A stretch of 64,000 nt of DNA from Leucobacter sp. CX169 (GTDB lineage: Bacteria > Actinomycetota > Actinomycetes > Actinomycetales > Microbacteriaceae). The stretch lies in NCBI RefSeq assembly GCF_017161405.1, contig NZ_CP071051.1, positions 186,001-250,000 on the forward strand. The letters are read 5' to 3'. This document shows, piece after piece, positions 1 to 64,000 of the stretch. Made by a program: the position numbers and the translations under genes. Numbering within the stretch: the first letter of the stretch is position 1; every line of letters begins with the position of its first letter. Under the pieces are notes generated by a model. That model made no database searches, had not been told where the DNA came from, and saw nothing but the letters and a program-made list of their open reading frames with translations.

Positions 1-1
1 G

Positions 2-460
2 GCCATGATGGTCGCGACCGCGATCGCCATGATCCGCGGACGTAAGGGGCGCGACCGCACCGACTCCGCAGACACCGCAAGGCTCCCGATAATGCGTGTG
101 CTGCTGGACGGCTTCCTCGTGGGCCTCGCGACCGGCCTCGTCGGCGCAGGAGGCGGGTTCCTGATCGTGCCCGCACTCAACCTTCTCGGTGGGCTCCCCA
201 TGGCTGTTGCGATCGGCACCTCGCTGCTCGTCATCGTCATGAAGTCGGGGGCCGGTCTCGCCGGGTATCTATTCACCACTCGGCTCGATTGGCCTGTGGT
301 TCTCGCATTCACCGCCACCGCAGTTGCAGGTTCCTTCGTCGGCGTGAGGCTCGCAGGGCGGATCCCGGAGCGTGCACTGCGCAAAGGGTTCGGGTTCTTC
401 GTGCTCGCTATGGGTGCGTTCGTGCTCAGCCAGGAACTACCGGCTCTACTTTCAACCTGA
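2..460 (+). CDS. TauE/SafE-family membrane permease, C-terminal part (5' truncated by window)
   Basis: Reading frame is open from base 2, so the start lies outside the window; 152 codons remain. The visible part has about four hydrophobic segments, including a Gly-rich turn (LVGAGGGFLIVPAL) typical of the second repeat of the sulfite exporter TauE/SafE family (DUF81). Such permeases move small sulfur-containing anions or other organic anions across the membrane; the substrate cannot be read from sequence. The rhodanese 18 bp downstream on the same strand makes a sulfur-related role plausible, since the two are often neighbours. Confidence 0.85.
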   Translation, partial: AMMVATAIAMIRGRKGRDRTDSADTARLPIMRVLLDGFLVGLATGLVGAGGGFLIVPALNLLGGLPMAVAIGTSLLVIVMKSGAGLAGYLFTTRLDWPVVLAFTATAVAGSFVGVRLAGRIPERALRKGFGFFVLAMGAFVLSQELPALLST

Positions 461-478
461 CCTACTCATCGAGAAGAA

Positions 479-802
479 ATGGAAAAGCACATGAGCGTTT
501 TCTTCGATGTACGCACACCTGAAGAATGGGCTAATGGCCACCTCGAGGGCGCGCACCCTCTTGACTTCAATAGCGGCGACGTCGCGGCCGCGATCCCCTC
601 CCTCGACCCTTGCGGCGAGTACCTGGTCTACTGCAGATCCGGCAACCGCTCCGGTCAGGCGATGACGCTCATGCAGCAAGCCGGTATCGACAATGTCACG
701 AACCTCGGCTCACTCGAGGAAGCCGCCGAAATTACCGGCCTGAAGGTTGTCACCGATAGCGTTCACCTTCAGAACCGTGCAGATGAGACGACTGGCTCAT
801 GA
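479..802 (+). CDS. Single-domain rhodanese-like sulfurtransferase
   Basis: A 107-aa protein with one rhodanese fold. The active-site loop CRSGNRSG, with its catalytic Cys, is clear near residue 53, and the N-terminal DVRTPEEWANGH motif matches the family. It would carry persulfide sulfur in the cytoplasm. An alternative start at 491 (MSVFFDVRT) gives 103 aa. GAGAAG at 471-476 lies only 2 nt before 479 and 14 nt before 491, so the choice is uncertain. It follows the TauE/SafE gene by 18 bp and probably shares its transcript. No signal peptide is seen. Confidence 0.85.
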   Translation: MEKHMSVFFDVRTPEEWANGHLEGAHPLDFNSGDVAAAIPSLDPCGEYLVYCRSGNRSGQAMTLMQQAGIDNVTNLGSLEEAAEITGLKVVTDSVHLQNRADETTGS

Positions 803-1231
803 GTAATGGTTTGGGGCGCATCGGTACCTTGTCCTTCACGTATTTCTCAGTCGTCGACAAGTTCCGCGTGCTCCATCGAACCTTCGGTCTCGTCCGCATA
901 CCGGCCGTGACCAAGACACATCACACCATCAAATGACCAACGCCAAAATCACGAGCAAGCTCCCACGTCGTCCCCAGACTCATCAGCCACAAGCATCTCC
1001 TGCAGCACTTCCGGGATAACTGGGGTTCCCGCCGCCCCAGTCGAACCGCCAGGGACGAGATTGTTCCAAGGTCCTGCCTGGTAGCTCCGCGCCTCAATGT
1101 CGGACCCTCTAGCTAGCATGAGAGGCAAGGCACCGGTTCTGCTCAGGCGGATCGTAGCTGCCACACACCACGACTGAACGTGACCTCGGCATTTTCCGAC
1201 ACGTAGCCCGACGCCGGAGAACGGAACTGAG
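803..1231. other. 429-bp intergenic stretch, left edge of the defence island
   Basis: No gene is recognised here. Base composition becomes visibly less GC-rich. A minus-strand frame over about 949-1120 reads protein-like but matches no family I know and has no convincing start; it may be a gene remnant. No tRNA or attachment repeat was found. A weak ribosome-binding site (CGGAGAACGG) before 1232 belongs to the SLATT gene. Confidence 0.4.
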
Positions 1232-1828
1232 ATGACCGACCCTGAGACAACGCCCACGAACGAAAATCGCACACTCCTGATTGCGCAAATGCGTGAGGCA
1301 TATGGTCGCGCCGCGTACACCCACAAGACGCACGAGAAACAAGCCGACCTTTGCTTTCAAAGCCATCGCCGCCAGAAGCGTCTTCTGATCGCTCTCACCG
1401 TGATCAGTTCCGGTGCTTTCCTGAGTTCGCTGCTTGGAATCATTGCTGATAAGTCGTGGGCGGCGCTGATCACGTCGTTCATCGCGCTGTGCGTCACGGC
1501 AATCAATCTCGGCACGAAGACCTTCAAGTATGGTGAAGAAACTCAGAAGCACCGGGACACTGCTGCCCGGGTCTGGAATCTTCGCGAGTCGTATCAGTCC
1601 CTGATCGTCGATTTGTTGTCAGAAGCCCTCACCTTGGACGCGGGCCGTTCCGAGCGCGATCGCCTGCAGAAGGCAGCACTCGAGATCTATGGTGACGCAC
1701 CCAGAACAACCTTTAAGGCGTACACCAAAGCGCAAGACGCCCTCAAGAACCGTGAGGATCTCACCTTTTCTGAGCAGGAACTCGACTTGCTCCTGCCTGC
1801 TGCGCTGCGAACTAGAAAGGAGGGCTAA
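1232..1828 (+). CDS. SLATT-domain two-TM protein, predicted CBASS-type membrane effector
   Basis: A 198-aa protein: soluble N-terminal helix, two adjacent hydrophobic helices at about residues 50-71 and 74-94, then a long charged cytoplasmic tail. This is the layout of SLATT (SMODS and SLOG-associating two-TM) proteins, proposed to form pores and kill or arrest the cell when triggered by a nucleotide second messenger. Its stop is only 3 bp before the SMODS nucleotidyltransferase start, the usual two-gene arrangement. Codon usage is more AT-rich than in the flanking genes, consistent with transfer. Because the partner is disrupted, the effector is probably silent here unless a signal comes from elsewhere. 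Confidence 0.8.
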   Translation: MTDPETTPTNENRTLLIAQMREAYGRAAYTHKTHEKQADLCFQSHRRQKRLLIALTVISSGAFLSSLLGIIADKSWAALITSFIALCVTAINLGTKTFKYGEETQKHRDTAARVWNLRESYQSLIVDLLSEALTLDAGRSERDRLQKAALEIYGDAPRTTFKAYTKAQDALKNREDLTFSEQELDLLLPAALRTRKEG

Positions 1829-2674
1829 CCCATGCAGGTCAGTGACATTTTCGACGGATTCCTCACTAATCTCAAGGTCGACAATCGGGAGGCGATCGCA
1901 ACTCGGCGCGACGAAATCGCGAAAGCCCTTAACAAAGAGTTCCGTTCCCTTGACGGCTCCACCAACAACCAGATGATGGTCGGCTCTTACGGGCGGGGAA
2001 CCGCCATCCGCGGCATCTCAGACCTGGATATGGTCTACGTTCTCCCGGCTTCCATTCGAGACTCTTATACCAGTGACACCGGACCCACCAGTATTCTTAC
2101 GCGCACGCGCACGGCGGTCCTTGGCCGGTACAGTAGCACCGACATTCGCGTCGATCAGTGCGTCGTTGTTGTCCAATTCCAGAACTTCAAGTTCGAAGTG
2201 CAGCCAGTGTTCGAAAATGATGACAAATCATTCTCATACCCAGACACGTACGCGAAATCGTGGAAGGTTACGAAACCCCGCGATGAAATCGAGACGATCC
2301 GCACATACGACTCACTCACTGGCGGAAATCTTCGCAATCTTTGCAAGATGATCCGCGCCTGGAAGAACACGCACGGTGTAGTCATGGGTGGCCTCCTGAT
2401 CGATACTCTTGCCTACAACTTTTTCCAGAACACGACCGACTACAACGACGTCAGCACCGTGACTTACGACTACATGATCCGAGACTTCTTCAAGTTCCTC
2501 GCCGAAGAAGAAGATCATGAGTACTACGCGGCGCTCGGAAGCCGGCAACGGGTCACCGTCAAGAAGCGATTTCAGCGCAAAGCTAAGAAGGCCTACGAGT
2601 TCTGCCTCACCGCCATAGAAGCCGAAGGGAAGTCCACCGCCAACAAGAAGTGGAAGGCCGTCTTCGGAAAAGCC

Positions 2675-2677
2675 GTG
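2675..2677. repeat. 3-bp target-site duplication (GTG), left copy
   Basis: GTG here and at 3959-3961 flank the element. In the CD-NTase frame it is codon 282 (Val). A 3-bp duplication is normal for many IS3-family elements. Confidence 0.85.
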
Positions 2678-2703
2678 GGGTCTGCTGAAGCTTTGCTTGA
2701 GTC
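2678..2703 (+). repeat. Left terminal inverted repeat of the IS3-family element
   Basis: Begins GGGTCTGCTG and ends TTTGCTTGAGTC. It matches the inverted complement of 3933-3958 at 22 of 26 positions, the four differences being consecutive in the middle. Confidence 0.9.
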
Positions 2704-2712
2704 GGAGTGTTT

Positions 2713-3600
2713 TTATGCTGCCAACTCGACAGCATCCACCATTATCGCCTCAAACTCGACCGGCGTCAGCTTCCCGAGCCCACGCTGCCTGCGTTTGCGG
2801 TGATACTTCCCCTCAATCCACGACACGATCGCTAACCTGAGCTCTCTCCGAGTCGCCCACACCTTTCGGTCGAGCACGTTCTTCTGCAACAGCGAGAAGA
2901 ACGATTCCATCGCCGCGTTGTCCCCGGCAGCACCAACCCTTCCCATTGACCCCAACAGCTGGTGACGCTGTAGCGCGCGACAAAATTTCTTCGACCCAAA
3001 TTGAGATCCCCGGTCGGAATGGACCACCACATTCGTCGGATTCCCCCGCTGCATGACCGCGTTCTCCAACGCTCTCACTGCAAGGGATGCTTTCATTCGG
3101 TCATCGATCGCGTAGCCGACGATCCGGTTCGACCACACGTCTTTCACCGCGCAGAGATACAATTTGCCCTCATGCGCAGTCTGATGTTCAGTGATGTCGG
3201 TGAGCCAGCGCTTATTCGGAGTGCTTGCCGTGAAATCACGTTGTACGAGATCGTCGTGCACCGGCGGCAACGCTTTCCGATACCTACCGCGTCGTTTTGT
3301 GATCACTGACCGAATGTCGGCGACATGGCAGAGTCGCCACACGCGCCGCTCCGATACCCGGTAACCGAGCGCTTGCAGTTCGTCAGCGAGGAACCTATAC
3401 CCGAACTCGGGATCATCCTCATGCAGTTCACGGAGCACCCCGATCAGGTGCTGCTCTTCGATCTCGCGTGCCGAGCAGGGCTGCTTCAACCATTGGTAGT
3501 AGGCCTGCTCGCTGAACCCGAGTACCCGGCACGTCACTGCGACGGGCACCCTGATAGAGGCACCCGTCGCAGCCAGCTCTTGGACGAGCGGGTAGATCAT
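2713..3600 (-). CDS. IS3-family transposase OrfB (DDE integrase core)
   Basis: 295 aa. An N-terminal HTH_21-like region (residues about 40-100) is followed by an rve integrase core. The catalytic acids are visible in RWLTDITEH (D), VVVHSDRGSQF (D) and NAAMESFFS (E). Its ATG overlaps the orfA stop as ATGA at 3597-3600. Just upstream on the coding strand is CCCCCAAAATGA, which could support programmed -1 frameshifting to make the OrfAB fusion usual in IS3 elements. The C terminus ends 10 bp inside the left inverted repeat. It appears intact. Confidence 0.93.
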   Translation of the reverse strand: MIYPLVQELAATGASIRVPVAVTCRVLGFSEQAYYQWLKQPCSAREIEEQHLIGVLRELHEDDPEFGYRFLADELQALGYRVSERRVWRLCHVADIRSVITKRRGRYRKALPPVHDDLVQRDFTASTPNKRWLTDITEHQTAHEGKLYLCAVKDVWSNRIVGYAIDDRMKASLAVRALENAVMQRGNPTNVVVHSDRGSQFGSKKFCRALQRHQLLGSMGRVGAAGDNAAMESFFSLLQKNVLDRKVWATRRELRLAIVSWIEGKYHRKRRQRGLGKLTPVEFEAIMVDAVELAA

Positions 3601-3887
3601 TTTGGGGGCGTAATGTGCGCCTGCGACAAATAGGCTGCCGCACGGCGGAGCACTTCGTTTTCCATCTCGAGCTCCCGAATACGTTTCAATGCTTGCCGCA
3701 TCTCGCGCTGCTCCTCGGGATCTTTCGACGGAGTCATCCCATACGTTTTGAACCTTGCGTCTTGGATCCATGCGCTCAGCGCGGACTTCGAGACACCAAG
3801 ATCTCGGCACACTTGTTTCTGCGAAATTCCGGACTCCACGAGCCCGACAGCGTCACGCTTGAACTCTTCGCTGTACTTGACCGGCAT
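3597..3887 (-). CDS. IS3-family transposase OrfA (HTH_Tnp_1)
   Basis: 96 aa from the ATG at 3887. It has an N-terminal helix-turn-helix (SGISQKQVCRDLGVSKSALS) for binding the element ends and a C-terminal leucine-zipper-like helix (IRELEMENEVLRRAAAYL). The start at 3887 is preferred because GGAAGG lies 9 nt upstream; an ATG at 3896 would add three residues but has the same GGAAGG directly abutting it. The stop overlaps the orfB start. Confidence 0.9.
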   Translation of the reverse strand: MPVKYSEEFKRDAVGLVESGISQKQVCRDLGVSKSALSAWIQDARFKTYGMTPSKDPEEQREMRQALKRIRELEMENEVLRRAAAYLSQAHITPPK

Positions 3888-3932
3888 GACTGCCATCCTT
3901 CCAGCCCCGACCCCTCGATCGAAGCAGACTTG

Positions 3933-3958
3933 GACTCAAGCAAACCGACAGCAGACCC
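3933..3958 (-). repeat. Right terminal inverted repeat of the IS3-family element
   Basis: Inverted copy of 2678-2703. It lies upstream of orfA and is followed directly by the second GTG target copy at 3959-3961. Confidence 0.9.
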
Positions 3959-4402
3959 GTGCCCTCCTCCGACACGGTCAAAGCATCCCGTGAAGTCTAC
4001 GCTTTCGACGACTCTGAACAGTTTATCGAGGACCGCTATCCCGTCGATATTCGGTATGCACTAACGTTCGACTGCAAGGTCAGCCAGGACGGATTCCGGA
4101 CCCACTGGCTCCGCGAAATGATCCGCAGCAAACTTCCCCTGCTCACATCCAAGAGTCTCGACTTCAGCGTCATCGAGTGCGAAGTGCCGAAGCCGTATGA
4201 ACTGAAATGGAAGGTCCTCAACCAAGGCGACGAAGCCGAACGGCGTAACTGCATACGCGGACAAATCATCCCTGGTAGCAAATCCAACGGCCACCATGAA
4301 GCCACACAATTCCGGGGTGAACACTACGTCGAGTGCTATGCCATCAAGGACGGTGTCGTGGTTGCCAGAGGCCGGGTTGAGGTCCCAATCACCACCGCCT
4401 AG
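3959..4402 (+). pseudogene. SMODS CD-NTase, detached 3' part carrying the AGS-C sensor domain
   Basis: After the right GTG duplication, codons from 3962 to the stop at 4402 (146 aa) continue the CD-NTase. The segment LKWKVLNQGDEAE, then RGQI, then HYVECYAIKDG, then VPI is the pattern of the adenylyl/guanylyl and SMODS C-terminal sensor domain (AGS-C). That domain is found in CD-NTases that use a built-in sensor. The GTG at 3959 could start a small orphan protein, but no ribosome-binding site precedes it, so it is best read as the stranded half of the cyclase gene. Confidence 0.85.
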
Positions 4403-4591
4403 CCGGCAACCGTAGCACTGGAGGATAGGGATCGCATTGACCCAGGATTCATCGGTCGCGCCACGGGGTCGATCCGGTCGCTAGCAGCATCAGTGCAGCG
4501 ATGATCCGGTCCAGGATCATCCAGTTCCAGTGATCGCAAGTACGACCGGCATTCATCAGCAATCAAGCACAACGAGGCCTCCGGCGAAGCG
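4403..4591. other. Gene-free stretch between the cyclase remnant and the HTH fragment
   Basis: Nothing recognisable apart from short GATC-rich palindromic runs. It belongs to the same lower-GC island. Confidence 0.4.
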
Positions 4592-4987
4592 TCAAACAGA
4601 GGGGAAACGTGGTACACCTGCCACCGCACGGGATGGACGTAACTCAACTCCAGCGGCACGAAGATAACTGCCGACCGTCGTCGCAGACACACAGAGCTCA
4701 CCACCGATTTGCGACAACGTTTCGCCTGCCAAGTAGCGCTCCCTCGCGATACCGACCCCTACTTCGTCAAGGCCTTGATTGCGTAGTCGCACTCCTGACT
4801 TCCGAAGGTTGTGCGTTACGGTCTCACGAGCGACACCGATGCGCTTCGCCACATTTTTCAGGGATAATCCTGACTCATACAGTTCACGCATTTGATTCAC
4901 CATCTCAGGGGTGACCGTGTTTCGAAGCTTCTCAATCGACTGTACAACGGGGCCTCGTTCATCCGTGATCGAGGCCCCAGACCCCAC
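4592..4987 (-). pseudogene. Recombinase-like tandem helix-turn-helix protein, probable fragment
   Basis: About 131 aa if started at the GTG at 4987. Two consecutive HTH units are visible: MRELYESGLSLKNVAKRIGV with RETVTHNLRKSG, and RERYLAGETLSQIGGELCV with SATTVGSYLRAAG. This tandem arrangement closes many actinobacterial serine recombinases, but the catalytic N-terminal domain is absent and no good ribosome-binding site precedes the frame. I read it as the tail of a decayed integrase/resolvase that may once have mobilised the island. A genuine small HTH protein remains possible. Confidence 0.55.
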
Positions 4988-5083
4988 CTGCCTATCGACG
5001 CCGATCCCCGAACTCGCCCGTGAAATCAACGATCTCAACGCATGTGACGAGTTTCGAACGTCATCCAGGTAGGAGCACCACGG

Positions 5084-5116
5084 AAACCCTCGTCGCGAAA
5101 GCGCCGGGGGTTTTTT
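5084..5116 (+). terminator. Intrinsic terminator with GAAA tetraloop
   Basis: AAACCCTCG pairs with CGGGGGTTT. An inner CGC-GAAA-GCG tetraloop hairpin is separated from it by one T/C mismatch, and the hairpin runs into six T residues. It would stop plus-strand transcription. No complete plus-strand gene lies just upstream; a frame ending TAG at 5070-5072 (ending NACDEFRTSSR) could be the 3' scar of a gene cut off by island insertion. Confidence 0.7.
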
Positions 5117-5204
5117 GGTGTTTGGGGCGAGGGCGACGCGGCTGGGATTTGGGCCAGGCGGGGCATCGTCGCAAGTTCCGCAGTGAGAGTAAGGCGGTCC
5201 TCCC

Positions 5205-5333
5205 GTGAGTATCCTCCCGTCGACCGCGGTGCGTCCAGCCGCTAGTCTGCTGCTCAGCGGCTGCGCCGCGAGCACGACGGCGCTGCAGGAGAAGACCGGG
5301 ATCGACTCTTCCATCAGCGCGGTCGTGCAGTAG
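5205..5333 (+). CDS. Tiny lipoprotein-like peptide (42 aa), uncertain
   Basis: The GTG at 5205 has AAGGCGG 7 nt upstream. The peptide has a hydrophobic stretch ending in a lipobox-like LLLSGCAAS (Cys near residue 20) and a short tail. It stops 8 bp before the LuxR gene. It could be a real mini-lipoprotein or the remnant of a lost binding-protein gene. The N-terminal region has only one positive charge, which weakens the signal-peptide reading. Confidence 0.3.
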   Translation: MSILPSTAVRPAASLLLSGCAASTTALQEKTGIDSSISAVVQ

Positions 5334-5341
5334 GGGGAACC

Positions 5342-6019
5342 GTGATCAGCTACGAGAGCTTTCTGCAGTTCGGCCGCGAAACGAACTCGTCCGCGCAAGT
5401 GAGCCGAGCGGCGACCGGGCTCCTCGACGTCACCGCGTTCGCAAGCGTGGCCGTGACCTATGCACCATCCGGGGTCAACCGGCACCAAGTGCTGTTCTCG
5501 CACGGGTACTCACGTGACAATATGCTGCATCTCAGTACCGACTATGTGGTGAGTGATCCCCACTATCGACAGATCGCTGCGGCGAAGGTGCCGCCGACCT
5601 GGCGAGATACTGGCTTCGGAACGAGCTATAGCGCCCGGACTTGGCTTATGCCGTCCGGGTATCGAGACGGCGTCTCGATGGCGATACACGATGACGAGTT
5701 CGGCGAGGTGGGCTCGGTGCATGCGAACTCCTTTGACGATGGGATCGACGAAGTTCAGGTCGGAGCGGTGCTCGCGCTTGGAAGCTACCTCTCGACGCTC
5801 TTTCACGAGCGGCGACGAAGTGATCAGTTGCAGCTGACGGCGCGCGAGATTGAAGTGATTGGTCTCGTGGCGCAGGGTGCGAGCAACCCGGAGATCGCCG
5901 AGCAGCTGCACCTATCGCGCAGCACCGTCGGCACTCATATCGAGAATATCCTCCGCAAGACGGGCGCTCGTTCGCGAGTCGATATCGCGGTGGACGCGGT
6001 GCGTCGAGGCCTCGTCTAG
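5342..6019 (+). CDS. LuxR-family transcriptional regulator
   Basis: 225 aa, GTG start. The C-terminal 61 residues form a GerE/LuxR HTH (LTAREIEVIGLVAQGASNPE then STVGTHIENIL). The N-terminal 150 residues look like a GAF/PAS-type ligand-sensing domain, with no receiver aspartate pattern, so it is not an obvious two-component regulator. It sits directly upstream of, and co-oriented with, an ABC importer and amidase, and probably controls them. The intergenic palindrome GGTCAGTTGACC (6052-6063) is a candidate target. The inducer is unknown. Confidence 0.85.
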   Translation: MISYESFLQFGRETNSSAQVSRAATGLLDVTAFASVAVTYAPSGVNRHQVLFSHGYSRDNMLHLSTDYVVSDPHYRQIAAAKVPPTWRDTGFGTSYSARTWLMPSGYRDGVSMAIHDDEFGEVGSVHANSFDDGIDEVQVGAVLALGSYLSTLFHERRRSDQLQLTAREIEVIGLVAQGASNPEIAEQLHLSRSTVGTHIENILRKTGARSRVDIAVDAVRRGLV

Positions 6020-6051
6020 GCGCCATCTGTGCGCTTCTGCGCGCAGAATTA

Positions 6052-6063
6052 GGTCAGTTGACC
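6052..6063. promoter_or_regulatory. Palindrome GGTCAGTTGACC, candidate LuxR target
   Basis: A perfect 5-2-5 inverted repeat 114 bp before the importer gene. TTGACC at its right end could act as a -35 element; no convincing -10 was found. Assignment to the upstream LuxR protein is inference from position. Confidence 0.4.
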
Positions 6064-6165
6064 GATTGAGTGCAGCGACGGTGTCTGGCTCAATAAGTGG
6101 TGCCCAAGACAATGACGTCTGCTGCACGAAGGCTGTGCTGCAGCCTGAGCACTATGGAGGCCCTC

Positions 6166-7188
6166 GTGGGGCGCACACTCAAGAACACCGACCGCAGGAT
6201 CCACGCAAGGCGCGTGCTGACCGCGCTCGCCGCAGGCGCAGCACTCGCCCTGACCGCGTGCACCAGCGCGGCAGATGTCAATACCAACGCTGCAGGGAGC
6301 GACGCGGTCGCGGCGCCGACCTCGAAGAAGATTGCGTTCGATTACCCATTCACCTCGCTCGCCTTGTACTCGAGCCTCGTCGACATGATGACTGAGCGGG
6401 CCGAGGAGCTCGGGTACACGGTCGTGACCACCGATGACCAGGCCAGCCTCGACAAGCAGATCACCAACCTGAACGGGCTGGCGACCTCGGACGTCGCGGC
6501 GGTCGTGTCGTTTCCGATGGAACCTGCCGCGGTGACCAACATCATGACCCAGATGCAGGGCAAGGGCATCAAATGGGTGACCTACGGAACGCACATTGAC
6601 GGCGAGGACGGCTCGATTGACTTCGCCGGTGAAGCGACTGCACGGGCACAGGTCGAAGCCTTCGTCGCCTGGGCTGCGGAAAACGACGTGCAGTCCGGGA
6701 CCGTCCTGCTGACCGTGTTTGAAAACGACGACCTTGGCCGGAGCCGGTCCGTAGGCATGCGCGAGGCGATGGCAGAGCTTGCCCCGCAATTCACGGTCGT
6801 GGAACAGTCCGCGGCGAACTCCGAGGACGGGCTGGCAGCGGGCCGCGCTGAGCTCGCGAAGAACCCGGACCTGGTCGGCGCGCTCGGTCTGAACGACGAT
6901 GCGACCCTCGGGCTTGCGCAGGCGAGCAAGGAATTTGGCAAGGTGCCGAGCGACGTGTTCTATCTCGGGGGAAACGATGGTTCACCTCAGGTGCTGGAGA
7001 TGATGCAGCGTGGTGACTCCGTCATTCGCTCGACGATCGCACTGGATACGGCAGCCACCGGCCGTGCGCTTGCGGAAATGCCTATCGAGCTCATCGAGGG
7101 AACCGGGCCGGGCACCTTCGTTGCGAAGTTCGAGCTGGTCACCGCAGGAAGCCCCGAGCTGGACAAGTTGCTCGGCGCGGCCAGCTAG
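6166..7188 (+). CDS. Sugar-type ABC transporter substrate-binding lipoprotein
   Basis: 340 aa from the GTG at 6166, chosen because GGAGG lies 5 nt upstream; an ATG 12 bp earlier lacks a ribosome-binding site. A signal peptide with lipobox LTAC (Cys about residue 32) would anchor it outside the membrane. The rest is a periplasmic-binding-protein-like domain of the ribose/galactose type (Peripla_BP_4), with GLNDDATLG and LGGNDGSP segments typical of the fold. It heads an operon with an RbsA-like ATPase and RbsC-like permease. The downstream amidase suggests the ligand may be an amide rather than a simple sugar; that is inference. Confidence 0.88.
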   Translation: MGRTLKNTDRRIHARRVLTALAAGAALALTACTSAADVNTNAAGSDAVAAPTSKKIAFDYPFTSLALYSSLVDMMTERAEELGYTVVTTDDQASLDKQITNLNGLATSDVAAVVSFPMEPAAVTNIMTQMQGKGIKWVTYGTHIDGEDGSIDFAGEATARAQVEAFVAWAAENDVQSGTVLLTVFENDDLGRSRSVGMREAMAELAPQFTVVEQSAANSEDGLAAGRAELAKNPDLVGALGLNDDATLGLAQASKEFGKVPSDVFYLGGNDGSPQVLEMMQRGDSVIRSTIALDTAATGRALAEMPIELIEGTGPGTFVAKFELVTAGSPELDKLLGAAS

Positions 7189-7231
7189 AACATCAATCCG
7201 TCGAGCGGTGAACAGGGAGAAGTGCCACCTA

Positions 7232-8755
7232 GTGGATGAAGATCGGGGAGCTGCGCCGTTGCTGGTGGCGAGCGGAGTGACGAAGTGGTTTGGAAAGAAC
7301 CCGGCGCTGGGAGGCGTGGATTTCACGGTGACCAGCGGGAAGGTGCACGCGCTGCTCGGCCATAATGGCGCGGGCAAGTCGACGCTCATTTCGCTCCTTT
7401 CGGGGGCGCAACAGCAGGATGGCGGAGAGATCGTCGTGCAGGGGGCCACGCCTGATCGATGGACTCCGGCTTCCGCGATCGAGCACGGCATCGCTGTGAT
7501 CTATCAGCATCTCTCGCTCATCGACAGCCTTGACGTGGCAGACAACATCTTCCTGGGGCGAGAGCGTCGTTCCCGCTGGGGCATTGACCGGGCGACGCAG
7601 CATCGCGAGGCTGCGGCAATGCTGCGCCGCCTGGGCGCGACCTGCGACACGAGCAGCCTGGTGGGCTCGCTCACCACCGCCCAGAAGCAGCTCGTGGAGA
7701 TCGCGAAGGCGCTGCAGCGCGACGCTCGGGTGCTCATCCTCGACGAACCCACCGCTGCCCTCTCCAGTCAGGAATCGGATGCGCTGGGCGGCCTCATCGA
7801 GACGCTCAAGGCACAAGGGATGGGGATCGTGTACGTCACCCACCTGATCGGCGAGGTACAGCGCCTGGCCGACGAGGTGACCGTGCTCGAGGGCGGCAAG
7901 GTGCAGTTCCATGGCGACATCGCTGAAATCGGCTTCGATGCGCTCGTTGCACTCCTGAGTCATGGCAACGCCCGGTCTGCACCGCTCGCCGAGCGGTCAC
8001 TCGGTGTCGCCGCCCTTGAGGCCACCGCGATCCGGGGCGACGGCTTCGGGCCAGTGGATCTAGCCGTCCGCGCCTCCGAGATCGTGGTGGCGTTTGGGAT
8101 GCTCGGCTCGGGACGAGGTGAGATGCTGCGCGCGATTGCGGGTGCCCAGCCTTTCACTGGCCAACTCGCGACCCAGGCAGGGCCGCACCGCCAGCTATCG
8201 GTGCGCAGCGCCCAGGACGCGGGAATCTTCTATGTCGGCCCAGACCGCCGAAGGGACGGCCTCTTTCGCACCAACAGCACCTTCGACAACCTGCTCATGA
8301 GCAGCTTCGCGCCGCTCGCTCAGGGGCTGCGATCGAGCGGACGTGAGCAGGCGCACTGGGAGCGCGCCCGTGCGGCCGTCGCGCTCGCGGACATCCCCGA
8401 GACGCCGGTGGGAAACCTCTCGGGTGGGAACCAGCAAAAGGTGGTGGTGGGCCGAGTGCTCGCTGGCGCCCGCACCCCGAGAGTGCTCCTCCTCGATGAA
8501 CCGACCCAGGGCGTCGACATTGGTGCGCGCGCTGACATCTATCGAGCCATCGCCACCGCGTGTGAGCGAGACCAGGTCGGGGTCATTGTCTCGACGAACG
8601 ACCCGGAGGAGGCAGTGCTGCTCGCAGACCGGATCCTGGTCTTCGGCGGGGGCCGGATCACTGCAGAGCTTCGCCGAGGCGAATTTGACGAAACACGAAT
8701 TGTCGCGCTGGCCTCTCAACCCAGCGGCGCAGAACCAGAAGGATCACTGACATGA
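7232..8755 (+). CDS. RbsA-type ABC transporter ATP-binding protein (two ATPase domains)
   Basis: 507 aa from the GTG at 7232. Domain 1 has Walker A GHNGAGKST (residues 43-51), the degenerate signature LTTAQKQ and Walker B VLILDEPTAAL. Domain 2 has the usual degenerate Walker A (FGMLGSGRGE), a proper signature SGGNQQK and Walker B VLLLDEPTQG. This asymmetry is normal in RbsA/XylG/MglA-type proteins. It energises the permease, whose ATG at 8752 overlaps its stop by 4 bp. AGGGAGA lies about 12 nt before the chosen start, so the start is moderately certain. Confidence 0.9.
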   Translation: MDEDRGAAPLLVASGVTKWFGKNPALGGVDFTVTSGKVHALLGHNGAGKSTLISLLSGAQQQDGGEIVVQGATPDRWTPASAIEHGIAVIYQHLSLIDSLDVADNIFLGRERRSRWGIDRATQHREAAAMLRRLGATCDTSSLVGSLTTAQKQLVEIAKALQRDARVLILDEPTAALSSQESDALGGLIETLKAQGMGIVYVTHLIGEVQRLADEVTVLEGGKVQFHGDIAEIGFDALVALLSHGNARSAPLAERSLGVAALEATAIRGDGFGPVDLAVRASEIVVAFGMLGSGRGEMLRAIAGAQPFTGQLATQAGPHRQLSVRSAQDAGIFYVGPDRRRDGLFRTNSTFDNLLMSSFAPLAQGLRSSGREQAHWERARAAVALADIPETPVGNLSGGNQQKVVVGRVLAGARTPRVLLLDEPTQGVDIGARADIYRAIATACERDQVGVIVSTNDPEEAVLLADRILVFGGGRITAELRRGEFDETRIVALASQPSGAEPEGSLT

Positions 8756-9732
8756 GCACCACAACTGACACGCGGGTCCGCAGCAGCATCGCGAGCAAAC
8801 TGTTGGGTGCCGAGTTCGCCCGGCGAAACATCTTGCTCATCGGGCTGATCGTCCTCGTGATCGCCTTCCAGAGCATCAACAGCGTCTTTCTCACGGTGGG
8901 GAACGTGCGCGGGATCCTCCTGGATCTGTCGATTCTGCTGATCCTCTCAGTTCCCGCGGGGCTGCTGCTCATTGCGGGGTATGTCGACTTCTCTGTGGGC
9001 TCCGTCATTGGGCTCTCCGGAGTGACGGCTGGGCTACTCATGACGAAGGCTGGCGTGCCAGTGATCCCGGCAATCCTGCTCACGCTCCTCGTTGCCGCTG
9101 CAGTGGGGGCACTGAACGCATACCTCGTCACGATTCTTGGGTTCTCTCCCATCATTGTCACCTTCGGCACGCTTGCCCTGGTCAGCGGTATCACCCTCGG
9201 CATTGGCGCGATCCCTACCGTCGGATACCCCGAGGCCTTCCAGAACATCGGCGGGGCCCAGGTCGCGGGCGTGCCGGTGCCGGTGCTGATCGCCCTCGCG
9301 GTGCTCTTGGTTGGCGCGTTCGTCATGTGGAAGCTGCCGGTCGGCCGTCACATCTACGCCATCGGTTCGAATCGCGAAGCAGCGTACCTCTCGGCCCTCA
9401 AGGTGCGCAGCATCCCGTTCGGCCTCTACGTGTTGACCGCAGTTGCCGCGGGGCTCGGGGGCATCATCATGGCGGCTCGCCTGAACACCGCATCGTCCGG
9501 GACGGGCAGCGGTTTTGAAGTCACGCTGCTCACCGCGCTGTTGCTCGGTGGCATCAGCTTCTTTGGCGGCTCGGGGTCGCTCTTTGGCGTCGTCGTCGGC
9601 GTGCTATTTCTGGGCGTGCTGCAGAACGGCCTCGTGGTGCTCGGCGCGCCGAGCTTCGCGCAGCAGGCGGCGACGGGCATCGTCCTGCTCGGCGCCGCGG
9701 CCCTGAACTACCTGTCCGAGAAACGTCGCTAG
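8752..9732 (+). CDS. RbsC-type ABC transporter permease
   Basis: 326 aa, almost entirely hydrophobic, with the family motif region GGISFFGGSGSLFGVVVGVL near the C terminus (BPD_transp_2). It forms the membrane channel for the binding protein and double ATPase encoded just upstream. The start overlaps the ATPase stop (ATGA), indicating translational coupling. About nine transmembrane segments can be counted by eye. The substrate is not apparent. Confidence 0.9.
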   Translation: MSTTTDTRVRSSIASKLLGAEFARRNILLIGLIVLVIAFQSINSVFLTVGNVRGILLDLSILLILSVPAGLLLIAGYVDFSVGSVIGLSGVTAGLLMTKAGVPVIPAILLTLLVAAAVGALNAYLVTILGFSPIIVTFGTLALVSGITLGIGAIPTVGYPEAFQNIGGAQVAGVPVPVLIALAVLLVGAFVMWKLPVGRHIYAIGSNREAAYLSALKVRSIPFGLYVLTAVAAGLGGIIMAARLNTASSGTGSGFEVTLLTALLLGGISFFGGSGSLFGVVVGVLFLGVLQNGLVVLGAPSFAQQAATGIVLLGAAALNYLSEKRR

Positions 9733-9781
9733 CGCCGCGCAGACGACTGACCCACCCCTCACTACAAACTGGAGAAGACTC

Positions 9782-11203
9782 TTGGATACCGAAATTCACT
9801 GGCTGCCCGCCACCGAGCTGGCCGAGATGGTGCGATCGGGCGACCTCTCCTCGCGCGATATTGCAGAGGCGCTCGTGGCACATGTTGAGCGCGTAAATCC
9901 GCAGGTGAACGCGTTGATTACCTGGGATCCCGAGCAGGTGCTGCGCGACGCGGCTTGGCTCGACGAGCACCAGGCGAAGCACGGGGTCAGCGGTCCGCTG
10001 CACGGCGTGCCCTACACGATCAAAGACCTGACGGCGGTGGCGGGGCTCCCGCTCACCCAGGGGATCGTGACGCTGAAGGATAACGTTGTCGACCACGACG
10101 CCCCCATCGTGGAGCGAATGAAGCGCGCGGGTGGCCTCTTCCTCGGGAAAACCAACACGCCCGAGGCTGGCTACTGTGGCAAGACGTCGAACCACCTGTT
10201 CGGCGCCACACGGAACCCGTGGAACCCGGCGATGTCGGCGGGAGGGTCGAGCGGGGGCGCCGGAGCGGCGGTTGCCGCGGGCCTCGGGCCGCTCGCGGAG
10301 GGCAGTGACGGGGGCGGCTCGATTCGCGTTCCCGCGGCGTTCAATGGGGTCGTCGGCTTCAAGCCATCGACCGGCAGGATCCCGCACACCTCGGGCAGCG
10401 CGCGGTACGCGACGAACATCTTCCACGGTCCGCTGACACGCACCGTCGCTGACACCGCGTTGATGCTCGACGTCACCGCGGGGGAGGACCCGCGAGACCC
10501 ATTGTCGCTGCCCGACCCCTTGGGCTCGTATCTGGAGCGTCTCGACGGCGAAATTTCTGGCTGGCACATTGCCTATTCGCCTGACCTGGGCTTTGCCCAC
10601 GTCGACCCAGAGATCACCCGGATCGTGGAGTCGGCGGTCGGTCGCTTTGCTGACGCAGGCGCCATCGTGGAAGAGGCGACGCCGGACTGGCCACACCCCG
10701 ACGATGCGATGTGGAATGGTGTGTGGGTGCCGGGGCTTGCTTCGCTCAGCGGAGCGTTTGACCTAGACCAGATGGCGGGCTTGCTCGACGACGAGTTGAT
10801 TGAATTGGTCCGTGCGGCCGATGCGCTGACCGCGACGGACGTGGCGCTTGCCGACGTCGTGCGGGGCCAGATCTATGACGCCTTCGAGCGGTTCATGCGG
10901 ACCTTCCGGATCATCGCGTCGCCGACGACCATGACCGCCACCTATCCCGTGGAACGCTTCAATCCCGCGCATCTGGACGGCCTCTCCGTGCGCGACCGCC
11001 TGCTGGGTTGGTCGATGACGCACATTTACAACCTGACCACGACCCCTGCCATTTCGGTTCCCTGCGGCTTCACGGCCGACGGCCGGCCCGTCGGGTTGAT
11101 GCTCGCGGGACGCCTGCATGCTGACGGCGACGTCCTCAACGCGGCGCGGGCGTTCGAGCGACTGCAGCCGTGGGCAGAGCTGCGTCCCGCGCTCGCTCGC
11201 TAG
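9782..11203 (+). CDS. Amidase signature-family hydrolase
   Basis: 473 aa; TTG start with GGAGAAG 5 nt upstream. The Ser-cisSer-Lys triad is present: Lys81 in YTIKDLT, cis-Ser about 157 in AGGSSGGAG and the nucleophile about 180 in SDGGGSIRVPAAF. No signal peptide, so it acts in the cytoplasm on an imported amide or acyl-amide. It lies 49 bp after the importer permease and probably belongs to the same operon, which would make the importer and amidase one uptake-and-hydrolysis unit. The true substrate cannot be deduced within this broad family. Confidence 0.9.
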   Translation: MDTEIHWLPATELAEMVRSGDLSSRDIAEALVAHVERVNPQVNALITWDPEQVLRDAAWLDEHQAKHGVSGPLHGVPYTIKDLTAVAGLPLTQGIVTLKDNVVDHDAPIVERMKRAGGLFLGKTNTPEAGYCGKTSNHLFGATRNPWNPAMSAGGSSGGAGAAVAAGLGPLAEGSDGGGSIRVPAAFNGVVGFKPSTGRIPHTSGSARYATNIFHGPLTRTVADTALMLDVTAGEDPRDPLSLPDPLGSYLERLDGEISGWHIAYSPDLGFAHVDPEITRIVESAVGRFADAGAIVEEATPDWPHPDDAMWNGVWVPGLASLSGAFDLDQMAGLLDDELIELVRAADALTATDVALADVVRGQIYDAFERFMRTFRIIASPTTMTATYPVERFNPAHLDGLSVRDRLLGWSMTHIYNLTTTPAISVPCGFTADGRPVGLMLAGRLHADGDVLNAARAFERLQPWAELRPALAR

Positions 11204-11316
11204 CACGCACAGGTCAGCCGGGGTCAGGCATTTCATGCTGGCGGCGGGCGCGTGTCCGCTTCTAGACTGTGGCCAAGTACGGGGCGACTCGTGTGCGCGT
11301 CGTGGCGGGAGACGGA

Positions 11317-13326
11317 ATGAAGCGAATTGCCATCACTCTGGGTACGTGCGCGCTGCTCGCACTCGCGTGGCTCGCCCCCACGGCTGCCTCGGCTGCTGAG
11401 CCCCCGGAGTTCAACGGCGGCTACGTGATCGATGACACCTCCGCGGGGGTGCTCGGGTCGGAGGTGGGCGACCTTGAAGGGCAGGTGCGCGCCTTCGCCC
11501 AAGAGCACGGTGTGCAGTTGTTCGTCGTCTACGTTGACGAGTTCAGCTCGCCGGCCGACCCAGAACAGTGGGGTGCGGCGACCGCGCAGAAGAACTTCCT
11601 CGGGGACGATGGGGTGCTGCTGAGCGTGGCGGTGCAGGATCGCCTCTTCGACCTGAACGCCGCCGAGAACCTCGTCTCCGACGCGCAATACGAGACGCTG
11701 ACGAGCGAGTATGTGCGGCCCGCTCTCAAAGACAGCGACTGGTCGGGGGCGATCACCGCGACCCTCGATGGACTCGAGAACACGGTCGTGAACCCGCCAG
11801 CTGGCGGCTCGGGGACGGGCACGGTGGTTGCAGTCGTCGGCGGGGTGGTGGTGGTCGGCGGCATCGCCGCCGGCGTCACGATCGCCCGGCGCACGCGCAA
11901 GAGGGCTGCGCAACAGGCGGGTGACGCCCCCGCGCTGACGCTCGACGAGCTCGAGGCGCAGGCCAGCGGTCTACTCGTGCGCGTCGATGACGACCTGCGC
12001 AGCAGTGAACAGGAACTCGGATTCGCCCAGGCGCAGTTCGGCGAAGCTGTCGCCGAGCCGTTCTCGGCGGCCATCGCCGCAGCCCGCGCCCAGCTACAGT
12101 CCGCCTTCCAGCTGCGGCAAAAGCTCGACGACCATCTCCCCGATTCCGACGAGGACCGCCGTGCCTGGCTGGAAGAGATCATTCAGAACTGCACCGCGGC
12201 GAAGGAGTCCCTCGACACGCACACCGAGTCGTTCTCGCGGCTGCGGGAGGTCGAGCAGCGCGCGCCCGAGGTTCTGGCGCGGGTGCAGGCGCAGCTCGCG
12301 GAGGTTTCGGCGGGCCTGAACGCCGCCGAGGCGACCGTTGCAGCGCTCGCCGCCGAGTATGCGGATTCGGTTGTGGGGCCCCTGCGAGCGGGCATCGAGG
12401 AGGGGGCGACGCGCCTCCGCTTCGTCGCGGAGTGCGTGGACTCGGCGACTCGCGAGCTGGTGAGCGGAGACAACGCCGCCGCCGCAGTCACGCTGCGCGC
12501 GGCAGAAGCGGCGCTCGAGCAGGCGCGCCTGCTCGCGGCTGCGCCGGAACGCCAGCGAGGAGAGCTCGCGGAGGGGACGCGTCAACTCGAGGCCGCCTAC
12601 ACCGACCTGCGGTCGGACCTCCAGCTCGCCGGCCAGTTCGCGGCCACCGCGACCGAGGCCGACCGGCAGGCGATGCGGGCCGCCGCGCAGCAGGTCACCG
12701 CGGTGCTTGAGGCCGGCGCCCAAGGTGATCCCGTTCGTGCACTTGCCGCCGCGGCAGCAGCCAACGTGCAGATCGACTCGGCCATCGGCGCCGCCCGCGA
12801 GGCGGCGGAGCGCCACCAGCGCGCCGCGGCCGCCCGCGACGAGGCGCTCGCCTCGGCACGGGCTGAGGTGCTCGCCGCCGAGCAGTTCATCGAGACGAGG
12901 CGCGGTGCCATCGGCGCCCAGGCGCGCACCAGGCTGTCGGAGGCGCGCCGGCAGCTGGAGGTTGCGGAGCAGGTTGCCGAGAGCGACCCAAACCGCTCTT
13001 ACCAGAGCGCGCTGCAGGCGAGCCAGTACGCGCGCGCCGCGTACCAACTCGCCTCGTCCGACGTCAACGGCTGGGGCGGCCCCGGCGGCGGCGGGACCTG
13101 GGGCGGCTCGGGTGGCACCGTCGGCGGAGGGTCGAACGGCAGCTTCGGCGGTGCGGTACTGGGCGGGATCCTCGGCGGAATCTTGAGCGGCGGCGGATCG
13201 GGCAGCTCGGGCGGCAGCTGGAGCGGCTCGAGCGGCGGTTTCCGCGGCGGCTGGAACGGCGGCGGCTCGATCGGCCGGGGCAGCTCGGGTGGCGGCGGGC
13301 GCCGTGGCGGCGGCGGGCGGTTCTAG
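11317..13326 (+). CDS. TPM-domain membrane protein with long coiled coil and Gly-rich tail
   Basis: 669 aa from the ATG at 11317 (GGGAGA upstream). In order: Sec signal peptide (about 1-26, cleavage near ASA-A); TPM/YgcG-like extracellular domain (about 30-160); one transmembrane helix (about 167-190, Gly/Val-rich) followed by RRTRKR; an Ala/Glu/Arg-rich region predicted to be coiled coil (about 190-590); and a Gly/Ser/Trp-rich tail. TPM proteins are implicated in membrane-complex assembly. A pspA homologue follows 112 bp downstream, a recurring actinobacterial pairing that suggests membrane-stress duty. Confidence 0.85.
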   Translation: MKRIAITLGTCALLALAWLAPTAASAAEPPEFNGGYVIDDTSAGVLGSEVGDLEGQVRAFAQEHGVQLFVVYVDEFSSPADPEQWGAATAQKNFLGDDGVLLSVAVQDRLFDLNAAENLVSDAQYETLTSEYVRPALKDSDWSGAITATLDGLENTVVNPPAGGSGTGTVVAVVGGVVVVGGIAAGVTIARRTRKRAAQQAGDAPALTLDELEAQASGLLVRVDDDLRSSEQELGFAQAQFGEAVAEPFSAAIAAARAQLQSAFQLRQKLDDHLPDSDEDRRAWLEEIIQNCTAAKESLDTHTESFSRLREVEQRAPEVLARVQAQLAEVSAGLNAAEATVAALAAEYADSVVGPLRAGIEEGATRLRFVAECVDSATRELVSGDNAAAAVTLRAAEAALEQARLLAAAPERQRGELAEGTRQLEAAYTDLRSDLQLAGQFAATATEADRQAMRAAAQQVTAVLEAGAQGDPVRALAAAAAANVQIDSAIGAAREAAERHQRAAAARDEALASARAEVLAAEQFIETRRGAIGAQARTRLSEARRQLEVAEQVAESDPNRSYQSALQASQYARAAYQLASSDVNGWGGPGGGGTWGGSGGTVGGGSNGSFGGAVLGGILGGILSGGGSGSSGGSWSGSSGGFRGGWNGGGSIGRGSSGGGGRRGGGGRF

Positions 13327-13364
13327 CCCGGGGCGACCCCACGGGAAGTGACCGCACACAGTGC

Positions 13365-13388
13365 TTCGCCTGCCAGGCCGGTAGGCGA
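13365..13388 (+). promoter_or_regulatory. Hairpin in the tpm-pspA intergenic region
   Basis: TCGCCTGCC and GGTAGGCGA form a stem around AGGCC about 50 bp before pspA. No T-run follows, so it is more likely an RNA-stability or regulatory hairpin than a terminator. Confidence 0.35.
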
Positions 13389-13438
13389 GAGAATCTCCTC
13401 CGAATGGGTTCGGTGGAACAAGAGGAAAGGAAACCGAC

Positions 13439-14152
13439 ATGGCAAAACAGTCAATCCTTGGTCGAATTGCGCAGCTTGCGAAGGCAAACATTAATGCGCT
13501 CCTGGACGCCGCCGAGGACCCGGAGAAGATGCTCAACCAGATCGAGCGCGACTTCAAGAACAGCATTGCTGACGCCGAGAGCTCGGTCGCCCAGACGATC
13601 GGCAACCTGCGCCTGATGGAGGCCGACCTGGTCGAGGACCAGCAGGCGATTGTCGAGTGGGGCACTAAGGCGAAGGCCGCCTCGGCGCAGGCCGAGAAGC
13701 TGCGCGCCTCGGGCGACGTCGCTGACGCGGACCGCTTCGATAACCTCGCCCGGGTCGCGCTGTCCAAGCAGATCTCCTTCGAGAAGGAGGTGGCGAGCGC
13801 GGAGCCGAGCGTGCAGGCGCAGCAGCAGGTGGTTGACCAGCTCAAGACCGGCCTGCAGACGATGCGAGAGAAGCTCGTGCAGCTGCAGGCGAAGCGCGAC
13901 GAGCTCGTCTCGCGCGGAAAGGTCGCGCAGGCGCAGGGGCAGGTGCAGGACGCGGTCAAGAACTTGGACGTCCTCGATCCGACGAGCGAGCTGGGCCGCT
14001 TCGAGGACAAGGTGAAGCGCCAGGAGGCGATGGTGCGCGGTCAGGCGGAGCTCGCCGCCTCGACGCTCGACGCCCAGTTCAACGAGCTCGACGATCTGGG
14101 CTCGCTGAGCGAGGTCGACCTGCGACTGCAGGCACTCAAAGCCGGCGAATAG
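13439..14152 (+). CDS. pspA: PspA/IM30 (ESCRT-III-like) family protein
   Basis: 237 aa with the characteristic start (KQSILGRIAQLAKANINALL) that forms the amphipathic membrane-binding helix, followed by continuous charged, Ala-rich coiled coil to the end. Members polymerise on the inner face of the membrane and protect it under envelope stress. AAGAGGAAAGG lies before the start. It follows the TPM protein and ends at an intrinsic terminator (14182-14226), so the two may be co-transcribed. Confidence 0.92.
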   Translation: MAKQSILGRIAQLAKANINALLDAAEDPEKMLNQIERDFKNSIADAESSVAQTIGNLRLMEADLVEDQQAIVEWGTKAKAASAQAEKLRASGDVADADRFDNLARVALSKQISFEKEVASAEPSVQAQQQVVDQLKTGLQTMREKLVQLQAKRDELVSRGKVAQAQGQVQDAVKNLDVLDPTSELGRFEDKVKRQEAMVRGQAELAASTLDAQFNELDDLGSLSEVDLRLQALKAGE

Positions 14153-14181
14153 CTCGGCGGCGCCGCGCGGCACTGATGATG

Positions 14182-14226
14182 CGGGTCGGATGGGGCGAGA
14201 GTGCTCCGAATCCGGCCCGTGTTTTC
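14182..14226 (+). terminator. Intrinsic terminator after pspA
   Basis: CGGGTCGGAT (14182-14191) pairs with ATCCGGCCCG (14210-14219), with one imperfect pair, and is followed by TGTTTTC. It separates pspA from the D-aminoacylase promoter. Confidence 0.7.
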
Positions 14227-14263
14227 AATCCCCGAGTAGCATGACCCCATGGCGATCACCGAT

Positions 14264-14278
14264 GATACGTGCCGTAAT
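14264..14278. promoter_or_regulatory. 15-bp operator-like palindrome, site 1 (D-aminoacylase)
   Basis: GATACGTGCCGTAAT fits the consensus STTAYGWNWCRTAAS, derived here from six upstream regions between 14.2 and 29.9 kb, apart from edge bases and one inner mismatch. It lies 42 bp before the GTG start at 14320. Confidence 0.5.
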
Positions 14279-14319
14279 GGGGAACCGCTGAGCGCGCAGC
14301 GGGTTCAAGAGCGTGGCCG

Positions 14320-15975
14320 GTGACGAACGCAGCGACGGGCACCCCGATCCACATTCGCGGCGGTGTGGTGGTCGACGGCCGCGGCGAGCCCGCGGTGCGC
14401 GCCGACGTCTGGGTACGCGATGGTCGGATCGAACGGGTGCTCACGCCCGGGCGACGCCTGGATCGAGACGCCACGGTGATCGACGCGGGCGGACTCGTCG
14501 TCGCCCCCGGCTTCATCGATCTGCACTCGCATGCGGACTACACGGTCGAAACCGAGGCCGCGGCATCGGGGCAGCTCGCGCAGGGAGTGACGAGTATCGT
14601 GACCGGCAATTGCGGGTGGTCGCCGTTTCCCGTCGCTGACCTGGCGGCGCTGCGCGACTGGAGCGCATTTCTCGGGGGCGGCCCGAGCTACAACTGGCGG
14701 GACCTGTCGGGCTTCGCGGATCGCGTGGACGCGGCAGCTCCAGCGCTCAACGTCCTGCCCTTGCTCGGCCACGCCCCAGTGCGCATCGCGGTGCTCGGCG
14801 GCGAGCGACGAGCGCCAAGCGCCCAGGAGCTGGGGGCGATGCGGGGCATCGTCACGGCATCGCTCGACCAGGGCGCCTGGGGTCTTTCCACGGGCCTGAT
14901 CTATGCCCCGGGGTCATTTGCCGAGCCGGCTGAGGTGGCCGAGCTGGTGCGCGTCGCGGCCCTGCGCGGGGCGCTCTATGCGAGTCACATCCGAGATGAG
15001 ACGGGTCGCCTGCTCGAGGCGGTGGATGAGGCCATCGCCGCGGCCCGGGCGGCGACGGGCTCCGGCAGTGCGCCCCGGCTCCAGATCTCGCACATCAAAG
15101 CGATGGGGCCGGCGAACCACGGACAGGTCCCGCTCGTGCTCGAGCGCATCGACGCCGCCCGCGCCGCGGGCCTGGACGTGGCCGCGGACGTCTACCCGTA
15201 CACCGCCTCGGGCACCACGCTCGCTTCGCGGCTGCCGGTCTGGGCGCTCGACGGGGGTGCGGAAGCGCTGTGCGCGCGGCTGGGGCACCCCGAGACCCGC
15301 TCGCGGATCCAGACCGCCCTGGCAGAGCGCTTCGACGCCGGTGATTTCGACCCCGCCGGGATCGTCATCAACCAGCTCTCGGCCGGGCGGTTTCTGGCCG
15401 CGCGGGGGTCGACGCTCGCCGAGATCGCGGGCACGCTCGCGGTAGCGCCCGCCGAGGCTGCCCTCGAGGTGCTCGCCGCCCACGGCGGCGTGGCAGGGAT
15501 CATCAACCACGCGATGCGGGAAGACGACCTGCGGTCCGCGATCGCGCACCCCCAGGTGGCCATTGCGAGCGATGGCGGGCCGCTCGAGCCCACGGGGCAC
15601 GGCACGACGCACCCGCGAGCGTTTGGGACGTTCCCTCGGGTCTTTGCCCAGTACGTGCGCGAGCAGGGGGTCATCTCGCTCGAGGAGGCGGTGCGAAAGT
15701 GCACTTCCCTCCCGGCGTCCCGGCTGGGCCTGACCGACCGCGGCATCGTTCGGGCGGGCGCGGTCGCCGACCTGACGCTGTTCGATCCGGCGGGCATCGC
15801 GGACCGCGCGACCTTCGCGGAGCCCTGGCAGCTCGCCACCGGCGTGGACGCGGTACTCGTGGCGGGTCAGCTCGCGTGGTCGGGCGGTCGGGCCACGGGA
15901 GCGCGGGCGGGCGGCGTGCTGCGGCGTGGACGGCCGGGGGCCGCGGGGCTGGATCAGTCGGCTCCGGGCGGCTAA
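14320..15975 (+). CDS. N-acyl-D-amino-acid deacylase (D-aminoacylase)
   Basis: 551 aa, GTG start. Amidohydrolase-fold enzyme: metal motif HSHAD (His69, His71), the D-aminoacylase-specific Cys in TGNCGW (Cys98), then ASHIRDE, QISHIKAMG and the late catalytic Asp in ASDGGP. It releases D-amino acids from N-acyl-D-amino acids in the cytoplasm; no signal peptide. The predicted regulatory palindrome just upstream and the neighbouring D-peptide genes fit that role. It converges on the serine hydrolase pair with a 4-bp tail overlap. A related dihydroorotase-like specificity cannot be excluded. Confidence 0.85.
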   Translation: MTNAATGTPIHIRGGVVVDGRGEPAVRADVWVRDGRIERVLTPGRRLDRDATVIDAGGLVVAPGFIDLHSHADYTVETEAAASGQLAQGVTSIVTGNCGWSPFPVADLAALRDWSAFLGGGPSYNWRDLSGFADRVDAAAPALNVLPLLGHAPVRIAVLGGERRAPSAQELGAMRGIVTASLDQGAWGLSTGLIYAPGSFAEPAEVAELVRVAALRGALYASHIRDETGRLLEAVDEAIAAARAATGSGSAPRLQISHIKAMGPANHGQVPLVLERIDAARAAGLDVAADVYPYTASGTTLASRLPVWALDGGAEALCARLGHPETRSRIQTALAERFDAGDFDPAGIVINQLSAGRFLAARGSTLAEIAGTLAVAPAEAALEVLAAHGGVAGIINHAMREDDLRSAIAHPQVAIASDGGPLEPTGHGTTHPRAFGTFPRVFAQYVREQGVISLEEAVRKCTSLPASRLGLTDRGIVRAGAVADLTLFDPAGIADRATFAEPWQLATGVDAVLVAGQLAWSGGRATGARAGGVLRRGRPGAAGLDQSAPGG

Positions 15976-16739
15976 CGCGCGGGGAACAGCGCTCCGGCGA
16001 TAGCCCGGATGAGCGCCTGAGCGCCCTGCGCCTCGAACCCCTCCGTGCAGATGGCGAGCACTCGGAAGTCGTCCGCGCCGGGCGTGCCGATCGCGGCCAC
16101 GTCATGCCGAATTGCGTCGACCCAGCCGCTCTTGGACGCCCACGGTGAGCCCGCGGGGAGCGCGTCGGCGATCATGGGGAACCGCTGCGCGCGAAGCACG
16201 CCGATGAGGTGCGCGCGCGACGCCTCGGAGAGGCACGGGCCAGCGGTCACGGCATACATGAGTCGCGCGAGATCGAGCGCCGACGCCGCGTGCGTGTAAC
16301 CGGCCTCGCGCGCCGCGTAGTCGCCGATGAGGCGGGTCATCCGTGCGCCCGGCACCCCTAACTGCTCGCAGGCGACGCGCACCGCGTCGAGCCCGAGGGT
16401 CTCGACGAGGAGGTTCGTGGCCTCGTTGGACGAGACGATGAGCATCCGCTCCAGGCACCAGCCCAGGCTGACCGGCGTGCCCGGCACGGGGAAACCCGGG
16501 TCGACCTCGTCCCAGTCGAAGACGAAGTCGGGGGCGCCGGGAATCCTGCTCGAGAAGACGCTGCGACTTGGCACGGTCTGCGCGAGACTCAGCGCACCCG
16601 CGTCGACCGCGAGCAGCAGCGCCGCTGCCACAGCGAGCTTGATGGTGCTCGCCGCGTAGAACTCTCGGCCCGGCTCGTGCCCGGCCAACGGCACGCCGTC
16701 CGCCCCGAGCAGCGCGAAAGCCGCGATGGGTGCGTTCAC
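15972..16739 (-). CDS. Class A beta-lactamase-fold serine hydrolase, leaderless (B of a pair)
   Basis: 255 aa from the GTG at 16739, which overlaps the upstream gene's TGA (GTGA). Motifs of penicillin-recognising enzymes are present: S31-T-I-K34, SSN in VSSNEATN, and KSG in ASKSGWVD. It lacks a signal peptide, so it should stay in the cytoplasm, unlike secreted beta-lactamases. In this D-peptide neighbourhood a D-amino-acid peptidase or amidase role is more likely than antibiotic resistance; that is inference. Confidence 0.82.
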   Translation of the reverse strand: MNAPIAAFALLGADGVPLAGHEPGREFYAASTIKLAVAAALLLAVDAGALSLAQTVPSRSVFSSRIPGAPDFVFDWDEVDPGFPVPGTPVSLGWCLERMLIVSSNEATNLLVETLGLDAVRVACEQLGVPGARMTRLIGDYAAREAGYTHAASALDLARLMYAVTAGPCLSEASRAHLIGVLRAQRFPMIADALPAGSPWASKSGWVDAIRHDVAAIGTPGADDFRVLAICTEGFEAQGAQALIRAIAGALFPAR

Positions 16740-17602
16740 TGTGCCGGGGTAACGCGCAGGGTCGGGTCGCTGAGGAGCGCGGCGGTGATCGCTTGAATGG
16801 CAGCCTGGTACTGCGGGCCGAGATAGGCGCGCGTGCAGATGCACAGGCAGAGCATGCGGCCGTCGATGTTGAGGAAGGCCAGGTCGTGCCCGATCCCCTC
16901 CACGCTGCCCCCCTTGCCGCCGGTGTCGAGCTGCCAGCCGTTCGCGGCGGCGAGCGCCGCGGCAGACACGCCGATCACCGGATCCACGCGCTCGCGCAGC
17001 AGCTGCATGGCGTAGGCGGTCCGCTCGGCATCGAGGAGCTCGCCTCGGACGAGCGCGGCCATAAATCGCGCCAGGTCGAGTGCCGTGGTGCGATTCGTGA
17101 GTCCGGCGCGCAGGCCCGCCTCGTCCGAGTAGGGACGCTGCATGGCGGTGTGGTGTACCCCCGCTTCGGCGAAGGCGGTGGCGATGGGGTCCGGCCCGAG
17201 CGCCTCGAAGCACATATTGGTGGCGCAGTTCGCGCTCACCACAATCATCCGCTCGAGCACCCGCGCCAGGGTGACGGTGTGGCCAGGGGAGCCAAGCGTC
17301 GGCTCGGTCTCCTCGACCTCCATCACGTAGCGCCCGGCGCCCGGCGCCATGCTGGTGAACTCGTGCGTCACCTGCCACTCGTCGTCGAGGTGCCACGTGC
17401 CGCGCTGCACCTCGCGCAGGGCGGCGACGAGCACGCCGATCTTGACGGTCGACGCGGAGTAATACGAACGCTCGGCGTCGTACGCGCGCAGCACGGCGCC
17501 GTCCGCGTCCACCAGGGCATAAGAGATCATGGGCACGCCGTCTGAGTAGTCGCTGACCACCCCGCCCGCGGCGTCACCGAGACCGAAATCGGGTTGGTTC
17601 AC
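16736..17602 (-). CDS. Class A beta-lactamase-fold serine hydrolase, leaderless (A of a pair)
   Basis: 288 aa; GTG start with GAGGAGG 5 nt upstream. SxxK at S51-T-V-K54, SAN in VVSANCATN and a KGG triad in DTGGKGGSVEG. It has no signal peptide (begins MNQPDFGLGD). It is similar in layout to the downstream gene, with which it overlaps by 4 bp, so the pair looks like a tandem duplication that diverged. A regulatory palindrome lies directly upstream of the ribosome-binding site. Confidence 0.82.
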   Translation of the reverse strand: MNQPDFGLGDAAGGVVSDYSDGVPMISYALVDADGAVLRAYDAERSYYSASTVKIGVLVAALREVQRGTWHLDDEWQVTHEFTSMAPGAGRYVMEVEETEPTLGSPGHTVTLARVLERMIVVSANCATNMCFEALGPDPIATAFAEAGVHHTAMQRPYSDEAGLRAGLTNRTTALDLARFMAALVRGELLDAERTAYAMQLLRERVDPVIGVSAAALAAANGWQLDTGGKGGSVEGIGHDLAFLNIDGRMLCLCICTRAYLGPQYQAAIQAITAALLSDPTLRVTPAQ

Positions 17603-17613
17603 AAGATCCTCCT

Positions 17614-17628
17614 CTTACGTATCGCAAC
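17614..17628. promoter_or_regulatory. 15-bp operator-like palindrome, site 2 (serine hydrolase pair)
   Basis: CTTACGTATCGCAAC fits STTAYGWNWCRTAAS apart from one position. It lies 12 bp before the start at 17602, where it would overlap the transcription start or -10 region. Confidence 0.55.
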
Positions 17629-17712
17629 ATTGCGTCGCCCGAGCTGCATGAGCCCCCGCAAACTCATTGAAACGGGAACAAATGTGTGCTTGAGCCTACA
17701 CCTCGACCGCAA

Positions 17713-17727
17713 GATACGTAGCCTATA
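17713..17727. promoter_or_regulatory. Degenerate copy of the 15-bp palindrome plus -10-like TATAGT
   Basis: GATACGTAGCCTATA has a good left half and a poor right half. It overlaps a possible -10 TATAGT (17724-17729) upstream of the plus-strand gene at 17772. Confidence 0.3.
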
Positions 17728-17771
17728 GTGGGCGAGAGATCAGTGTTGTTCGACCGGAGGAGTCCCTCGCA

Positions 17772-19148
17772 ATGCCCGATTCCGACGCCGCACCGCACGG
17801 CCTCCACGCGCTCGCCGCCGCACGCGAAGCCCCCGCAACCCTGCTCGCGGTCGAGCGACCGGGGGTCGGTGCGCTGCTCGCCGCCCGGGGCGACGCTGGT
17901 GATGGGAGCGCGCCCGATCTCGATACGAGTTTCCGCATCGCGTCGTGCACCAAGTCCTTCACGGCGGCGCGCGTGCTGCAGCTGCGCGACGCCGGGTTGC
18001 TCGACCTCGATGACCCGATCGACCGCCACCTCCCAGTGGCCCCGCTCCTCATCGGCGATGGCCATCCGGTGATCACCGTGCGCGCGGCGATGTCTATGTC
18101 GGCCGGGCTGCCAACCGACGATGCGTGGGCCGACCGGCAGGAGTCGATGGCTCCGGGTCTCCTTGACGCGCTCGGCGCCGACGGCGTGCGCCTGGTGCGG
18201 ACGCCGGGCAGCGGCTACGAGTACGCCAACCTCGGCTTCGCCTGGCTGGGGCGGGTGTGCGAACACCTTGACGGGCGACCGTTCGCCGAGCAGGTCCGTG
18301 ATGAGCTGGTCCTGCCGCTTGGCCTGGGGGAGGTGACGTTCTCGGAGCCGCGCACGGGCCGCGTCGCGACGGGGTACGCGCGGGTCGGGGGTGAGTGGAG
18401 CGCTCAACCGGTGAGCGGACCCGGCGCCTTCTCTGCCATCGGCGGGATCTTCGCCTCTGGTGCCGCGCTGCTGCGTTGGTCACGCTGGCTGCTCGAGGCC
18501 TGTGGTCACGCCGTCGGCCGTGATGACCGTGTGCTCTCGGCCGCGAGCCGCCGCGAGATGCAACGGCCGCAGACGCTCATTTCGTCCGCGGGGACGGGCG
18601 CCAGCGCGGCCTACGGTTTCGGGTTGGTAATTGAGGCTGATGAGCGACTCGGCACCGTTGTCTCGCACTCGGGCGGGTACCCGGGCTTCAGTGCGCACAT
18701 GCGTTGGCACCCCGTCAGCGGCATCGCGGCGGTGGGGTTCGAGAACGCCCGCTATAGCGGGGTCTCAATGATCGTGACGCAGGCGCTCGCGGAAGCCGTC
18801 GGGGCTGCGCAGACTGCGGCCGAGCCGTGGCCCGAAACCCAGTCGGCGGTGCGCGCCGTCACCGCGCTGCTCGCCTCTGGGGGCGGCGACGACTGGCTGC
18901 GCTTCCTCGAGCGTGAGTGCGATCCGGTGGTCGCCCTCGACGACTCGGCCGACGATCGGCGGCTGCGCGCCGCGGCGCTGGTCGGAGATGGCGCTCGGTC
19001 GGCGCCCCCGACGTTCCCCACCGCGGCGAGCGCCGAGTGGCAGGTAGAGGGGGCCGCGGGCTCCGCGCGCGTCGTGCTTGAGCTGTCGCCGCTCGAGCCG
19101 CCGCGCATCCAGCGACTCGAGATATCGGCCGCGTCGGTTACACCTTGA
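17772..19148 (+). CDS. Class C beta-lactamase-fold serine hydrolase, leaderless
   Basis: 458 aa; ATG with GGAGG upstream. Motifs: S58-C-T-K61, a Tyr-x-Asn motif in YEYANLGF, and HSGG replacing the KTG triad, all typical of the Beta-lactamase family PF00144 (AmpC/DD-peptidase/esterase/D-aminopeptidase). No signal peptide, so cytoplasmic. The C-terminal 100 residues form an extra domain. It is divergent from the class A-like pair and overlaps the M20 peptidase tail-to-tail by 11 bp. A D-aminopeptidase-like activity is plausible; esterase activity is an alternative. Confidence 0.85.
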   Translation: MPDSDAAPHGLHALAAAREAPATLLAVERPGVGALLAARGDAGDGSAPDLDTSFRIASCTKSFTAARVLQLRDAGLLDLDDPIDRHLPVAPLLIGDGHPVITVRAAMSMSAGLPTDDAWADRQESMAPGLLDALGADGVRLVRTPGSGYEYANLGFAWLGRVCEHLDGRPFAEQVRDELVLPLGLGEVTFSEPRTGRVATGYARVGGEWSAQPVSGPGAFSAIGGIFASGAALLRWSRWLLEACGHAVGRDDRVLSAASRREMQRPQTLISSAGTGASAAYGFGLVIEADERLGTVVSHSGGYPGFSAHMRWHPVSGIAAVGFENARYSGVSMIVTQALAEAVGAAQTAAEPWPETQSAVRAVTALLASGGGDDWLRFLERECDPVVALDDSADDRRLRAAALVGDGARSAPPTFPTAASAEWQVEGAAGSARVVLELSPLEPPRIQRLEISAASVTP

Positions 19149-20457
19149 GCAGGAAGTCGCTCAGGATCAGCTGCCCGCCGTTGACCGACGCGACTGGGAT
19201 GCGCTCGTCGATGCCGTGCACGCCGGCGCTCGTGCGGCCTTCGGGGTCCGCGGTCTGCGGCGTGAATCCGAAGCACTCGATGCCGAGCGTCGCGAATGCC
19301 TTGGCGTCGGTTCCGCCGCCCATGCAGAACGGGACCACGGCCGACTCTGGGTCATAGCGCAGCAGCGCGTCGCGCATCGCGGCGAACCAGGGGGAGGCTG
19401 AGGAAAACTGCGTGGGTCGGCTCGGATCGGTAAAGCTCCACGCAACGTCCGGACCGATTAGTTCGGCGAGTGTCGCCTGGGTGGACTCGAAGGTGCCGGG
19501 GAGGCAGCGAACGTCGACCTCGGCCTCGGCCACCCCGGGGATGACGTTGACCTTGTAGCCCGCGCTGAGCATCGTCGTCGTCGCCGAGCAGCGGATGGTG
19601 ACCCGCGCCACCTCGCCCGCAGCGCCCATGCGGGCTATGGCCGCCTCGACCCCCGCCTCGGTGTCGAGTTCTGCGACGTATCCCAGCGCGGCGTTCGTGC
19701 CCGCGATGTACTCGCGCACGGGCTCGACGAGGTGGAGCGGCCACCGGTGCGTGTTGATCCGGTGGGCCGCCCCCAGCAGCTTCGTGACGGCACTGTCGGG
19801 CGTGGGTCGCGACCCGTGGCCCGCCGGCCCCTCGGCGCGCAGCTTCATATGGAGCGTCCCCCGCTCGGCCACGGCGATCGGGAACACCGTGACCTCGGGG
19901 CCCGCGGCGGAGGGCAGGCACATGGCGTTCCCTCCGGACTCGCCGATCGCCGCGGTGACCCCGGCGAAGAGCTCGGGGTGGGCGTCCACAATCCAGTGTG
20001 ATCCCCAGGCCCCACGGTCTTCCTCGTCCGCGATGAAGAGGAAGAGAATGTCGCGTTGCGGGGCGATCCCGTCCCGCGCCCACTCGAGCAGCGTCACGAT
20101 CATCATCGCGACGGTGCCCTTCATGTCGCTCGCGCCCCGCCCGTAGACGTAGCCGTCGCGAATCTGGCCCGCAAACGGCGGGCTTGCCCACTGCGCCGGC
20201 TCGGCAGGAACGACGTCGAGATGACCGTGCACCAGCAGGGCGGGCAGGGCAGGATCCCGGCCGTGCACCCGCACCGCCACCGACGCGCGATGCGGCTCGG
20301 GGGCGTACAGCTGGGGCGCGTAGCCTGCGGCGCGCAGGATCCGCGCGATCTCTTCGGCGAGGGGCGTCTCGCCGCGGCTGTCGCCATCGCCAAAGTTCGA
20401 TGTGTCGAACGTGATGAGGTGCGCGCACAGCTCGGCCGGGGTCATCGATGGGTTCAC
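19138..20457 (-). CDS. M20-family metallopeptidase (ArgE/DapE/CPG2-like)
   Basis: 439 aa from the GTG at 20457; AGAGAGG lies about 9 nt upstream. Zinc-site motifs are clear: HGHLDVVP (His79, Asp81), GRGASDMKG, ADEEDRG (catalytic Glu pair), and the C-terminal His in GVHGIDERI. The dimerisation domain interrupts the middle as usual. It hydrolyses an N-acyl or dipeptide bond in the cytoplasm. It is transcribed divergently from the S66 peptidase, and the shared region has two copies of the 15-bp palindrome. Confidence 0.88.
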   Translation of the reverse strand: MNPSMTPAELCAHLITFDTSNFGDGDSRGETPLAEEIARILRAAGYAPQLYAPEPHRASVAVRVHGRDPALPALLVHGHLDVVPAEPAQWASPPFAGQIRDGYVYGRGASDMKGTVAMMIVTLLEWARDGIAPQRDILFLFIADEEDRGAWGSHWIVDAHPELFAGVTAAIGESGGNAMCLPSAAGPEVTVFPIAVAERGTLHMKLRAEGPAGHGSRPTPDSAVTKLLGAAHRINTHRWPLHLVEPVREYIAGTNAALGYVAELDTEAGVEAAIARMGAAGEVARVTIRCSATTTMLSAGYKVNVIPGVAEAEVDVRCLPGTFESTQATLAELIGPDVAWSFTDPSRPTQFSSASPWFAAMRDALLRYDPESAVVPFCMGGGTDAKAFATLGIECFGFTPQTADPEGRTSAGVHGIDERIPVASVNGGQLILSDFLLKV

Positions 20458-20512
20458 GCCTAGCCATCCTCTCTGAGGGCTCGGGATGGGAATCTGTGCT
20501 AGCGGGCAGAAA

Positions 20513-20527
20513 GTTACGTCACATAAC
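20513..20527. promoter_or_regulatory. 15-bp operator-like palindrome, site 3 (M20/S66 divergent region)
   Basis: GTTACGTCACATAAC is the most symmetric copy: GTTACGT and GTTATGT arms around one central base. It is 56 bp from the M20 start. Confidence 0.6.
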
Positions 20528-20598
20528 ACCAGCGTGTCGGGGTTGCCTGCGCTCGCGTCTTTCCCAATCTTATTGCTGCTTCTCGAAGAATGGGGTAC

Positions 20599-20628
20599 TT
20601 GCGGCGGGCTTCTTATGATTCGTAAGAT
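20599..20628 (+). promoter_or_regulatory. Candidate promoter of the S66 peptidase gene
   Basis: TTGCGG, 18-bp spacer, TAAGAT, about 70 bp before the ATG at 20700. Confidence 0.45.
20612..20626. promoter_or_regulatory. 15-bp operator-like palindrome, site 4 (S66 promoter)
   Basis: CTTATGATTCGTAAG has arms CTTATGA and CTTACGA. It lies between a -35-like TTGCGG (20599-20604) and overlaps a -10-like TAAGAT (20623-20628), the position of a repressor site. Confidence 0.6.
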
Positions 20629-20699
20629 GAGGGAACTGGTGGGCCACCTGCGCGCAAATGCGCGAGGCACCATCAGGAAATCCGTCTCAAAGGAGCGAC

Positions 20700-21656
20700 A
20701 TGACCGAGAACGCCCGCATCGCCGCCGCGCTTCGCCCGCTGCAACCGGGTGACCGCTGTGCGCTGATCAGCCCGTCGGGAGCCTCTGAGGAGGAGGCGAT
20801 CGCCAAGGGAGAGGATCTCCTGCGCTCCTGGGGTCTCGTGCCCGTGCGGGCCCCGCACGTGGCCGACCGTCACGCCAGGGCAGACTACCTGGCGGGTGCG
20901 GATGAGGACCGGGCGGCAGACCTCACCTGGGCGTGGACCGACCCTGAGATCAGCGGAGTGTTCTGTGTGCGCGGTGGCTACGGCGCGATCCGGGTGCTCG
21001 ATCACCTCGACCCCGAAGCGCTCGCGGCGGCAACCCCGAAACCGCTCTTCGGTTCCTCCGATATCACCGCGCTTCACGAGTATTGGCAACAACACGTTGG
21101 CGTCCCGACCTGGTTCACCCCCATGATCGCCACGGGCGACTTGCTCAATAGCCCCGAGAACGTCGACGCGCTGCGCCGCGCCGTGCTCGGTGATGGGCCG
21201 CTCGAGGTCGCGAGCGACCCCGAGACCGCGACCCTCGTGCCGGGCGTCGCGCATGGCGAGCTGACCGGCGGAAACGTGAGCCTGCTCGCGATGAGCACGG
21301 GGTCGCATCCCGGCACGCGCACTCGTGCCGAGGGCCGGATCGTGCTGCTCGAGGAGATCCACGAGTCGGCCTATCGCCTGGATGCGCTCATGCAGATCCT
21401 GTTGCGCTCGGGCTACTTCGATGGTGCCGCAGCGGTCGGCCTCGGCACCTGGGTCGACTGCGGCCCGATCGAGGACATCCGCGCGCTGATGGAGGAGCTT
21501 CTCTCACCGCTCGGGATCCCGGTTGTCTGGGGGCTGCGCTTCGGCCACGGGGCGCGGGTGTCGTCCTTCCCAATCGGGTGCGGTCTCACCGCGACCCTCA
21601 CGGCCGACGACCAGCCGCGGCTGGTCTTCGATCGCGTGGACGCCCGCTCCGCGTGA
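20700..21656 (+). CDS. S66-family LD-carboxypeptidase / MccF-like serine peptidase
   Basis: 318 aa from the ATG at 20700 (AAGGAG upstream). Family features: PSGASEEEA near the N terminus, the nucleophile Ser in FGSSDITALHEYW, LLEEIHESAYRLD with the catalytic Glu, and a C-terminal GHG with the His. S66 enzymes such as LdcA cut the L-diaminoacid-D-Ala bond of murein tetrapeptides in the cytoplasm; the MccF branch cleaves other amide bonds, and I cannot separate the two by eye. Context with peptide import and D-amino-acid enzymes favours muropeptide turnover. Confidence 0.85.
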   Translation: MTENARIAAALRPLQPGDRCALISPSGASEEEAIAKGEDLLRSWGLVPVRAPHVADRHARADYLAGADEDRAADLTWAWTDPEISGVFCVRGGYGAIRVLDHLDPEALAAATPKPLFGSSDITALHEYWQQHVGVPTWFTPMIATGDLLNSPENVDALRRAVLGDGPLEVASDPETATLVPGVAHGELTGGNVSLLAMSTGSHPGTRTRAEGRIVLLEEIHESAYRLDALMQILLRSGYFDGAAAVGLGTWVDCGPIEDIRALMEELLSPLGIPVVWGLRFGHGARVSSFPIGCGLTATLTADDQPRLVFDRVDARSA

Positions 21657-21669
21657 TCAGGCTGGCCCG

Positions 21670-22911
21670 TTAGTCCGCGAGGACGATCGCGGCGTCCAAC
21701 TCGAGCAGCGCGTCGCCGCGCAGGTGCAGCTGTGTGACGAAGTCGTCTACCGCCTGCTTCGCCTCGGAGTCGGGCGGCAGGTCGTCGCCCATCGCGAAGA
21801 CCGCGAAGACCAGGTCCGTCCCGCCGACGGTGCGGACGATGCCGGCGAGTGAGTGCACACTTTCGATGTAGCCAGTCTTGCCGCGCACGGCGCCGGCGAC
21901 GACCGCGTTGTCCCCGGTGAAGCGGGTCTTCGACAGGGTGCCTTCCGGCCCCGAGCGCGTGAGCCGGTCGTCTAGCATGCCCAGCACGCCCTCGCGCAGG
22001 CGAGCGCGCCGCAGCAGATCGGCGACGGTGGCCGCAGGCACCCTGATCCCGGCACTCAGTCCGGAACCGTCGAGCAGCTCCACGCCGTCGAGCGGGACAC
22101 CGAACCGCGCGAGCTCGGCCTTGAGGGCCCGCTCCAGGCCGGCAAAGCTTGCGTCCTCGCCGGCAGCTAGCGCCGCGAGCCGAGCGAGCGCCTCCGCGAG
22201 CGCATTGTCCGAGCTGCGCAGCGTCTCGGTGACGAGCGCCTCGACGGGTGGCGACGACACCGAGGCGAGACACTCGGCTCCCGCCTCGGCGCGACCGCGC
22301 ACGATTTCGGGGTCTCCGCCGAGCAGCGCCGCAAACTCGGCACCGGCGCGGCCGGCGGGGTCCGTGCTGCGGGGACTGTCATCAGCGACCGGATCCGCGC
22401 GGTCGCCGTCCGTTTGTAGTGCGGAGATGCGGGGGATGTATCCGCCGGGGTCGCGATCTTCCTCGAGCCACTGGTCCTCGCGCCACTCGCTCTCCGCGAA
22501 GAGGGAGTCGTCGAGCACGATACGGCTCGGCGGGGTACCGCCTAGCGCCGCAAGCGTCCGCGCGGCCAACTGGTCGAGCCGCGCGGGGGCGGGGTAGAAG
22601 GTCGCCCCGTCGCCGGGGACGCGGCTCAGCGTGACATCGCCCCCGCCGACGAGCACGATCTCGCCGGAACGGCTCCCGCGAAGCACGCGGGTCTCGATCC
22701 GGTGCGCGGGTCCGAGGGTGCTGAGCGCCGCGGCGCAGGTGATCGTCTTCATGACGCTCGCGGTCTCGCCGGGACGCCAGGCCGCGCGCTCGAGGAGCGA
22801 GCGGCCGCTATCGGCGTCGAGCACCTGGATGCGGCCGGCGCCCAGGCGCGGATCCTGTGCCTGCGCGCTGAGCGCGCTCAGCGCGTCCTGCGTCAGCTGG
22901 GGGGTGTTCAT
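21670..22911 (-). CDS. S13-type D-Ala-D-Ala carboxypeptidase-like protein, leaderless
   Basis: 413 aa from the ATG at 22911, overlapping the ABC ATPase stop by 4 bp (ATGA). PBP4/DacB-type motifs: S52-V-M-K55, SDN in RSSDNALAE and KTG in RGKTGYIES. The usual inserted domain lies between the first two motifs. Normal S13 proteins are exported, but this one begins MNTPQLTQDALSAL with no signal peptide. As the last gene of the peptide-importer operon it probably acts on imported D-Ala-ending peptides in the cytoplasm. Confidence 0.85.
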   Translation of the reverse strand: MNTPQLTQDALSALSAQAQDPRLGAGRIQVLDADSGRSLLERAAWRPGETASVMKTITCAAALSTLGPAHRIETRVLRGSRSGEIVLVGGGDVTLSRVPGDGATFYPAPARLDQLAARTLAALGGTPPSRIVLDDSLFAESEWREDQWLEEDRDPGGYIPRISALQTDGDRADPVADDSPRSTDPAGRAGAEFAALLGGDPEIVRGRAEAGAECLASVSSPPVEALVTETLRSSDNALAEALARLAALAAGEDASFAGLERALKAELARFGVPLDGVELLDGSGLSAGIRVPAATVADLLRRARLREGVLGMLDDRLTRSGPEGTLSKTRFTGDNAVVAGAVRGKTGYIESVHSLAGIVRTVGGTDLVFAVFAMGDDLPPDSEAKQAVDDFVTQLHLRGDALLELDAAIVLAD

Positions 22912-24590
22912 GCGCCGCTCCGTTCCGAGGCCTCTGGGGCGCCCATCGTGGGTACGGCAGCAAGGAGCTGCCGGGTGTAGTCGTGCTGGGGCGACAGGAG
23001 GACGTCCTCCGCATTCCCCGCCTCCACGATCTTGCCGCGGTGCATAACGAGCACCCGGTCCGCGATGTTCCAGGCCACGCCGAGGTCGTGGGTGATCACG
23101 AAGCAGCCGAGGCCCAAGTCCCGCTTCAGGCGCAGCAGAAGCGCCAGGATCTCGCCGCGGACGGAGGCGTCGAGGGAGGCCACCGGTTCGTCCGCGATGA
23201 GGAAGTCCGGCTCGAGCGCGAGGGCGCCCGCGATCACGACGCGCTGGCGTTGGCCGCCCGAGAGCTCCTTCGGGAGCTTGGTGAAGAAGCGCTCTGGCGG
23301 GTACAGCTCGGCTGCGAGCAGGGCTTGTCGCACGCGCTCGCGCTCGTCGCCGCCGAAGCCCTGGATGCGGATTCCCTCCGCGATGATCTCGTAGACCGTG
23401 TGCTTCGGGTTCAGCGCGGACATGGGATCCTGCAGCACAAACTGCACGCTGCCGCGATAATCTCGGAGATCGCGCGCCCGGCGGCTCAGCGGCTGACCGC
23501 GGTAGCGCACCTCGCCACTGCTCGGCGGTTGCAGCCCGAGCACAGTGCGCACCAGGGTGGTTTTGCCGGATCCCGACTGCCCCACGAGCACCGTGATCTC
23601 GCCCTCGCGGCAGCTCAGGTCGACCCCGTCCACTGCGGTGACGTTCCCGACCCTCGTGTGGAAGCTCACGGTGAGATCGTCGGTGCTCAAGATCTCGGCA
23701 CCGACGCCCGAGGCGATCACTGGGAGTGCTGTGGTTTCTCCCGGCGCGCTCTGCTTGCGGCTTGCCGGGTTGAGGCGGCTCTTGGGATCGCCAATCACAG
23801 GCACCGCGTCGGTCAGGGCGCGCGTGTGGGGGTGTCGGGGGTTCGCCAGGATCTCGCGGGACGGTCCGGTCTCGACGATCTCGCCCTGGTACATGACCGC
23901 GATCTCGTCGCAGGTCCGCGCGAGCACGGAGAGGTCGTGGGTGATCATGAGCAGCGACAGGCCGCGTTCCTTGACGAGTTTTGTGAGCAGGTCGAGCACG
24001 CGCTCCTGCACGATGACGTCGAGTGCGGTGGTGGGCTCGTCGGCAATGATGATGTCGGGGTCGCACGCGAGCGCCATGGCGATCATCACGCGCTGCTTTT
24101 GCCCACCCGAGAGCTCATGGGGGTAGGCGTTGATGGTGTGGGGGAGCAGATCGACCTGCTCGAGCAACGCGAGGACCTGGGGCCGGTAGTCGTCCCGACC
24201 CGAGCGGCGGGCATTCGGGTCATGCAGCCGGATCGCCTCGGCGATCTGGCGCCCGACGCGCTGCACCGGGTTCAACGAGTGCATGGCCCCCTGGAAGATA
24301 ATCGAGGCTTCGTTCCAGCGCACGGCCCGCACCTGGCCCCAGCTCAGCTCGTTCATGTCGTGATCGCCGACTCGGATGCTGCCGGAGACCGTGGCGCTGT
24401 CGGGGAGCAGACGGAGCGCCGACATGATGAGCGTCGATTTTCCGGAGCCGGACTCGCCCGCGATGCCGAGCGTGCCCTTTCGCGGCAGGGTGAGGTTGAC
24501 GTGCTTCACGGCCGCGTAGTCGAGCGGCGCACCGTCGCTGTCGCGGGTGCGGTAGGAGATCGAGACGTCTTCGAACTGCAGCGCATACAT
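22908..24590 (-). CDS. Dipeptide/oligopeptide ABC transporter, fused ATP-binding protein (DppD-DppF type)
   Basis: 560 aa from the ATG at 24590, which overlaps the permease stop by one base (TAATG). Two complete ATPase domains: Walker A GESGSGKST / signature LSGGQKQR / Walker B IIIADEPTTALD in the first half, and GQSGSGKTT / LSGGQRQR / LIADEPVASLD in the second, each followed by the oligopeptide C-terminal extension (HPHTRAL and HDYTRQLL). It powers uptake by the two permeases and binding protein encoded just upstream in the same operon. Confidence 0.93.
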   Translation of the reverse strand: MYALQFEDVSISYRTRDSDGAPLDYAAVKHVNLTLPRKGTLGIAGESGSGKSTLIMSALRLLPDSATVSGSIRVGDHDMNELSWGQVRAVRWNEASIIFQGAMHSLNPVQRVGRQIAEAIRLHDPNARRSGRDDYRPQVLALLEQVDLLPHTINAYPHELSGGQKQRVMIAMALACDPDIIIADEPTTALDVIVQERVLDLLTKLVKERGLSLLMITHDLSVLARTCDEIAVMYQGEIVETGPSREILANPRHPHTRALTDAVPVIGDPKSRLNPASRKQSAPGETTALPVIASGVGAEILSTDDLTVSFHTRVGNVTAVDGVDLSCREGEITVLVGQSGSGKTTLVRTVLGLQPPSSGEVRYRGQPLSRRARDLRDYRGSVQFVLQDPMSALNPKHTVYEIIAEGIRIQGFGGDERERVRQALLAAELYPPERFFTKLPKELSGGQRQRVVIAGALALEPDFLIADEPVASLDASVRGEILALLLRLKRDLGLGCFVITHDLGVAWNIADRVLVMHRGKIVEAGNAEDVLLSPQHDYTRQLLAAVPTMGAPEASERSGA

Positions 24591-25498
24591 TAGCGGTCTC
24601 CCAGAGTCGGGTTGACGACGGTTTCGAGCGCCCGGCTGACGAGCGTAAAGGCGAGCACCACGACGAGGATCGCGAGGCCGGGGGCGACAATGAGCCACCA
24701 GAATCCCGCCACCGCTGCGCCGCTGCCCATTGCCTGCTGGAGCATCGTGCCCCAGGAGATCCCGCCGCCGTTGATCCCGAGGAACGCCAGCGTCGCCTCA
24801 GAGATGATCGCGACGCCGACGGCGAGTGAGGTGTTGGCGAGCACGAGCGGCATTACTCCCGGGAGGATGTGCCGCCAGGTGATGTGCGCCTGCGACGCCC
24901 CGAGCGCCCGAGAACGCTCGACGTATCCGCGCGACTCGAGCGAGAGTGTCTGCGCCCGGATCATGCGGGCGGTGCCGGCCCACGAGGTCACGCCGATCGC
25001 AACGACGATCGTGAAGGTGCTCGATCCCAGCACCGCGCCGAGCACGATCGCGAGCACCAGCCCGGGAATTACGAGGAAGAAGTCGATCACGCGCATAATG
25101 ACGGCCGATCGCCAGCCGCGCATGGTGCCGGCGAGCAGTCCCATCAACGTGCCGATGACCATCGACATGATCGTGGCGGCAATGCCGACCGTGAGCGAGG
25201 TGCGCGCGCCCCAGATGAGCAACGGCAGCACCGGGCGCCCGAGATGATCGGTGCCGAACCAAAACTCGGCCGACGGCGCTTCGAATGGCCTGCCCGGGGC
25301 CTTCGTCGGGTCGAGGACGGAGACGTCGGCGATGACCGGGGCGAAGACCGCGAGGAGCGTCACGATGACGAGCACCACGAGCCCGAGGAGACCTCCCGGC
25401 TGTCGCGCGAAGGCGCGCCAGTTGGCGCGGAACGCGTCCGCCCGCCGTCGGCGCGCGAGCTGCCGGGGGCTGGCAATTGCCACGGTTGCAGTGTCCAT
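24590..25498 (-). CDS. Peptide ABC transporter permease, DppC type
   Basis: 302 aa from the ATG at 25498 (GAGAGG about 10 nt upstream). An in-frame ATG at 25516 that overlaps the previous stop is an alternative start. It has the N-terminal OppC_N segment followed by six hydrophobic helices and the EAA-like loop (SRALGASQAHITWRHILPG). The sequence FGTDHLGRPVL is typical of DppC/OppC. It pairs with the DppB-type permease directly upstream to form the peptide channel. Confidence 0.92.
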   Translation of the reverse strand: MDTATVAIASPRQLARRRRADAFRANWRAFARQPGGLLGLVVLVIVTLLAVFAPVIADVSVLDPTKAPGRPFEAPSAEFWFGTDHLGRPVLPLLIWGARTSLTVGIAATIMSMVIGTLMGLLAGTMRGWRSAVIMRVIDFFLVIPGLVLAIVLGAVLGSSTFTIVVAIGVTSWAGTARMIRAQTLSLESRGYVERSRALGASQAHITWRHILPGVMPLVLANTSLAVGVAIISEATLAFLGINGGGISWGTMLQQAMGSGAAVAGFWWLIVAPGLAILVVVLAFTLVSRALETVVNPTLGDR

Positions 25499-25512
25499 AG
25501 TCGTCTCGCCTC

Positions 25513-26577
25513 TCATGCTGCGCGCACCCGCGGGTCGATCGCCCGGTACAGGATGTCGGCGAAGAAGTTCATGAAGATCACGATCGAGGAGAACACGACG
25601 AACGTGCCCTGCAAGACCGGGAAATCGGGGCCCTGGATCGCCTGGAAGGTGAGGTATCCAAGCCCCGGCCACGAGAACACGGTCTCGACCGTGACAGCTC
25701 CGCTGATGAGCCCTGCGAGCTGCAGGAAGATCATGGTCACGGTCGGCAGGAGCGCATTCGGAAGCGCGTGTCGGCGCCGCACGAGGTCCTCGGGAAGGCC
25801 CTTGGCTCGCGCAGTGACGAGGTAGTCCTGCCCGAGTTCCTCGAGCAGTGAGGAGCGCATGATGAGGACGTACTGGGCGTACGAAGCGATCGAGAGCGCC
25901 AGGACCGGGAGCACCAGGTGGCGCGCGACATCGAGCACGTAAGCCCACCCGGTGTAGCCGGCGCCGACCGTGGTCATGCCGCTGCTCGGGAAGAGTCCCG
26001 TGCCCGAGAAGACGAGGAGGAGGAGGAGCCCGAACCAGAAGGTGGGCATCGACCAGAAGAACAGCGAGGTCCAGGTCGCGGAGCGGTCGAACCAGCCGCC
26101 CCGCTTCCACGCGGCACGCTGACCGACCCAGACCCCGATGCTGACGGTGAGGACCATCGAGACGCTCATGAGCAGAAGCGTCGGGCCGACATACTGCCCC
26201 ATGAGCTGCGTCACGGGGGTGCGGAACACGAAGGAGTCTCCGAGGTCGCCTTTGAGAAGGCCGACGAGGTATTCCCAGAACTGGACCAGAATCGGGCGAT
26301 CCAAGCCGAGCTGATCTCGCAACTGGGCAATCTGCTCGTTCGTGACCTGGCGGCCGCGGGTCAGCACGGCCACGGGGTCGCCGGGAAGGACCCGGAATGC
26401 GAAGAATCCGAGCACCACCACCATCAGGAGGCTCACTGCGGAGCCACCCGCCTTCACCAGGAGGTATCTCCAGGTGCTCCCGGTGTGCCGGACGTCCGCC
26501 GCCTCGTCGCTTGCGCGGGGAGAGTGCGGCGGTGCCCCGGTGTCGGGGGCGGTGGTGCTCGGATTCTCGCGATTCAT
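25513..26577 (-). CDS. Peptide ABC transporter permease, DppB type
   Basis: 354 aa. A polar N-terminal extension of about 40 residues precedes the first helix. The DppB hallmarks FRVLPGDPV, QLGLDRPILVQF and the EAA loop (TARAKGLPEDLVRRRHALPN) are present, with six hydrophobic segments. It starts 11 bp after the binding-protein stop and is followed by the DppC-type permease. The substrate is inferred to be peptides from family and context. Confidence 0.92.
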   Translation of the reverse strand: MNRENPSTTAPDTGAPPHSPRASDEAADVRHTGSTWRYLLVKAGGSAVSLLMVVVLGFFAFRVLPGDPVAVLTRGRQVTNEQIAQLRDQLGLDRPILVQFWEYLVGLLKGDLGDSFVFRTPVTQLMGQYVGPTLLLMSVSMVLTVSIGVWVGQRAAWKRGGWFDRSATWTSLFFWSMPTFWFGLLLLLVFSGTGLFPSSGMTTVGAGYTGWAYVLDVARHLVLPVLALSIASYAQYVLIMRSSLLEELGQDYLVTARAKGLPEDLVRRRHALPNALLPTVTMIFLQLAGLISGAVTVETVFSWPGLGYLTFQAIQGPDFPVLQGTFVVFSSIVIFMNFFADILYRAIDPRVRAA

Positions 26578-26588
26578 TTCGGGCCTAC

Positions 26589-28358
26589 CTACTTCCGGTC
26601 GTCGACGCTCTTCTTGCGACGAATCGCGAAGATGAGGCCGCCGGCGAGAACGACGGCAGCGATGCCGACGCCGATCGCTACCGCGGGGACCCCGGATCCG
26701 CCGTCGCCGGACTCGCCTTCGGCGCCCTTGATGGTGGCCTGAGCAATCGAGAATCGGTTGTTCGGCGAGCCGTTGACCACGAGCAGGTTGTCGAGGCGGT
26801 CGGAGTTGTAGGCGCCGAGCGCGTCGTCGTAGTAGAACATCGCGGTGTTGCCGTACTCGTAAATCATCGTCAGCGCTTCGGTGACGAGTTCCTTACGCTT
26901 CTCGGGATCGAGCTCGGTGTGCTGCGCCTCGAAGACCTTGTCGTACTCGGGGTCGCACATGCCCGACTGCGACGAGCTCGACACGCCGGGCTCGTCGGGC
27001 AGCGTGCTGCACACGTTGATCGAGAGCATGTAATCGGGATCCTGCGAGACGCCCCAGCCATCGATGTAGGTGTCGTAGTCACCCTTGGGGATCAGCTCGC
27101 CCATCTCGTCCCAGTTGGTGTTCTTCAGCTCCATCGCGATGCCGAGGTCCTTGAACCACGACTCAATGAACTCGGACGCCGCCGTGTTTGACGTGCTGCC
27201 GCCGTTGAACATCATGCGCAGCGTGATGGGGGCACCGTTCTTGTCGAGGCGGTTCCCGTCAGCGTCGGTGGTGTACCCGGCGGCCTCGAGCGACTTCTTT
27301 GCCTCTTCGACGCCCTGCGGGAGGGCGACGCCCTCGAGCTCGGTGAAGAACCCACCGGGGCTTCCCGGGGGCAGGATGGTCGGGCCCTCGCTGCCGAGGC
27401 CATTGATGACCTTATCGACGAGCACCTTGCGGTCGATCGCCTGGCCGATCGCCCGGCGGAACGCCTGGTCCTCGAGGACCGGGTTCTGCGTGCCGTAGGC
27501 CTCGCCGCCCGTCGTCTTCCAGCCACCGTTGAGCGTCAGGTTAAAGAAGTGCTTCGACTCCACCTGATAGGGCTCGATGCCGTCGACCGAAGCGAGTGAG
27601 TCGAACTGGGCAGAGTTGAGGCCGCCGAGCATGTCGATCTCGCCATTGCGCAGCGCGAGCACGGCGGCGTCGGTGTTCTTGAAGCCCACAATGTGCAGCT
27701 TGTCGACGCCCGTCGGGCCGTTCCAGTAGTGCTCGTTCGACTTCAGCGTGATCGAGGTGCCCTGCTTGTACTCCTCGATGATGAACGGGCCGCTGCCGAC
27801 GACGTCCTCGGTGTTCGGGTATTCCTCGGGGTTGTCGATCTTCTCCCAGATGTGCTTGGGCACGATGGGCAGGATCCCGGGGTGCAGCGGGGTCGGGGCG
27901 GTGGTTTCGATCTCGACGGTCTTGTCGTCGACCGCGGTCACCGAGCTGATGTTTCCGACGGACTCGCCGTTGGCCACCTGCAGGGGCTTGCTCCCCATGA
28001 CCGCCTCGTACGTCCAGACCACGTCGTCCGCGGTGACCGGCTCGCCGTCGGACCACGTCGCCTTGTCGCGAATGTGATAGGTCCAGGTGGTGTTGTCGAC
28101 CGAGAAGTCGTCGGCCAGGATCCCGCCGTAATCGCCGGTCTCGTTGATGCCGGCGAGCGGCTGGTACTCGTAGTCCAGCACGATGAGCGCCTCGTTGAAC
28201 ACCGCGGTGAACGGGTTGAGGGTGTCGATCTCGTCCATTGAGCTCGAGAGGCGGAGCGAGGACTCGGTGGGTTCATCGGCGGCTTGTGCCGCGGAGAGGG
28301 GCGCGGCGATGATGGCGAGTGCCGCCGCCATGCCGACCAGAGCTTTCACTGTTTTCAT
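26589..28358 (-). CDS. Peptide ABC transporter substrate-binding protein with C-terminal membrane anchor
   Basis: 589 aa; AAAGGAG sits ideally before the ATG. A Sec signal peptide (cleavage near AQA-AD) without a lipobox Cys is followed by an SBP_bac_5 domain (DTLNPF, WSDGEPVTADDVVWTYEAV, SGPFIIEEY). The C terminus has a Gly/Ser linker and one transmembrane helix ending IFAIRRKKS. It is thus held to the membrane by a C-terminal helix rather than by lipid, which is unusual for this family. First gene of the importer operon; a copy of the 15-bp palindrome lies 176 bp upstream. Confidence 0.9.
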   Translation of the reverse strand: MKTVKALVGMAAALAIIAAPLSAAQAADEPTESSLRLSSSMDEIDTLNPFTAVFNEALIVLDYEYQPLAGINETGDYGGILADDFSVDNTTWTYHIRDKATWSDGEPVTADDVVWTYEAVMGSKPLQVANGESVGNISSVTAVDDKTVEIETTAPTPLHPGILPIVPKHIWEKIDNPEEYPNTEDVVGSGPFIIEEYKQGTSITLKSNEHYWNGPTGVDKLHIVGFKNTDAAVLALRNGEIDMLGGLNSAQFDSLASVDGIEPYQVESKHFFNLTLNGGWKTTGGEAYGTQNPVLEDQAFRRAIGQAIDRKVLVDKVINGLGSEGPTILPPGSPGGFFTELEGVALPQGVEEAKKSLEAAGYTTDADGNRLDKNGAPITLRMMFNGGSTSNTAASEFIESWFKDLGIAMELKNTNWDEMGELIPKGDYDTYIDGWGVSQDPDYMLSINVCSTLPDEPGVSSSSQSGMCDPEYDKVFEAQHTELDPEKRKELVTEALTMIYEYGNTAMFYYDDALGAYNSDRLDNLLVVNGSPNNRFSIAQATIKGAEGESGDGGSGVPAVAIGVGIAAVVLAGGLIFAIRRKKSVDDRK

Positions 28359-28714
28359 ACCGGATCTCCTTTAATGCGGTCGTGGTCAAACGGGTTAGTC
28401 AGAGTGATTCGGGGGCTGCGGGCCAGCGGGGTGGGGCGCGTGCGGACGGTCGGGGTCGGGCGGGCCACGTTGCTCCGCCTGGCTTGACCGTATTCGCGCA
28501 TCGTCCACTCCATCATGACCGTGCTGATTCAAAGATATGAATCGTAATTTCTCGTACCGAGGTACCCTGATAGTAGGGTGCGCCGCGGCGGCTTGTATAG
28601 CTTTCTGGTGGTTTGGGCTCTCGTGATCGGCGTGTTATGGAGGGATCTTGTCGGTGCCGTGCCGGCCATCGCGTGAGGCGGCGCCCCGGCACTGATCCGG
28701 CCTTACGATTCGGA
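28359..28714. other. 356-bp intergenic region upstream of the peptide importer operon
   Basis: No gene is seen. It holds the palindrome at 28534-28548, a short hairpin (ACCCT and AGGGT arms, 28563-28578) and, at the right end, a GATCCG/CGGATC hairpin (28694-28716) overlapping the M20 stop that may act as a weak terminator. Confidence 0.5.
28534..28548. promoter_or_regulatory. 15-bp operator-like palindrome, site 5 (peptide importer operon)
   Basis: GATATGAATCGTAAT has arms GATATGA and ATTACGA. It matches site 4 at 11 of 15 positions. It is the only recognisable copy in the leader of the binding-protein gene. Confidence 0.5.
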
Positions 28715-29836
28715 TCATGGCATCAGCACCGCCACCAGGAGCTCGATGCGCTCGTGCAGCGAATCGATCAGGACGTGCTCGTTCTCGGCGTGAGCCCCGC
28801 CGCCTCGCGGGCCAAATCCGTCCAGCGTGGGGTGGCCGAGGGAGCCGAGCAGATTGGTGTCGCCGGCGCCGCTGGCCGGGCGCCCCTCGACGCGCTGATC
28901 GACGCGGAGCGCGGCAGCGCGAACCGTCTCGAGCAGCGCACGGTCCGCCGCGGAGGCCAACCACGCGGGCCGGTGGCTGAGCTGTTCGCAGTCGAAGGTC
29001 GCCCCGGAGCGGACCGGGGTCAGCGCGGCGATCGCCCGCAACACGTGTTCCTCGGTCGCCGGATCGCCGAATCTCAGGCCGATCTCGGCGCTTGCGCTGG
29101 CGGGTACGACGTTCGTGAGGGCACCGCCGCGGATGACACCGATGTTGCTGAGCACCGGCGAGGGAAGCTCGGGCGAGGCCGTGATCGCTCGGATGTGCAG
29201 GAGCTGATCAATGAGCTCGTCGATCGCTGATACCCCGAGTTCCGGGTCGAGCGCCGCGTGTGCGGCCCGTCCACCGGCCGTGAGCTTGATACGCGTGCTG
29301 CCGAGTCTGCCGATTTTGAAGGCCCCATCGGGGTGGGGGGACTCGAAGCCGAGGGCCGCCACAGTTCCGGCGCTGGCCTCTCGCAATACCGCCTGGCTGG
29401 TGGGGGAGCCCACCTCTTCGTCGCACACGAGAACGATCCGCACGGCGCGGTGTGGCGTCCCTGCGAGCCGAGAGAGCGCGGCGTGCATGACGACAATCCC
29501 GCTCTTCATGTCGTAGACCCCGGGGCCGGCGAGCTTGCCGTCCGTCTCGCGCCAGGGCATTGCCTCGGCGAGGGTTCCGACCGGCCACACCGTGTCGGTG
29601 TGGCCGACGAGGAGGAGGGGTTCGCCCACCCCGGGAGCGGTGATGATGAGGTTCGTCCCGGCGGAGGTCGGACGCAGCGTGACTTCGGCGCCGATCTCAG
29701 TGAAGTGCGAGGTGAGCACCTCGGCGATCCGCGCGCTCGCGGCGACATTCAGCGAGGGAGTCTCAATATGGACGAGTTCCCGCAGCAGGGAGACCGCGGC
29801 GGCGTTGCCACGTTTGCTCGATGCGTTGGTGTTCAT
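28715..29836 (-). CDS. M20-family hydrolase, candidate N-succinyl-L-amino acid desuccinylase
   Basis: 373 aa from the ATG at 29836. Zinc motifs: LLVGHTDTVWP, GPGVYDMKSG, CDEEVGSP, and a C-terminal GGGAHAENEHV, all typical of the CPG2-like branch. It is divergent from an operon encoding a GNAT transferase and an NSAR/OSBS-family racemase. In the D-to-L amino acid pathway known from Geobacillus an M20 enzyme performs the last step, removal of succinate. It may equally be a glutamate carboxypeptidase. There is no ribosome-binding site; the promoter is so close (-10 TACGTT) that the mRNA may be leaderless. Confidence 0.85.
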   Translation of the reverse strand: MNTNASSKRGNAAAVSLLRELVHIETPSLNVAASARIAEVLTSHFTEIGAEVTLRPTSAGTNLIITAPGVGEPLLLVGHTDTVWPVGTLAEAMPWRETDGKLAGPGVYDMKSGIVVMHAALSRLAGTPHRAVRIVLVCDEEVGSPTSQAVLREASAGTVAALGFESPHPDGAFKIGRLGSTRIKLTAGGRAAHAALDPELGVSAIDELIDQLLHIRAITASPELPSPVLSNIGVIRGGALTNVVPASASAEIGLRFGDPATEEHVLRAIAALTPVRSGATFDCEQLSHRPAWLASAADRALLETVRAAALRVDQRVEGRPASGAGDTNLLGSLGHPTLDGFGPRGGGAHAENEHVLIDSLHERIELLVAVLMP

Positions 29837-29851
29837 GTTACGAAACGTATC
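29837..29851. promoter_or_regulatory. 15-bp operator-like palindrome, site 6 (M20/GNAT divergent region)
   Basis: GTTACGAAACGTATC abuts the ATG at 29836. On the minus strand, TTGCCA and TACGTT, 17 bp apart, form a plausible promoter whose -10 is inside the palindrome. Confidence 0.55.
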
Positions 29852-29928
29852 TGACACTTGAATGTCTGGCAATAGCCCAATAACATTAGCCATCAAACGC
29901 CGATCATCCGATTTATAGGAAACATATA

Positions 29929-30786
29929 ATGATCATTTCGTCCCCGGTGGGTGCCGCAATTGTCGCGCACCTCGACCCCGCCGGCGCGGGCGGAGCGTCG
30001 GGGCGCCCCGGGCTGATCGGCCGCGAACTCCTGAGGTTTGAGGACGTGCAGGCGGCCAACGAACTCTACGGCCGGGTGTTCGCGTACCAGGACCCCAGCT
30101 TCGCGCTGAACCCGAACCTGCTCTTCGCGCTGAAGGACAACGGTGGCTCGGTGGTCGGAGTATTCACGGCCGACGAGCGGCTTGTCGGCTTCGCCTACGG
30201 GTTTGCGGGGAAAGACGCCTCCGGGAGCGAGTACCACTATTCGCAGGCGACGGTAGTCGACCCCGAGTTCCAGGGCAAGGGCCTCGGCCGGCAGCTGAAG
30301 ATGCTGCAGCGCCGGGTCGCCGAGCGTTGGGGGCACCGGAGCATGCGGTGGACCTTCGACCCAGTCCTGGTGCGCAATGGACACTTCAACTTCTCGACGC
30401 TCGGTGCGATCGGAACCGACTACCTCGCCGACTACTACGGGCGCCCGGGCACGGACCGTCTGCTGGCTGAATGGGCGCTCGGCACGGGTGCCGACCACGC
30501 GAGCGACCTGCGCGAAACTGCCGCGCCGCTGCTCGACCGCGGCAGCTGGGGCCAGGCGGTGCCGCAGGGCGAGGCAGTCTGGGTGCCGTTGCCCGCCGCG
30601 GCCGGCGCGGCCGAGCACCTGCGTACGCGCCTCGCGGACACGCTTCGCGCCCAGTTTGCGGCGGGACGGGTGATCATCGACTGTCGGCGGCTCGAACCCG
30701 AAACGACCGCGTACCTTTTCGTTCCGCGAACCGCGCTCGCCGCGGACCACCCTTCACCAGCAGTACCTCGACAGGAGCAATCATGA
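29929..30786 (+). CDS. GNAT acyltransferase, candidate succinyl-CoA:D-amino acid N-succinyltransferase
   Basis: 285 aa; AGGAAAC upstream. The acyl-CoA pyrophosphate loop is visible as EFQGKGLGRQL (residues 113-123) after a beta-strand (YSQATVVD). The long C-terminal half matches the COG3375-like GNAT group often found next to NSAR/OSBS-family enzymes. In that known pathway the transferase succinylates D-amino acids so the racemase can act. It heads the operon GNAT-SIS-racemase-dipeptidase-amidotransferase-dehydrogenase and overlaps the SIS gene by 4 bp. Substrate specificity is inferred from context. Confidence 0.8.
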   Translation: MIISSPVGAAIVAHLDPAGAGGASGRPGLIGRELLRFEDVQAANELYGRVFAYQDPSFALNPNLLFALKDNGGSVVGVFTADERLVGFAYGFAGKDASGSEYHYSQATVVDPEFQGKGLGRQLKMLQRRVAERWGHRSMRWTFDPVLVRNGHFNFSTLGAIGTDYLADYYGRPGTDRLLAEWALGTGADHASDLRETAAPLLDRGSWGQAVPQGEAVWVPLPAAAGAAEHLRTRLADTLRAQFAAGRVIIDCRRLEPETTAYLFVPRTALAADHPSPAVPRQEQS

Positions 30787-31466
30787 ATTCGGATGAGAAC
30801 GGTGACCTTGACCGCTCCCTCGTGTCACCCCGCGACCGGTTCGGCGAGCGATTTCGCACGAACCTTTCCGCGGAGGGCATTCAGGCGCGCGTCATCGAAA
30901 GCGAGGTTCGATCGCTGACGCAGACGCTCGATGAGCTCGCTGCGACGGGCGAGATGCCGCGGGCCGCCGCACTGATCCTGGGTGCTCGCCGCCGCTACAT
31001 CGGCGGCGAAGGGAAGGCCGCGGCGTACGCGCAGCTGCTCAACGCGGACCTGTCGGCCACCCTGTCGAACGTCTTCCTCATTGACGGGCTCGGGCTCACC
31101 CCGATCACCGTGCTCACCGATGTGCGCTCGAGCGACGTCCTTGTGGTGTTCTCGATGCGCCGGTATCGCGAGGAGACGATCCGGCTCGGACGGCTTTTCC
31201 ATGAAGCGGGTGGGCAGCTGGTGGTCATCACCGACAGCGAGGACGCGCCGCTCGCCCCCTATGCGAGTGTGCTGATCCGCGTGCACACCGGATCGGCCTC
31301 GTACGCCGACTCGCCGACCGCGGTGGCCGCGGTGTGTCACCTGCTCAGCACGTTGACGACGGCGAGTGCGAAGGGCGCCCGTCGGCGTCTCTCGATGCGG
31401 GACAAGTACGCCGCCGAACTCGGCCTGTATCGCCCCGATCCCGACCACGAGGTGCCGCAAGAATGA
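30783..31466 (+). CDS. RpiR/MurR-like SIS-domain protein lacking the HTH domain
   Basis: 227 aa. The SIS sugar-isomerase fold (LILGARRRYIGGEGKAAAYA, SSDVLVVFSMRRYREETIRL, QLVVITDSEDAPLAPYA) matches the ligand-binding half of RpiR-family regulators. Those are about 280 aa and carry an N-terminal HTH_6; here only about 60 residues precede the SIS fold and no HTH is seen. It could be an effector-sensing partner, a degenerate regulator, or an enzyme. Both ends overlap neighbours by 4 bp, so it is tightly coupled in the operon. Confidence 0.75.
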   Translation: MNSDENGDLDRSLVSPRDRFGERFRTNLSAEGIQARVIESEVRSLTQTLDELAATGEMPRAAALILGARRRYIGGEGKAAAYAQLLNADLSATLSNVFLIDGLGLTPITVLTDVRSSDVLVVFSMRRYREETIRLGRLFHEAGGQLVVITDSEDAPLAPYASVLIRVHTGSASYADSPTAVAAVCHLLSTLTTASAKGARRRLSMRDKYAAELGLYRPDPDHEVPQE

Positions 31467-32626
31467 CGCCGCCGATGCGGATCGATCGGGTGCGACTGTT
31501 CCTTTTGGAGCTGCCGCTCCTGCACAGCTTCCAGACGAGCTCGCACCGCAAGTCGGCCATTGCCCACGTGCTCGTCGAGCTCACGGACGCCGACGGGGCC
31601 GTCGGCTGGGGCGAGATCGCGTCGCCGAGCGACCCCTACTTCTGCGCGGAAACGACCGAGACCGCATGGGAGATCGCCACGCGCTACCTGGTCCCGGCCA
31701 CGCTGGGCGCGGAGTGGAGTCGCCCTGAGGACTGCGACGCGGCGTTTGCGAAGGTGCGCGGGAACGAGTTCGCGCGGGCCGGCTTCGTCGGTGCCGCTTG
31801 GGATCTGCACGCACGCAGACGCGGCGTATCGCTCGCGGCGGCGCTTGGCGGCACCCGCACCGAGGTCGTCGCGGGGGTGTCTCTCGGAATTGAGTCGTCG
31901 ATCGACGCCCTGCTCGTGCAGGTGGCGGCCCAGCTCGAGGCCGGGTACGGGCGCGTCAAGCTCAAGATCGCGCCGGGTTGGGACGTCGAGGTCGTCCGTG
32001 CCGTGCGCGCGGCCTTCCCCGGCATCGACCTCCACGTCGACGCGAACGGCGCCTACCCGCGCACCGCGGAGTCGACGGCGGTCTTCCGGACGCTCGACGA
32101 GAGTGCGCTCACCATGATCGAGCAGCCGTTCGGGGTGCGCGACTTCCTCGCCCATGCCGAGCTGCAGGGTCAGATTGATACGCCCGTCTGCCTCGACGAG
32201 TCGATCGTCGGGGTCGAGGACATCGAGACGATGCTGCGGCTCGACGCGGGACGAATCGTGAATATCAAGGTCTCCCGCATGGGCGGCTTGACCCAGGCGA
32301 AGCGGGCGCACGACGTCGCTGCCGCCGCCGAGGTGCCCGTGTGGTGCGGGGGCATGCACGAGTTCGGGGTGGGCCGGGCGGCCAACGTGGCAATCTCCTC
32401 CCTCCCGAACTTCTCGTTGCCGTCCGACGTATCGGGTTCCGATAAGTACTACGCGAGCGACATCGTCAGCCCGCCAGTGCGCGCCCTGGGCGGCCGAGTT
32501 CCGGTGCCCCGGGCCGCCGGCCTCGGGCACGAGGTGGACGTGGAGCGAGTGATTGAGTGGGCCAGTCGGAGCTTCGACTCGGCGGCGGTCGACGAGCTCT
32601 CGACGCAGCGCAGGGTCCGCTCGTGA
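31463..32626 (+). CDS. Enolase-superfamily N-succinylamino acid racemase (NSAR/OSBS family)
   Basis: 387 aa from the ATG overlapping the SIS stop. Catalytic pattern: K166-L-K168 in VKLKIAPGWD, metal ligands Asp193 (HVDANGAY), Glu220 (MIEQPFG), Asp245 (CLDESI), and the second-face Lys269 (NIKVSRMGG). WCGGMHEFGVGRAANVAISS and LPNFSLPSDVSGSDKYY closely follow NSAR/OSBS proteins. It would racemise N-succinyl-D-amino acids. A separate, dissimilar menC is present at 62.2-63.3 kb, so menaquinone synthesis need not depend on this gene; dipeptide epimerase is a less likely alternative. Confidence 0.85.
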   Translation: MTPPMRIDRVRLFLLELPLLHSFQTSSHRKSAIAHVLVELTDADGAVGWGEIASPSDPYFCAETTETAWEIATRYLVPATLGAEWSRPEDCDAAFAKVRGNEFARAGFVGAAWDLHARRRGVSLAAALGGTRTEVVAGVSLGIESSIDALLVQVAAQLEAGYGRVKLKIAPGWDVEVVRAVRAAFPGIDLHVDANGAYPRTAESTAVFRTLDESALTMIEQPFGVRDFLAHAELQGQIDTPVCLDESIVGVEDIETMLRLDAGRIVNIKVSRMGGLTQAKRAHDVAAAAEVPVWCGGMHEFGVGRAANVAISSLPNFSLPSDVSGSDKYYASDIVSPPVRALGGRVPVPRAAGLGHEVDVERVIEWASRSFDSAAVDELSTQRRVRS

Positions 32627-33729
32627 GCGCACTGATACCCGTGATCGACGGACACAACGACCTGGCATGGGCCTGCCGGGAGCTGCGCGGCTACGCCACC
32701 GGCGGGCTCGACGAGTCGGTGCCGAGCCTGCACACCGACATCGCTCGCCTCCGGCTGGGCGGGGTCACCGGGCAGTTCTGGTCGGTGTGGGTCGACCCGG
32801 TGCTCGCGGGCGCCGAACAGGTGGTCGCGACCCTCGAGCAGATTGACTTCGTGCAGCGGCTGATCGACGCGTACCCGGAACACCTGCGATCGGCGCGGAC
32901 CGCCGCCGAGGTGCGCGCGGCGATGCGCGACGGGCGTATCGCGTCGCTCATCGGGGTCGAGGGCGGGGAACAGCTCGGCGGCTCCCTCGCCGTGCTGCGC
33001 CAATACGCGCGACTGGGCGCCCGGTATCTGACCTTGACCTGGTCGCGGACGACCGGGTGGGCAGACTCCGCGACCGACGAGTCGCGACACGGTGGCCTGT
33101 CCGACTTTGGCAGAGCGGTGGTGCGCGAGATGAATCGCGTGGGCTTGCTGGTCGACCTCGCCCACGTGGCCCCGGCGACGATGCGTCACGTGCTGGCGGA
33201 AAGCCGGCGCCCGGTGATCGTCAGTCACTCCGGGGCGTGGGAGCTGTGCAAGCACCGCCGTAATGTGCCCGACGACGTGCTCGCGCTGATTGGCGCGTCC
33301 GGGGGTGTCGTCATGGTCGCCTTCGTGCCCTCGTTCCTCACGGAAGCGCGACGGCAGTGGGTCGAGGCGGGAGAGGCTGGCGATCCGCCACACGTGGGGG
33401 TCGCGGACGTCGCGGACCACCTCGATCACATCCGCGAGGTGGCCGGGCCGCAGGCGGTCGGCATCGGCGCGGACTACGACGGAACCGACTCGATGCCCGA
33501 CGGGCTCGGCGACGTGTCCGGGTACCCGGCGCTGTTCGCGGAGCTCCGCGGCCGAGGCTGGTCGGAGGACGAGCTGCGCGGCCTGGCCAGCGAGAATGTG
33601 CTGCGCGTGCTGGAGCGCGCCGACCCGGACTACGAGGCCTTCCTCGCCGGGAGGGCCGGCGAACCGGAACCGGCAGCGATTGTTCCGGCCGTCGATACAA
33701 CAATGAAACTGGAGAGAAGACTTGCCTAA
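32623..33729 (+). CDS. M19-family (renal-type) dipeptidase, leaderless
   Basis: 368 aa; the GTG start overlaps the racemase stop (GTGA). Zinc ligands: IDGHNDLAW, the bridging Glu in GVEGGEQLGG, His in DLAHVAP and VIVSHSGA, and Asp in GIGADYDGTD. M19 enzymes hydrolyse dipeptides, including those with a C-terminal D-residue. No signal peptide is present, so it works on dipeptides inside the cell, releasing L- and D-amino acids for the racemase and dehydrogenase encoded in the same operon. Confidence 0.9.
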   Translation: MSALIPVIDGHNDLAWACRELRGYATGGLDESVPSLHTDIARLRLGGVTGQFWSVWVDPVLAGAEQVVATLEQIDFVQRLIDAYPEHLRSARTAAEVRAAMRDGRIASLIGVEGGEQLGGSLAVLRQYARLGARYLTLTWSRTTGWADSATDESRHGGLSDFGRAVVREMNRVGLLVDLAHVAPATMRHVLAESRRPVIVSHSGAWELCKHRRNVPDDVLALIGASGGVVMVAFVPSFLTEARRQWVEAGEAGDPPHVGVADVADHLDHIREVAGPQAVGIGADYDGTDSMPDGLGDVSGYPALFAELRGRGWSEDELRGLASENVLRVLERADPDYEAFLAGRAGEPEPAAIVPAVDTTMKLERRLA

Positions 33730-34471
33730 CGCGCCCCGCATTCTTGTTGTGATCAACCACCCGGACTCGGGCCCCCGGAGGCTGGGCACCTGGCTCTCGG
33801 ACGCGGGCGCCGATGTGCACGAGGTGTTTGGCGGGGACGGCCTGCCCGCGGGCCTCGCGGGTTTTGATGGGCTGGTGCTGCTCGGTGGCGGGTTCATGCC
33901 GGACGACTACGCGCACGCACCGTGGTTGGTGCAGGAGCGGGCACTCGTGCGCGAGGCGATCGATCGGGACCTTCCCACGCTCGGCATCTGCCTCGGGGCG
34001 CAGGTCATCGCTGACGTCGACGGGGGTGAGGTGCGCGCAAACTACGGTCCGAAAGAGCGCGGCAGCACTGTCATTCGCCCGACCGCGCGAGGTCGCGAAG
34101 ACACGCTGTTCGTCGGCTTTGGCGCTGCGGCCCCCATGATCGAGAATCACGAGGACATGATCACTCGGCTGCCCGAGTCGGCGGTCCTGCTCGCGTCGAG
34201 CGACGCGGTCGAGAACCAGGCCTTTCTCATCGGCGCGCACGTGCGCGGGGTGCAGTTCCACCCAGAGGCTGGCGCCGCGAACCTCGCGAATTGGGACGAC
34301 GCGGCGCTCGGAGAAGAGGGCTTCGACCGGGCCGAGATGATCCGTGAAGCCCTGGCCGTGGACGACGAGAACACCGTCGCCAGCCGTGCTCTCGTCGAGG
34401 CGTTCGCCGCGGAGGTCCGCGCCGCCTCGCTGCTCGAAGCCGCGCGGCCAACACGCGGTGCCGCCTCGTGA
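33722..34471 (+). CDS. Class I glutamine amidotransferase-like protein
   Basis: 249 aa; TTG start with GGAGAGAAG upstream, overlapping the dipeptidase by 8 bp. GATase class I triad: Cys in LGICLGAQ, His and Glu in VQFHPEAG. It is a stand-alone domain with no synthetase partner nearby. In peptide-degradation neighbourhoods such proteins may hydrolyse gamma-glutamyl or glutamine amides; that role here is inference. Confidence 0.8.
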   Translation: MPNAPRILVVINHPDSGPRRLGTWLSDAGADVHEVFGGDGLPAGLAGFDGLVLLGGGFMPDDYAHAPWLVQERALVREAIDRDLPTLGICLGAQVIADVDGGEVRANYGPKERGSTVIRPTARGREDTLFVGFGAAAPMIENHEDMITRLPESAVLLASSDAVENQAFLIGAHVRGVQFHPEAGAANLANWDDAALGEEGFDRAEMIREALAVDDENTVASRALVEAFAAEVRAASLLEAARPTRGAAS

Positions 34472-35733
34472 CGGGCCAGCATGTGATCGTCGTGGGCGGC
34501 GGCCTGATTGGTCTGTGCTCCGCTTACAGTCTGCTGCGCGACGGGCACCAGGTCACGATCGTCGAGCGGGACCGGCTCGGCAGCGGCGCCGCGACCGGCA
34601 ACGCCGGCGAGCTCACTCCGCAGCAGGTGGCCCCCCTCGCCTCGCCGAACACTGCGAGGGACGTCATTGCGGGCGTGTTTACGCGCTCGTCCTACCTCTC
34701 GATCTCGGCGCTCGCGCTGCCCCGCCTGGCCGGCTTTGGCCTCGGGTTCCTGCGCTCCTCAGGCCGGGTGCGGGCGCGTGCGGGTGCCGTGGCGCTCGCG
34801 CAGTTCTCGGACGGGCTGCTGCCGGCGTTGCACCGGATGGCCGCGGACGGTATCGACACCTCCGGCGGTGGCGACGGCTTTCTGATGACCAGCTCGAACG
34901 AGGGGATCCTGCTCGCGGGGCACGCGTCGTACCGGGCGCGCGCGGCGAACGGGTGGGGGACCGCGCCCGGCGAGATCCTGCGGGGTGAACAGCTTGCCGC
35001 GCACGAGCCCGCGCTCCAGCCCGGGGTGACTGGCGGGTTCATGCTGCCGGGGGAGTTCTCGCTCGACCCCGTCACCTTTACCGCGAGCATGATCGCGCAC
35101 GTTCAGGCGGCCGGCGCCCAGGTGCGCACCGGACTCGAGGCCCGCCGGCTCGGCGCTGGCGCGAGCGTGGTGTGCATGGACCGGACGGGCGCCGAGGTGA
35201 CCGTCTCGGGCGACCGGGTCGTCGTGGCGGCAGGGGCGTGGACAACTCCGATCCTGCGCCGCTCCGGCATCCGCTCGGCCCCCGTCGTCTCGGGGAAGGG
35301 GTACAGCTACACCGTGCCGGTCGCCCAGCTGCCACGCACCCTCATCCACGCGATGGACCTCCACTGCGTCGCGATTCCGATGCACGGGCGACTGCGCATC
35401 GTCGGCATGATGGAATTCGACGGCCACCCCACGCGACTCAACCCGGCGCGCATTGAGGTGTTGACGCGGTTTGCGTCGAAGCTGGTCGCTGACGCCGACT
35501 GGGGTGCCCGCACCGAGGAGTGGGTCGGTGCCCGCCCGATGACCGCCGACGGGATGCCCCTGCTGGGCGCCGTGGCGGGCCGGCCCGAGGTGATCGTGGC
35601 TACGGGGCACAACATGCACGGGCTCTCGCTCGGACCGGTGACCGGGGAGGTTGTCGCCTCGCTCATCGCCGGCCGAGCCGTCGAGAGTGGCGGCCGCCCC
35701 ATCGACCTGAGCCCCTTCGCGGTGCGGCGCTAG
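34468..35733 (+). CDS. DadA-like FAD-dependent D-amino acid dehydrogenase
   Basis: 421 aa; GTG start overlapping the previous TGA. N-terminal FAD-binding motif VVGGGLIGLCSAYSL, the DAO-fold continuation, and the C-terminal GARPMTADGMPLLGAV with ATGHNMHGLSLGP typical of DadA. It deaminates D-amino acids oxidatively, passing electrons to the respiratory chain. Last gene of the GNAT operon; its stop overlaps the end of the convergent TetR gene. Confidence 0.87.
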   Translation: MTGQHVIVVGGGLIGLCSAYSLLRDGHQVTIVERDRLGSGAATGNAGELTPQQVAPLASPNTARDVIAGVFTRSSYLSISALALPRLAGFGLGFLRSSGRVRARAGAVALAQFSDGLLPALHRMAADGIDTSGGGDGFLMTSSNEGILLAGHASYRARAANGWGTAPGEILRGEQLAAHEPALQPGVTGGFMLPGEFSLDPVTFTASMIAHVQAAGAQVRTGLEARRLGAGASVVCMDRTGAEVTVSGDRVVVAAGAWTTPILRRSGIRSAPVVSGKGYSYTVPVAQLPRTLIHAMDLHCVAIPMHGRLRIVGMMEFDGHPTRLNPARIEVLTRFASKLVADADWGARTEEWVGARPMTADGMPLLGAVAGRPEVIVATGHNMHGLSLGPVTGEVVASLIAGRAVESGGRPIDLSPFAVRR

Positions 35734-36434
35734 CCGGCCGCGAGGTGCTCGGCCGAGCGGATCACCGACTCGACACCCCGAACGAAGATCTCGCGATCGT
35801 CGAGCCCGTTGAGCTGCGCGGTGAGCTCCATGATGCGCGGGTGCAGCCGCGGGTCGCCGAGCACCGGGCCGTCGAACCAAGGCGAGTATTCAAGGTCCCC
35901 GCCGCGGTGGGCAAAGTGACCCTCGGCGCGCGCGCGGGCGATGCCGGACGCGGTGGAGAGCACGTGTGAGGACAAGAGCGCGTAGTGCTGGACGACCTCA
36001 TCGGGGTCGAGCCCTGCCTCGGTGAACGCATCGAGCATGAGCTCGATCGCGGCGAGTTCGCCCGGGCCGTGCGTGGTGAGCACCATCGCCTCAGCGGCGA
36101 TCGCCGGATGGGTGCAGAACTCGACGAGAGTGGCATTGGCAAGCTGGCGCAGCCGGTCCTGCCACTCGCTGGGCGGCGCGGTCACCGCGGCCAAACTACG
36201 CAGGCTGAGCTCATCGAGCAGCGCCTCCATGAGCTCGCCCTTGTTGCGGAAGTGCCGGTAGATCGCCGTGGGGTCGACCCCCAGGTGGGCGCCGAGCGCC
36301 TTTGCGGAGAGCCTGATGGATCCTGAGCTCGCCGTGACTTCGAGGGCCGCGGCGATGATCGAGGCGGCGTCGAGGCGCACCTTGGTGGCTCCCGGCGAGG
36401 GCTGTTCCTGCAAGGCGGTGGTGTCGAGTGCCAT
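35730..36434 (-). CDS. TetR-family regulator 1
   Basis: 234 aa from the ATG at 36434 (AAGGAG upstream). The N-terminal HTH reads LSAKALGAHLGVDPTAIYRHF. The ligand domain has the same layout as the TetR at 45.2-45.9 kb (shared FRxKxEL and GELAxI segments, and AGLD before an HxLSTASGIAR-like helix), so the two are likely paralogues. It is divergent from the amidohydrolase operon and separated from it by a perfect TTGTCAA-N5-TTGACAA palindrome. It probably represses that operon and itself. Confidence 0.88.
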   Translation of the reverse strand: MALDTTALQEQPSPGATKVRLDAASIIAAALEVTASSGSIRLSAKALGAHLGVDPTAIYRHFRNKGELMEALLDELSLRSLAAVTAPPSEWQDRLRQLANATLVEFCTHPAIAAEAMVLTTHGPGELAAIELMLDAFTEAGLDPDEVVQHYALLSSHVLSTASGIARARAEGHFAHRGGDLEYSPWFDGPVLGDPRLHPRIMELTAQLNGLDDREIFVRGVESVIRSAEHLAAG

Positions 36435-36514
36435 CGTGTCTCCTTCTCGCGCAACGTTGCACGTCAATCGTGGCACAGAGTGTGGGCGAACTTCCTCACA
36501 CCTGATTACCCTCA

Positions 36515-36577
36515 AGATTACGGTTCGCACACGAGTTGTCAATTACGTTGACAAGCAGATTGTTTTCTGGTTACGCT
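36515..36577. promoter_or_regulatory. Divergent promoters with shared palindrome
   Basis: TTGTCAATTACGTTGACAA (36536-36554) is a perfect 7-5-7 inverted repeat. Each arm contains a consensus -35 (TTGACA). Rightward: TTGACA, 18 bp, TACGCT (36548-36577) for the amidohydrolase operon. Leftward: TTGACA, 16 bp, TAATCT (36542-36515) for the TetR gene. A repressor bound here would shut both. Confidence 0.65.
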
Positions 36578-36611
36578 CACGACATCTGTTCAACGATGAA
36601 ATGAGACGACA

Positions 36612-38276
36612 ATGGCTGTCGATGTGCTGTTCACCGGAGGCGAAGTGTTCGCCGGGTCCGGACTGCCGCTGAAGGGTGTCGCGGTCGGTGTGACTGCCGG
36701 AACCATCGTCGCGGTTGTCCCCGAAAACGAGGCCGACGGGCTCGTCGGCCCGGACACCACCCGGGTCGATCTCGCCGGGAAGCTGCTCGCCCCGGGCTTC
36801 CAGGACGCGCACATTCACCCCGTCGGCGGCGGCGTCGAAATGCTGCAGTGCGACCTCACCGGTGGCGAAAGCGCCGACGAAGCGGTCGCGATCGTCGCCG
36901 CGTACGCCACGGGGAACCCCGACGAGGAATGGATCCTCGGCGGCGGCTGGTCGATGGACCACTACCCGGGCGGGGCGCCGACCCGCGCCCTCCTCGACGC
37001 GATCGTTCCCGATCGCCCCGTGCTCGTCTCGAGCCGCGACCACCACAGCGCCTGGGCGAATACCGCCGCGATCCGCCTGGCGGGCCTCGACGCCACCACG
37101 CAGGATCCTGCCGATGGGCGGATCGAGCGCGAGGCGGACGGTTTCCCCGCAGGCACCTTCCACGAGGGCGCGATGGAGCTCTTCGCTGAGGTGCGCCCAC
37201 AGACGAGCGACGAGCTCGCGTACCGCGGCCTGCTCCGCGCGCAGCAGGAACTGATCGCGCTCGGAATCACCGGCTGGCAGGACGCCATGCTGGGGGAGAA
37301 TGGCCCCGGCCTGGGCGGCATCGAGGCCTACGAGCGCGCGATCAAGGAAGACACGCTGCTCGTTCACGTCGTCGGATCGCAATGGTTCGACCGCGAGGGC
37401 GGGCTCGAGCAGATCGACGCCATGCTGCGTCGCCGAGACGAGCGCGGCGCGAGCGGCACGGCTGACCGTTTCCAGCTGGGCACCACCAAGATCATGGTCG
37501 ACGGCGTTGCCGAGAACTTCACCGCGTCGATGATCGAGCCCTACCGCGACGTCGACGGGCACGACACGTGCAACCACGGCATCTCCTTCATCGACCCGGA
37601 GATCCTGCGCGAGGCCGTCACCCGCCTCGACGCCGCGGGTATGCAGGTCCACTTCCACGCTCTCGGCGACAAGGCAGTGCGCGACGCGCTTGACGCGGTC
37701 GGTGCGGCGCGTGCGGCGAACGGCCCAAGCGACGGCCGTCACCACCTCGCCCACCTGCAGGTGGTGGCGGAGGCCGAGGCCCCGCGATTTGCCGAGGTTG
37801 ACGCGGTCGCGAACCTCCAAGCGCTCTGGGCGACGCACGAAGACCAGATCGACACCCTCACCCTGCCGTTCATGCAGGAGGGGGCGGTCGCCCGCCAGTA
37901 CCCGTTCGGAGACCTCGTGCGCGGCGGCGCCCGCCTTGCCGCCGGCAGCGACTGGCCGGTGTCCTCGGCCGACCCGCTGCTGGCCATCCACGTCGCGGTG
38001 AACCGCGTCGTCCCCGACTACGACGCCGGCCCGCTCGGCGGCGAGCACCAGCGCCTCGACCTCGCGACGGCGTTCGCCGCGTACACGTCGGGATCCGCCT
38101 ACGTGAACCACCGCGATCACGACACCGGCTATGTCCGTGAGGGCTATCTCGCGAACCTCGTGGTCATCGAGCCCAACCCGTTCGCCCTCGCCGACGAGGA
38201 CCTGCACACCGCGCAGATCGACTCGACGTGGATCGCCGGAGCCCCTGTTTTTACCCGTACCGCCTCACTCAGCTAG
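36612..38276 (+). CDS. YtcJ-type metal-dependent amidohydrolase
   Basis: 554 aa. Amidohydrolase_3 architecture: metal motif QDAHIHPVGG near residue 62, GGGWSMDHYPGG, SSRDHHSAWANT, KIMVDGVAENFT with the probable metal-bridging Lys region, HFHALGDKAVR and the late Asp in AAGSDWPVSS. These enzymes hydrolyse amide or ester bonds of N-substituted amides and heterocycles. It has no signal peptide. It is followed 10 bp later by a peptide-type importer, so the importer likely supplies its substrate, which is unknown. Confidence 0.85.
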   Translation: MAVDVLFTGGEVFAGSGLPLKGVAVGVTAGTIVAVVPENEADGLVGPDTTRVDLAGKLLAPGFQDAHIHPVGGGVEMLQCDLTGGESADEAVAIVAAYATGNPDEEWILGGGWSMDHYPGGAPTRALLDAIVPDRPVLVSSRDHHSAWANTAAIRLAGLDATTQDPADGRIEREADGFPAGTFHEGAMELFAEVRPQTSDELAYRGLLRAQQELIALGITGWQDAMLGENGPGLGGIEAYERAIKEDTLLVHVVGSQWFDREGGLEQIDAMLRRRDERGASGTADRFQLGTTKIMVDGVAENFTASMIEPYRDVDGHDTCNHGISFIDPEILREAVTRLDAAGMQVHFHALGDKAVRDALDAVGAARAANGPSDGRHHLAHLQVVAEAEAPRFAEVDAVANLQALWATHEDQIDTLTLPFMQEGAVARQYPFGDLVRGGARLAAGSDWPVSSADPLLAIHVAVNRVVPDYDAGPLGGEHQRLDLATAFAAYTSGSAYVNHRDHDTGYVREGYLANLVVIEPNPFALADEDLHTAQIDSTWIAGAPVFTRTASLS

Positions 38277-38286
38277 GAGCAAGAAC

Positions 38287-39942
38287 ATGCGAACTATTGC
38301 CCAGACCCGCGTCCGTCGCGGGATTACCCTCGTCGCCGGGGCCGCTGTTGCGGCCCTCGCGCTCTCGGCCTGCGCCTCCGGCGGCACGGCTGAAGGCGGT
38401 ACTGCCGCCCCTGTCGAGTGGGAGCTCACGGCAACGACGCCGGCGCCCTCGGGCGACATCGACTCGATTACCTGGGCGAGCTACGCCGAGCCGTACTCGC
38501 TCGACTACGCCTACGCGTTCGACTACGCCGACAACTCGGTGCTCGCGAACGTCTGCGAGTCGCTGCTGCGCCTGAACCCGGATTTCACCCTCACCCCGGG
38601 CCTCGCGGAGTCGTTTGAGAACCCCACCCCCACCACCTGGGTGTACAACATCCGCCAGGGCGTTTCGTTCCACGACGGCACCCCGCTGACCGCGGACGAC
38701 GTGGTCGCCTCGATGAGCCGCATCCTGGACCCCGAGGTGGGTTCGGCGTGGTTCAGTGTCTACCAGAACGTCGCGTCGATCGAGAAGACCGGCGACATGC
38801 AGGTGACGGTGACCACCACCATCCCTGACTCGCAGTTCAACCAGGGCCTCGGTGGTTCGGCTGGCGTCATCGAGTCGGCAGCCACCCTGGAGACGCTCGG
38901 CGCCGACTACGGCAACTCGACCGGTGGCGTGAACTGCACCGGTCCGTTCCAGTTCGACTCGTGGAAGTCCGGCGAGTCGATCACGCTGAAGAAGTTCGAA
39001 GGTTACTGGGACAAGGAACTCGTCGCGAAGTCGGACGAGTTCAAGATCGTCTTCATGAACGACGCCACGGCGCGCATCAACGCGCTGAAGTCGGGCGAGG
39101 TTGACGGCTCGTGGATGGTCCCGCTCGACGCAGTTTCGCAGCTGCAAGAGGGCGGCTCGGGAGACATGCTCTTCGGCTTGAACACCGCAGTGTCGAGCTT
39201 GATCGTCTCGAACCTGGACGGCCCGCTGGGCGATGTCCGCGTGCGCAAGGCGCTGCTGATGGCGCTTGACCGCGAGGGCATCTCGCAGGCGGCCAACGCT
39301 GGTATCGGCGACGTCACTGATGCTCTGACGACGAAATCCGTCTGGGGCCAGTCCGGCGATGCAAACACCGCCGAGGCCTTTGACGGACTCGAGGAGTACC
39401 CGTTCGACGTCGAAGCCGCGAAGAAGCTCATTGAAGAGGCGGGTGCAGCTGGTCAGGAGATCACCCTGGTCACCGCGCCGATCTCGCAGGAGTTTGCGGT
39501 GGTCTCGCAGGCGGCTGCCGCCGCCGGCAAGGCGATCGGCCTGAACATCAAGATTGAGACGGTCACTCCGAACGCGTACACGGCGCTCTTCTCCGACCCG
39601 GATGCGCGCGCCGGCGTCGACCTCTTCTACACGTCCTGGTACCTCTCCAGCCCAGACCCCCTCGAGATGTACGGCGTTCTGCGCACGGGCGAGTTCAGCA
39701 ACTACGCCAACTGGTCCAACCCGGAGTACGACGCGCTCGTCACCGAGGCAGGCCAGACGATGGACCCGGATGCGCGCGGCGCACTGACCGCGCAGGCCCA
39801 GCAGATGGCCAACGCCGAGCTGCCCTGGCTACCGCTCTACGAGATTCCGATGTCGGTCTACATGGGTGAGCGAGTGACGGGCCTGAGCCCCTCGATTGCT
39901 CACCTGTACTTCCCGTGGGCTGCCCAGCTGGGCGCTCGCTAA
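38287..39942 (+). CDS. Peptide-type ABC transporter substrate-binding lipoprotein
   Basis: 551 aa from the ATG at 38287 (AGGAGC upstream). Lipoprotein signal with lipobox ALSAC. SBP_bac_5 domain with GVSFHDGTPLTADDVVASM and the late PYxP-like region. It belongs to the operon with the YtcJ-type amidohydrolase, two permeases and a fused ATPase. Unlike the binding protein at 26.6-28.4 kb, it is lipid-anchored and has no C-terminal helix. Confidence 0.9.
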   Translation: MRTIAQTRVRRGITLVAGAAVAALALSACASGGTAEGGTAAPVEWELTATTPAPSGDIDSITWASYAEPYSLDYAYAFDYADNSVLANVCESLLRLNPDFTLTPGLAESFENPTPTTWVYNIRQGVSFHDGTPLTADDVVASMSRILDPEVGSAWFSVYQNVASIEKTGDMQVTVTTTIPDSQFNQGLGGSAGVIESAATLETLGADYGNSTGGVNCTGPFQFDSWKSGESITLKKFEGYWDKELVAKSDEFKIVFMNDATARINALKSGEVDGSWMVPLDAVSQLQEGGSGDMLFGLNTAVSSLIVSNLDGPLGDVRVRKALLMALDREGISQAANAGIGDVTDALTTKSVWGQSGDANTAEAFDGLEEYPFDVEAAKKLIEEAGAAGQEITLVTAPISQEFAVVSQAAAAAGKAIGLNIKIETVTPNAYTALFSDPDARAGVDLFYTSWYLSSPDPLEMYGVLRTGEFSNYANWSNPEYDALVTEAGQTMDPDARGALTAQAQQMANAELPWLPLYEIPMSVYMGERVTGLSPSIAHLYFPWAAQLGAR

Positions 39943-39955
39943 GCACCACCTGTTC

Positions 39956-39991
39956 GCGTCGGTCGGCGACCTCCTGGCCGCCGACCGACGC
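39956..39991 (+). promoter_or_regulatory. Strong intercistronic hairpin
   Basis: GCGTCGGTCGGCG and its exact complement form a 13-bp stem with a 10-nt loop between the binding-protein and permease genes. No T-run follows. Likely an mRNA-stabilising or attenuating element that keeps binding-protein expression above permease expression. Confidence 0.6.
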
Positions 39992-40011
39992 ATCATTTCG
40001 GAGAATTTACG

Positions 40012-40968
40012 ATGACCTACGCGCGACGCATCGCATCCAAGCTTGGTGCACTGCTTCTCACGCTCTTCCTGGCCTCGCTGCTCGTGTTCTTCTCGCGGTT
40101 TATGGTTCCCGGCGATCCGGTGAGCTTCCTGCTGCGCGGACGCAAGCCGAGTCCCGAAGCCGTGGCGGCAGTGACCGAACAGTTCGGGCTGAACTTGCCC
40201 CCCTGGCAGCAGTACCTCAACTGGATCTTCGGCATCTTCAGGGGCGACTTCGGTCGCTCTCTCCAGTTCCGCCAGGATGTCACCACCGTCATCGGTGACC
40301 GGCTCCCCGTGACGCTGACGCTCGTGGTCATGGCCGGGCTGATGATCGCGATCGTCGGTCTCGCCGGCGGCATCATCGCCGCGTTGAATCGCGGCAAGCT
40401 CGCGGATCGCGCCATCCTGATCACGATGACCGTGTTGGGGGCGATCCCATCCTTCGTGGGATCGATCGTGCTGATCGCGATCTTCTCCGTGGGGTTGGGG
40501 TGGTTCCCCACCTTTGGCTCCGGCGAGGGTTTCTGGGACACGGTGTACCACCTGATCCTGCCCGCCGTCGCTCTCGCGATCGTGTTCGTCGTGCTCGTGG
40601 GCAAGGTGACGCGTTCGGCGATGGTCGAGCAGATCGGCCGCGAGCACGTCGAGGTCGCGACGAGCCGAGGCCTGACTCGGGCTTCCGTCGTCCGCCGCCA
40701 CATCTTCCGCAACTCCCTCGGGCCGATCCTGACCGTCGGCGGCCTGCTGATCGCCGGCCTCCTGGTCGCGAGCACCCTCGTCGAAGCCGCGTTCAGTATT
40801 TCCGGGCTCGGCTCGCTGCTCGTGCAGTCGGTCGATCGTCTCGACTTCCCCGTCGTGCAGGCCATCGTGCTGCTGATCGTCGCCGCGTTTGTAATTGTGA
40901 ACGCCATCGTCGACCTACTCGAACCCTGGATCGACCCCCGAGCCGCCGCTGGAGCTGATGCCCGATGA
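40012..40968 (+). CDS. Peptide-type ABC transporter permease, DppB type
   Basis: 318 aa. SRFMVPGDPVSFLLRG, EQFGLNLPPWQQYLNW and the EAA loop (TSRGLTRASVVRRHIFRN) identify the DppB/OppB family; six hydrophobic helices. Its stop overlaps the DppC-type start (ATGA), giving coupled translation of the channel pair. Confidence 0.92.
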   Translation: MTYARRIASKLGALLLTLFLASLLVFFSRFMVPGDPVSFLLRGRKPSPEAVAAVTEQFGLNLPPWQQYLNWIFGIFRGDFGRSLQFRQDVTTVIGDRLPVTLTLVVMAGLMIAIVGLAGGIIAALNRGKLADRAILITMTVLGAIPSFVGSIVLIAIFSVGLGWFPTFGSGEGFWDTVYHLILPAVALAIVFVVLVGKVTRSAMVEQIGREHVEVATSRGLTRASVVRRHIFRNSLGPILTVGGLLIAGLLVASTLVEAAFSISGLGSLLVQSVDRLDFPVVQAIVLLIVAAFVIVNAIVDLLEPWIDPRAAAGADAR

Positions 40969-41834
40969 ATGCCACGCTGAACCCCACCTCTGCGGTGCGC
41001 GTGATCCGCGCGCCCCGCAAGCCCCGCTCGAACCGACTGTTCTGGGGCAGCGTCATCGTGATGGCGATCATCACCCTCGCAGCGATCTTTGCGCCGTGGG
41101 TGGCCCCGTACGACCCCGACGCGGTTGACTTCCTCGCTTTCTATGGGGCACCGAGCCCCGCGCACTGGCTCGGCACGGACGGCCTCGGCCGCGACATTCT
41201 CAGCCGGATGATCTTCGGCGCTCGCACCGCCCTCCTGGGCCCGCTGCTTGTCGTGATCTTCTCGACGGTCGTCGGGATCCTGCTCGGACTGCTCGCCGGC
41301 TGGCGCGGCGGCTGGATCGATGCGGTGCTGAGCCGCTTCTTCGAGGTCATCTTCGCCTTCCCCGCACTGCTGATCGCCATCATGGCGGTCGCCCTGTTCG
41401 GGAAGGGCCTCGTCGCCCCCGTCATCGCGATGAGCATCGCCTACGCGCCGTTCGTGGCGCGGCTGACCCGCTCGCTCATCATGGCGGAGCGGAATCGTCC
41501 CTACGTCGCGGCCTACCGCGTGCAGGGCTTCAGCGGTCCGTGGATCGCGCTGCGCCGGGTGCTGCCGAACGTCACGCCCGTCGTCGGCGCGCAGTCCACG
41601 CTGAACTTCGGCTACGTGCTCGCCGAGCTCGCCGGCCTCTCGTTCCTGGGTCTCGGTGTGCAAGCGCCGCAGGCCGACTGGGGCGCGATGATCAACGAGG
41701 CCCAGACCGGCCTCGTCGGCGGGCACTTTCTGCCGGCCATCGTCCCCGCGGTCGCGGTCGTCATCGTGGTGGTTGCCGTGAACATCATTGGCGAAGAACT
41801 TTCGGAACGAATTGGAGGAGGTGTCTCAGCATGA
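40965..41834 (+). CDS. Peptide-type ABC transporter permease, DppC type
   Basis: 289 aa. WLGTDGLGRDILSRMIFGAR is the DppC/OppC hallmark, and an EAA loop (YRVQGFSGPWIALRRVLPN) follows. It overlaps both the upstream permease and the downstream ATPase by 4 bp. Forms the channel with the preceding gene product. Confidence 0.92.
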   Translation: MNATLNPTSAVRVIRAPRKPRSNRLFWGSVIVMAIITLAAIFAPWVAPYDPDAVDFLAFYGAPSPAHWLGTDGLGRDILSRMIFGARTALLGPLLVVIFSTVVGILLGLLAGWRGGWIDAVLSRFFEVIFAFPALLIAIMAVALFGKGLVAPVIAMSIAYAPFVARLTRSLIMAERNRPYVAAYRVQGFSGPWIALRRVLPNVTPVVGAQSTLNFGYVLAELAGLSFLGLGVQAPQADWGAMINEAQTGLVGGHFLPAIVPAVAVVIVVVAVNIIGEELSERIGGGVSA

Positions 41835-43447
41835 CCTTGCTCGACATTTCATCACTCACGCTTGACTTGCCCAATGGGAAGCGCTTGCTGGACGGCATCT
41901 CCATTCAGGTGGCGGCCGGCGAGACGATCGGTCTGGTCGGCGAGTCCGGCTCGGGCAAGTCGCTGACCGCCCGCTCGGTGATCGGGCTGCTGCCTCGGGG
42001 CGCCCGCATGGGCGGCGGGATCACGATCGACGGCCACGACGTGCTGCGTGCCGACAAGGCCGAACTCCTCGAGGTGCGCCGCACGAGCGCCTCGATGATC
42101 TTTCAGGATCCGCGCGCGGGCATCAACCCCATGCGCACGATCGGCGACCACATGACGGAGTCGCTCAGGCTTTGCCTCGGGGTGCCGAAGGCGGAGGCGC
42201 GCGGCGTCGCACTCGAGCTGCTGCGGGCCGTTCGCCTGCCGCGCCCGGAGGAGCACCTCGACCAGTTCCCGCACGAGTTCTCGGGCGGCATGTTGCAGCG
42301 CGTGATGATCGCGGGGGCGCTCACGAGTTCGCCCAAGCTGCTCATTTGCGACGAGCCCACGACGGCGCTCGACGTGACGACGCAGGCCGAGATTATCGAC
42401 GTACTCGCAGAGCAGCGCGCCGCGCGGGGCATGGGCATGCTCTTCATTACGCACGACCTGAACCTCGCAGCGTCCATCTGCGACCGGGTGTACGTGATGA
42501 AGCAGGGCCAGCTCGAAGAGCAGGGCACCGCCCGCGAGATCTTCCTGCACCCCGCGGCCGAGTACACGAAGAAGCTCATTGAGGCGACCCCGACGGTCGA
42601 GGCGCGCGAGGCAGACCCTGCCGATCCCGCCGCAGCTGCCGCAGAGGTTGCGGGGCTGACGGATGTCCCCGAGCCGATGCTCTTCACGCGCGACCTCGCA
42701 AAAACGTATTACCCCAAGGGCCGGGACGCGGTCAAGGCCGTCGTCGGCGCCTCGATTGCGATCCCGAAGGGCGGCTCGCTGGGCCTCGTGGGCGAATCCG
42801 GTTCGGGCAAGTCGACGCTCGCACGCATGATCGTCGGGCTCGAGCCCGTCGACTCGGGCGAGCTGCGCATCGGCGGCGAAACGCAGGAGCCGCCGCGTAA
42901 CCGCGCGGAGCGCCTGGCCCGTGCGCGCAGCGTGCAGATGGTCTTCCAGGATCCGTACCTGTCGCTCGACCCCCGGATCGCCGCCGGCCGCGCCATCGAG
43001 GACACGCTGCGGCTGCACACGCAGCTCAGCGACTCCGACGCGAAGTCGCGAGTGATCGAGCTGCTCGAATCCGTGGGGCTCTCGGCGGATCATGCCCAGG
43101 CGTTGCCGCGCACCCTCTCCGGCGGCCAGCGGCAGCGTGTGGCGATCGCGCGCGCGATCGCCATCGATCCGGCGCTCATCGTGATGGACGAGGCGACGAG
43201 CGCGCTCGATGTCTCGGTGCAGGCGCAGGTGCTTGACCTGCTTGCTCGGGTGCGCGAAGAGCGCGGGCTGACCGTGCTGTTCATTAGCCACGACCTCGGG
43301 GTGGTGCGCCGGGTGTGTGACGAGACCATCGTGATGCGCCGTGGCGAGATCGTCGAGGGCGGCCCGACTGAGTCGCTGTTGAGTCACCCCAGGCACGAGT
43401 ACACCCAGCTGCTGATCGATTCCGTCCCGAAGCCCGCCTGGGCATAG
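41831..43447 (+). CDS. Peptide-type ABC transporter, fused ATP-binding protein
   Basis: 538 aa from the ATG overlapping the permease stop. Two full ATPase domains: GESGSGKSL / FSGGMLQR / LLICDEPTTALD and GESGSGKST / LSGGQRQR / LIVMDEATSALD, with the oligopeptide C-terminal motif at each end. The first Walker A ends in Ser-Leu rather than Ser-Thr, a tolerated variant in this group. Same architecture as the fused ATPase at 22.9-24.6 kb. Confidence 0.92.
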   Translation: MTLLDISSLTLDLPNGKRLLDGISIQVAAGETIGLVGESGSGKSLTARSVIGLLPRGARMGGGITIDGHDVLRADKAELLEVRRTSASMIFQDPRAGINPMRTIGDHMTESLRLCLGVPKAEARGVALELLRAVRLPRPEEHLDQFPHEFSGGMLQRVMIAGALTSSPKLLICDEPTTALDVTTQAEIIDVLAEQRAARGMGMLFITHDLNLAASICDRVYVMKQGQLEEQGTAREIFLHPAAEYTKKLIEATPTVEAREADPADPAAAAAEVAGLTDVPEPMLFTRDLAKTYYPKGRDAVKAVVGASIAIPKGGSLGLVGESGSGKSTLARMIVGLEPVDSGELRIGGETQEPPRNRAERLARARSVQMVFQDPYLSLDPRIAAGRAIEDTLRLHTQLSDSDAKSRVIELLESVGLSADHAQALPRTLSGGQRQRVAIARAIAIDPALIVMDEATSALDVSVQAQVLDLLARVREERGLTVLFISHDLGVVRRVCDETIVMRRGEIVEGGPTESLLSHPRHEYTQLLIDSVPKPAWA

Positions 43448-43496
43448 CGCCACCGAGTTCCCAGACCGTTCACAGAAGTTACAGGAGTACTCCAGA

Positions 43497-44741
43497 GTGC
43501 GAATCATCATTGCCGGCGCCGGCATCGGCGGCCTCATCACGGCCCTCAGCTTGGAAGCCGCAGGGTTTCGCGACATCGTCATCGCAGAGCGCAGCCGCGA
43601 GATTCGCGGTCTCGGGGTCGGCCTGAACCTGCTGCCGCACGCGGTACGCGAGCTCACCGAGCTCGGCATTGCGGACCGGGTGGCCGAGCTCGGAGTTCAG
43701 CCGGGCAACCTCGCGTATTACAACCGGCAAGGCCAGGAGATCTGGACCGAGCCGCGCGGGCAGGACGCGGGCTACGAATGGCCGCAGCTCTCGGTGCACC
43801 GCGGGCGCCTGCAGGTGTTGTTGCAGGAGATCGTCGCCGAGCGCCTCGGTGACGTCGTGCGGCTGGGCCACCGGCTGGTCGGCTACGCAGACACGGCGGA
43901 CGGGGTGACCGCCGACTTCGAGCTCGCGGACGGAACCCGCACGCAGCTGTCGGGCGATGTGCTCGTGGCTGCCGACGGCATCCACTCGGCCGCCCGCGCG
44001 ATCGCCTACCCGGGCGAGGGCGCGCCGCCGTGGAGCGGCCTCACGCTCTGGCGCGGCACCGCTGTGGTTCCGGAGTACCTCGACGGCCGCACCATGGTGA
44101 TGGTGGGCGACGCCGAGCAGAAGTTCGTGGCCTACCCGCTCGAGGCGCCGGGGGAGCACGGGCGCGTCCGCGTGAACTTCATCGCGGAGAAGCGAGTGCC
44201 CGGCAGCGGCGACGCTGACTGGAACCGGGAGATCGATCCGGCCCCGATCGCCGAGCTGTTCGCCGGCTGGACGACCGATTGGCTCGACATCCCCGGTGTC
44301 ATTGCCGATGCGGAAGAGCTGCTCGAATACCCCATGGTCGACCGCGATGCGATCCCGAGCTGGACCTTCGGGCGCACCGTCTTGCTGGGCGACGCCGCGC
44401 ATGCGATGTACCCGAACGGGTCGAACGGCGGCTCGCAGGCAATCTTGGACGCGCGCACGCTCGCCTATCAGCTGGCCACCGCCGCGAGCATCGACGAGGC
44501 GCTCGCCGCGTACGAGGCGGAGCGGCGCCCGGCGACGGCGCGCCTGCTCGAGCTCACCCGCCAGACGGGGCCGGAGAAGGTCATGCAACTCGCCCGCGAG
44601 CGCGCCCCCGAGGGCTTCGCCCACGTGCACGAGGTGATCAGCCGGGAAGAACTGGAATCGATCGCGGCAGAGTACAAGCTCGCGGCGGGATTCCACCCCG
44701 ATTCGCTGAACGCTCGCTCGTCGCTGACCCCTCGATCATGA
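43497..44741 (+). CDS. FAD-dependent aromatic-ring monooxygenase (PHBH/UbiH class)
   Basis: 414 aa; GTG start with ACAGGAG upstream. FAD motif IIAGAGIGGLITALSLEAAG at residues 4-23, the DG motif in LVAADGIHSAAR and the GD motif in LLGDAAHAMYPNGSNGG. It would hydroxylate an aromatic or heterocyclic acid with NAD(P)H and oxygen. It follows the transporter ATPase by 49 bp and overlaps the DUF3237 gene by 4 bp, suggesting that the imported compound, or its hydrolysis product, is aromatic. Confidence 0.88.
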   Translation: MRIIIAGAGIGGLITALSLEAAGFRDIVIAERSREIRGLGVGLNLLPHAVRELTELGIADRVAELGVQPGNLAYYNRQGQEIWTEPRGQDAGYEWPQLSVHRGRLQVLLQEIVAERLGDVVRLGHRLVGYADTADGVTADFELADGTRTQLSGDVLVAADGIHSAARAIAYPGEGAPPWSGLTLWRGTAVVPEYLDGRTMVMVGDAEQKFVAYPLEAPGEHGRVRVNFIAEKRVPGSGDADWNREIDPAPIAELFAGWTTDWLDIPGVIADAEELLEYPMVDRDAIPSWTFGRTVLLGDAAHAMYPNGSNGGSQAILDARTLAYQLATAASIDEALAAYEAERRPATARLLELTRQTGPEKVMQLARERAPEGFAHVHEVISREELESIAAEYKLAAGFHPDSLNARSSLTPRS

Positions 44742-45196
44742 GTGCCGCAGCACCGCCCGCCCCGCAGCTCGTGCCCGTGCTCGAGTTGCGGGTGCGGGTC
44801 AGCGCCCCCGTCGAGGGCGAGCAGACCGCCCGAGGCCAGCGGCGCGAGACCGCCATCCTGGGCGGGGAACTCGCGGCGCTGGACGGGGCGGCCACGCTCG
44901 GGCTCGCTGGGCTTGGCGGCACGGTGCTCCCCGGCGGTGCGGATCAGCAGCTGGTGCGGGCCGACGGCACGATCGAAATCGATGCGCAGTACCTCGTGGA
45001 GACGCGCGCGGGCGCGCTGATCGCGGTGCGTGCCCGCGGGATTCGCAGGCCCTCGCCCGACGGCGTGTACTTTCGCGTCGCGCTGAGCTTCTCGAGTGGG
45101 GCGGACGAGGTCTCTGCGCTCACCCGCGCGGTCTTCGTCGCGGACGGCGTGCGTGAGGCCGACGAAGTTCGGCACACGGTCTTCCTCGTCGGGTAG
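44738..45196 (+). CDS. DUF3237-family protein
   Basis: 152 aa. The conserved core of this small beta-barrel family is evident: RETAILGGELAAL, VLPGGADQQLVRADGTIEID, YLVETRAGALIAVRARGIRRP, YFRVALSFSSG and AVFVADGVREADEV. Function is unknown; members commonly sit beside flavin monooxygenases in aromatic degradation loci, as here. Confidence 0.8.
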   Translation: MSAAAPPAPQLVPVLELRVRVSAPVEGEQTARGQRRETAILGGELAALDGAATLGLAGLGGTVLPGGADQQLVRADGTIEIDAQYLVETRAGALIAVRARGIRRPSPDGVYFRVALSFSSGADEVSALTRAVFVADGVREADEVRHTVFLVG

Positions 45197-45219
45197 AACT
45201 GCGGCCCGGGCTCGCGGGG

Positions 45220-45903
45220 CTACCGCGGCGAGATCGAGTCCAGGATCGCCCCGACGCCGGCGCGGTACACGTCGAGGGTGCTCAGCGCGCGCAAGGCGCT
45301 CTGGCGCGCATGCACGCGCGGGAACTGCGCGAGCGCGTGCGCGTCCAACGCGGTGATCCAGGGACGCGGCCCGGTGCCGGCCGGCCCGGGCGTAGCCTCG
45401 CCCGCCTCCCCGTCCCGGCCCGCCTCGCGCGCCATTCCGGCGGCGAGGGCCAGGGAGTGCCCGGCGAGCGCGCTGTACGCGGCGATGATTTGGGGTTCGT
45501 CAAGGCCAGCCTGCTCGAGCGCCTCGAAGGCAAAGTCGATGGAGGCGAGCTCGCCGATGCCGCGGCCGTCGATGAGCGGGGCGAGCTGCCCGATCGCGGG
45601 CGCTTCGAGGAAGACCTCGACGAGGGCGTCGGAGTACTGGGTGAGTCGGGCGCGCCACGACGGCTCGGCGCGATCCACCCGGGCGAGCGCCTCAGTGTAG
45701 AGCCGATCGACGCCGGCGCGGAAGAGTTCGTCCTTGTCGCGGAAGTGCCGATACACGGCGGTTGCGTTGACCCCGAGGGCCGAGCCGAGCGTGCGAAAGC
45801 TCACCTCGGCCCCCGGTGACCTGCGGGCCTCGGCGAGGAGCGCGTCGACGATGATGTCCCGCGAGAGCCGCGTGCGCGCGGGTGCCGCTTGCGTCGTCGT
45901 CAT
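45220..45903 (-). CDS. TetR-family regulator 2
   Basis: 227 aa from the ATG at 45903 (GAGGAG upstream). The HTH reads FRTLGSALGVNATAVYRHF. The C-terminal domain resembles TetR 1 (35.7-36.4 kb) in order and key residues. It is the second gene of an operon led by the amidase (46-bp gap) and converges on the DUF3237 gene. The operator-like TTGTCAA-N5-TTCACAT upstream of the amidase resembles the TetR 1 palindrome, so the pair may share targets. Confidence 0.87.
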   Translation of the reverse strand: MTTTQAAPARTRLSRDIIVDALLAEARRSPGAEVSFRTLGSALGVNATAVYRHFRDKDELFRAGVDRLYTEALARVDRAEPSWRARLTQYSDALVEVFLEAPAIGQLAPLIDGRGIGELASIDFAFEALEQAGLDEPQIIAAYSALAGHSLALAAGMAREAGRDGEAGEATPGPAGTGPRPWITALDAHALAQFPRVHARQSALRALSTLDVYRAGVGAILDSISPR

Positions 45904-45948
45904 CTCTTCGCTCCTCAAACCGAGTCCAACAGGTGTGCAGTGGTGAGG

Positions 45949-47397
45949 CTACACGGCCTGCGCGGTGCGCTGCCCGTAGGCGGGGCGCTCAGCCTCGTCC
46001 TGGTACCAGGCGCCGCGGCCAGCCTCGAGGGCTGCGCCGACGTCAAACACGATTGCCTCGGCGTAGGGTGCGCCGACCACCTGGACGCCGATCGGCACGT
46101 CGTCCGCCGAACGCGCGACCGGGACCGCGAGCACGGGGTTGCGGTTCGCGATGTTAAAGATCGTGGTCGGCGCGACGGACAGGTACTGCTCGAAGTGCGT
46201 GCCGTCGATCGTAATGCCGTCCGTGTAGTACTCGTCGGCGAGCAGCGCGGGCACGCCGGCCACGGGGCACACGAGTGCGTCGTACTCGGCGAAGATCTTG
46301 GCGATCTCCTCGTGAACTTCGACCTCGCGGGCGAGCCCGCCGAGCACGCCGTGCTTCGCGAACGCCGCGCGGGATCCCTCAATAGCCTGCACCGTGTACG
46401 GCTCGAGCATGTGGGCGTTTTCCTCGCCGACGACCGCCTCGATCCAGGGCACGAAAATCGACCCGAAGTGGGTGAGGGCGGTCTCGAGCACGAAGTCGTG
46501 GTTGATGGGCACAGTGATCGGGGTGACGGTCGCGCCGGCGGCCTCGAGCCAGGCCTGCGTCGCGGCGACCGCCTCGCGCACGTCCTGCTGTACGCCGTAG
46601 TTGCCCACCGTCACGGCGAGCGCGATGCGCTTGCCGGTGAGGTCGCCGTTCGGCACCAGGGTAGGCGGGCAGGGCAGGCTTACCGGGTCGTCGGGGTGCT
46701 GGCCCGAGATGACATTTTGTAGGAGTGCGACGTCGGCAACCGTGCGGGCCATCGGGCCGTCGGTGCAGTAGCGATCGAGGTTGGTCGGCGCGGGGGCAGG
46801 GTTGCGGCCATACGGCGGCTTGTACCCCACGACCCCGTTAAACGACGCGGGGATGCGGGTGGATCCGCCGATGTCGGAGCCCGTGGCGAGCGGGGCGTAG
46901 CCGGCCGCGAGCGAGGCGCCCGAGCCGCCCGAGGACCCGCCGACGGCGAACTTCGGGTTCCAGGGGTTGCGTGTGATGCCCCAGAGCTTGCCGCGGGTGT
47001 ACCCGGCGATGCAGAACTCAGGAGTGGTCGAGCGCACGAACGGGATGCCGCCAGCCTCGGCGATGCGCGTGATGATCGGGTGCGTCTCCTCCGCGATGTC
47101 GTCCGCGAAGAGGGGGCTGCCGTTGGTCTCGGGGTGGCCCTTGATCGACTGCTCTTCCTTCAGCACGACTGGCAGGCCCTCAAGCGGACGCGCGGTGCCG
47201 TCGGCGTAGCGCCGATCCGCCTGAGCGAGCGCCTCGTCGATCGGGAGGCGCTCGCCCGTGGTGGCGTTGATCGTCCCCTCGGTGGCGTTGATGTGCGCCA
47301 ACAGCTCGGCGGCGTAGGCGGAGGGCGTCAGGCTCCCGTCGCGAAAGCGCGCGAGCACCTCGCTCGCCGAAAGGTAGATGTGGGGGGTCGTCGACAT
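45949..47397 (-). CDS. Amidase signature-family hydrolase
   Basis: 482 aa; AGGAG 7 nt before the ATG. Catalytic Lys in LPVVLKEEQ, cis-Ser in VGGSSGGSG and nucleophile in GSDIGGSTRIPASF. Cytoplasmic, with no signal peptide. It shares the family with the amidase at 9.8-11.2 kb, but the sequences differ considerably. A consensus promoter lies upstream and TetR 2 downstream. It probably belongs functionally with the amidohydrolase cluster on the other side of the TetR gene. Confidence 0.9.
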   Translation of the reverse strand: MSTTPHIYLSASEVLARFRDGSLTPSAYAAELLAHINATEGTINATTGERLPIDEALAQADRRYADGTARPLEGLPVVLKEEQSIKGHPETNGSPLFADDIAEETHPIITRIAEAGGIPFVRSTTPEFCIAGYTRGKLWGITRNPWNPKFAVGGSSGGSGASLAAGYAPLATGSDIGGSTRIPASFNGVVGYKPPYGRNPAPAPTNLDRYCTDGPMARTVADVALLQNVISGQHPDDPVSLPCPPTLVPNGDLTGKRIALAVTVGNYGVQQDVREAVAATQAWLEAAGATVTPITVPINHDFVLETALTHFGSIFVPWIEAVVGEENAHMLEPYTVQAIEGSRAAFAKHGVLGGLAREVEVHEEIAKIFAEYDALVCPVAGVPALLADEYYTDGITIDGTHFEQYLSVAPTTIFNIANRNPVLAVPVARSADDVPIGVQVVGAPYAEAIVFDVGAALEAGRGAWYQDEAERPAYGQRTAQAV

Positions 47398-47442
47398 TGG
47401 TGACTCCTGTTCGTGGGTGCCCGGGCATCGGGTATGGTGCTG

Positions 47443-47484
47443 AGTCTACGAATCAGTAAGAGGCGTTGTCAACACTGTTCACAT
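47443..47484 (-). promoter_or_regulatory. Amidase-TetR operon promoter with TetR-like operator
   Basis: Minus strand: TTGACA (47472-47467), 18-bp spacer, TAGACT (47448-47443). The -35 sits in TTGTCAACACTGTTCACAT (47466-47484), which matches the perfect palindrome at 36536-36554 in the whole left arm and in 5 of 7 right-arm bases, with the same 5-bp spacer. Confidence 0.6.
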
Positions 47485-47614
47485 AGGGGCGCCTGCCTCG
47501 TTCCCGCACCGGCTGTCGTCGGTTCGCGCGGGATTGCCGAGCCTCGCCCGGCGACGCCGAAGGGCGCGCGAGCAATGCTCGACGCGCCCCCTCGGCTGCG
47601 GTGCAAATTGCGGG

Positions 47615-50494
47615 CTAGGAGACCTCGCCCTGCCCCTCGCGTCCCGTTGCCTCGCACCTCATTGCCTCGTTCAGACGAGCCCGCTTGGCGCGGTGCAGGA
47701 ACAGCAGTCCACCCGCCGCAAGGAGCAACGCCGCGATGGCCGCGATACCGGTGATCTCGGCGCCGGTCGCCGCAAGGCCGTTGCCCTGCGTCCCGGATCC
47801 CGAGCCGCTTCCGCCCGCACCAGAATCCCCGCCACCCGGCATCTCTGCCGCGACGACGGTGAGTGGGTGAGACAGCTCCGTGCCATCCGCGCGGGTCACG
47901 TACACCCGGTGCTCGCCCGCCGTCACATCGGCAGGAACGGTCACCGTCGCCGAGAGCGCACCCGTGGCGTCCGCCCGGGCGGTGCCCAGCGGGGTCGGGG
48001 TCGAGCGCAGCTCGAAGGCGAGCTCCTCGTCGGCGATGAATCCGCTGCCCGCGATGGTGATCTGCTCACCCGCGGTGACGCTCGCCGCGCTCAACACGAT
48101 CTCGGCAGGGGCTGGCAGCTCAGGGTCAACCGTGGCCTCGGCAGGCAGCGGGACGTCGATGTGACGGATCTCGCTCGTGGCGCCACCCGCGCCGAACGAG
48201 TAGGCGGTCACGCGCAGGCGATCCTCGTAGAGCGCTGCGCGCAGGCCGACCGGGTCGGCGCCGCCCACGGCGGTCTCTCCCCAGTCGCCGCTCGGACCGT
48301 ACATCGTGGTCACCGCGGCGGTGTTCACGAAGGTCGGCGCGAGGGCCTGAGCCGGGTCAAAACGCTGCTCGACGCTCCAGTCGTTAAGCAGGGGCGACCA
48401 GTGCGTGTGGCTGGTGAGCAGCGTCACGTGCTGGTTGTCCGCGATGAGCGCCTCGAGGCGTGCCTGGTCGGCCCCAAACTCGTTCTTCGTGAAGTTGATG
48501 TAGGTGCCCGAGACCGAGTTCGCGAAGACATGGTGCGAGAACAGCAAGACGGGCATGTTCAGCTCGCGGTAGTGGGCGAGGCGATTGCTCAGCCACCAGA
48601 ACTGCTCGTCGCTCATCTCTACGAACGGGCCCGATCCGGTCTGCTTCGGGTAGTCGTGGAACTCGCTGCCGATCCAGAGCACGGGCAGCACGCCGTCGAT
48701 GAGCTCTTCACCCCAGAGGCCGCCCTGGCCGCCCACGTCGCGCATTTCGGTGCGATCCAGGAAGCGGTTGATGTAGTTCGCTGAGCCGCTCGAGCCGTAG
48801 AACTCGTGGTTGCCGATCGTCGAGATGCTGGTGCCGTACTCGGCCCCGCCGCCGGTCGCGAACGCGTTCAGGTATGAGTCGTACTGCGCCGTCGTCCCAT
48901 TGCTCGTGAGGTCGCCGTTCGAGACGATCGCATCAGCCTGGGGCTGCATCGCGCGGAAGCCAGGCAGCACCTGATTCTGCAGCCGGGCGTCGGCGCCCTG
49001 CACGTCGCTAAAGACGTCAACGAGCGCGCGCGCCTGGGCGTCCGCGGGCAGCGGCGCGAGCGGGCGAACCACCTGCACGTCGTCGATCATCCAGGATCCT
49101 GCCCCCGCCTCGGCAGCGAAGCCAAACTCGAAACGCACCGACGTCGCACCGGCCGGCGTGGTGAACGCGAGCCGCGGCTGGGCGGACTCCTCGCTCTGGG
49201 TACCCCACGCGCGCAGCTCAGCGCGCTCGCCCGAGTCGAAGACCGCCGTGACGTGACCGCGCTGGGCGCCGCCGCGACCCCGGTAGTGGCTGTCGAAGCG
49301 GAGCTCGAGCGCGTCACCCGCGGTGACCGCGACGGGGGCGGAGGTGAGGGCGCCGTCGAAGGGGGCCTGCGACGCCTCGGCGACCGCAATCGTGCCCGAG
49401 GCGCGGGTGAACGCGTGGCGCCGGTCAGTGCCGTAGGCCTCGACGGTCGCTGCGCGGGTGGTGAGTTCCCAGCCGTTCGCCTCCCACTCACTGGGCTGCG
49501 CCTCAAAGCCGTCGAACCACACCTGTGGTTCGGTGGTCGTGCCCGCTTGCGGGGCCGAAGTGAGTACCGTGATCTCGATCGACGCCGGCGCGATCCCGGC
49601 GCCGCTCAAGTGCAGTGGCACGGTCTCTGCGGGTTGATCGCCCGGGAGCACGACGTCGAACGAGACGGTGCCGTCGGCGGCGGCTACGGGGATCCCGGCG
49701 ACGGGAGTGCCCGTCGTTGCATCGCCGAGGGTTGCCGCGAGTTGCTGGCCCGCGCGCAACCCGCCGACGCGTACCGTCGTCGTCCCACCAGCGCTGAGCA
49801 CTGGCTTCCTTGCCGACAGGATCGCCGGGGCGACATCCGCGGGGGTGGTCTCGGAGATCGAAACGTTGTCAATCATCCAGAACCAGTTGTTGCTGCTCTG
49901 CAGGTATGACCAACCGAACTGCACGTTCTGCGCACCAGCGGGCACGTCGACGGTGTACCCGGTGGACTCGTTCAACCTCGCCGAGGAGAAGGCCGCGACC
50001 TGCACAGGCGCTCCGCCGTCGAATTTGGCGAGCAACGTCGCGGTCTGGGGCGACTGCCCCTGCTTGTAGTGGCTGTCGAAGGCGATGCGCACGGCGCCCG
50101 AGCCCACAGTGAGCGGAACCGCGGCGGTCCAGAGCGTCGAGTCGAATGTGCCGCTCGTCGGCCGATTGGTGTCGGACTGCACCACCGCCACGATGCCCTG
50201 TGCCCGACCGAACGAGCTGCGATCGCCGCCGCCGCCGAACTGCGCGACGACATCGGCTGTCGTGTGAAAGGTCCAGCCGCCCCAGTCAGGCCGCATCCCG
50301 GCGATGTTGCGATGCTCGACAGACCAACCGGCGGGTGCCGCAGTGGCCGAGGTGGAATCGAAGCCCTCCGTCATCGCGGCGGCGGCGGCCGGGCTCGCCG
50401 GGGCGATCAATGCGGCGGAGGCGAGCGCGAGGAGCACTCCGGTGGAGAGCGCCGCGGTGCGGCGGCGGTGTGAGTGTGGGGAGAGGTGTGGCAT
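47615..50494 (-). CDS. Secreted, wall-anchored metallophosphoesterase (LAxTG)
   Basis: 959 aa. Signal peptide (about 1-40), two Gly/Ser-rich beta-sandwich repeats (about 45-215 and 320-480) each ending in SWMIDDVQ-like strands, then a calcineurin-type phosphoesterase with FSDVQGAD, SNGDLTSNG, TIGNHEFYG, FSHHVF and TSHTHWSP. A beta-rich domain, a Gly/Ser linker and the sorting signal LAATG plus a hydrophobic helix and RAKRAR follow, suited to a class E sortase. About 20 residues trail beyond the basic stop, longer than usual. It lies 61 bp after the phosphonate permease gene and may share its transcript. Confidence 0.85.
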   Translation of the reverse strand: MPHLSPHSHRRRTAALSTGVLLALASAALIAPASPAAAAAMTEGFDSTSATAAPAGWSVEHRNIAGMRPDWGGWTFHTTADVVAQFGGGGDRSSFGRAQGIVAVVQSDTNRPTSGTFDSTLWTAAVPLTVGSGAVRIAFDSHYKQGQSPQTATLLAKFDGGAPVQVAAFSSARLNESTGYTVDVPAGAQNVQFGWSYLQSSNNWFWMIDNVSISETTPADVAPAILSARKPVLSAGGTTTVRVGGLRAGQQLAATLGDATTGTPVAGIPVAAADGTVSFDVVLPGDQPAETVPLHLSGAGIAPASIEITVLTSAPQAGTTTEPQVWFDGFEAQPSEWEANGWELTTRAATVEAYGTDRRHAFTRASGTIAVAEASQAPFDGALTSAPVAVTAGDALELRFDSHYRGRGGAQRGHVTAVFDSGERAELRAWGTQSEESAQPRLAFTTPAGATSVRFEFGFAAEAGAGSWMIDDVQVVRPLAPLPADAQARALVDVFSDVQGADARLQNQVLPGFRAMQPQADAIVSNGDLTSNGTTAQYDSYLNAFATGGGAEYGTSISTIGNHEFYGSSGSANYINRFLDRTEMRDVGGQGGLWGEELIDGVLPVLWIGSEFHDYPKQTGSGPFVEMSDEQFWWLSNRLAHYRELNMPVLLFSHHVFANSVSGTYINFTKNEFGADQARLEALIADNQHVTLLTSHTHWSPLLNDWSVEQRFDPAQALAPTFVNTAAVTTMYGPSGDWGETAVGGADPVGLRAALYEDRLRVTAYSFGAGGATSEIRHIDVPLPAEATVDPELPAPAEIVLSAASVTAGEQITIAGSGFIADEELAFELRSTPTPLGTARADATGALSATVTVPADVTAGEHRVYVTRADGTELSHPLTVVAAEMPGGGDSGAGGSGSGSGTQGNGLAATGAEITGIAAIAALLLAAGGLLFLHRAKRARLNEAMRCEATGREGQGEVS

Positions 50495-50555
50495 CAGTCT
50501 TCGTTCTGTGTCGGGAAAACGGGCGGACAGCGAAAGGATGGGGGCGCGGGCGCGA

Positions 50556-51401
50556 CTACTGCAGGCGCTTTCGGATCCAGGCCGAGGCCTGGTCCACCGC
50601 GATGATGAGCACGAGCACGATGAGCAGGTAGGTGAGCATCTCGTCGAACTGGAACGTCTTGATCGCGCGGTTGATCAGCAGCCCGATGCCGCCCGCGCCG
50701 ACGAGGCCGAGCACGAGCGACGAGCGCACGTTGACGTCGAACCGGTACAGCAGGAGGCCCGTGAGCTGCGGCAGCACGGAGGGGATCGTGGCGTTGGCGA
50801 CGACTTGCCAGCGGCTGGCGCCTGCGGTCCGCAGGGCCTGCTCGGGGCCAGGATCCACGTCCTCCATCGCTTCGGCCCAGAGCTTGCCCATCACTCCCGT
50901 GTTGTGGCAAATGAGCGCGAGCACTCCAGCGAACGGTCCGAGGCCGACGGCGGTGATGAAGATGAGGGCGAACACGATGTCCGGCACCGCGCGGAAGAAC
51001 GACAGGATTCCGCGAGCCACCTGGTAGACGAAGCGGTTGGGGGTCGTGGTGCGGGCGCCGAGTACGGCGAGCAGGAGCGCGCTCGGGATCGAGACGGTGG
51101 TGCCGATGAGGCCGATCCACAGGGTGGTGAGCGCGCCCTGAATGCCGGCGGTGACGACCTCGCCGCTCAGGTCGGGGGGGATCGCCTCGGCAAGGAAATT
51201 GAGCATCCCGCGGGCGCCCGTGACGAGCGCCTCGGGGCGAAAGTCCGTGGCCTGGAAGGCGACGGCGTGGAGCACGGCGAGCACCGCGACGATGGTGACC
51301 CAGGTTCCCGCTCGCTTCGCCGTCCGGGGGTCGCGGGGGACCGCGAGTGAGCGTGGCGGGATGCTGTGGGCAGTTCGCCCGGGCGCTGAGGTGTGGGTCA
51401 C
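50556..51401 (-). CDS. phnE: Phosphonate-type ABC transporter permease (PhnE-like)
   Basis: 281 aa from the GTG at 51401 (AAGGA upstream). Six hydrophobic helices and the PhnE-like loop LRTAGASRWQVVANATIPSV, with GLVGAGGIGLLINRAIKTF near the C terminus. Works with the PhnC-like ATPase (10 bp upstream) and PhnD-like binding protein. A run of seven G lies inside the gene at 51174-51180, but the frame is intact. Confidence 0.88.
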   Translation of the reverse strand: MTHTSAPGRTAHSIPPRSLAVPRDPRTAKRAGTWVTIVAVLAVLHAVAFQATDFRPEALVTGARGMLNFLAEAIPPDLSGEVVTAGIQGALTTLWIGLIGTTVSIPSALLLAVLGARTTTPNRFVYQVARGILSFFRAVPDIVFALIFITAVGLGPFAGVLALICHNTGVMGKLWAEAMEDVDPGPEQALRTAGASRWQVVANATIPSVLPQLTGLLLYRFDVNVRSSLVLGLVGAGGIGLLINRAIKTFQFDEMLTYLLIVLVLIIAVDQASAWIRKRLQ

Positions 51402-51411
51402 GATGGGGTCC

Positions 51412-52221
51412 TTAGAGGTACAGCGACGCGAGCTCGGCGTCGTCAATTTCGTCGGTGGGGGCGTCGAAGACGAGGCTGCCGCCGCGCAGGCCGATCACGC
51501 GATGCGCATACTTCCGAGCGAGCTGCGGCTGGTGCAGCACCGCGGCGACGCCGAGCCCCTCGGTCACGGCGAGCTCGTGCAGCAGCGACATGACGTCGTC
51601 GGCGGCGCGCGGGTCGAGCGCAGAGACGGGCTCGTCCGCGAGGATCATGCGCGGGCGCTGACAGAGCGCCCGGGCGATCGCGACGCGCTGCTGCTGGCCG
51701 CCCGACAGGCTGCCAGCACGGTCGTGCGCGCGATCGGCGAGGCCGACGCGCTCGAGGCAGGCCATGGCTTCCTCCATCAGCTCGCGCCCGAACAGCGGCG
51801 GGATCGAGCGCCACGCGGGAAGCCGTGAGAACCCGCCCGCGCACACGTTCTGGAGGGCGGTGCGCCGGGGTACGAGATGGATCTTCTGGAACACCGTCGC
51901 AGCGGTGTGACGGGCCTCGGCCCGCCGGGCCGCGCTGGCCTCGTTCAGGCGGACCCCGGCGATCGTGATGTCGCCGGAGTCCGCCTCGGTGAGTCCGTTC
52001 ACCGCGCGCAGGGTCGTCGACTTCCCCGAGCCGTTGGCTCCGAGAAAGGCGACGAGTTCGCCGGCGTGCACCCGCATGCTCATGTCGTGCAGCACCGTCC
52101 GGTCCCCAAAGCTCTTGGAGATCTGGCGCACGTCGAGCAGGACTTCCCGGGTGTCCGCGCCGCCGGCCTGGGTGGCCGGCGCGGTGGCAGCCGCGTCCCC
52201 GCGCGCGATGAGGGCGGCCAT
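51412..52221 (-). CDS. phnC: Phosphonate-type ABC transporter ATP-binding protein (PhnC-like)
   Basis: 269 aa. Walker A GANGSGKST, signature SLSGGQQQR, Walker B MILADEPVSALD and the H-loop HQP. The spacing and LVPRRTALQNVCAG segment match PhnC. Its ATG overlaps the binding-protein stop by one base (TAATG). A N-terminal extension of about 25 residues is Ala-rich and probably unstructured. Confidence 0.9.
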   Translation of the reverse strand: MAALIARGDAAATAPATQAGGADTREVLLDVRQISKSFGDRTVLHDMSMRVHAGELVAFLGANGSGKSTTLRAVNGLTEADSGDITIAGVRLNEASAARRAEARHTAATVFQKIHLVPRRTALQNVCAGGFSRLPAWRSIPPLFGRELMEEAMACLERVGLADRAHDRAGSLSGGQQQRVAIARALCQRPRMILADEPVSALDPRAADDVMSLLHELAVTEGLGVAAVLHQPQLARKYAHRVIGLRGGSLVFDAPTDEIDDAELASLYL

Positions 52222-53132
52222 TACACGTCTTCCTCGGTGAGGCCCATGGTCTTGGCCAGGTCGAACAGCGGCTGGTAGGTGTCGACGGTCACCGGGATCA
52301 GCGGTCCGGCGGGGTCGACGCCGAGGAAGGCGCTGACCTCGGCGACGTCGTCCGCGTCGAGGCTGAGCAGCGCCTCGGCGACGGCGTCCTTGAACTCCTG
52401 CGGCAGGTTGCCGCGCACCGTGATCGGGTCGTTCGGAATCTCCTCCGACTTCCAGATCTGGCGGAACGCGCTCGTATCGATCGTGCCCTCGGCCTCGGCC
52501 GTGGCGAGCGTCTGCGAGTTGATCTGAGCCGCGTCGACCGTGCCGTTGACGAGCGCCAGCAGCGCTTCGGGGTGGCCCCCGGCGTAGTCCGCGGTCACCT
52601 CGTCGGCGATACCGGCGTCGGCGAGCGCCGACATCGGGAGGGCGTCACCCGAGGTCGAGCCGGGGCTGCCGAGCGCGAGCGTGTGTCCTGGCAGGTCCTC
52701 AATCGTCTTGATGGGCGAGTCGTTCGGCACCCAAATGCCGCCCGTGTAGGTGGTGGGCTGGCCCTCTGCGTCGCCAAATGAGGCGAGCGGGACGGCGTCT
52801 GCGCGCTGGTTCGCGAACACGAAGCCGAGCGGGCCAAACTGCGCGATCTCGAGCGAGTCGTTCTCCATCGCGAGCACCTCTGCGGCGTAGTCCTCGGTGA
52901 TGATGACCTCGACGGGGCAGTCGAGCTTCTCGGACAGCGCGGTCGCGAGCACCTGGTAGGCCGGTTCGAGGCGCTCCGGATCCTCGTAGGGCAGGATCCC
53001 GAAGCGGATCTTGCCGTCGGGGCACGTTGCCGAGGCCGAGCCTGCGGCGGCCGAGTCGGCGGGCGCGCACCCGGCGAGTCCGAGGGCGAGCAGCATCGAC
53101 GCGGACAGCGCGAAGGTGGTGGACTTGTTCAC
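52221..53132 (-). CDS. phnD: Phosphonate-type ABC transporter substrate-binding lipoprotein (PhnD-like)
   Basis: 303 aa; GTG start with AAGGAG upstream. Lipobox LAGC (Cys about residue 22). The PhnD domain shows RFGILPYEDPERLEPAYQVL, EIAQFGPLGFVFAN and the binding-site segment GSPGSTSGDALP. It captures phosphonates or related organophosphorus compounds. Seven tandem GGTGT repeats sit directly upstream of the ribosome-binding site. Confidence 0.9.
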   Translation of the reverse strand: MNKSTTFALSASMLLALGLAGCAPADSAAAGSASATCPDGKIRFGILPYEDPERLEPAYQVLATALSEKLDCPVEVIITEDYAAEVLAMENDSLEIAQFGPLGFVFANQRADAVPLASFGDAEGQPTTYTGGIWVPNDSPIKTIEDLPGHTLALGSPGSTSGDALPMSALADAGIADEVTADYAGGHPEALLALVNGTVDAAQINSQTLATAEAEGTIDTSAFRQIWKSEEIPNDPITVRGNLPQEFKDAVAEALLSLDADDVAEVSAFLGVDPAGPLIPVTVDTYQPLFDLAKTMGLTEEDV

Positions 53133-53142
53133 GATTCTCCTT

Positions 53143-53177
53143 GGTGTGGTGTGGTGTGGTGTGGTGTGGTGTGGTGT
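53143..53177. repeat. Seven tandem copies of GGTGT
   Basis: A perfect pentanucleotide microsatellite, (GGTGT)7, in the 66-bp gap between the oxidase gene and phnD, ending 3 bp from the phnD ribosome-binding site. Slippage would change leader length by 5-bp steps. Confidence 0.9.
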
Positions 53178-53198
53178 TGAGTAAGAGGGAAAGAGTGG

Positions 53199-54338
53199 CT
53201 AGTGGAGGGGCGAGAGCGCCGCGACGGTGCGGGCGCCGAGCGCGAGCCCGACGGTCATGCCGACGCCCGTGCTGAGCGTGACGACGTGCACTCCCGGAAG
53301 CGGTTCGGCTGCCAGCACGTCCTGGGCGTCGCTAGCGGCGTAGACGCCCTGCCAGCGTTCGAGTACCTCGAGCTCCGGGACGCCGAGCAGTCCGGCCGCC
53401 TCGTCCAATAGCGCGCGCGTCCACTCCTCGCGGAGGAACGGGGGAGCGCTGTCGAAGTACTCGTGGGTGTCGCCGAGCAGCAGCGTTCCGTCCGGCTGGT
53501 GAGTGAACATGACGTTGGCGCCCATGGTGAGCAGTTCCGGGCGCTCTCGCTGGACGACGGCGTGCAGGGCGTCGGCCTCGGGGCCGGCGAACGCCCCGTA
53601 GCGCAGCATTGAGGTGCCGGTGACGATCGCGGGCCCGAGCGGCAGGCTCCGCGGGGCCCGCACGCGGGTCATCTGGAGGGCGCACTCGCGCACCCTTCCT
53701 GCTTCGGCGACCTCGGGCAGGAGTCGCCCGATGAGGTGCCCAGCGGCGACCACGATGACGTCTGCCTCGATCACGCCGCGGCTGGTCGTGAGGCGGCCGG
53801 TGTCGGCCGCGAGCGCCGTCGTCGCGAAGCGGACGTCTCCGCGCTCGTGTGCCTGCACCCAGGACGCGATCCGGGCGACGGTGGTGCGCGGGTTCGCGGT
53901 GAGGTCGTTCGGAAGCAGGATCCCGCCGAGGGGCGCGTGTACCGTGCCGGCGGTGCCGAGCAGCTCGCCTGCTTCGGCGGCGGTCACGAGGCGCGAGTCC
54001 TGGGTCGTCTCGCGAGCGGCGAGCGCCTCGACAACGGCGAGCTCCTCCGCCGAGCGCGCCACCGCCAGGGTTCCGGAGACGCGTACTTCAAGGGCAGCCC
54101 GCTCGGCGAGGCGCAGCCAGATCTCGCGCGCCTCGTCCGCAAGGACGCCGAGCGATCCCGACTGTTCCGAGGTGCAGACGTGGCCGAAGTTGCGAACGCT
54201 CGCGGTCACCGCGGCGTGATCCTGCTCGACCACGGTCACCTGATAGCCGGCATCGAGAGCGGCAACGGCGTGGGCGAGGCCGATGATCCCGGCGCCGACA
54301 ATCGCCATGCGTGGAGCTGAGTTGGATGTGCTGGTCAT
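53199..54338 (-). CDS. DAO-family FAD-dependent oxidoreductase, phosphonate-associated type
   Basis: 379 aa from the ATG at 54338; an in-frame ATG at 54308 is also possible. FAD motif IVGAGIIGLAHAVAALD, then RNFGHVCTSEQSG and a C-terminal VVTLSTGVGMTVGLALGART. This fits the DAO branch that is syntenic with phosphonate transport (TIGR03364-like). It would oxidise an amino- or N-methylaminophosphonate imported by the downstream PhnDCE system. No phosphonatase gene is visible in the window, so the carbon-phosphorus cleavage step must be elsewhere. No good ribosome-binding site was found. Confidence 0.78.
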   Translation of the reverse strand: MTSTSNSAPRMAIVGAGIIGLAHAVAALDAGYQVTVVEQDHAAVTASVRNFGHVCTSEQSGSLGVLADEAREIWLRLAERAALEVRVSGTLAVARSAEELAVVEALAARETTQDSRLVTAAEAGELLGTAGTVHAPLGGILLPNDLTANPRTTVARIASWVQAHERGDVRFATTALAADTGRLTTSRGVIEADVIVVAAGHLIGRLLPEVAEAGRVRECALQMTRVRAPRSLPLGPAIVTGTSMLRYGAFAGPEADALHAVVQRERPELLTMGANVMFTHQPDGTLLLGDTHEYFDSAPPFLREEWTRALLDEAAGLLGVPELEVLERWQGVYAASDAQDVLAAEPLPGVHVVTLSTGVGMTVGLALGARTVAALSPLH

Positions 54339-54357
54339 GGTTCGAGCATGCGGGCCC

Positions 54358-54379
54358 AAAAGTAGTCATGACAACTTTT
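54358..54379. promoter_or_regulatory. 22-bp near-perfect palindrome, candidate GntR operator
   Basis: Arms AAAAGT and ACTTTT flank a central GTCATGAC, with a single mismatched pair. It lies 20 bp upstream of the oxidase start and shares GACAACTT with the second site at 54476-54492. Confidence 0.55.
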
Positions 54380-54475
54380 CGCGCCGCTGTTTTGCGACCG
54401 TACACGCAGCGCCGATTTGGACGCCAGTTGCTCACAAACTGTTCACTTTCGGCCCCCAGAACGAGGGCAAAACCA

Positions 54476-54492
54476 GTACAGACAACTTGTAC
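54476..54492. promoter_or_regulatory. Palindrome GTACA-N7-TGTAC at the GntR gene promoter
   Basis: GTACAGACAACTTGTAC overlaps a -10-like TACGCT (54490-54495). The ATG at 54502 follows only 6 nt later, so the transcript is probably leaderless and autoregulated. Confidence 0.5.
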
Positions 54493-54501
54493 GCTGTGGC
54501 C

Positions 54502-55275
54502 ATGAACCCGAAGCAGCCGCTGCACGCGCAGCTCTACGACGCGATGTTTCAGCGCATTCGCTCGGGTGCGTGGCGGCCCGGCGACCGTGTGCCGAGCGAG
54601 AAGTCGTTGGTCGAGGAGTTCGGGACGTCGCGGGGGCCAGTGCGCCAGGCCCTTGCCTCCCTGCGCGCCGAGGGAATGATTGGCGGCGGCCGCGGCGCCC
54701 CGCCCCGGGTGCAGCGCCCGGTGCCCTCTCAATCGTTCGGGAGTTTCCTCTCGTTCACCGAGTGGGCGAACGCGTCGGGGTTCACCCCGGGTCAGCGCGT
54801 CATCGAGGCGGCCCGGCGGCCGGCGACCGAGGAGGTCGCGCTGCACCTGGGGGTGCGGCCGGACGACCCGATCATCGAGATCGTGCGGCTGCGCACCCTC
54901 GACGGGGCACCCGCGCTGCTCGAGCGATCCGCCTTCCCGCACGAGGTCGGGCTCAGCCTCCTCACCGCCGACCTCGACGCCGGCAGCATTTATCGCCACC
55001 TCGCCGAGCGGCAGATCGTGCCGGTACGGGCTCGCCACGTCATCGACGCCGTCGCGGCGCACGCACTCGATGCCGAGTGGCTGCGCGTCGCGCCGGGCTC
55101 GCCGCTGCTGCGCGCGCGCCGGGTGTCCTATGACCAGCAAGGCTCGGTGATCGAGTTCGCTGACGACCGCCACCTGCCCCGCATGACCACGTTCGTCATC
55201 GAGAACACCGCAACCCACCGCACACCCCTGGTCCGGGAATCAACCGGGCCCACAGCGATCGCTGCTGCGAGCTAA
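54502..55275 (+). CDS. GntR-family regulator (HutC/PhnF type)
   Basis: 257 aa. Winged helix at residues 5-70 (VPSEKSLVEEFGTSRGPVRQ, ASLRAEGMI) and a UTRA ligand domain (about 90-245). It is divergent from the oxidase-PhnDCE operon, and two palindromes sharing GACAACTT lie between them. It most likely represses the organophosphorus genes until the substrate is present. Confidence 0.88.
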   Translation: MNPKQPLHAQLYDAMFQRIRSGAWRPGDRVPSEKSLVEEFGTSRGPVRQALASLRAEGMIGGGRGAPPRVQRPVPSQSFGSFLSFTEWANASGFTPGQRVIEAARRPATEEVALHLGVRPDDPIIEIVRLRTLDGAPALLERSAFPHEVGLSLLTADLDAGSIYRHLAERQIVPVRARHVIDAVAAHALDAEWLRVAPGSPLLRARRVSYDQQGSVIEFADDRHLPRMTTFVIENTATHRTPLVRESTGPTAIAAAS

Positions 55276-55342
55276 CCGGTCGCGGCGACGGGGAAGAGCG
55301 TGGGCGACGGGCGCACGCGTCGAGGTAGAGGAAGAAAAAGGG

Positions 55343-55384
55343 ACGGGCCCTCGAGGAGTGTCAATTCACTCCTCGAGGGCCCGT
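55343..55384 (-). terminator. Intrinsic terminator of the DUF4190 gene
   Basis: A perfect 18-bp stem (ACGGGCCCTCGAGGAGTG and complement) with a 6-nt loop. On the minus strand it is followed by CCCTTTTTCTTCC. It may also block read-through from the convergent GntR gene. Confidence 0.85.
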
Positions 55385-55400
55385 GTGGCAGATGCCTCGC

Positions 55401-56321
55401 TTAGAGGCAGGTGGCTGCGTCTTCCATCAGTGCCGAGGTGACCTGCTCCTGGAACGCCGTGATGTCAAGGTCCGGATCGTCCAGGATCGCCGCGGGGTCG
55501 CGCGTGAGCTTGGCGAGCTTCGAGTACAGCTCGGCGTTCGCGTCGGACGGGGTCGTGGCCGCGAGGCGCTCGTAGGTGTCAGCAACCGCTGCCGGGTCAT
55601 CGACCGAGAGCGAGGCCGATTCTTCGAGGATGCCGCAGAAGTCGGTGGCCGAAGGGACGTCGCTCGTGTCGGGGGCAGGGGTCTCGGTGATCTCCGAAGA
55701 GGTGTCGCCGAGCTGGCTCTCAAGCTGCTTCTCGAACTCGTCCTGGGCAGACCCGGCCGCAGCGGCGCCAGCGATCAGGGCGATGACCAAGAAGATGCCG
55801 GCGATGATCTGGCCGGCGAGGGCGACGTAGCCGATGATCGTGCCGGCGAGGGCGAGGCCGCGGCCGCGAGTCCCGTCGCGCTTGATCTGCTTGAGCGCGA
55901 TGTGGCCGCAGATGATGCCGACGAGGCTGACGAAGAACGAGCCGACCAGCGAGACGATCGCGAGGGTGTTCATGGGGGCCTGCGCGCCGGGCTGCTGAGC
56001 TGCACCGTAGGGCGCGCCGGGAGCGACGGGCGGCACGGGCGCGCCGTAGGCCGGGGCCTCGGGTGCGCCGGGGTAGGCCGGGGCAGCCGGATCTGCGGCC
56101 GGGAAGGCCTGGGTCGCGGCGTTCGGGTCAACCGGGGGCAGCACCTGCGTCTCGGCGGGGGTGAAGGGCTCGGCTGCGGGAGCGATGGGCTCCGATGCCA
56201 GCGGCGTCGACTCGGGGAGCTCGCTTGCCGGGGGAAGCTGCGTCGGCTGCGGGGCGGCTGCGGAAGTCTCGTCAGGGGTGATGGGGTTCTCGGGCGTGGG
56301 GGGCTGTTCCGGATTCGACAT
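55401..56321 (-). CDS. DUF4190 membrane protein with Pro-rich N terminus
   Basis: 306 aa. A disordered Pro/Ala/Glu-rich first 110 residues precede two hydrophobic helices (NTLAIVSLVGSFFVSLVGII and AGTIIGYVALAGQIIAGIFL) around the GHIALKQIKRDGTRGRGLAL loop of DUF4190. A C-terminal extracytoplasmic domain with few Cys follows. Function is unknown. It is monocistronic, with a strong terminator. Confidence 0.8.
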   Translation of the reverse strand: MSNPEQPPTPENPITPDETSAAAPQPTQLPPASELPESTPLASEPIAPAAEPFTPAETQVLPPVDPNAATQAFPAADPAAPAYPGAPEAPAYGAPVPPVAPGAPYGAAQQPGAQAPMNTLAIVSLVGSFFVSLVGIICGHIALKQIKRDGTRGRGLALAGTIIGYVALAGQIIAGIFLVIALIAGAAAAGSAQDEFEKQLESQLGDTSSEITETPAPDTSDVPSATDFCGILEESASLSVDDPAAVADTYERLAATTPSDANAELYSKLAKLTRDPAAILDDPDLDITAFQEQVTSALMEDAATCL

Positions 56322-56458
56322 AAACGTCTCTCGCTTCAGTTCTCGTGCAGTGTGTGCAGGTATTCCGAGCCCACTCTAGTTGCCCGGCCTCGGGGGCAAG
56401 CAAGCACTGGGGGGTGAATTGTCGCAGACGAGGGTGCCCAGTGCGAGAGAATAAAGTA

Positions 56459-58213
56459 ATGTTCGCCACGCCTCAGAGCCCAGAACCCTCCGCCGCCGAG
56501 AGTGCGGGCACGACCGCATTCCGGGCGGCGCGCGACCACCTGTTGCACGCCGCGCAGGATCCGGCTGGCGCCCGAGAGGCGTTCGTCTGGCCCGACGTCG
56601 GCGCCGATTTCAACTGGGCGCACGACTGGTTTGACGTGCTCGCCCGCGGCAACCAGTCGATCGCATTGCGCATCATCGAGACGGACGGCGCCGAGGCCGC
56701 GTACAGCTTCGATCGGCTCCGCCGCCGCTCGGATCAGGTCGCGAACTGGCTGTTGGCCCTCGGGGTCGAGCGGGGCGACGTGTTGATGCTCATGCTGGGC
56801 AACCGGGTCGAGCTGTGGGAGATCATGCTCGCCGCATTCAAGATTGGGGCGATCGTGCTGCCGACGTCGGTCGTGCTCGCCACGGCCGAGCTCGCCGACC
56901 GCGTGGACCGGGCGCACGTGCGCTTCGTAATGGCCGCCCCGGAGGACGCGGCGAAGTTCAGCGAGGTCCCGGGCGACTACCGCGGCATCGCTGCGTGCGC
57001 CGTGGGCATGGCCCCAGAAGGCTGGGCCTGCTTCGCCGACTCCGAGACAGCCCCAGAGGCCCCGGTCGAGAAGACCACGCTGACCGACGACGCGGCCCTC
57101 ATCTACTTCACCTCGGGCACCACCAGCCTGCCGAAGATCGTTGTGCACACGCATGCGAGCTACCCGGTGGGGCACCTGAGCACGATGTCCTGGATCGGCG
57201 TGCGGCCGGGCGACCTGCACCTCGTCATCAGCGCCCCCGGCTGGGGCAAGCATGCCTGGTCGAGCTTCTACGGGCCCTGGAACGCGGGCGCCACGATCTG
57301 TGTGGTCAATGCCGCCCGTTTTGATCCTGCGGAGCTCGTCGCGCAGCTGGACCGGGCCGGAGTATCGACTTTCTGCGCCCCGCCCACCGTGTGGCGCATG
57401 CTGATCCAGAGCGAACAGCACCGCCGCCCGCGGGCGCTGCGCGAGGTCGTCTCTGCCGGGGAGCCCCTGAACCCCGAGGTCATCGCCCGCATCAAGGAGT
57501 GGTGGGGGCTCGAGATTCGCGACGGCTACGGCCAGACCGAGACGACTGCCCTCATCGGGACGATGCCGGGCGACCCCGTCGTCCCCGGCGCGATGGGACG
57601 GCCGCTTCCGGGCAACCGCGTGGTGCTGCTTGATCCGTTGAGTGGCGCAGAGCGCGATGAGGGCGAGATCTGCCTGCCGCTCGCGGATCGGCCGCTCAAC
57701 CTCATGGCCGGCTACTTCGAGAATGAGGTCGCGACCGAGCGCGCCTGCGCCGGCGGCTACTTCCACACGGGTGACGTCGCGACCCGTGCGGCAGACGGCA
57801 CGCTCACCTTCGTCGGCCGCACCGACGACATCTTCAAATCGAGTGACTTCAAAGTCTCGCCGTTCGAAGTGGAGAGCGCGCTCATCGAGCACCCGGCTGT
57901 GGCCGAGGCGGCCGTCGTGGGGGCGCCCGACGACACCCGCCTGAACATCACGAAGGCGTACGTCGCGCTCGCCGCGGGTTGGGCCCCGGACGCGGAGACC
58001 GCGCGCGCCGTGCTCGCCCATGCCCGGGTCGCGCTGCCGCCGTACATGCGCGTGCGGCGCATTGAGTTCGCCGAGCTCCCCAAGACCACCTCGGGCAAGA
58101 TCCGCCGCGTCGAGCTGCGCCGCCGCGAGGTGGACGCGCACGCCGCGAACCTTCGCCTCGAGGCGGAGTGGCGCGAGGAAGACTTCCCGAACCTGAAGGG
58201 CCCCACCTCGTGA
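56459..58213 (+). CDS. AMP-forming acyl-CoA synthetase
   Basis: 584 aa from the ATG at 56459. ANL-superfamily motifs: P-loop YFTSGTTSLPKIV, DGYGQTETT, YFHTGDVATRAADG and the catalytic Lys in KTTSGKIRR near the C terminus. The length and WDVLARGN-like N-terminal cap resemble medium-chain/benzoate-type CoA ligases. It activates a carboxylic acid; which one is unknown. The downstream MFS permease overlaps by 4 bp and may import or export the same acid. Confidence 0.9.
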   Translation: MFATPQSPEPSAAESAGTTAFRAARDHLLHAAQDPAGAREAFVWPDVGADFNWAHDWFDVLARGNQSIALRIIETDGAEAAYSFDRLRRRSDQVANWLLALGVERGDVLMLMLGNRVELWEIMLAAFKIGAIVLPTSVVLATAELADRVDRAHVRFVMAAPEDAAKFSEVPGDYRGIAACAVGMAPEGWACFADSETAPEAPVEKTTLTDDAALIYFTSGTTSLPKIVVHTHASYPVGHLSTMSWIGVRPGDLHLVISAPGWGKHAWSSFYGPWNAGATICVVNAARFDPAELVAQLDRAGVSTFCAPPTVWRMLIQSEQHRRPRALREVVSAGEPLNPEVIARIKEWWGLEIRDGYGQTETTALIGTMPGDPVVPGAMGRPLPGNRVVLLDPLSGAERDEGEICLPLADRPLNLMAGYFENEVATERACAGGYFHTGDVATRAADGTLTFVGRTDDIFKSSDFKVSPFEVESALIEHPAVAEAAVVGAPDDTRLNITKAYVALAAGWAPDAETARAVLAHARVALPPYMRVRRIEFAELPKTTSGKIRRVELRRREVDAHAANLRLEAEWREEDFPNLKGPTS

Positions 58214-59430
58214 CCCAAGGGTTTTCCGGCAAGTTCCGACTGATCGTCGGCGCGTTCGGGATCCTGATGCTCGCCGCGAATCTGCGGACCGCGATCACCG
58301 CGGTGGGGCCGGTGCTCGGCGACATTCGGGAGGACCTCGGCCTGTCGAGCCTCGCCGCCTCGGGGCTCATCACCATCCCGCTGTTTGCGTTTGCCGTGTT
58401 CTCGCCGATCGCCCCGGTGATCGGGCGCCGGTTCGGGCTCGAGCGGACGCTCGCGGCAGGTGTGCTCGCGCTCGTCGCCGGAATTGTGCTGCGCTCATTG
58501 CCGGTGCCGGGCCTGCTCTGGGTCGGCACGATTCTGCTCGGTGCCGCGATCGCGACGCTGAACGTACTCATCCCCGCCCTGGTGCGCCGCGACTACCCGA
58601 ACAACGTCGGGCAGCTCACCGGGATCTATCAGGTGGTGCAGACCGCGGCCGCCGCGCTCGCCTCGACCCTCGCGGTGCCGATCGCCGGGTCAGTCCCGGG
58701 CGGCTGGCGCACCTCTCTGGGTATCTGGGCGGGGCTCGCGGCGATCGCGTTTGTCGTGTTCTGGCCGTCGGTGCGTGGGGCCGGACCGGTCGTGGCTACC
58801 GGCCCTATCGGCATCCCGGGAGGTTCGCGCCCTCCGGTGTTCTCGCCGTGGCGCTCGGCCATCGCCTGGCAGGTCACGCTGTTCATGGGCGTGCAGTCTG
58901 TGTTCTTTTACACGGCGCTGACCTGGTTCCCGTCGATCGATGTGGCGAACGGGTTCACTCAGGCCGAGGCCGGGGTGCATCAGGGCGTCTTCCAGGCGTT
59001 CGGGATGCTCGGCAACGTGTTTGCCGCATTCATGCTGCAGCGGCCATGGCGCGACCAGCGCATCGCGCTGCTGGCGAGCGTCCCGTTCGGGGTGGTGAGT
59101 GTGCTCGGGCTCCTGCTCATGCCGAGCTGGAGCCTCGGCTGGAACGCGGTCGCCGGGCTCGGTGCCGGGTACACGATCGTCACGGCGCTCGCCCTGATCG
59201 GTCTGCGCTCGCGCGATCACCGCGAGGCGGCGAGGCTGTCGGGGATGGCGCAGTCCGCCGGGTACCTCATCGCGGGCATCATCCCGATGGTGCTCGGCGC
59301 GCTACACGACGCGACCGGCGGCTGGACGGTCGTCCTCGTCTCGCTGCTGGCGCTGCAGGTGGCGCAGGCCGTTTTCGGGCTGCTCGCCGCCCGCAACCGC
59401 TACTACTCGGGCGGACCCGCTCGCGACTGA
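58210..59430 (+). CDS. MFS permease of the CynX/NimT type
   Basis: 406 aa; GTG start overlapping the synthetase stop. Twelve hydrophobic segments, with ANLRTAITAVGPVLGDIRED in helix 1-2 and the FGLERTL loop typical of the cyanate-transporter-like MFS family. It probably carries an organic anion or a nitroimidazole-like compound; specificity is not readable. Confidence 0.85.
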   Translation: MTQGFSGKFRLIVGAFGILMLAANLRTAITAVGPVLGDIREDLGLSSLAASGLITIPLFAFAVFSPIAPVIGRRFGLERTLAAGVLALVAGIVLRSLPVPGLLWVGTILLGAAIATLNVLIPALVRRDYPNNVGQLTGIYQVVQTAAAALASTLAVPIAGSVPGGWRTSLGIWAGLAAIAFVVFWPSVRGAGPVVATGPIGIPGGSRPPVFSPWRSAIAWQVTLFMGVQSVFFYTALTWFPSIDVANGFTQAEAGVHQGVFQAFGMLGNVFAAFMLQRPWRDQRIALLASVPFGVVSVLGLLLMPSWSLGWNAVAGLGAGYTIVTALALIGLRSRDHREAARLSGMAQSAGYLIAGIIPMVLGALHDATGGWTVVLVSLLALQVAQAVFGLLAARNRYYSGGPARD

Positions 59431-59455
59431 TCGCGGTGCTGAGCGCAGGCGGGCC

Positions 59456-59483
59456 TTGAATTGCACGATTCGTGCATTATGCT
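59456..59483 (+). promoter_or_regulatory. Promoter with embedded perfect palindrome
   Basis: TTGAAT and TATGCT, 16 bp apart. The spacer holds TGCACGATTCGTGCA (59462-59476), a perfect 7-1-7 inverted repeat. The preferred ATG (59490) is 6 nt beyond the -10, so the mRNA is probably leaderless. Confidence 0.6.
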
Positions 59484-59489
59484 GCACTC

Positions 59490-60095
59490 ATGGATGCACA
59501 GGCAGCGACGCTCGCCCGCACGATCGGCGTGCGCGTCAGAGCGGAGCGCACGCTTCGGGGCTGGACGCTCGATCAGCTGGCCGCTGCCGCCGGGGTGAGC
59601 CGCCGGATGGTCGTGAACGTCGAGCAGGGGACGGTGAACCCCAGCGTCGGAACCCTCCTGCGGCTGAGTGACGCGCTGGGCGTCGGGCTGCCAGCCCTGG
59701 TGGAGCCTCCCGCCTCTCGGGAGCCGCAGGTGACGCGCCGGGGCGACGGTGCAGTGCTCTGGTCCGGGGAGTCGGGCGGGACGGGAGTGCTCGTCGCGGG
59801 CACCGAGTCGCCCGACGTCGTCGAGCTCTGGGACTGGACGCTCGCCGCGGGGGAGCGGCACGCGAGTGAGGCCCACGCGGCGGGGACCCGCGAACTGCTC
59901 CACGTGCTCTCGGGCGCGATCCGGGTCGAGGCCGCTGGCGCCGTGTTCGAGCTCGGAGCGGGGGACTCGCTCTGCTTCCGCGGCGACGCGGACCACGCGT
60001 ACGCGAACCCGCACCAGGATCCTGCCCGGTTCTCGCTCGCGGTGTACGAGCCCGGCGTCGGCGCGGGCCATCGCACAGAGGCCGCTGATGCGTAG
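59490..60095 (+). CDS. XRE-family regulator with C-terminal cupin domain
   Basis: 201 aa from the ATG at 59490; a GTG at 59472 would add 6 residues but lies within the promoter. N-terminal HTH_3 (LDQLAAAAGVSRRMVVNVEQ) and a cupin_2 barrel (GERHASEAHAAGTRELLHVL then GDSLCFRGDADHAYANP). Such regulators sense a small metabolite through the cupin. It overlaps the EamA gene by 8 bp and likely controls that operon and itself through the palindrome in its promoter. Confidence 0.88.
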   Translation: MDAQAATLARTIGVRVRAERTLRGWTLDQLAAAAGVSRRMVVNVEQGTVNPSVGTLLRLSDALGVGLPALVEPPASREPQVTRRGDGAVLWSGESGGTGVLVAGTESPDVVELWDWTLAAGERHASEAHAAGTRELLHVLSGAIRVEAAGAVFELGAGDSLCFRGDADHAYANPHQDPARFSLAVYEPGVGAGHRTEAADA

Positions 60096-60993
60096 GCCAG
60101 GGGTAGAGGTGCCTGCGTGGTCGATGGCGATCGTCGCGATGCTGTTGATCCAGGTGTCGAACGCGCTCTCGGTGGGCGTCATCGAGCACGTGGGGGCCGC
60201 CGGGACCGCCTGGCTGCGGATGTGTTTTGGGGCGGCGTTCCTCTGGCTGTTCGCGAGGCCGTCGTGGCAGACGATTCGCTCGCTGCGGCCGCGAGACGTG
60301 CCGGCACTGCTCGCGCTGGGGGCGGCCACGGGATTCATGACCACGTTCTTCCTTGCGGCGATCGAACGGATCCCGCTCGGCACCGCGGTGGCCATCGAGT
60401 TCCTGGGCCCGCTCACGGTGGCCGCCTTCGCAAGTACTCGTCGTTGGGGCTACGCCTGGCCTCTGCTCGCCTTCGCCGGCGTCGTGCTGTTGACGGAGCC
60501 GTGGCGCGGAAGAGTTGACCTGCTCGGCGTCGGATTTGCCCTGCTCGCGGGGGCATGCTGGGGCGTGTACAATGTCCTGACCCAGCGAATCGGCGACCGG
60601 TTCTCGGGCATCAGCGGGCTCGCGCTCACCATCCCGATCGCCGGGGTGTTCACCGCGGCGGTGGGGCTACCGCAGGTGCTCGGCGGGAGCGAGATCTGGT
60701 GGGCAGTACTGATGGCCGCCGGGATCGCCCTGATCACCCCAGCGCTCTCGTTCGGGCTCGAGATGCGGGCGCTGCGCCGCATGACCCACACCGCCTTCGG
60801 GACATTGCTCGCGGTGGAACCCGCGTTCGGGATCCTGATCGGCCTGCTGCTGCTGAGCCAGCAGCCAACGCCCGTGCAACTGCTCGGCATCGCCTTGGTC
60901 GTCACGGCCGGTGCCGCCGCGCAGTTCGGGGGAGCCCGCACTGCTGCACCAAATGCTCAAGTCCCTCCCCGATCTCCCCAGGAGTCCGCATGA
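60088..60993 (+). CDS. EamA/RhtA-like DMT-superfamily transporter
   Basis: 301 aa from the ATG at 60088. Ten hydrophobic helices in two EamA repeats; the segment PLGTAVAIEFLGPL and the late LLLSQQPTPVQLLGI match the RhtA-type branch, which exports amino acids such as threonine and homoserine. It is translationally coupled to the cupin regulator and the downstream monooxygenase-fold gene (ATGA). Confidence 0.87.
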   Translation: MRRPGVEVPAWSMAIVAMLLIQVSNALSVGVIEHVGAAGTAWLRMCFGAAFLWLFARPSWQTIRSLRPRDVPALLALGAATGFMTTFFLAAIERIPLGTAVAIEFLGPLTVAAFASTRRWGYAWPLLAFAGVVLLTEPWRGRVDLLGVGFALLAGACWGVYNVLTQRIGDRFSGISGLALTIPIAGVFTAAVGLPQVLGGSEIWWAVLMAAGIALITPALSFGLEMRALRRMTHTAFGTLLAVEPAFGILIGLLLLSQQPTPVQLLGIALVVTAGAAAQFGGARTAAPNAQVPPRSPQESA

Positions 60994-61346
60994 CCACGAA
61001 AATGAAGTTCAGCTCGACGTTCATCTTCGAGACGGGAGAGCTCACCGACGAGTTCCACCGCATCGACAGCGAGATCGCCCGGCGAGCGCGCACGATTCCC
61101 GGCTTCCTGGGCGAAGAAGCCTGGCATAACAGCGAGACGGGACTGCACTCCGAGGTCTACTACTGGAGCAGTATGGATGCCCTGCGGGAGCTCGTCGCCA
61201 TGGACACCCACCAGCTCGCGAAGAGCCGGTACGGGGAGTGGCTGGGCGAGTACCGCGTCGTGATCGCGGAGGTGCAGTCCGTCTATGGCAACCCCGCGCT
61301 CGGCCTCGAGCACGTTCCGCAGCCGGCATCGCAGGATCAGCCGTGA
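60990..61346 (+). CDS. Antibiotic-biosynthesis-monooxygenase-fold small protein
   Basis: 118 aa; AGGAG upstream. One ABM (dimeric alpha/beta barrel) domain with RTIPGFLGEEAWHN and EVYYWSSMDALRELVAMDTH, the usual pattern of these heme- or flavin-free small oxygenases. Its role is unclear; it overlaps both neighbours by 4 bp in a four-gene operon. Confidence 0.78.
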   Translation: MTTKMKFSSTFIFETGELTDEFHRIDSEIARRARTIPGFLGEEAWHNSETGLHSEVYYWSSMDALRELVAMDTHQLAKSRYGEWLGEYRVVIAEVQSVYGNPALGLEHVPQPASQDQP

Positions 61347-62242
61347 GCCTGTTCACCGGCCTCAGTGCCTTCCCGCTCACCCCGCTTCGCGACGATGTCG
61401 TGGACGAAGCGGGGTTCGCGGGCCTCGTCGGGCGCCTCGCGGCAGCAGGCGTTGACTCGATCACGGCGCTCGGCTCGACCGGGTCGTACGCGTACCTGAC
61501 GACGGCAGAGCGCGCCCGGGTCGCCCGCCTCGCCGTCGAGCACGCCGGTGCGACACCGGTGATCGTGGGCATCGGGGCACTGCGCACAGCGCACGTCCTC
61601 GAGAACCTGGCGCAGGCTGAGGCGGCCGGCGCCGCGGCCGTGCTGCTCGCGCCGATGACGTACCAGCCGCTCACGGCGGAAGACGTGTTCGCGCTGTTTC
61701 GCACGGTGACGGAGCGCACCGCGCTGCCCGTGGTGGTCTACGACAACCCGGGCACGACGCACTTCACCTTCACGCCGGAGCTGTACGCGCGCATCGCCGA
61801 GCTCCCCGGGATCGCCTCGATCAAGATCCCTGGGGTACCGACGGACCCGGCCGCGGCGCGCGAGCACGTGGCGAAGATCAGGGCGGTCGTCCCCGCGCAC
61901 GTCACGATCGGTGTCTCGGGCGACGCCTCAGCGGTCAGGGGCCTCGCGGCCGGATGCGATGCCTGGTACTCCGTGATCGGGGGTACGCTGCCCGATACGG
62001 CGCTGGCGCTCACGCGGGCTGTTGCTGAGGGGCGGCACACGGACGCGGCGGCCGAGGATGCCCGGCTCGCGCCGCTCTGGAACCTGTTCGGCGAACTGGG
62101 AGGAAGCCTGCGCGTGGTCGCGGCCATCGCCGAGCACCTCGGGCTCGCCCCGAGCCGCTGCCTGCCGCTGCCGATCCAGGGGCTCTCGCGCGAAGAGCGC
62201 GTACGGGTGGCGGCGGTCGTGGACGAGCTGGGACTCGGCTAG
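61343..62242 (+). CDS. DapA-family (dihydrodipicolinate synthase-like) lyase
   Basis: 299 aa; GTG overlapping the previous stop. Class I aldolase features: LGSTGSYAYLT (the GTTGE-like phosphate loop), the proton-relay Tyr in VVYDNPGTT and the Schiff-base Lys in IASIKIPG. The substrate loop differs from true DapA (GSTGSY instead of GTTGES), so it is more likely another aldolase or hydro-lyase of the superfamily. Last gene of the XRE-cupin/EamA operon; it converges on menC. Confidence 0.85.
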   Translation: MSLFTGLSAFPLTPLRDDVVDEAGFAGLVGRLAAAGVDSITALGSTGSYAYLTTAERARVARLAVEHAGATPVIVGIGALRTAHVLENLAQAEAAGAAAVLLAPMTYQPLTAEDVFALFRTVTERTALPVVVYDNPGTTHFTFTPELYARIAELPGIASIKIPGVPTDPAAAREHVAKIRAVVPAHVTIGVSGDASAVRGLAAGCDAWYSVIGGTLPDTALALTRAVAEGRHTDAAAEDARLAPLWNLFGELGGSLRVVAAIAEHLGLAPSRCLPLPIQGLSREERVRVAAVVDELGLG

Positions 62243-63321
62243 CGACCTGCGACCTCGGCGCGGGCGTGATCCGCGCCGGGTCCCCCTGCCGCCTCGCCGC
62301 GCTCGGCGAGCACCGTCCAGCACCGCTCGATCCGGTCTCGCCACCACCGCTCGCGCTCGGCGCTCGCCGCATAACGGGTCAGCAGCCGCGGCTCGGCGCT
62401 CACCCGGCCGACCGGGATCGAGCCGTCCTCGGGCACGAGCGGGCGCGCCACGACGTCGCCGGCCAACAGCGCGACCGTGCCGAGCCCGCACGCGCCGTCG
62501 AGCACGCCCGCGGGGAGCGCCGCAGCGAGGCGGGCCCCCATGCTGATGCCGATCGAGGTGTCGAGCGCGCTGGAGACCACCACGGGCAGCCCGGCGTCCG
62601 CGATGATCTCGAGGGCGCGGCGAATGCCGCCGAGCGGTTGCGCCTTCACCACGAGCAGGTCGGCGGCGCCGGCCCGCGCGACGGCGAGCGGGTCGGCCGC
62701 GCGGCGCACGCTCTCGTCGGCGGCGATGCGCACCATGCCTTGATCCGGCCCCGCCGCGAGCCGGGAACGCACCTCAGCGAGGCCCGCGATGTCCGCGACC
62801 GGCTGTTCGGCGTAGTCGAGGCCGAACGGGGCGAGCGCTGCGAGCGCCGTCATCGCCTCGTCGATGCCCCAGCCGCCGTTTGCGTCGATGCGCACGCGTG
62901 CGTCGTCGCCCATCGCCTCACGCACCGCGCGCACGCGGGCGACGTCCTCGGCAAGGTTCTGGCCGGGCTCTGCGACCTTGACCTTCGCCGTCCGGCAGCC
63001 GGGGAAGCGGGACAGGATCCCGGCGACGTCCGCCGCCGGCACCGCTGGCACGGTGGCATTGACCTCGATGCGCGCGAGATGCGCAGCGGGCGGTTCAGAC
63101 CACCCGTACTCGAGCGCCGCGGCCAACCAGGCGGCGGCCTCCGCGTCGTCGTACTCGGGGAACGGTGAGAACTCGGTCCACCCGAGGGGGCCCTCGATGA
63201 TCGCGGCCTCGCGCACGCTCACTCCGCGAAAGCGGGTGCGGGTCGGGATCGCGACGACGCGGGTCGCCGCCAGAAGCTCGTCGATGGACGGCAATAGGGC
63301 GGATCCTGCGCGGGAGGTCAT
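62239..63321 (-). CDS. menC: o-Succinylbenzoate synthase (MenC), actinobacterial type
   Basis: 360 aa. Enolase-superfamily active site: TAKVKVAEPG (Lys pair), VRIDANGGWG (Asp), DYAEQPV (Glu), RIAADESVRR (Asp), LLVVKAQPLGG (Lys). The short, divergent sequence fits the actinobacterial MenC of menaquinone synthesis. It is quite different from the enolase-superfamily protein at 31.5-32.6 kb, which frees that gene for another reaction. The ribosome-binding site is weak. Confidence 0.85.
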   Translation of the reverse strand: MTSRAGSALLPSIDELLAATRVVAIPTRTRFRGVSVREAAIIEGPLGWTEFSPFPEYDDAEAAAWLAAALEYGWSEPPAAHLARIEVNATVPAVPAADVAGILSRFPGCRTAKVKVAEPGQNLAEDVARVRAVREAMGDDARVRIDANGGWGIDEAMTALAALAPFGLDYAEQPVADIAGLAEVRSRLAAGPDQGMVRIAADESVRRAADPLAVARAGAADLLVVKAQPLGGIRRALEIIADAGLPVVVSSALDTSIGISMGARLAAALPAGVLDGACGLGTVALLAGDVVARPLVPEDGSIPVGRVSAEPRLLTRYAASAERERWWRDRIERCWTVLAERGEAAGGPGADHARAEVAGR

Positions 63322-63331
63322 GCCCGAAAGG

Positions 63332-64000
63332 CTACCCCTCGCGCAGCACCCGATACCCGGCGGCGGCGTCGAAACCGTGAATCTCGCGGGTGTCGAGGAC
63401 CGCCATGAAGTCGAGCACCTCGCGGCTCACGACCTGGCCCGGGACGAGGACGGGGAAGCCCGGGGGGTAGGGCGTGACGAAGCCTGCCGAGACCGGGCGC
63501 TCGCCCGCCTCGACCCGGCGGCGCAGCTCGGCGGGCGAAACGTACTCGACGCCCGTGCGGCGCTGACCCGCGTAGAACGCCGAGCGAATGTCGCCGTCCG
63601 GCAGGTCGCCCGTGCCCGCGTGACCGGGGGCGCGGAACCGCTCGGCGAACGCGCTGAAGTCGGGCAGCGGGGGCATGACGTCCGCGGGCTCCGCGGAGAA
63701 GCCTCCGCCGAGCGCCTCCTGGCTCGCACGGTGAGAGCCGAGCGGGGCGAGCCCGAGCGAGTCGCGGTCCTCCTCGAAGCGTTCGGCGAGCTTGACGAGC
63801 ACCTCGATCAGGTAGGCGACCGCGCTGCGCGACGTGCCGATGTTCGTCATGAAGAGCACCGTGTTGCGGCTCGTCTTGTTCACCTGAATGCCGTAACGGT
63901 CCATCAGGTGCTCGTGCTTAAACGTGTCACCGTCGACCCCGGTGCGGCTGATCTCGATCGTGATGCGGCTGGGGTCGACCACGAACTCGTCGCGAGTCCA
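63332..64000 (-). CDS. Orn/Lys/Arg decarboxylase, C-terminal part (truncated by window edge)
   Basis: The frame is open to base 64000, so the start is outside the window; 222 codons plus the stop are visible. GIQVNKTSRNTVLFMTNIGT and the C-terminal GFVTPYPPGFPVLVPGQVVS belong to the OKR_DC_1 major and C-terminal domains of the PLP-dependent fold type I decarboxylases. The catalytic Lys region is outside the window. It would make a polyamine or related amine from a basic amino acid. Confidence 0.85.
   Translation of the reverse strand, partial: WTRDEFVVDPSRITIEISRTGVDGDTFKHEHLMDRYGIQVNKTSRNTVLFMTNIGTSRSAVAYLIEVLVKLAERFEEDRDSLGLAPLGSHRASQEALGGGFSAEPADVMPPLPDFSAFAERFRAPGHAGTGDLPDGDIRSAFYAGQRRTGVEYVSPAELRRRVEAGERPVSAGFVTPYPPGFPVLVPGQVVSREVLDFMAVLDTREIHGFDAAAGYRVLREG

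Follow-up and report, generated by a model that had tools for sequence, protein, structure and literature searches.

A perfect (GGTGT)7 microsatellite beside the phnD ribosome-binding site, in a leader whose predicted openness and CA-rich make-up are mostly conserved

The (GGTGT)7 array upstream of a phnD-like gene is a genuine microsatellite. It is the extreme form of an open, CA-rich leader that is mostly conserved, and it belongs to a modest pattern across the family Microbacteriaceae. With confidence somewhat above even, we read it as an expansion by slippage, specific to one lineage, inside a leader conserved as G-poor and CA-rich, where it would serve as an unstructured ribosome standby or enhancer stretch. 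The window, meaning the whole 64,000-nt stretch analysed here, corresponds to bases 186001–250000 of a single-contig 2.94-Mb genome, and its phnD had its best match in Leucobacter.

The array and the importer locus

The original prediction described a seven-copy perfect GGTGT repeat in the 66-bp gap between an oxidase gene and phnD, and both elements were borne out. The (GGTGT)7 array is perfect and lies on the + strand at 53143–53177, reading as (ACACC)7 on the coding (−) strand. TRF placed it at 53142–53177 (period 5, 7.2 copies, 100% match, score 72), at the top of 59 rows for the window. It occupies slightly more than half of the gap between the oxidase stop and the phnD start (53133–53198). 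To place it in the genome, we used a 464-kb sample composed of the window and 20 stretches of 20 kb each, one of which was picked because it held a second ACACC site. This sample contained 13 perfect arrays (unit of 1–9 nt, at least 3 copies, at least 14 nt), of which the present one was the longest at 36 nt; the runner-up measured 22 nt. The features of the locus are as follows.

53143–53177, − strand: (ACACC)7 in the coding sense, a G-free leader directly 5′ of the Shine–Dalgarno sequence (SD) (sequence, TRF)
53137–53142, − strand: SD AAGGAG of phnD, adjoining the array (sequence; conserved in orthologs)
53112–53140, − strand: predicted weak hairpin in which GGAG and the GUG start pair to early codons (RNA folding)
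52221–53132, − strand: PhnD-like phosphonate-type substrate-binding protein, GTG start (PF12974, E 3.4e-59)
53199–54338, − strand: FAD oxidoreductase of the TIGR03364 family, the upstream gene (profile match)
51412–52221, − strand: PhnC-like ATPase, below the TIGR02315 cut-off
50556–51446, − strand: PhnE permease, above the TIGR01097 cut-off
54502–55275, + strand: divergent GntR/UTRA regulator, likely start at 54502 (ORF from 54283)

In the mRNA sense, (ACACC)7 runs without interruption into AAGGAG-AAUC-GUG. The array therefore does adjoin the phnD ribosome-binding site as first proposed, though not at the 3 bp given then: the 3′ end of the ACACC run is 0 nt from AAGGAG (53142–53137), or 2 nt from GGAG when the shorter motif is counted. 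The GTG start at 53132 is credible because AAGGAG(A/C)A(C/T)C-GTGAA is conserved among Leucobacter leaders, being present in 15 of the 18 compared.

The PhnD-like protein scored above the TIGR01098 cut-off and below that of TIGR03431 (PhnD), and a lipobox-like LAGC was seen by eye near its N-terminus. Since both PhnD and PhnC score below the NCBIfam equivalog cut-offs, the substrate of this locus (50556–55275, comprising the TIGR03364 oxidoreductase, PhnDCE and the divergent GntR/UTRA regulator) may not be a classic phosphonate. The open reading frame of the TIGR03364 oxidoreductase extends to 54359 (TTG), with an in-frame ATG at 54338. A scan of 53050–54600 confined to the consensus of sigma-70-type promoters and terminators gave no match, and within that scope a promoter or terminator in the gap was set aside. 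The array therefore probably lies inside the oxidase-phnDCE mRNA, and phnDCE would be co-transcribed with the oxidase. Directly downstream of phnE, at 47615–50494 (− strand), the window encodes a large metallophosphoesterase-domain protein, in which an LAVTG-type sortase-signal model matched near the C-terminus below its cut-off.

Ortholog leaders and predicted folding

A single scan returned 29 loci with a phnD relative, and 27 leaders were compared (18 from Leucobacter, 2 from Mycetocola and 7 others). The two loci left out were L024, whose leader equals that of L023, and L034, a partial match with the start lying outside it. Of five further loci (L039–L043), L039 alone was new, the others duplicating L014, L020, L021 and L023. 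By eye, a tandem array was absent from all 28 distinct ortholog leaders (the 27 plus L039, all from other species), and conservation of the array among orthologs was rejected. The leaders were mostly poor in G. In the 30 nt before the SD there was no G here, a median of 3 in the 27 orthologs and 8.5 in 98 background leaders of this genome (orthologs vs. background, p 8e-13, a value that ignores relatedness and so overstates independence). Folding gave the same order, with the leader unpaired at a probability of 0.99 here, an ortholog median of 0.67 (n = 27) and a background median of 0.41 across 97 genes (p 2e-13, with the same overstatement of independence). The background starts came from a simple home-made gene caller that assigned an SD in 161 of 355 genes and yielded 98 usable leaders, and they represent this one genome, whereas the orthologs come from other genomes. 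The SD itself was not predicted to be more open in the orthologs than in the background (folding, p 0.97).

In silico, then, the phnD leader is open and unpaired where it adjoins the SD, and openness is kept as a property among the 27 orthologs. Second only to this genome as a DNA match within the family, L039 has a G count that runs counter to the rule of G-poor leaders: 7 Gs in 30 nt, near background, although its leader is predicted to be 0.60 unpaired. Because the array was seen in none of the 28 ortholog leaders while the leaders are mostly G-poor and open, what appears to be conserved is the open CA-rich stretch before the SD, mostly poor in G, and not the array. The array itself has the appearance of such a CA-rich pre-SD leader lengthened by slippage. 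Two Leucobacter leaders (L008 and L009) end in CCCCACACC-AAGGAG, and this end is a plausible seed for the expansion.

The effect of copy number was explored by folding the leader with 0–14 copies. The array remained ~99% unpaired throughout, and the unpaired probability of the SD rose smoothly from 0.25 to 0.37, without any switch. At phnD as it stands, the SD is unpaired at 0.34 and the start at 0.04, with pairing predicted to early codons. The suggestion that changes in copy number could alter mRNA structure thus found little backing, and a fold-altering repeat was set aside. Nor did the proposed change in spacing hold up: the array sits 5′ of the SD, so copy number affects neither the SD-to-start distance nor the reading frames, and an SD-spacing switch was set aside. 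Taken alone, the folding model gives the array little effect, since added length is predicted to open the SD only a little; the argument for standby binding would rest instead on kinetics.

ACACC arrays across Microbacteriaceae

Just two sites in this genome carry at least three in-phase ACACC copies. The second, a 19-nt array matching (ACACC)3 (L006:1485–1540, C1:1688487 region), immediately precedes the GGAGG-ATG of a gene of the PHP/DNA polymerase III alpha type, possibly the error-prone DnaE2. Among 398 genomes of the family, this one included, (ACACC)4 (20 nt) was found in four, with one site apiece. The 13-nt ACACC core was found in 47 of the 398 at 55 places, or 54 once a place with identical flanks was dropped. 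Separately, genome G019 gave DNA matches at the position of the repeat (query 419–460, 86%, two places).

For each place and each strand, we asked for an SD and a start codon within 60 nt downstream of the array. Across all 54 core places, these were present in the sense orientation at 15 and in antisense at none. Among arrays of at least 16 nt the counts were 10/14 in sense and 0/14 in antisense, compared with 3.6% per strand at random positions in the sample of this genome; among those of 13–15 nt an SD and start followed in 5/40. Five of the 14 longer arrays (L101, L117, L071, L070, L006) were known before the rule was set; the remaining nine gave 6/9 in sense and 0/9 in antisense (binomial p 2e-7 vs. 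the random rate). The four longer arrays that failed did so in different ways. L141 had AAGGAG and ATG with a frame of only 57 codons, L114 lacked a clear SD for its ATG, 28 nt past the 13-nt core, the start at L070 lay 78 nt past the core, and L137 had no convincing start. The ten genes downstream of the others are unrelated by their domain matches: PhnD, PHP/DNA polymerase III alpha type, ROK family, acyl-CoA dehydrogenase, MFS, enoyl-CoA hydratase, peroxidase, zinc alcohol dehydrogenase, aldehyde dehydrogenase and one gene without a Pfam match.

ACACC reversed is a rotation of itself, which makes a backward-pattern control useless; arrays of AACCC, which has the same composition, and the opposite strand were used instead. 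At lengths of at least 16 nt, an SD and start followed 1/10 AACCC arrays vs. 10/14 ACACC arrays (Fisher p 0.0045), a comparison in which some 16–18-nt AACCC arrays were missed owing to a search pattern of 15 nt, longer than that for ACACC. At 19 nt and above, where both searches were complete, the counts were 6/9 for ACACC and 1/6 for AACCC (p 0.12), and over all lengths 15/54 and 2/14 (p 0.49); the AACCC places are in part homologous or adjacent (L150–L152, L155/L156 and two in L154). L154 (G113:C76, ~6482–6556), in another Microbacteriaceae genome, is a cluster of AACCC and CAGCT-type arrays that lacked an SD and start codon within 60 nt. On these sequence comparisons, the pre-SD placement and sense orientation of ACACC arrays are firm. 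The data no more than suggest that ACACC stands apart from other CA units in these respects, because the contrast with AACCC was non-significant at 19 nt and above and over all lengths. Together, the open ortholog leaders and the sense-strand pre-SD arrays in other genera suggest that the site beside the ribosome-binding site matters. Literature searches on such repeats, conducted mostly at title level, returned no ACACC leader arrays in Microbacteriaceae, which is a weak negative.

Recurrence of this kind bears directly on the alternative that the array is a neutral microsatellite, a freely varying CA-rich spacer expanded by slippage with the effect of any open leader. Its absence from 28 distinct ortholog leaders would fit that account, as would its seven identical copies, which are expected of a recent expansion. 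So would the repair genes: the genome has NucS and gave no match to MutS_I, and NucS is reported to be unable to correct indels (PMC8228993). Given these repair genes, slippage products of the array may persist, and a change in its length is plausible. The review that describes NucS also raises the possibility that most short indels are kept down by the proofreading of the polymerase (PMC8228993), which counts against fast slippage. A neutral origin does not lead one to expect ACACC before the SD of unrelated genes in the sense orientation only (10 vs. 0 at 16 nt or more), nor AACCC arrays to share that placement in just one of ten cases, and we consider it unlikely, although it is the most serious of the alternatives.

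Possible roles and known systems

Our preferred reading is the open standby or enhancer leader. In it, slippage would have expanded ACACC in one lineage, within a leader that was already G-poor and CA-rich. The resulting (ACACC)7 RNA is G-free and predicted to be unfolded, and this open stretch beside the phnD SD would offer a landing or standby site for the 30S subunit, next to an SD and start codon predicted to be partly paired with early codons. Within the oxidase-phnDCE operon, translation of the binding protein would then start independently and at a high level, with copy number at most grading expression and not switching it. From the folding model, we infer that an open 30S landing stretch is the simplest function.

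A bolder extension, which we regard as speculative, is that selection has made ACACC arrays a recurring part of Microbacteriaceae leaders: G-free and placed before an SD, they could slip in length where MutS does not repair indels and so provide an evolvable translation rheostat for metabolic genes. For the phnD array itself, copy number might act as a rheostat. If the wider idea were true, the rheostat would serve metabolic genes and not the on/off switching of surface antigens. Repeats before ribosome-binding sites are usually treated as phase-variation devices of pathogens; here, a long ACACC pentamer array recurs in one orientation before ordinary metabolic genes across an actinobacterial family. 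Were the standby or rheostat reading true, selection for open leaders, absent indel repair and the birth of microsatellites would become linked, and expression work in high-GC Gram-positives would gain a simple leader part.

Phase variation, as raised in the original prediction, is unproven for (GGTGT)7 and not favoured. As a contingency locus, the array would tune or switch importer expression between cells through slippage of its copy number. Its position between the stop codon and the SD and its perfect 35 nt are what such a locus would show, and the copy-number-dependent 5′ UTR repeats of Moraxella uspA2 provide a precedent (PMC4679880). We nevertheless hold it to be improbable, as frame and SD spacing stay constant, folding with 0–14 copies gave no switch, and the gene encodes a nutrient importer and not a surface antigen. 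Least credible is a DNA-level element, in which the template strand GGTGTGGTGT... would fold into a two-tetrad G-quadruplex or influence transcription through a bound protein: GG tracts do recur at five-base intervals on the + strand as a putative quadruplex, but GGGTT arrays (the complement of AACCC), which are better quadruplex formers than GGTGT arrays, seldom lie before an SD (1/10 at 16 nt or more), and the placement of the arrays tracks the start codon, as an RNA leader would.

Among known systems, the ribosome standby site, a concept reportedly due to de Smit and van Duin, shares with this leader an unpaired stretch flanking an SD that is itself partly paired, both here predicted by folding. 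AC-repeat and CA-rich enhancers of E. coli resemble the present leader in their AC repeats, which occur together with a strong SD or raise expression in another way (PMC3310771, PMC4611024). In ribosome display with E. coli components, AC dinucleotide repeats were strongly correlated with GGAGG (PMC3310771), and CA repeats downstream of the start are said in a review to raise expression (PMC4611024). The same display study reports that C-rich sites are inefficient inside E. coli cells (PMC3310771), which counts against the standby or enhancer reading. Those enhancers differ in that they arose from in vitro selection or lie downstream of the start (PMC3310771, PMC4611024), whereas the array described here occurs naturally, as a pentamer repeat before an actinobacterial gene, and is a putative enhancer known from sequence.

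Like the present array, the (AGAT)n tract of Moraxella catarrhalis uspA2 precedes a gene as a tandem repeat within its mRNA leader (PMC4679880). Its copy number is reported to range from 6 to 23 between strains, with expression peaking at 18 copies in one strain (PMC4679880). Both the variation and its effect are thus reported for uspA2, whereas here the gene is a nutrient importer and the copy number comes from one genome, the searches having turned up no second strain. The TAACTGA direct repeats of marine Beggiatoaceae are likewise arrays of short units just upstream of starts, most of them pointing the same way, and a translational role has been proposed for them (PMC4679880). They number 169 sets in one genome, and most overlap or replace the SD (PMC4679880), whereas the present genome has two sites of at least three ACACC copies and the array lies 5′ of an intact SD. 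In 15 of the Beggiatoaceae cases (~10%), an SD is present as well and the repeats end 2–25 bp upstream (PMC4679880), which is the arrangement seen at phnD.
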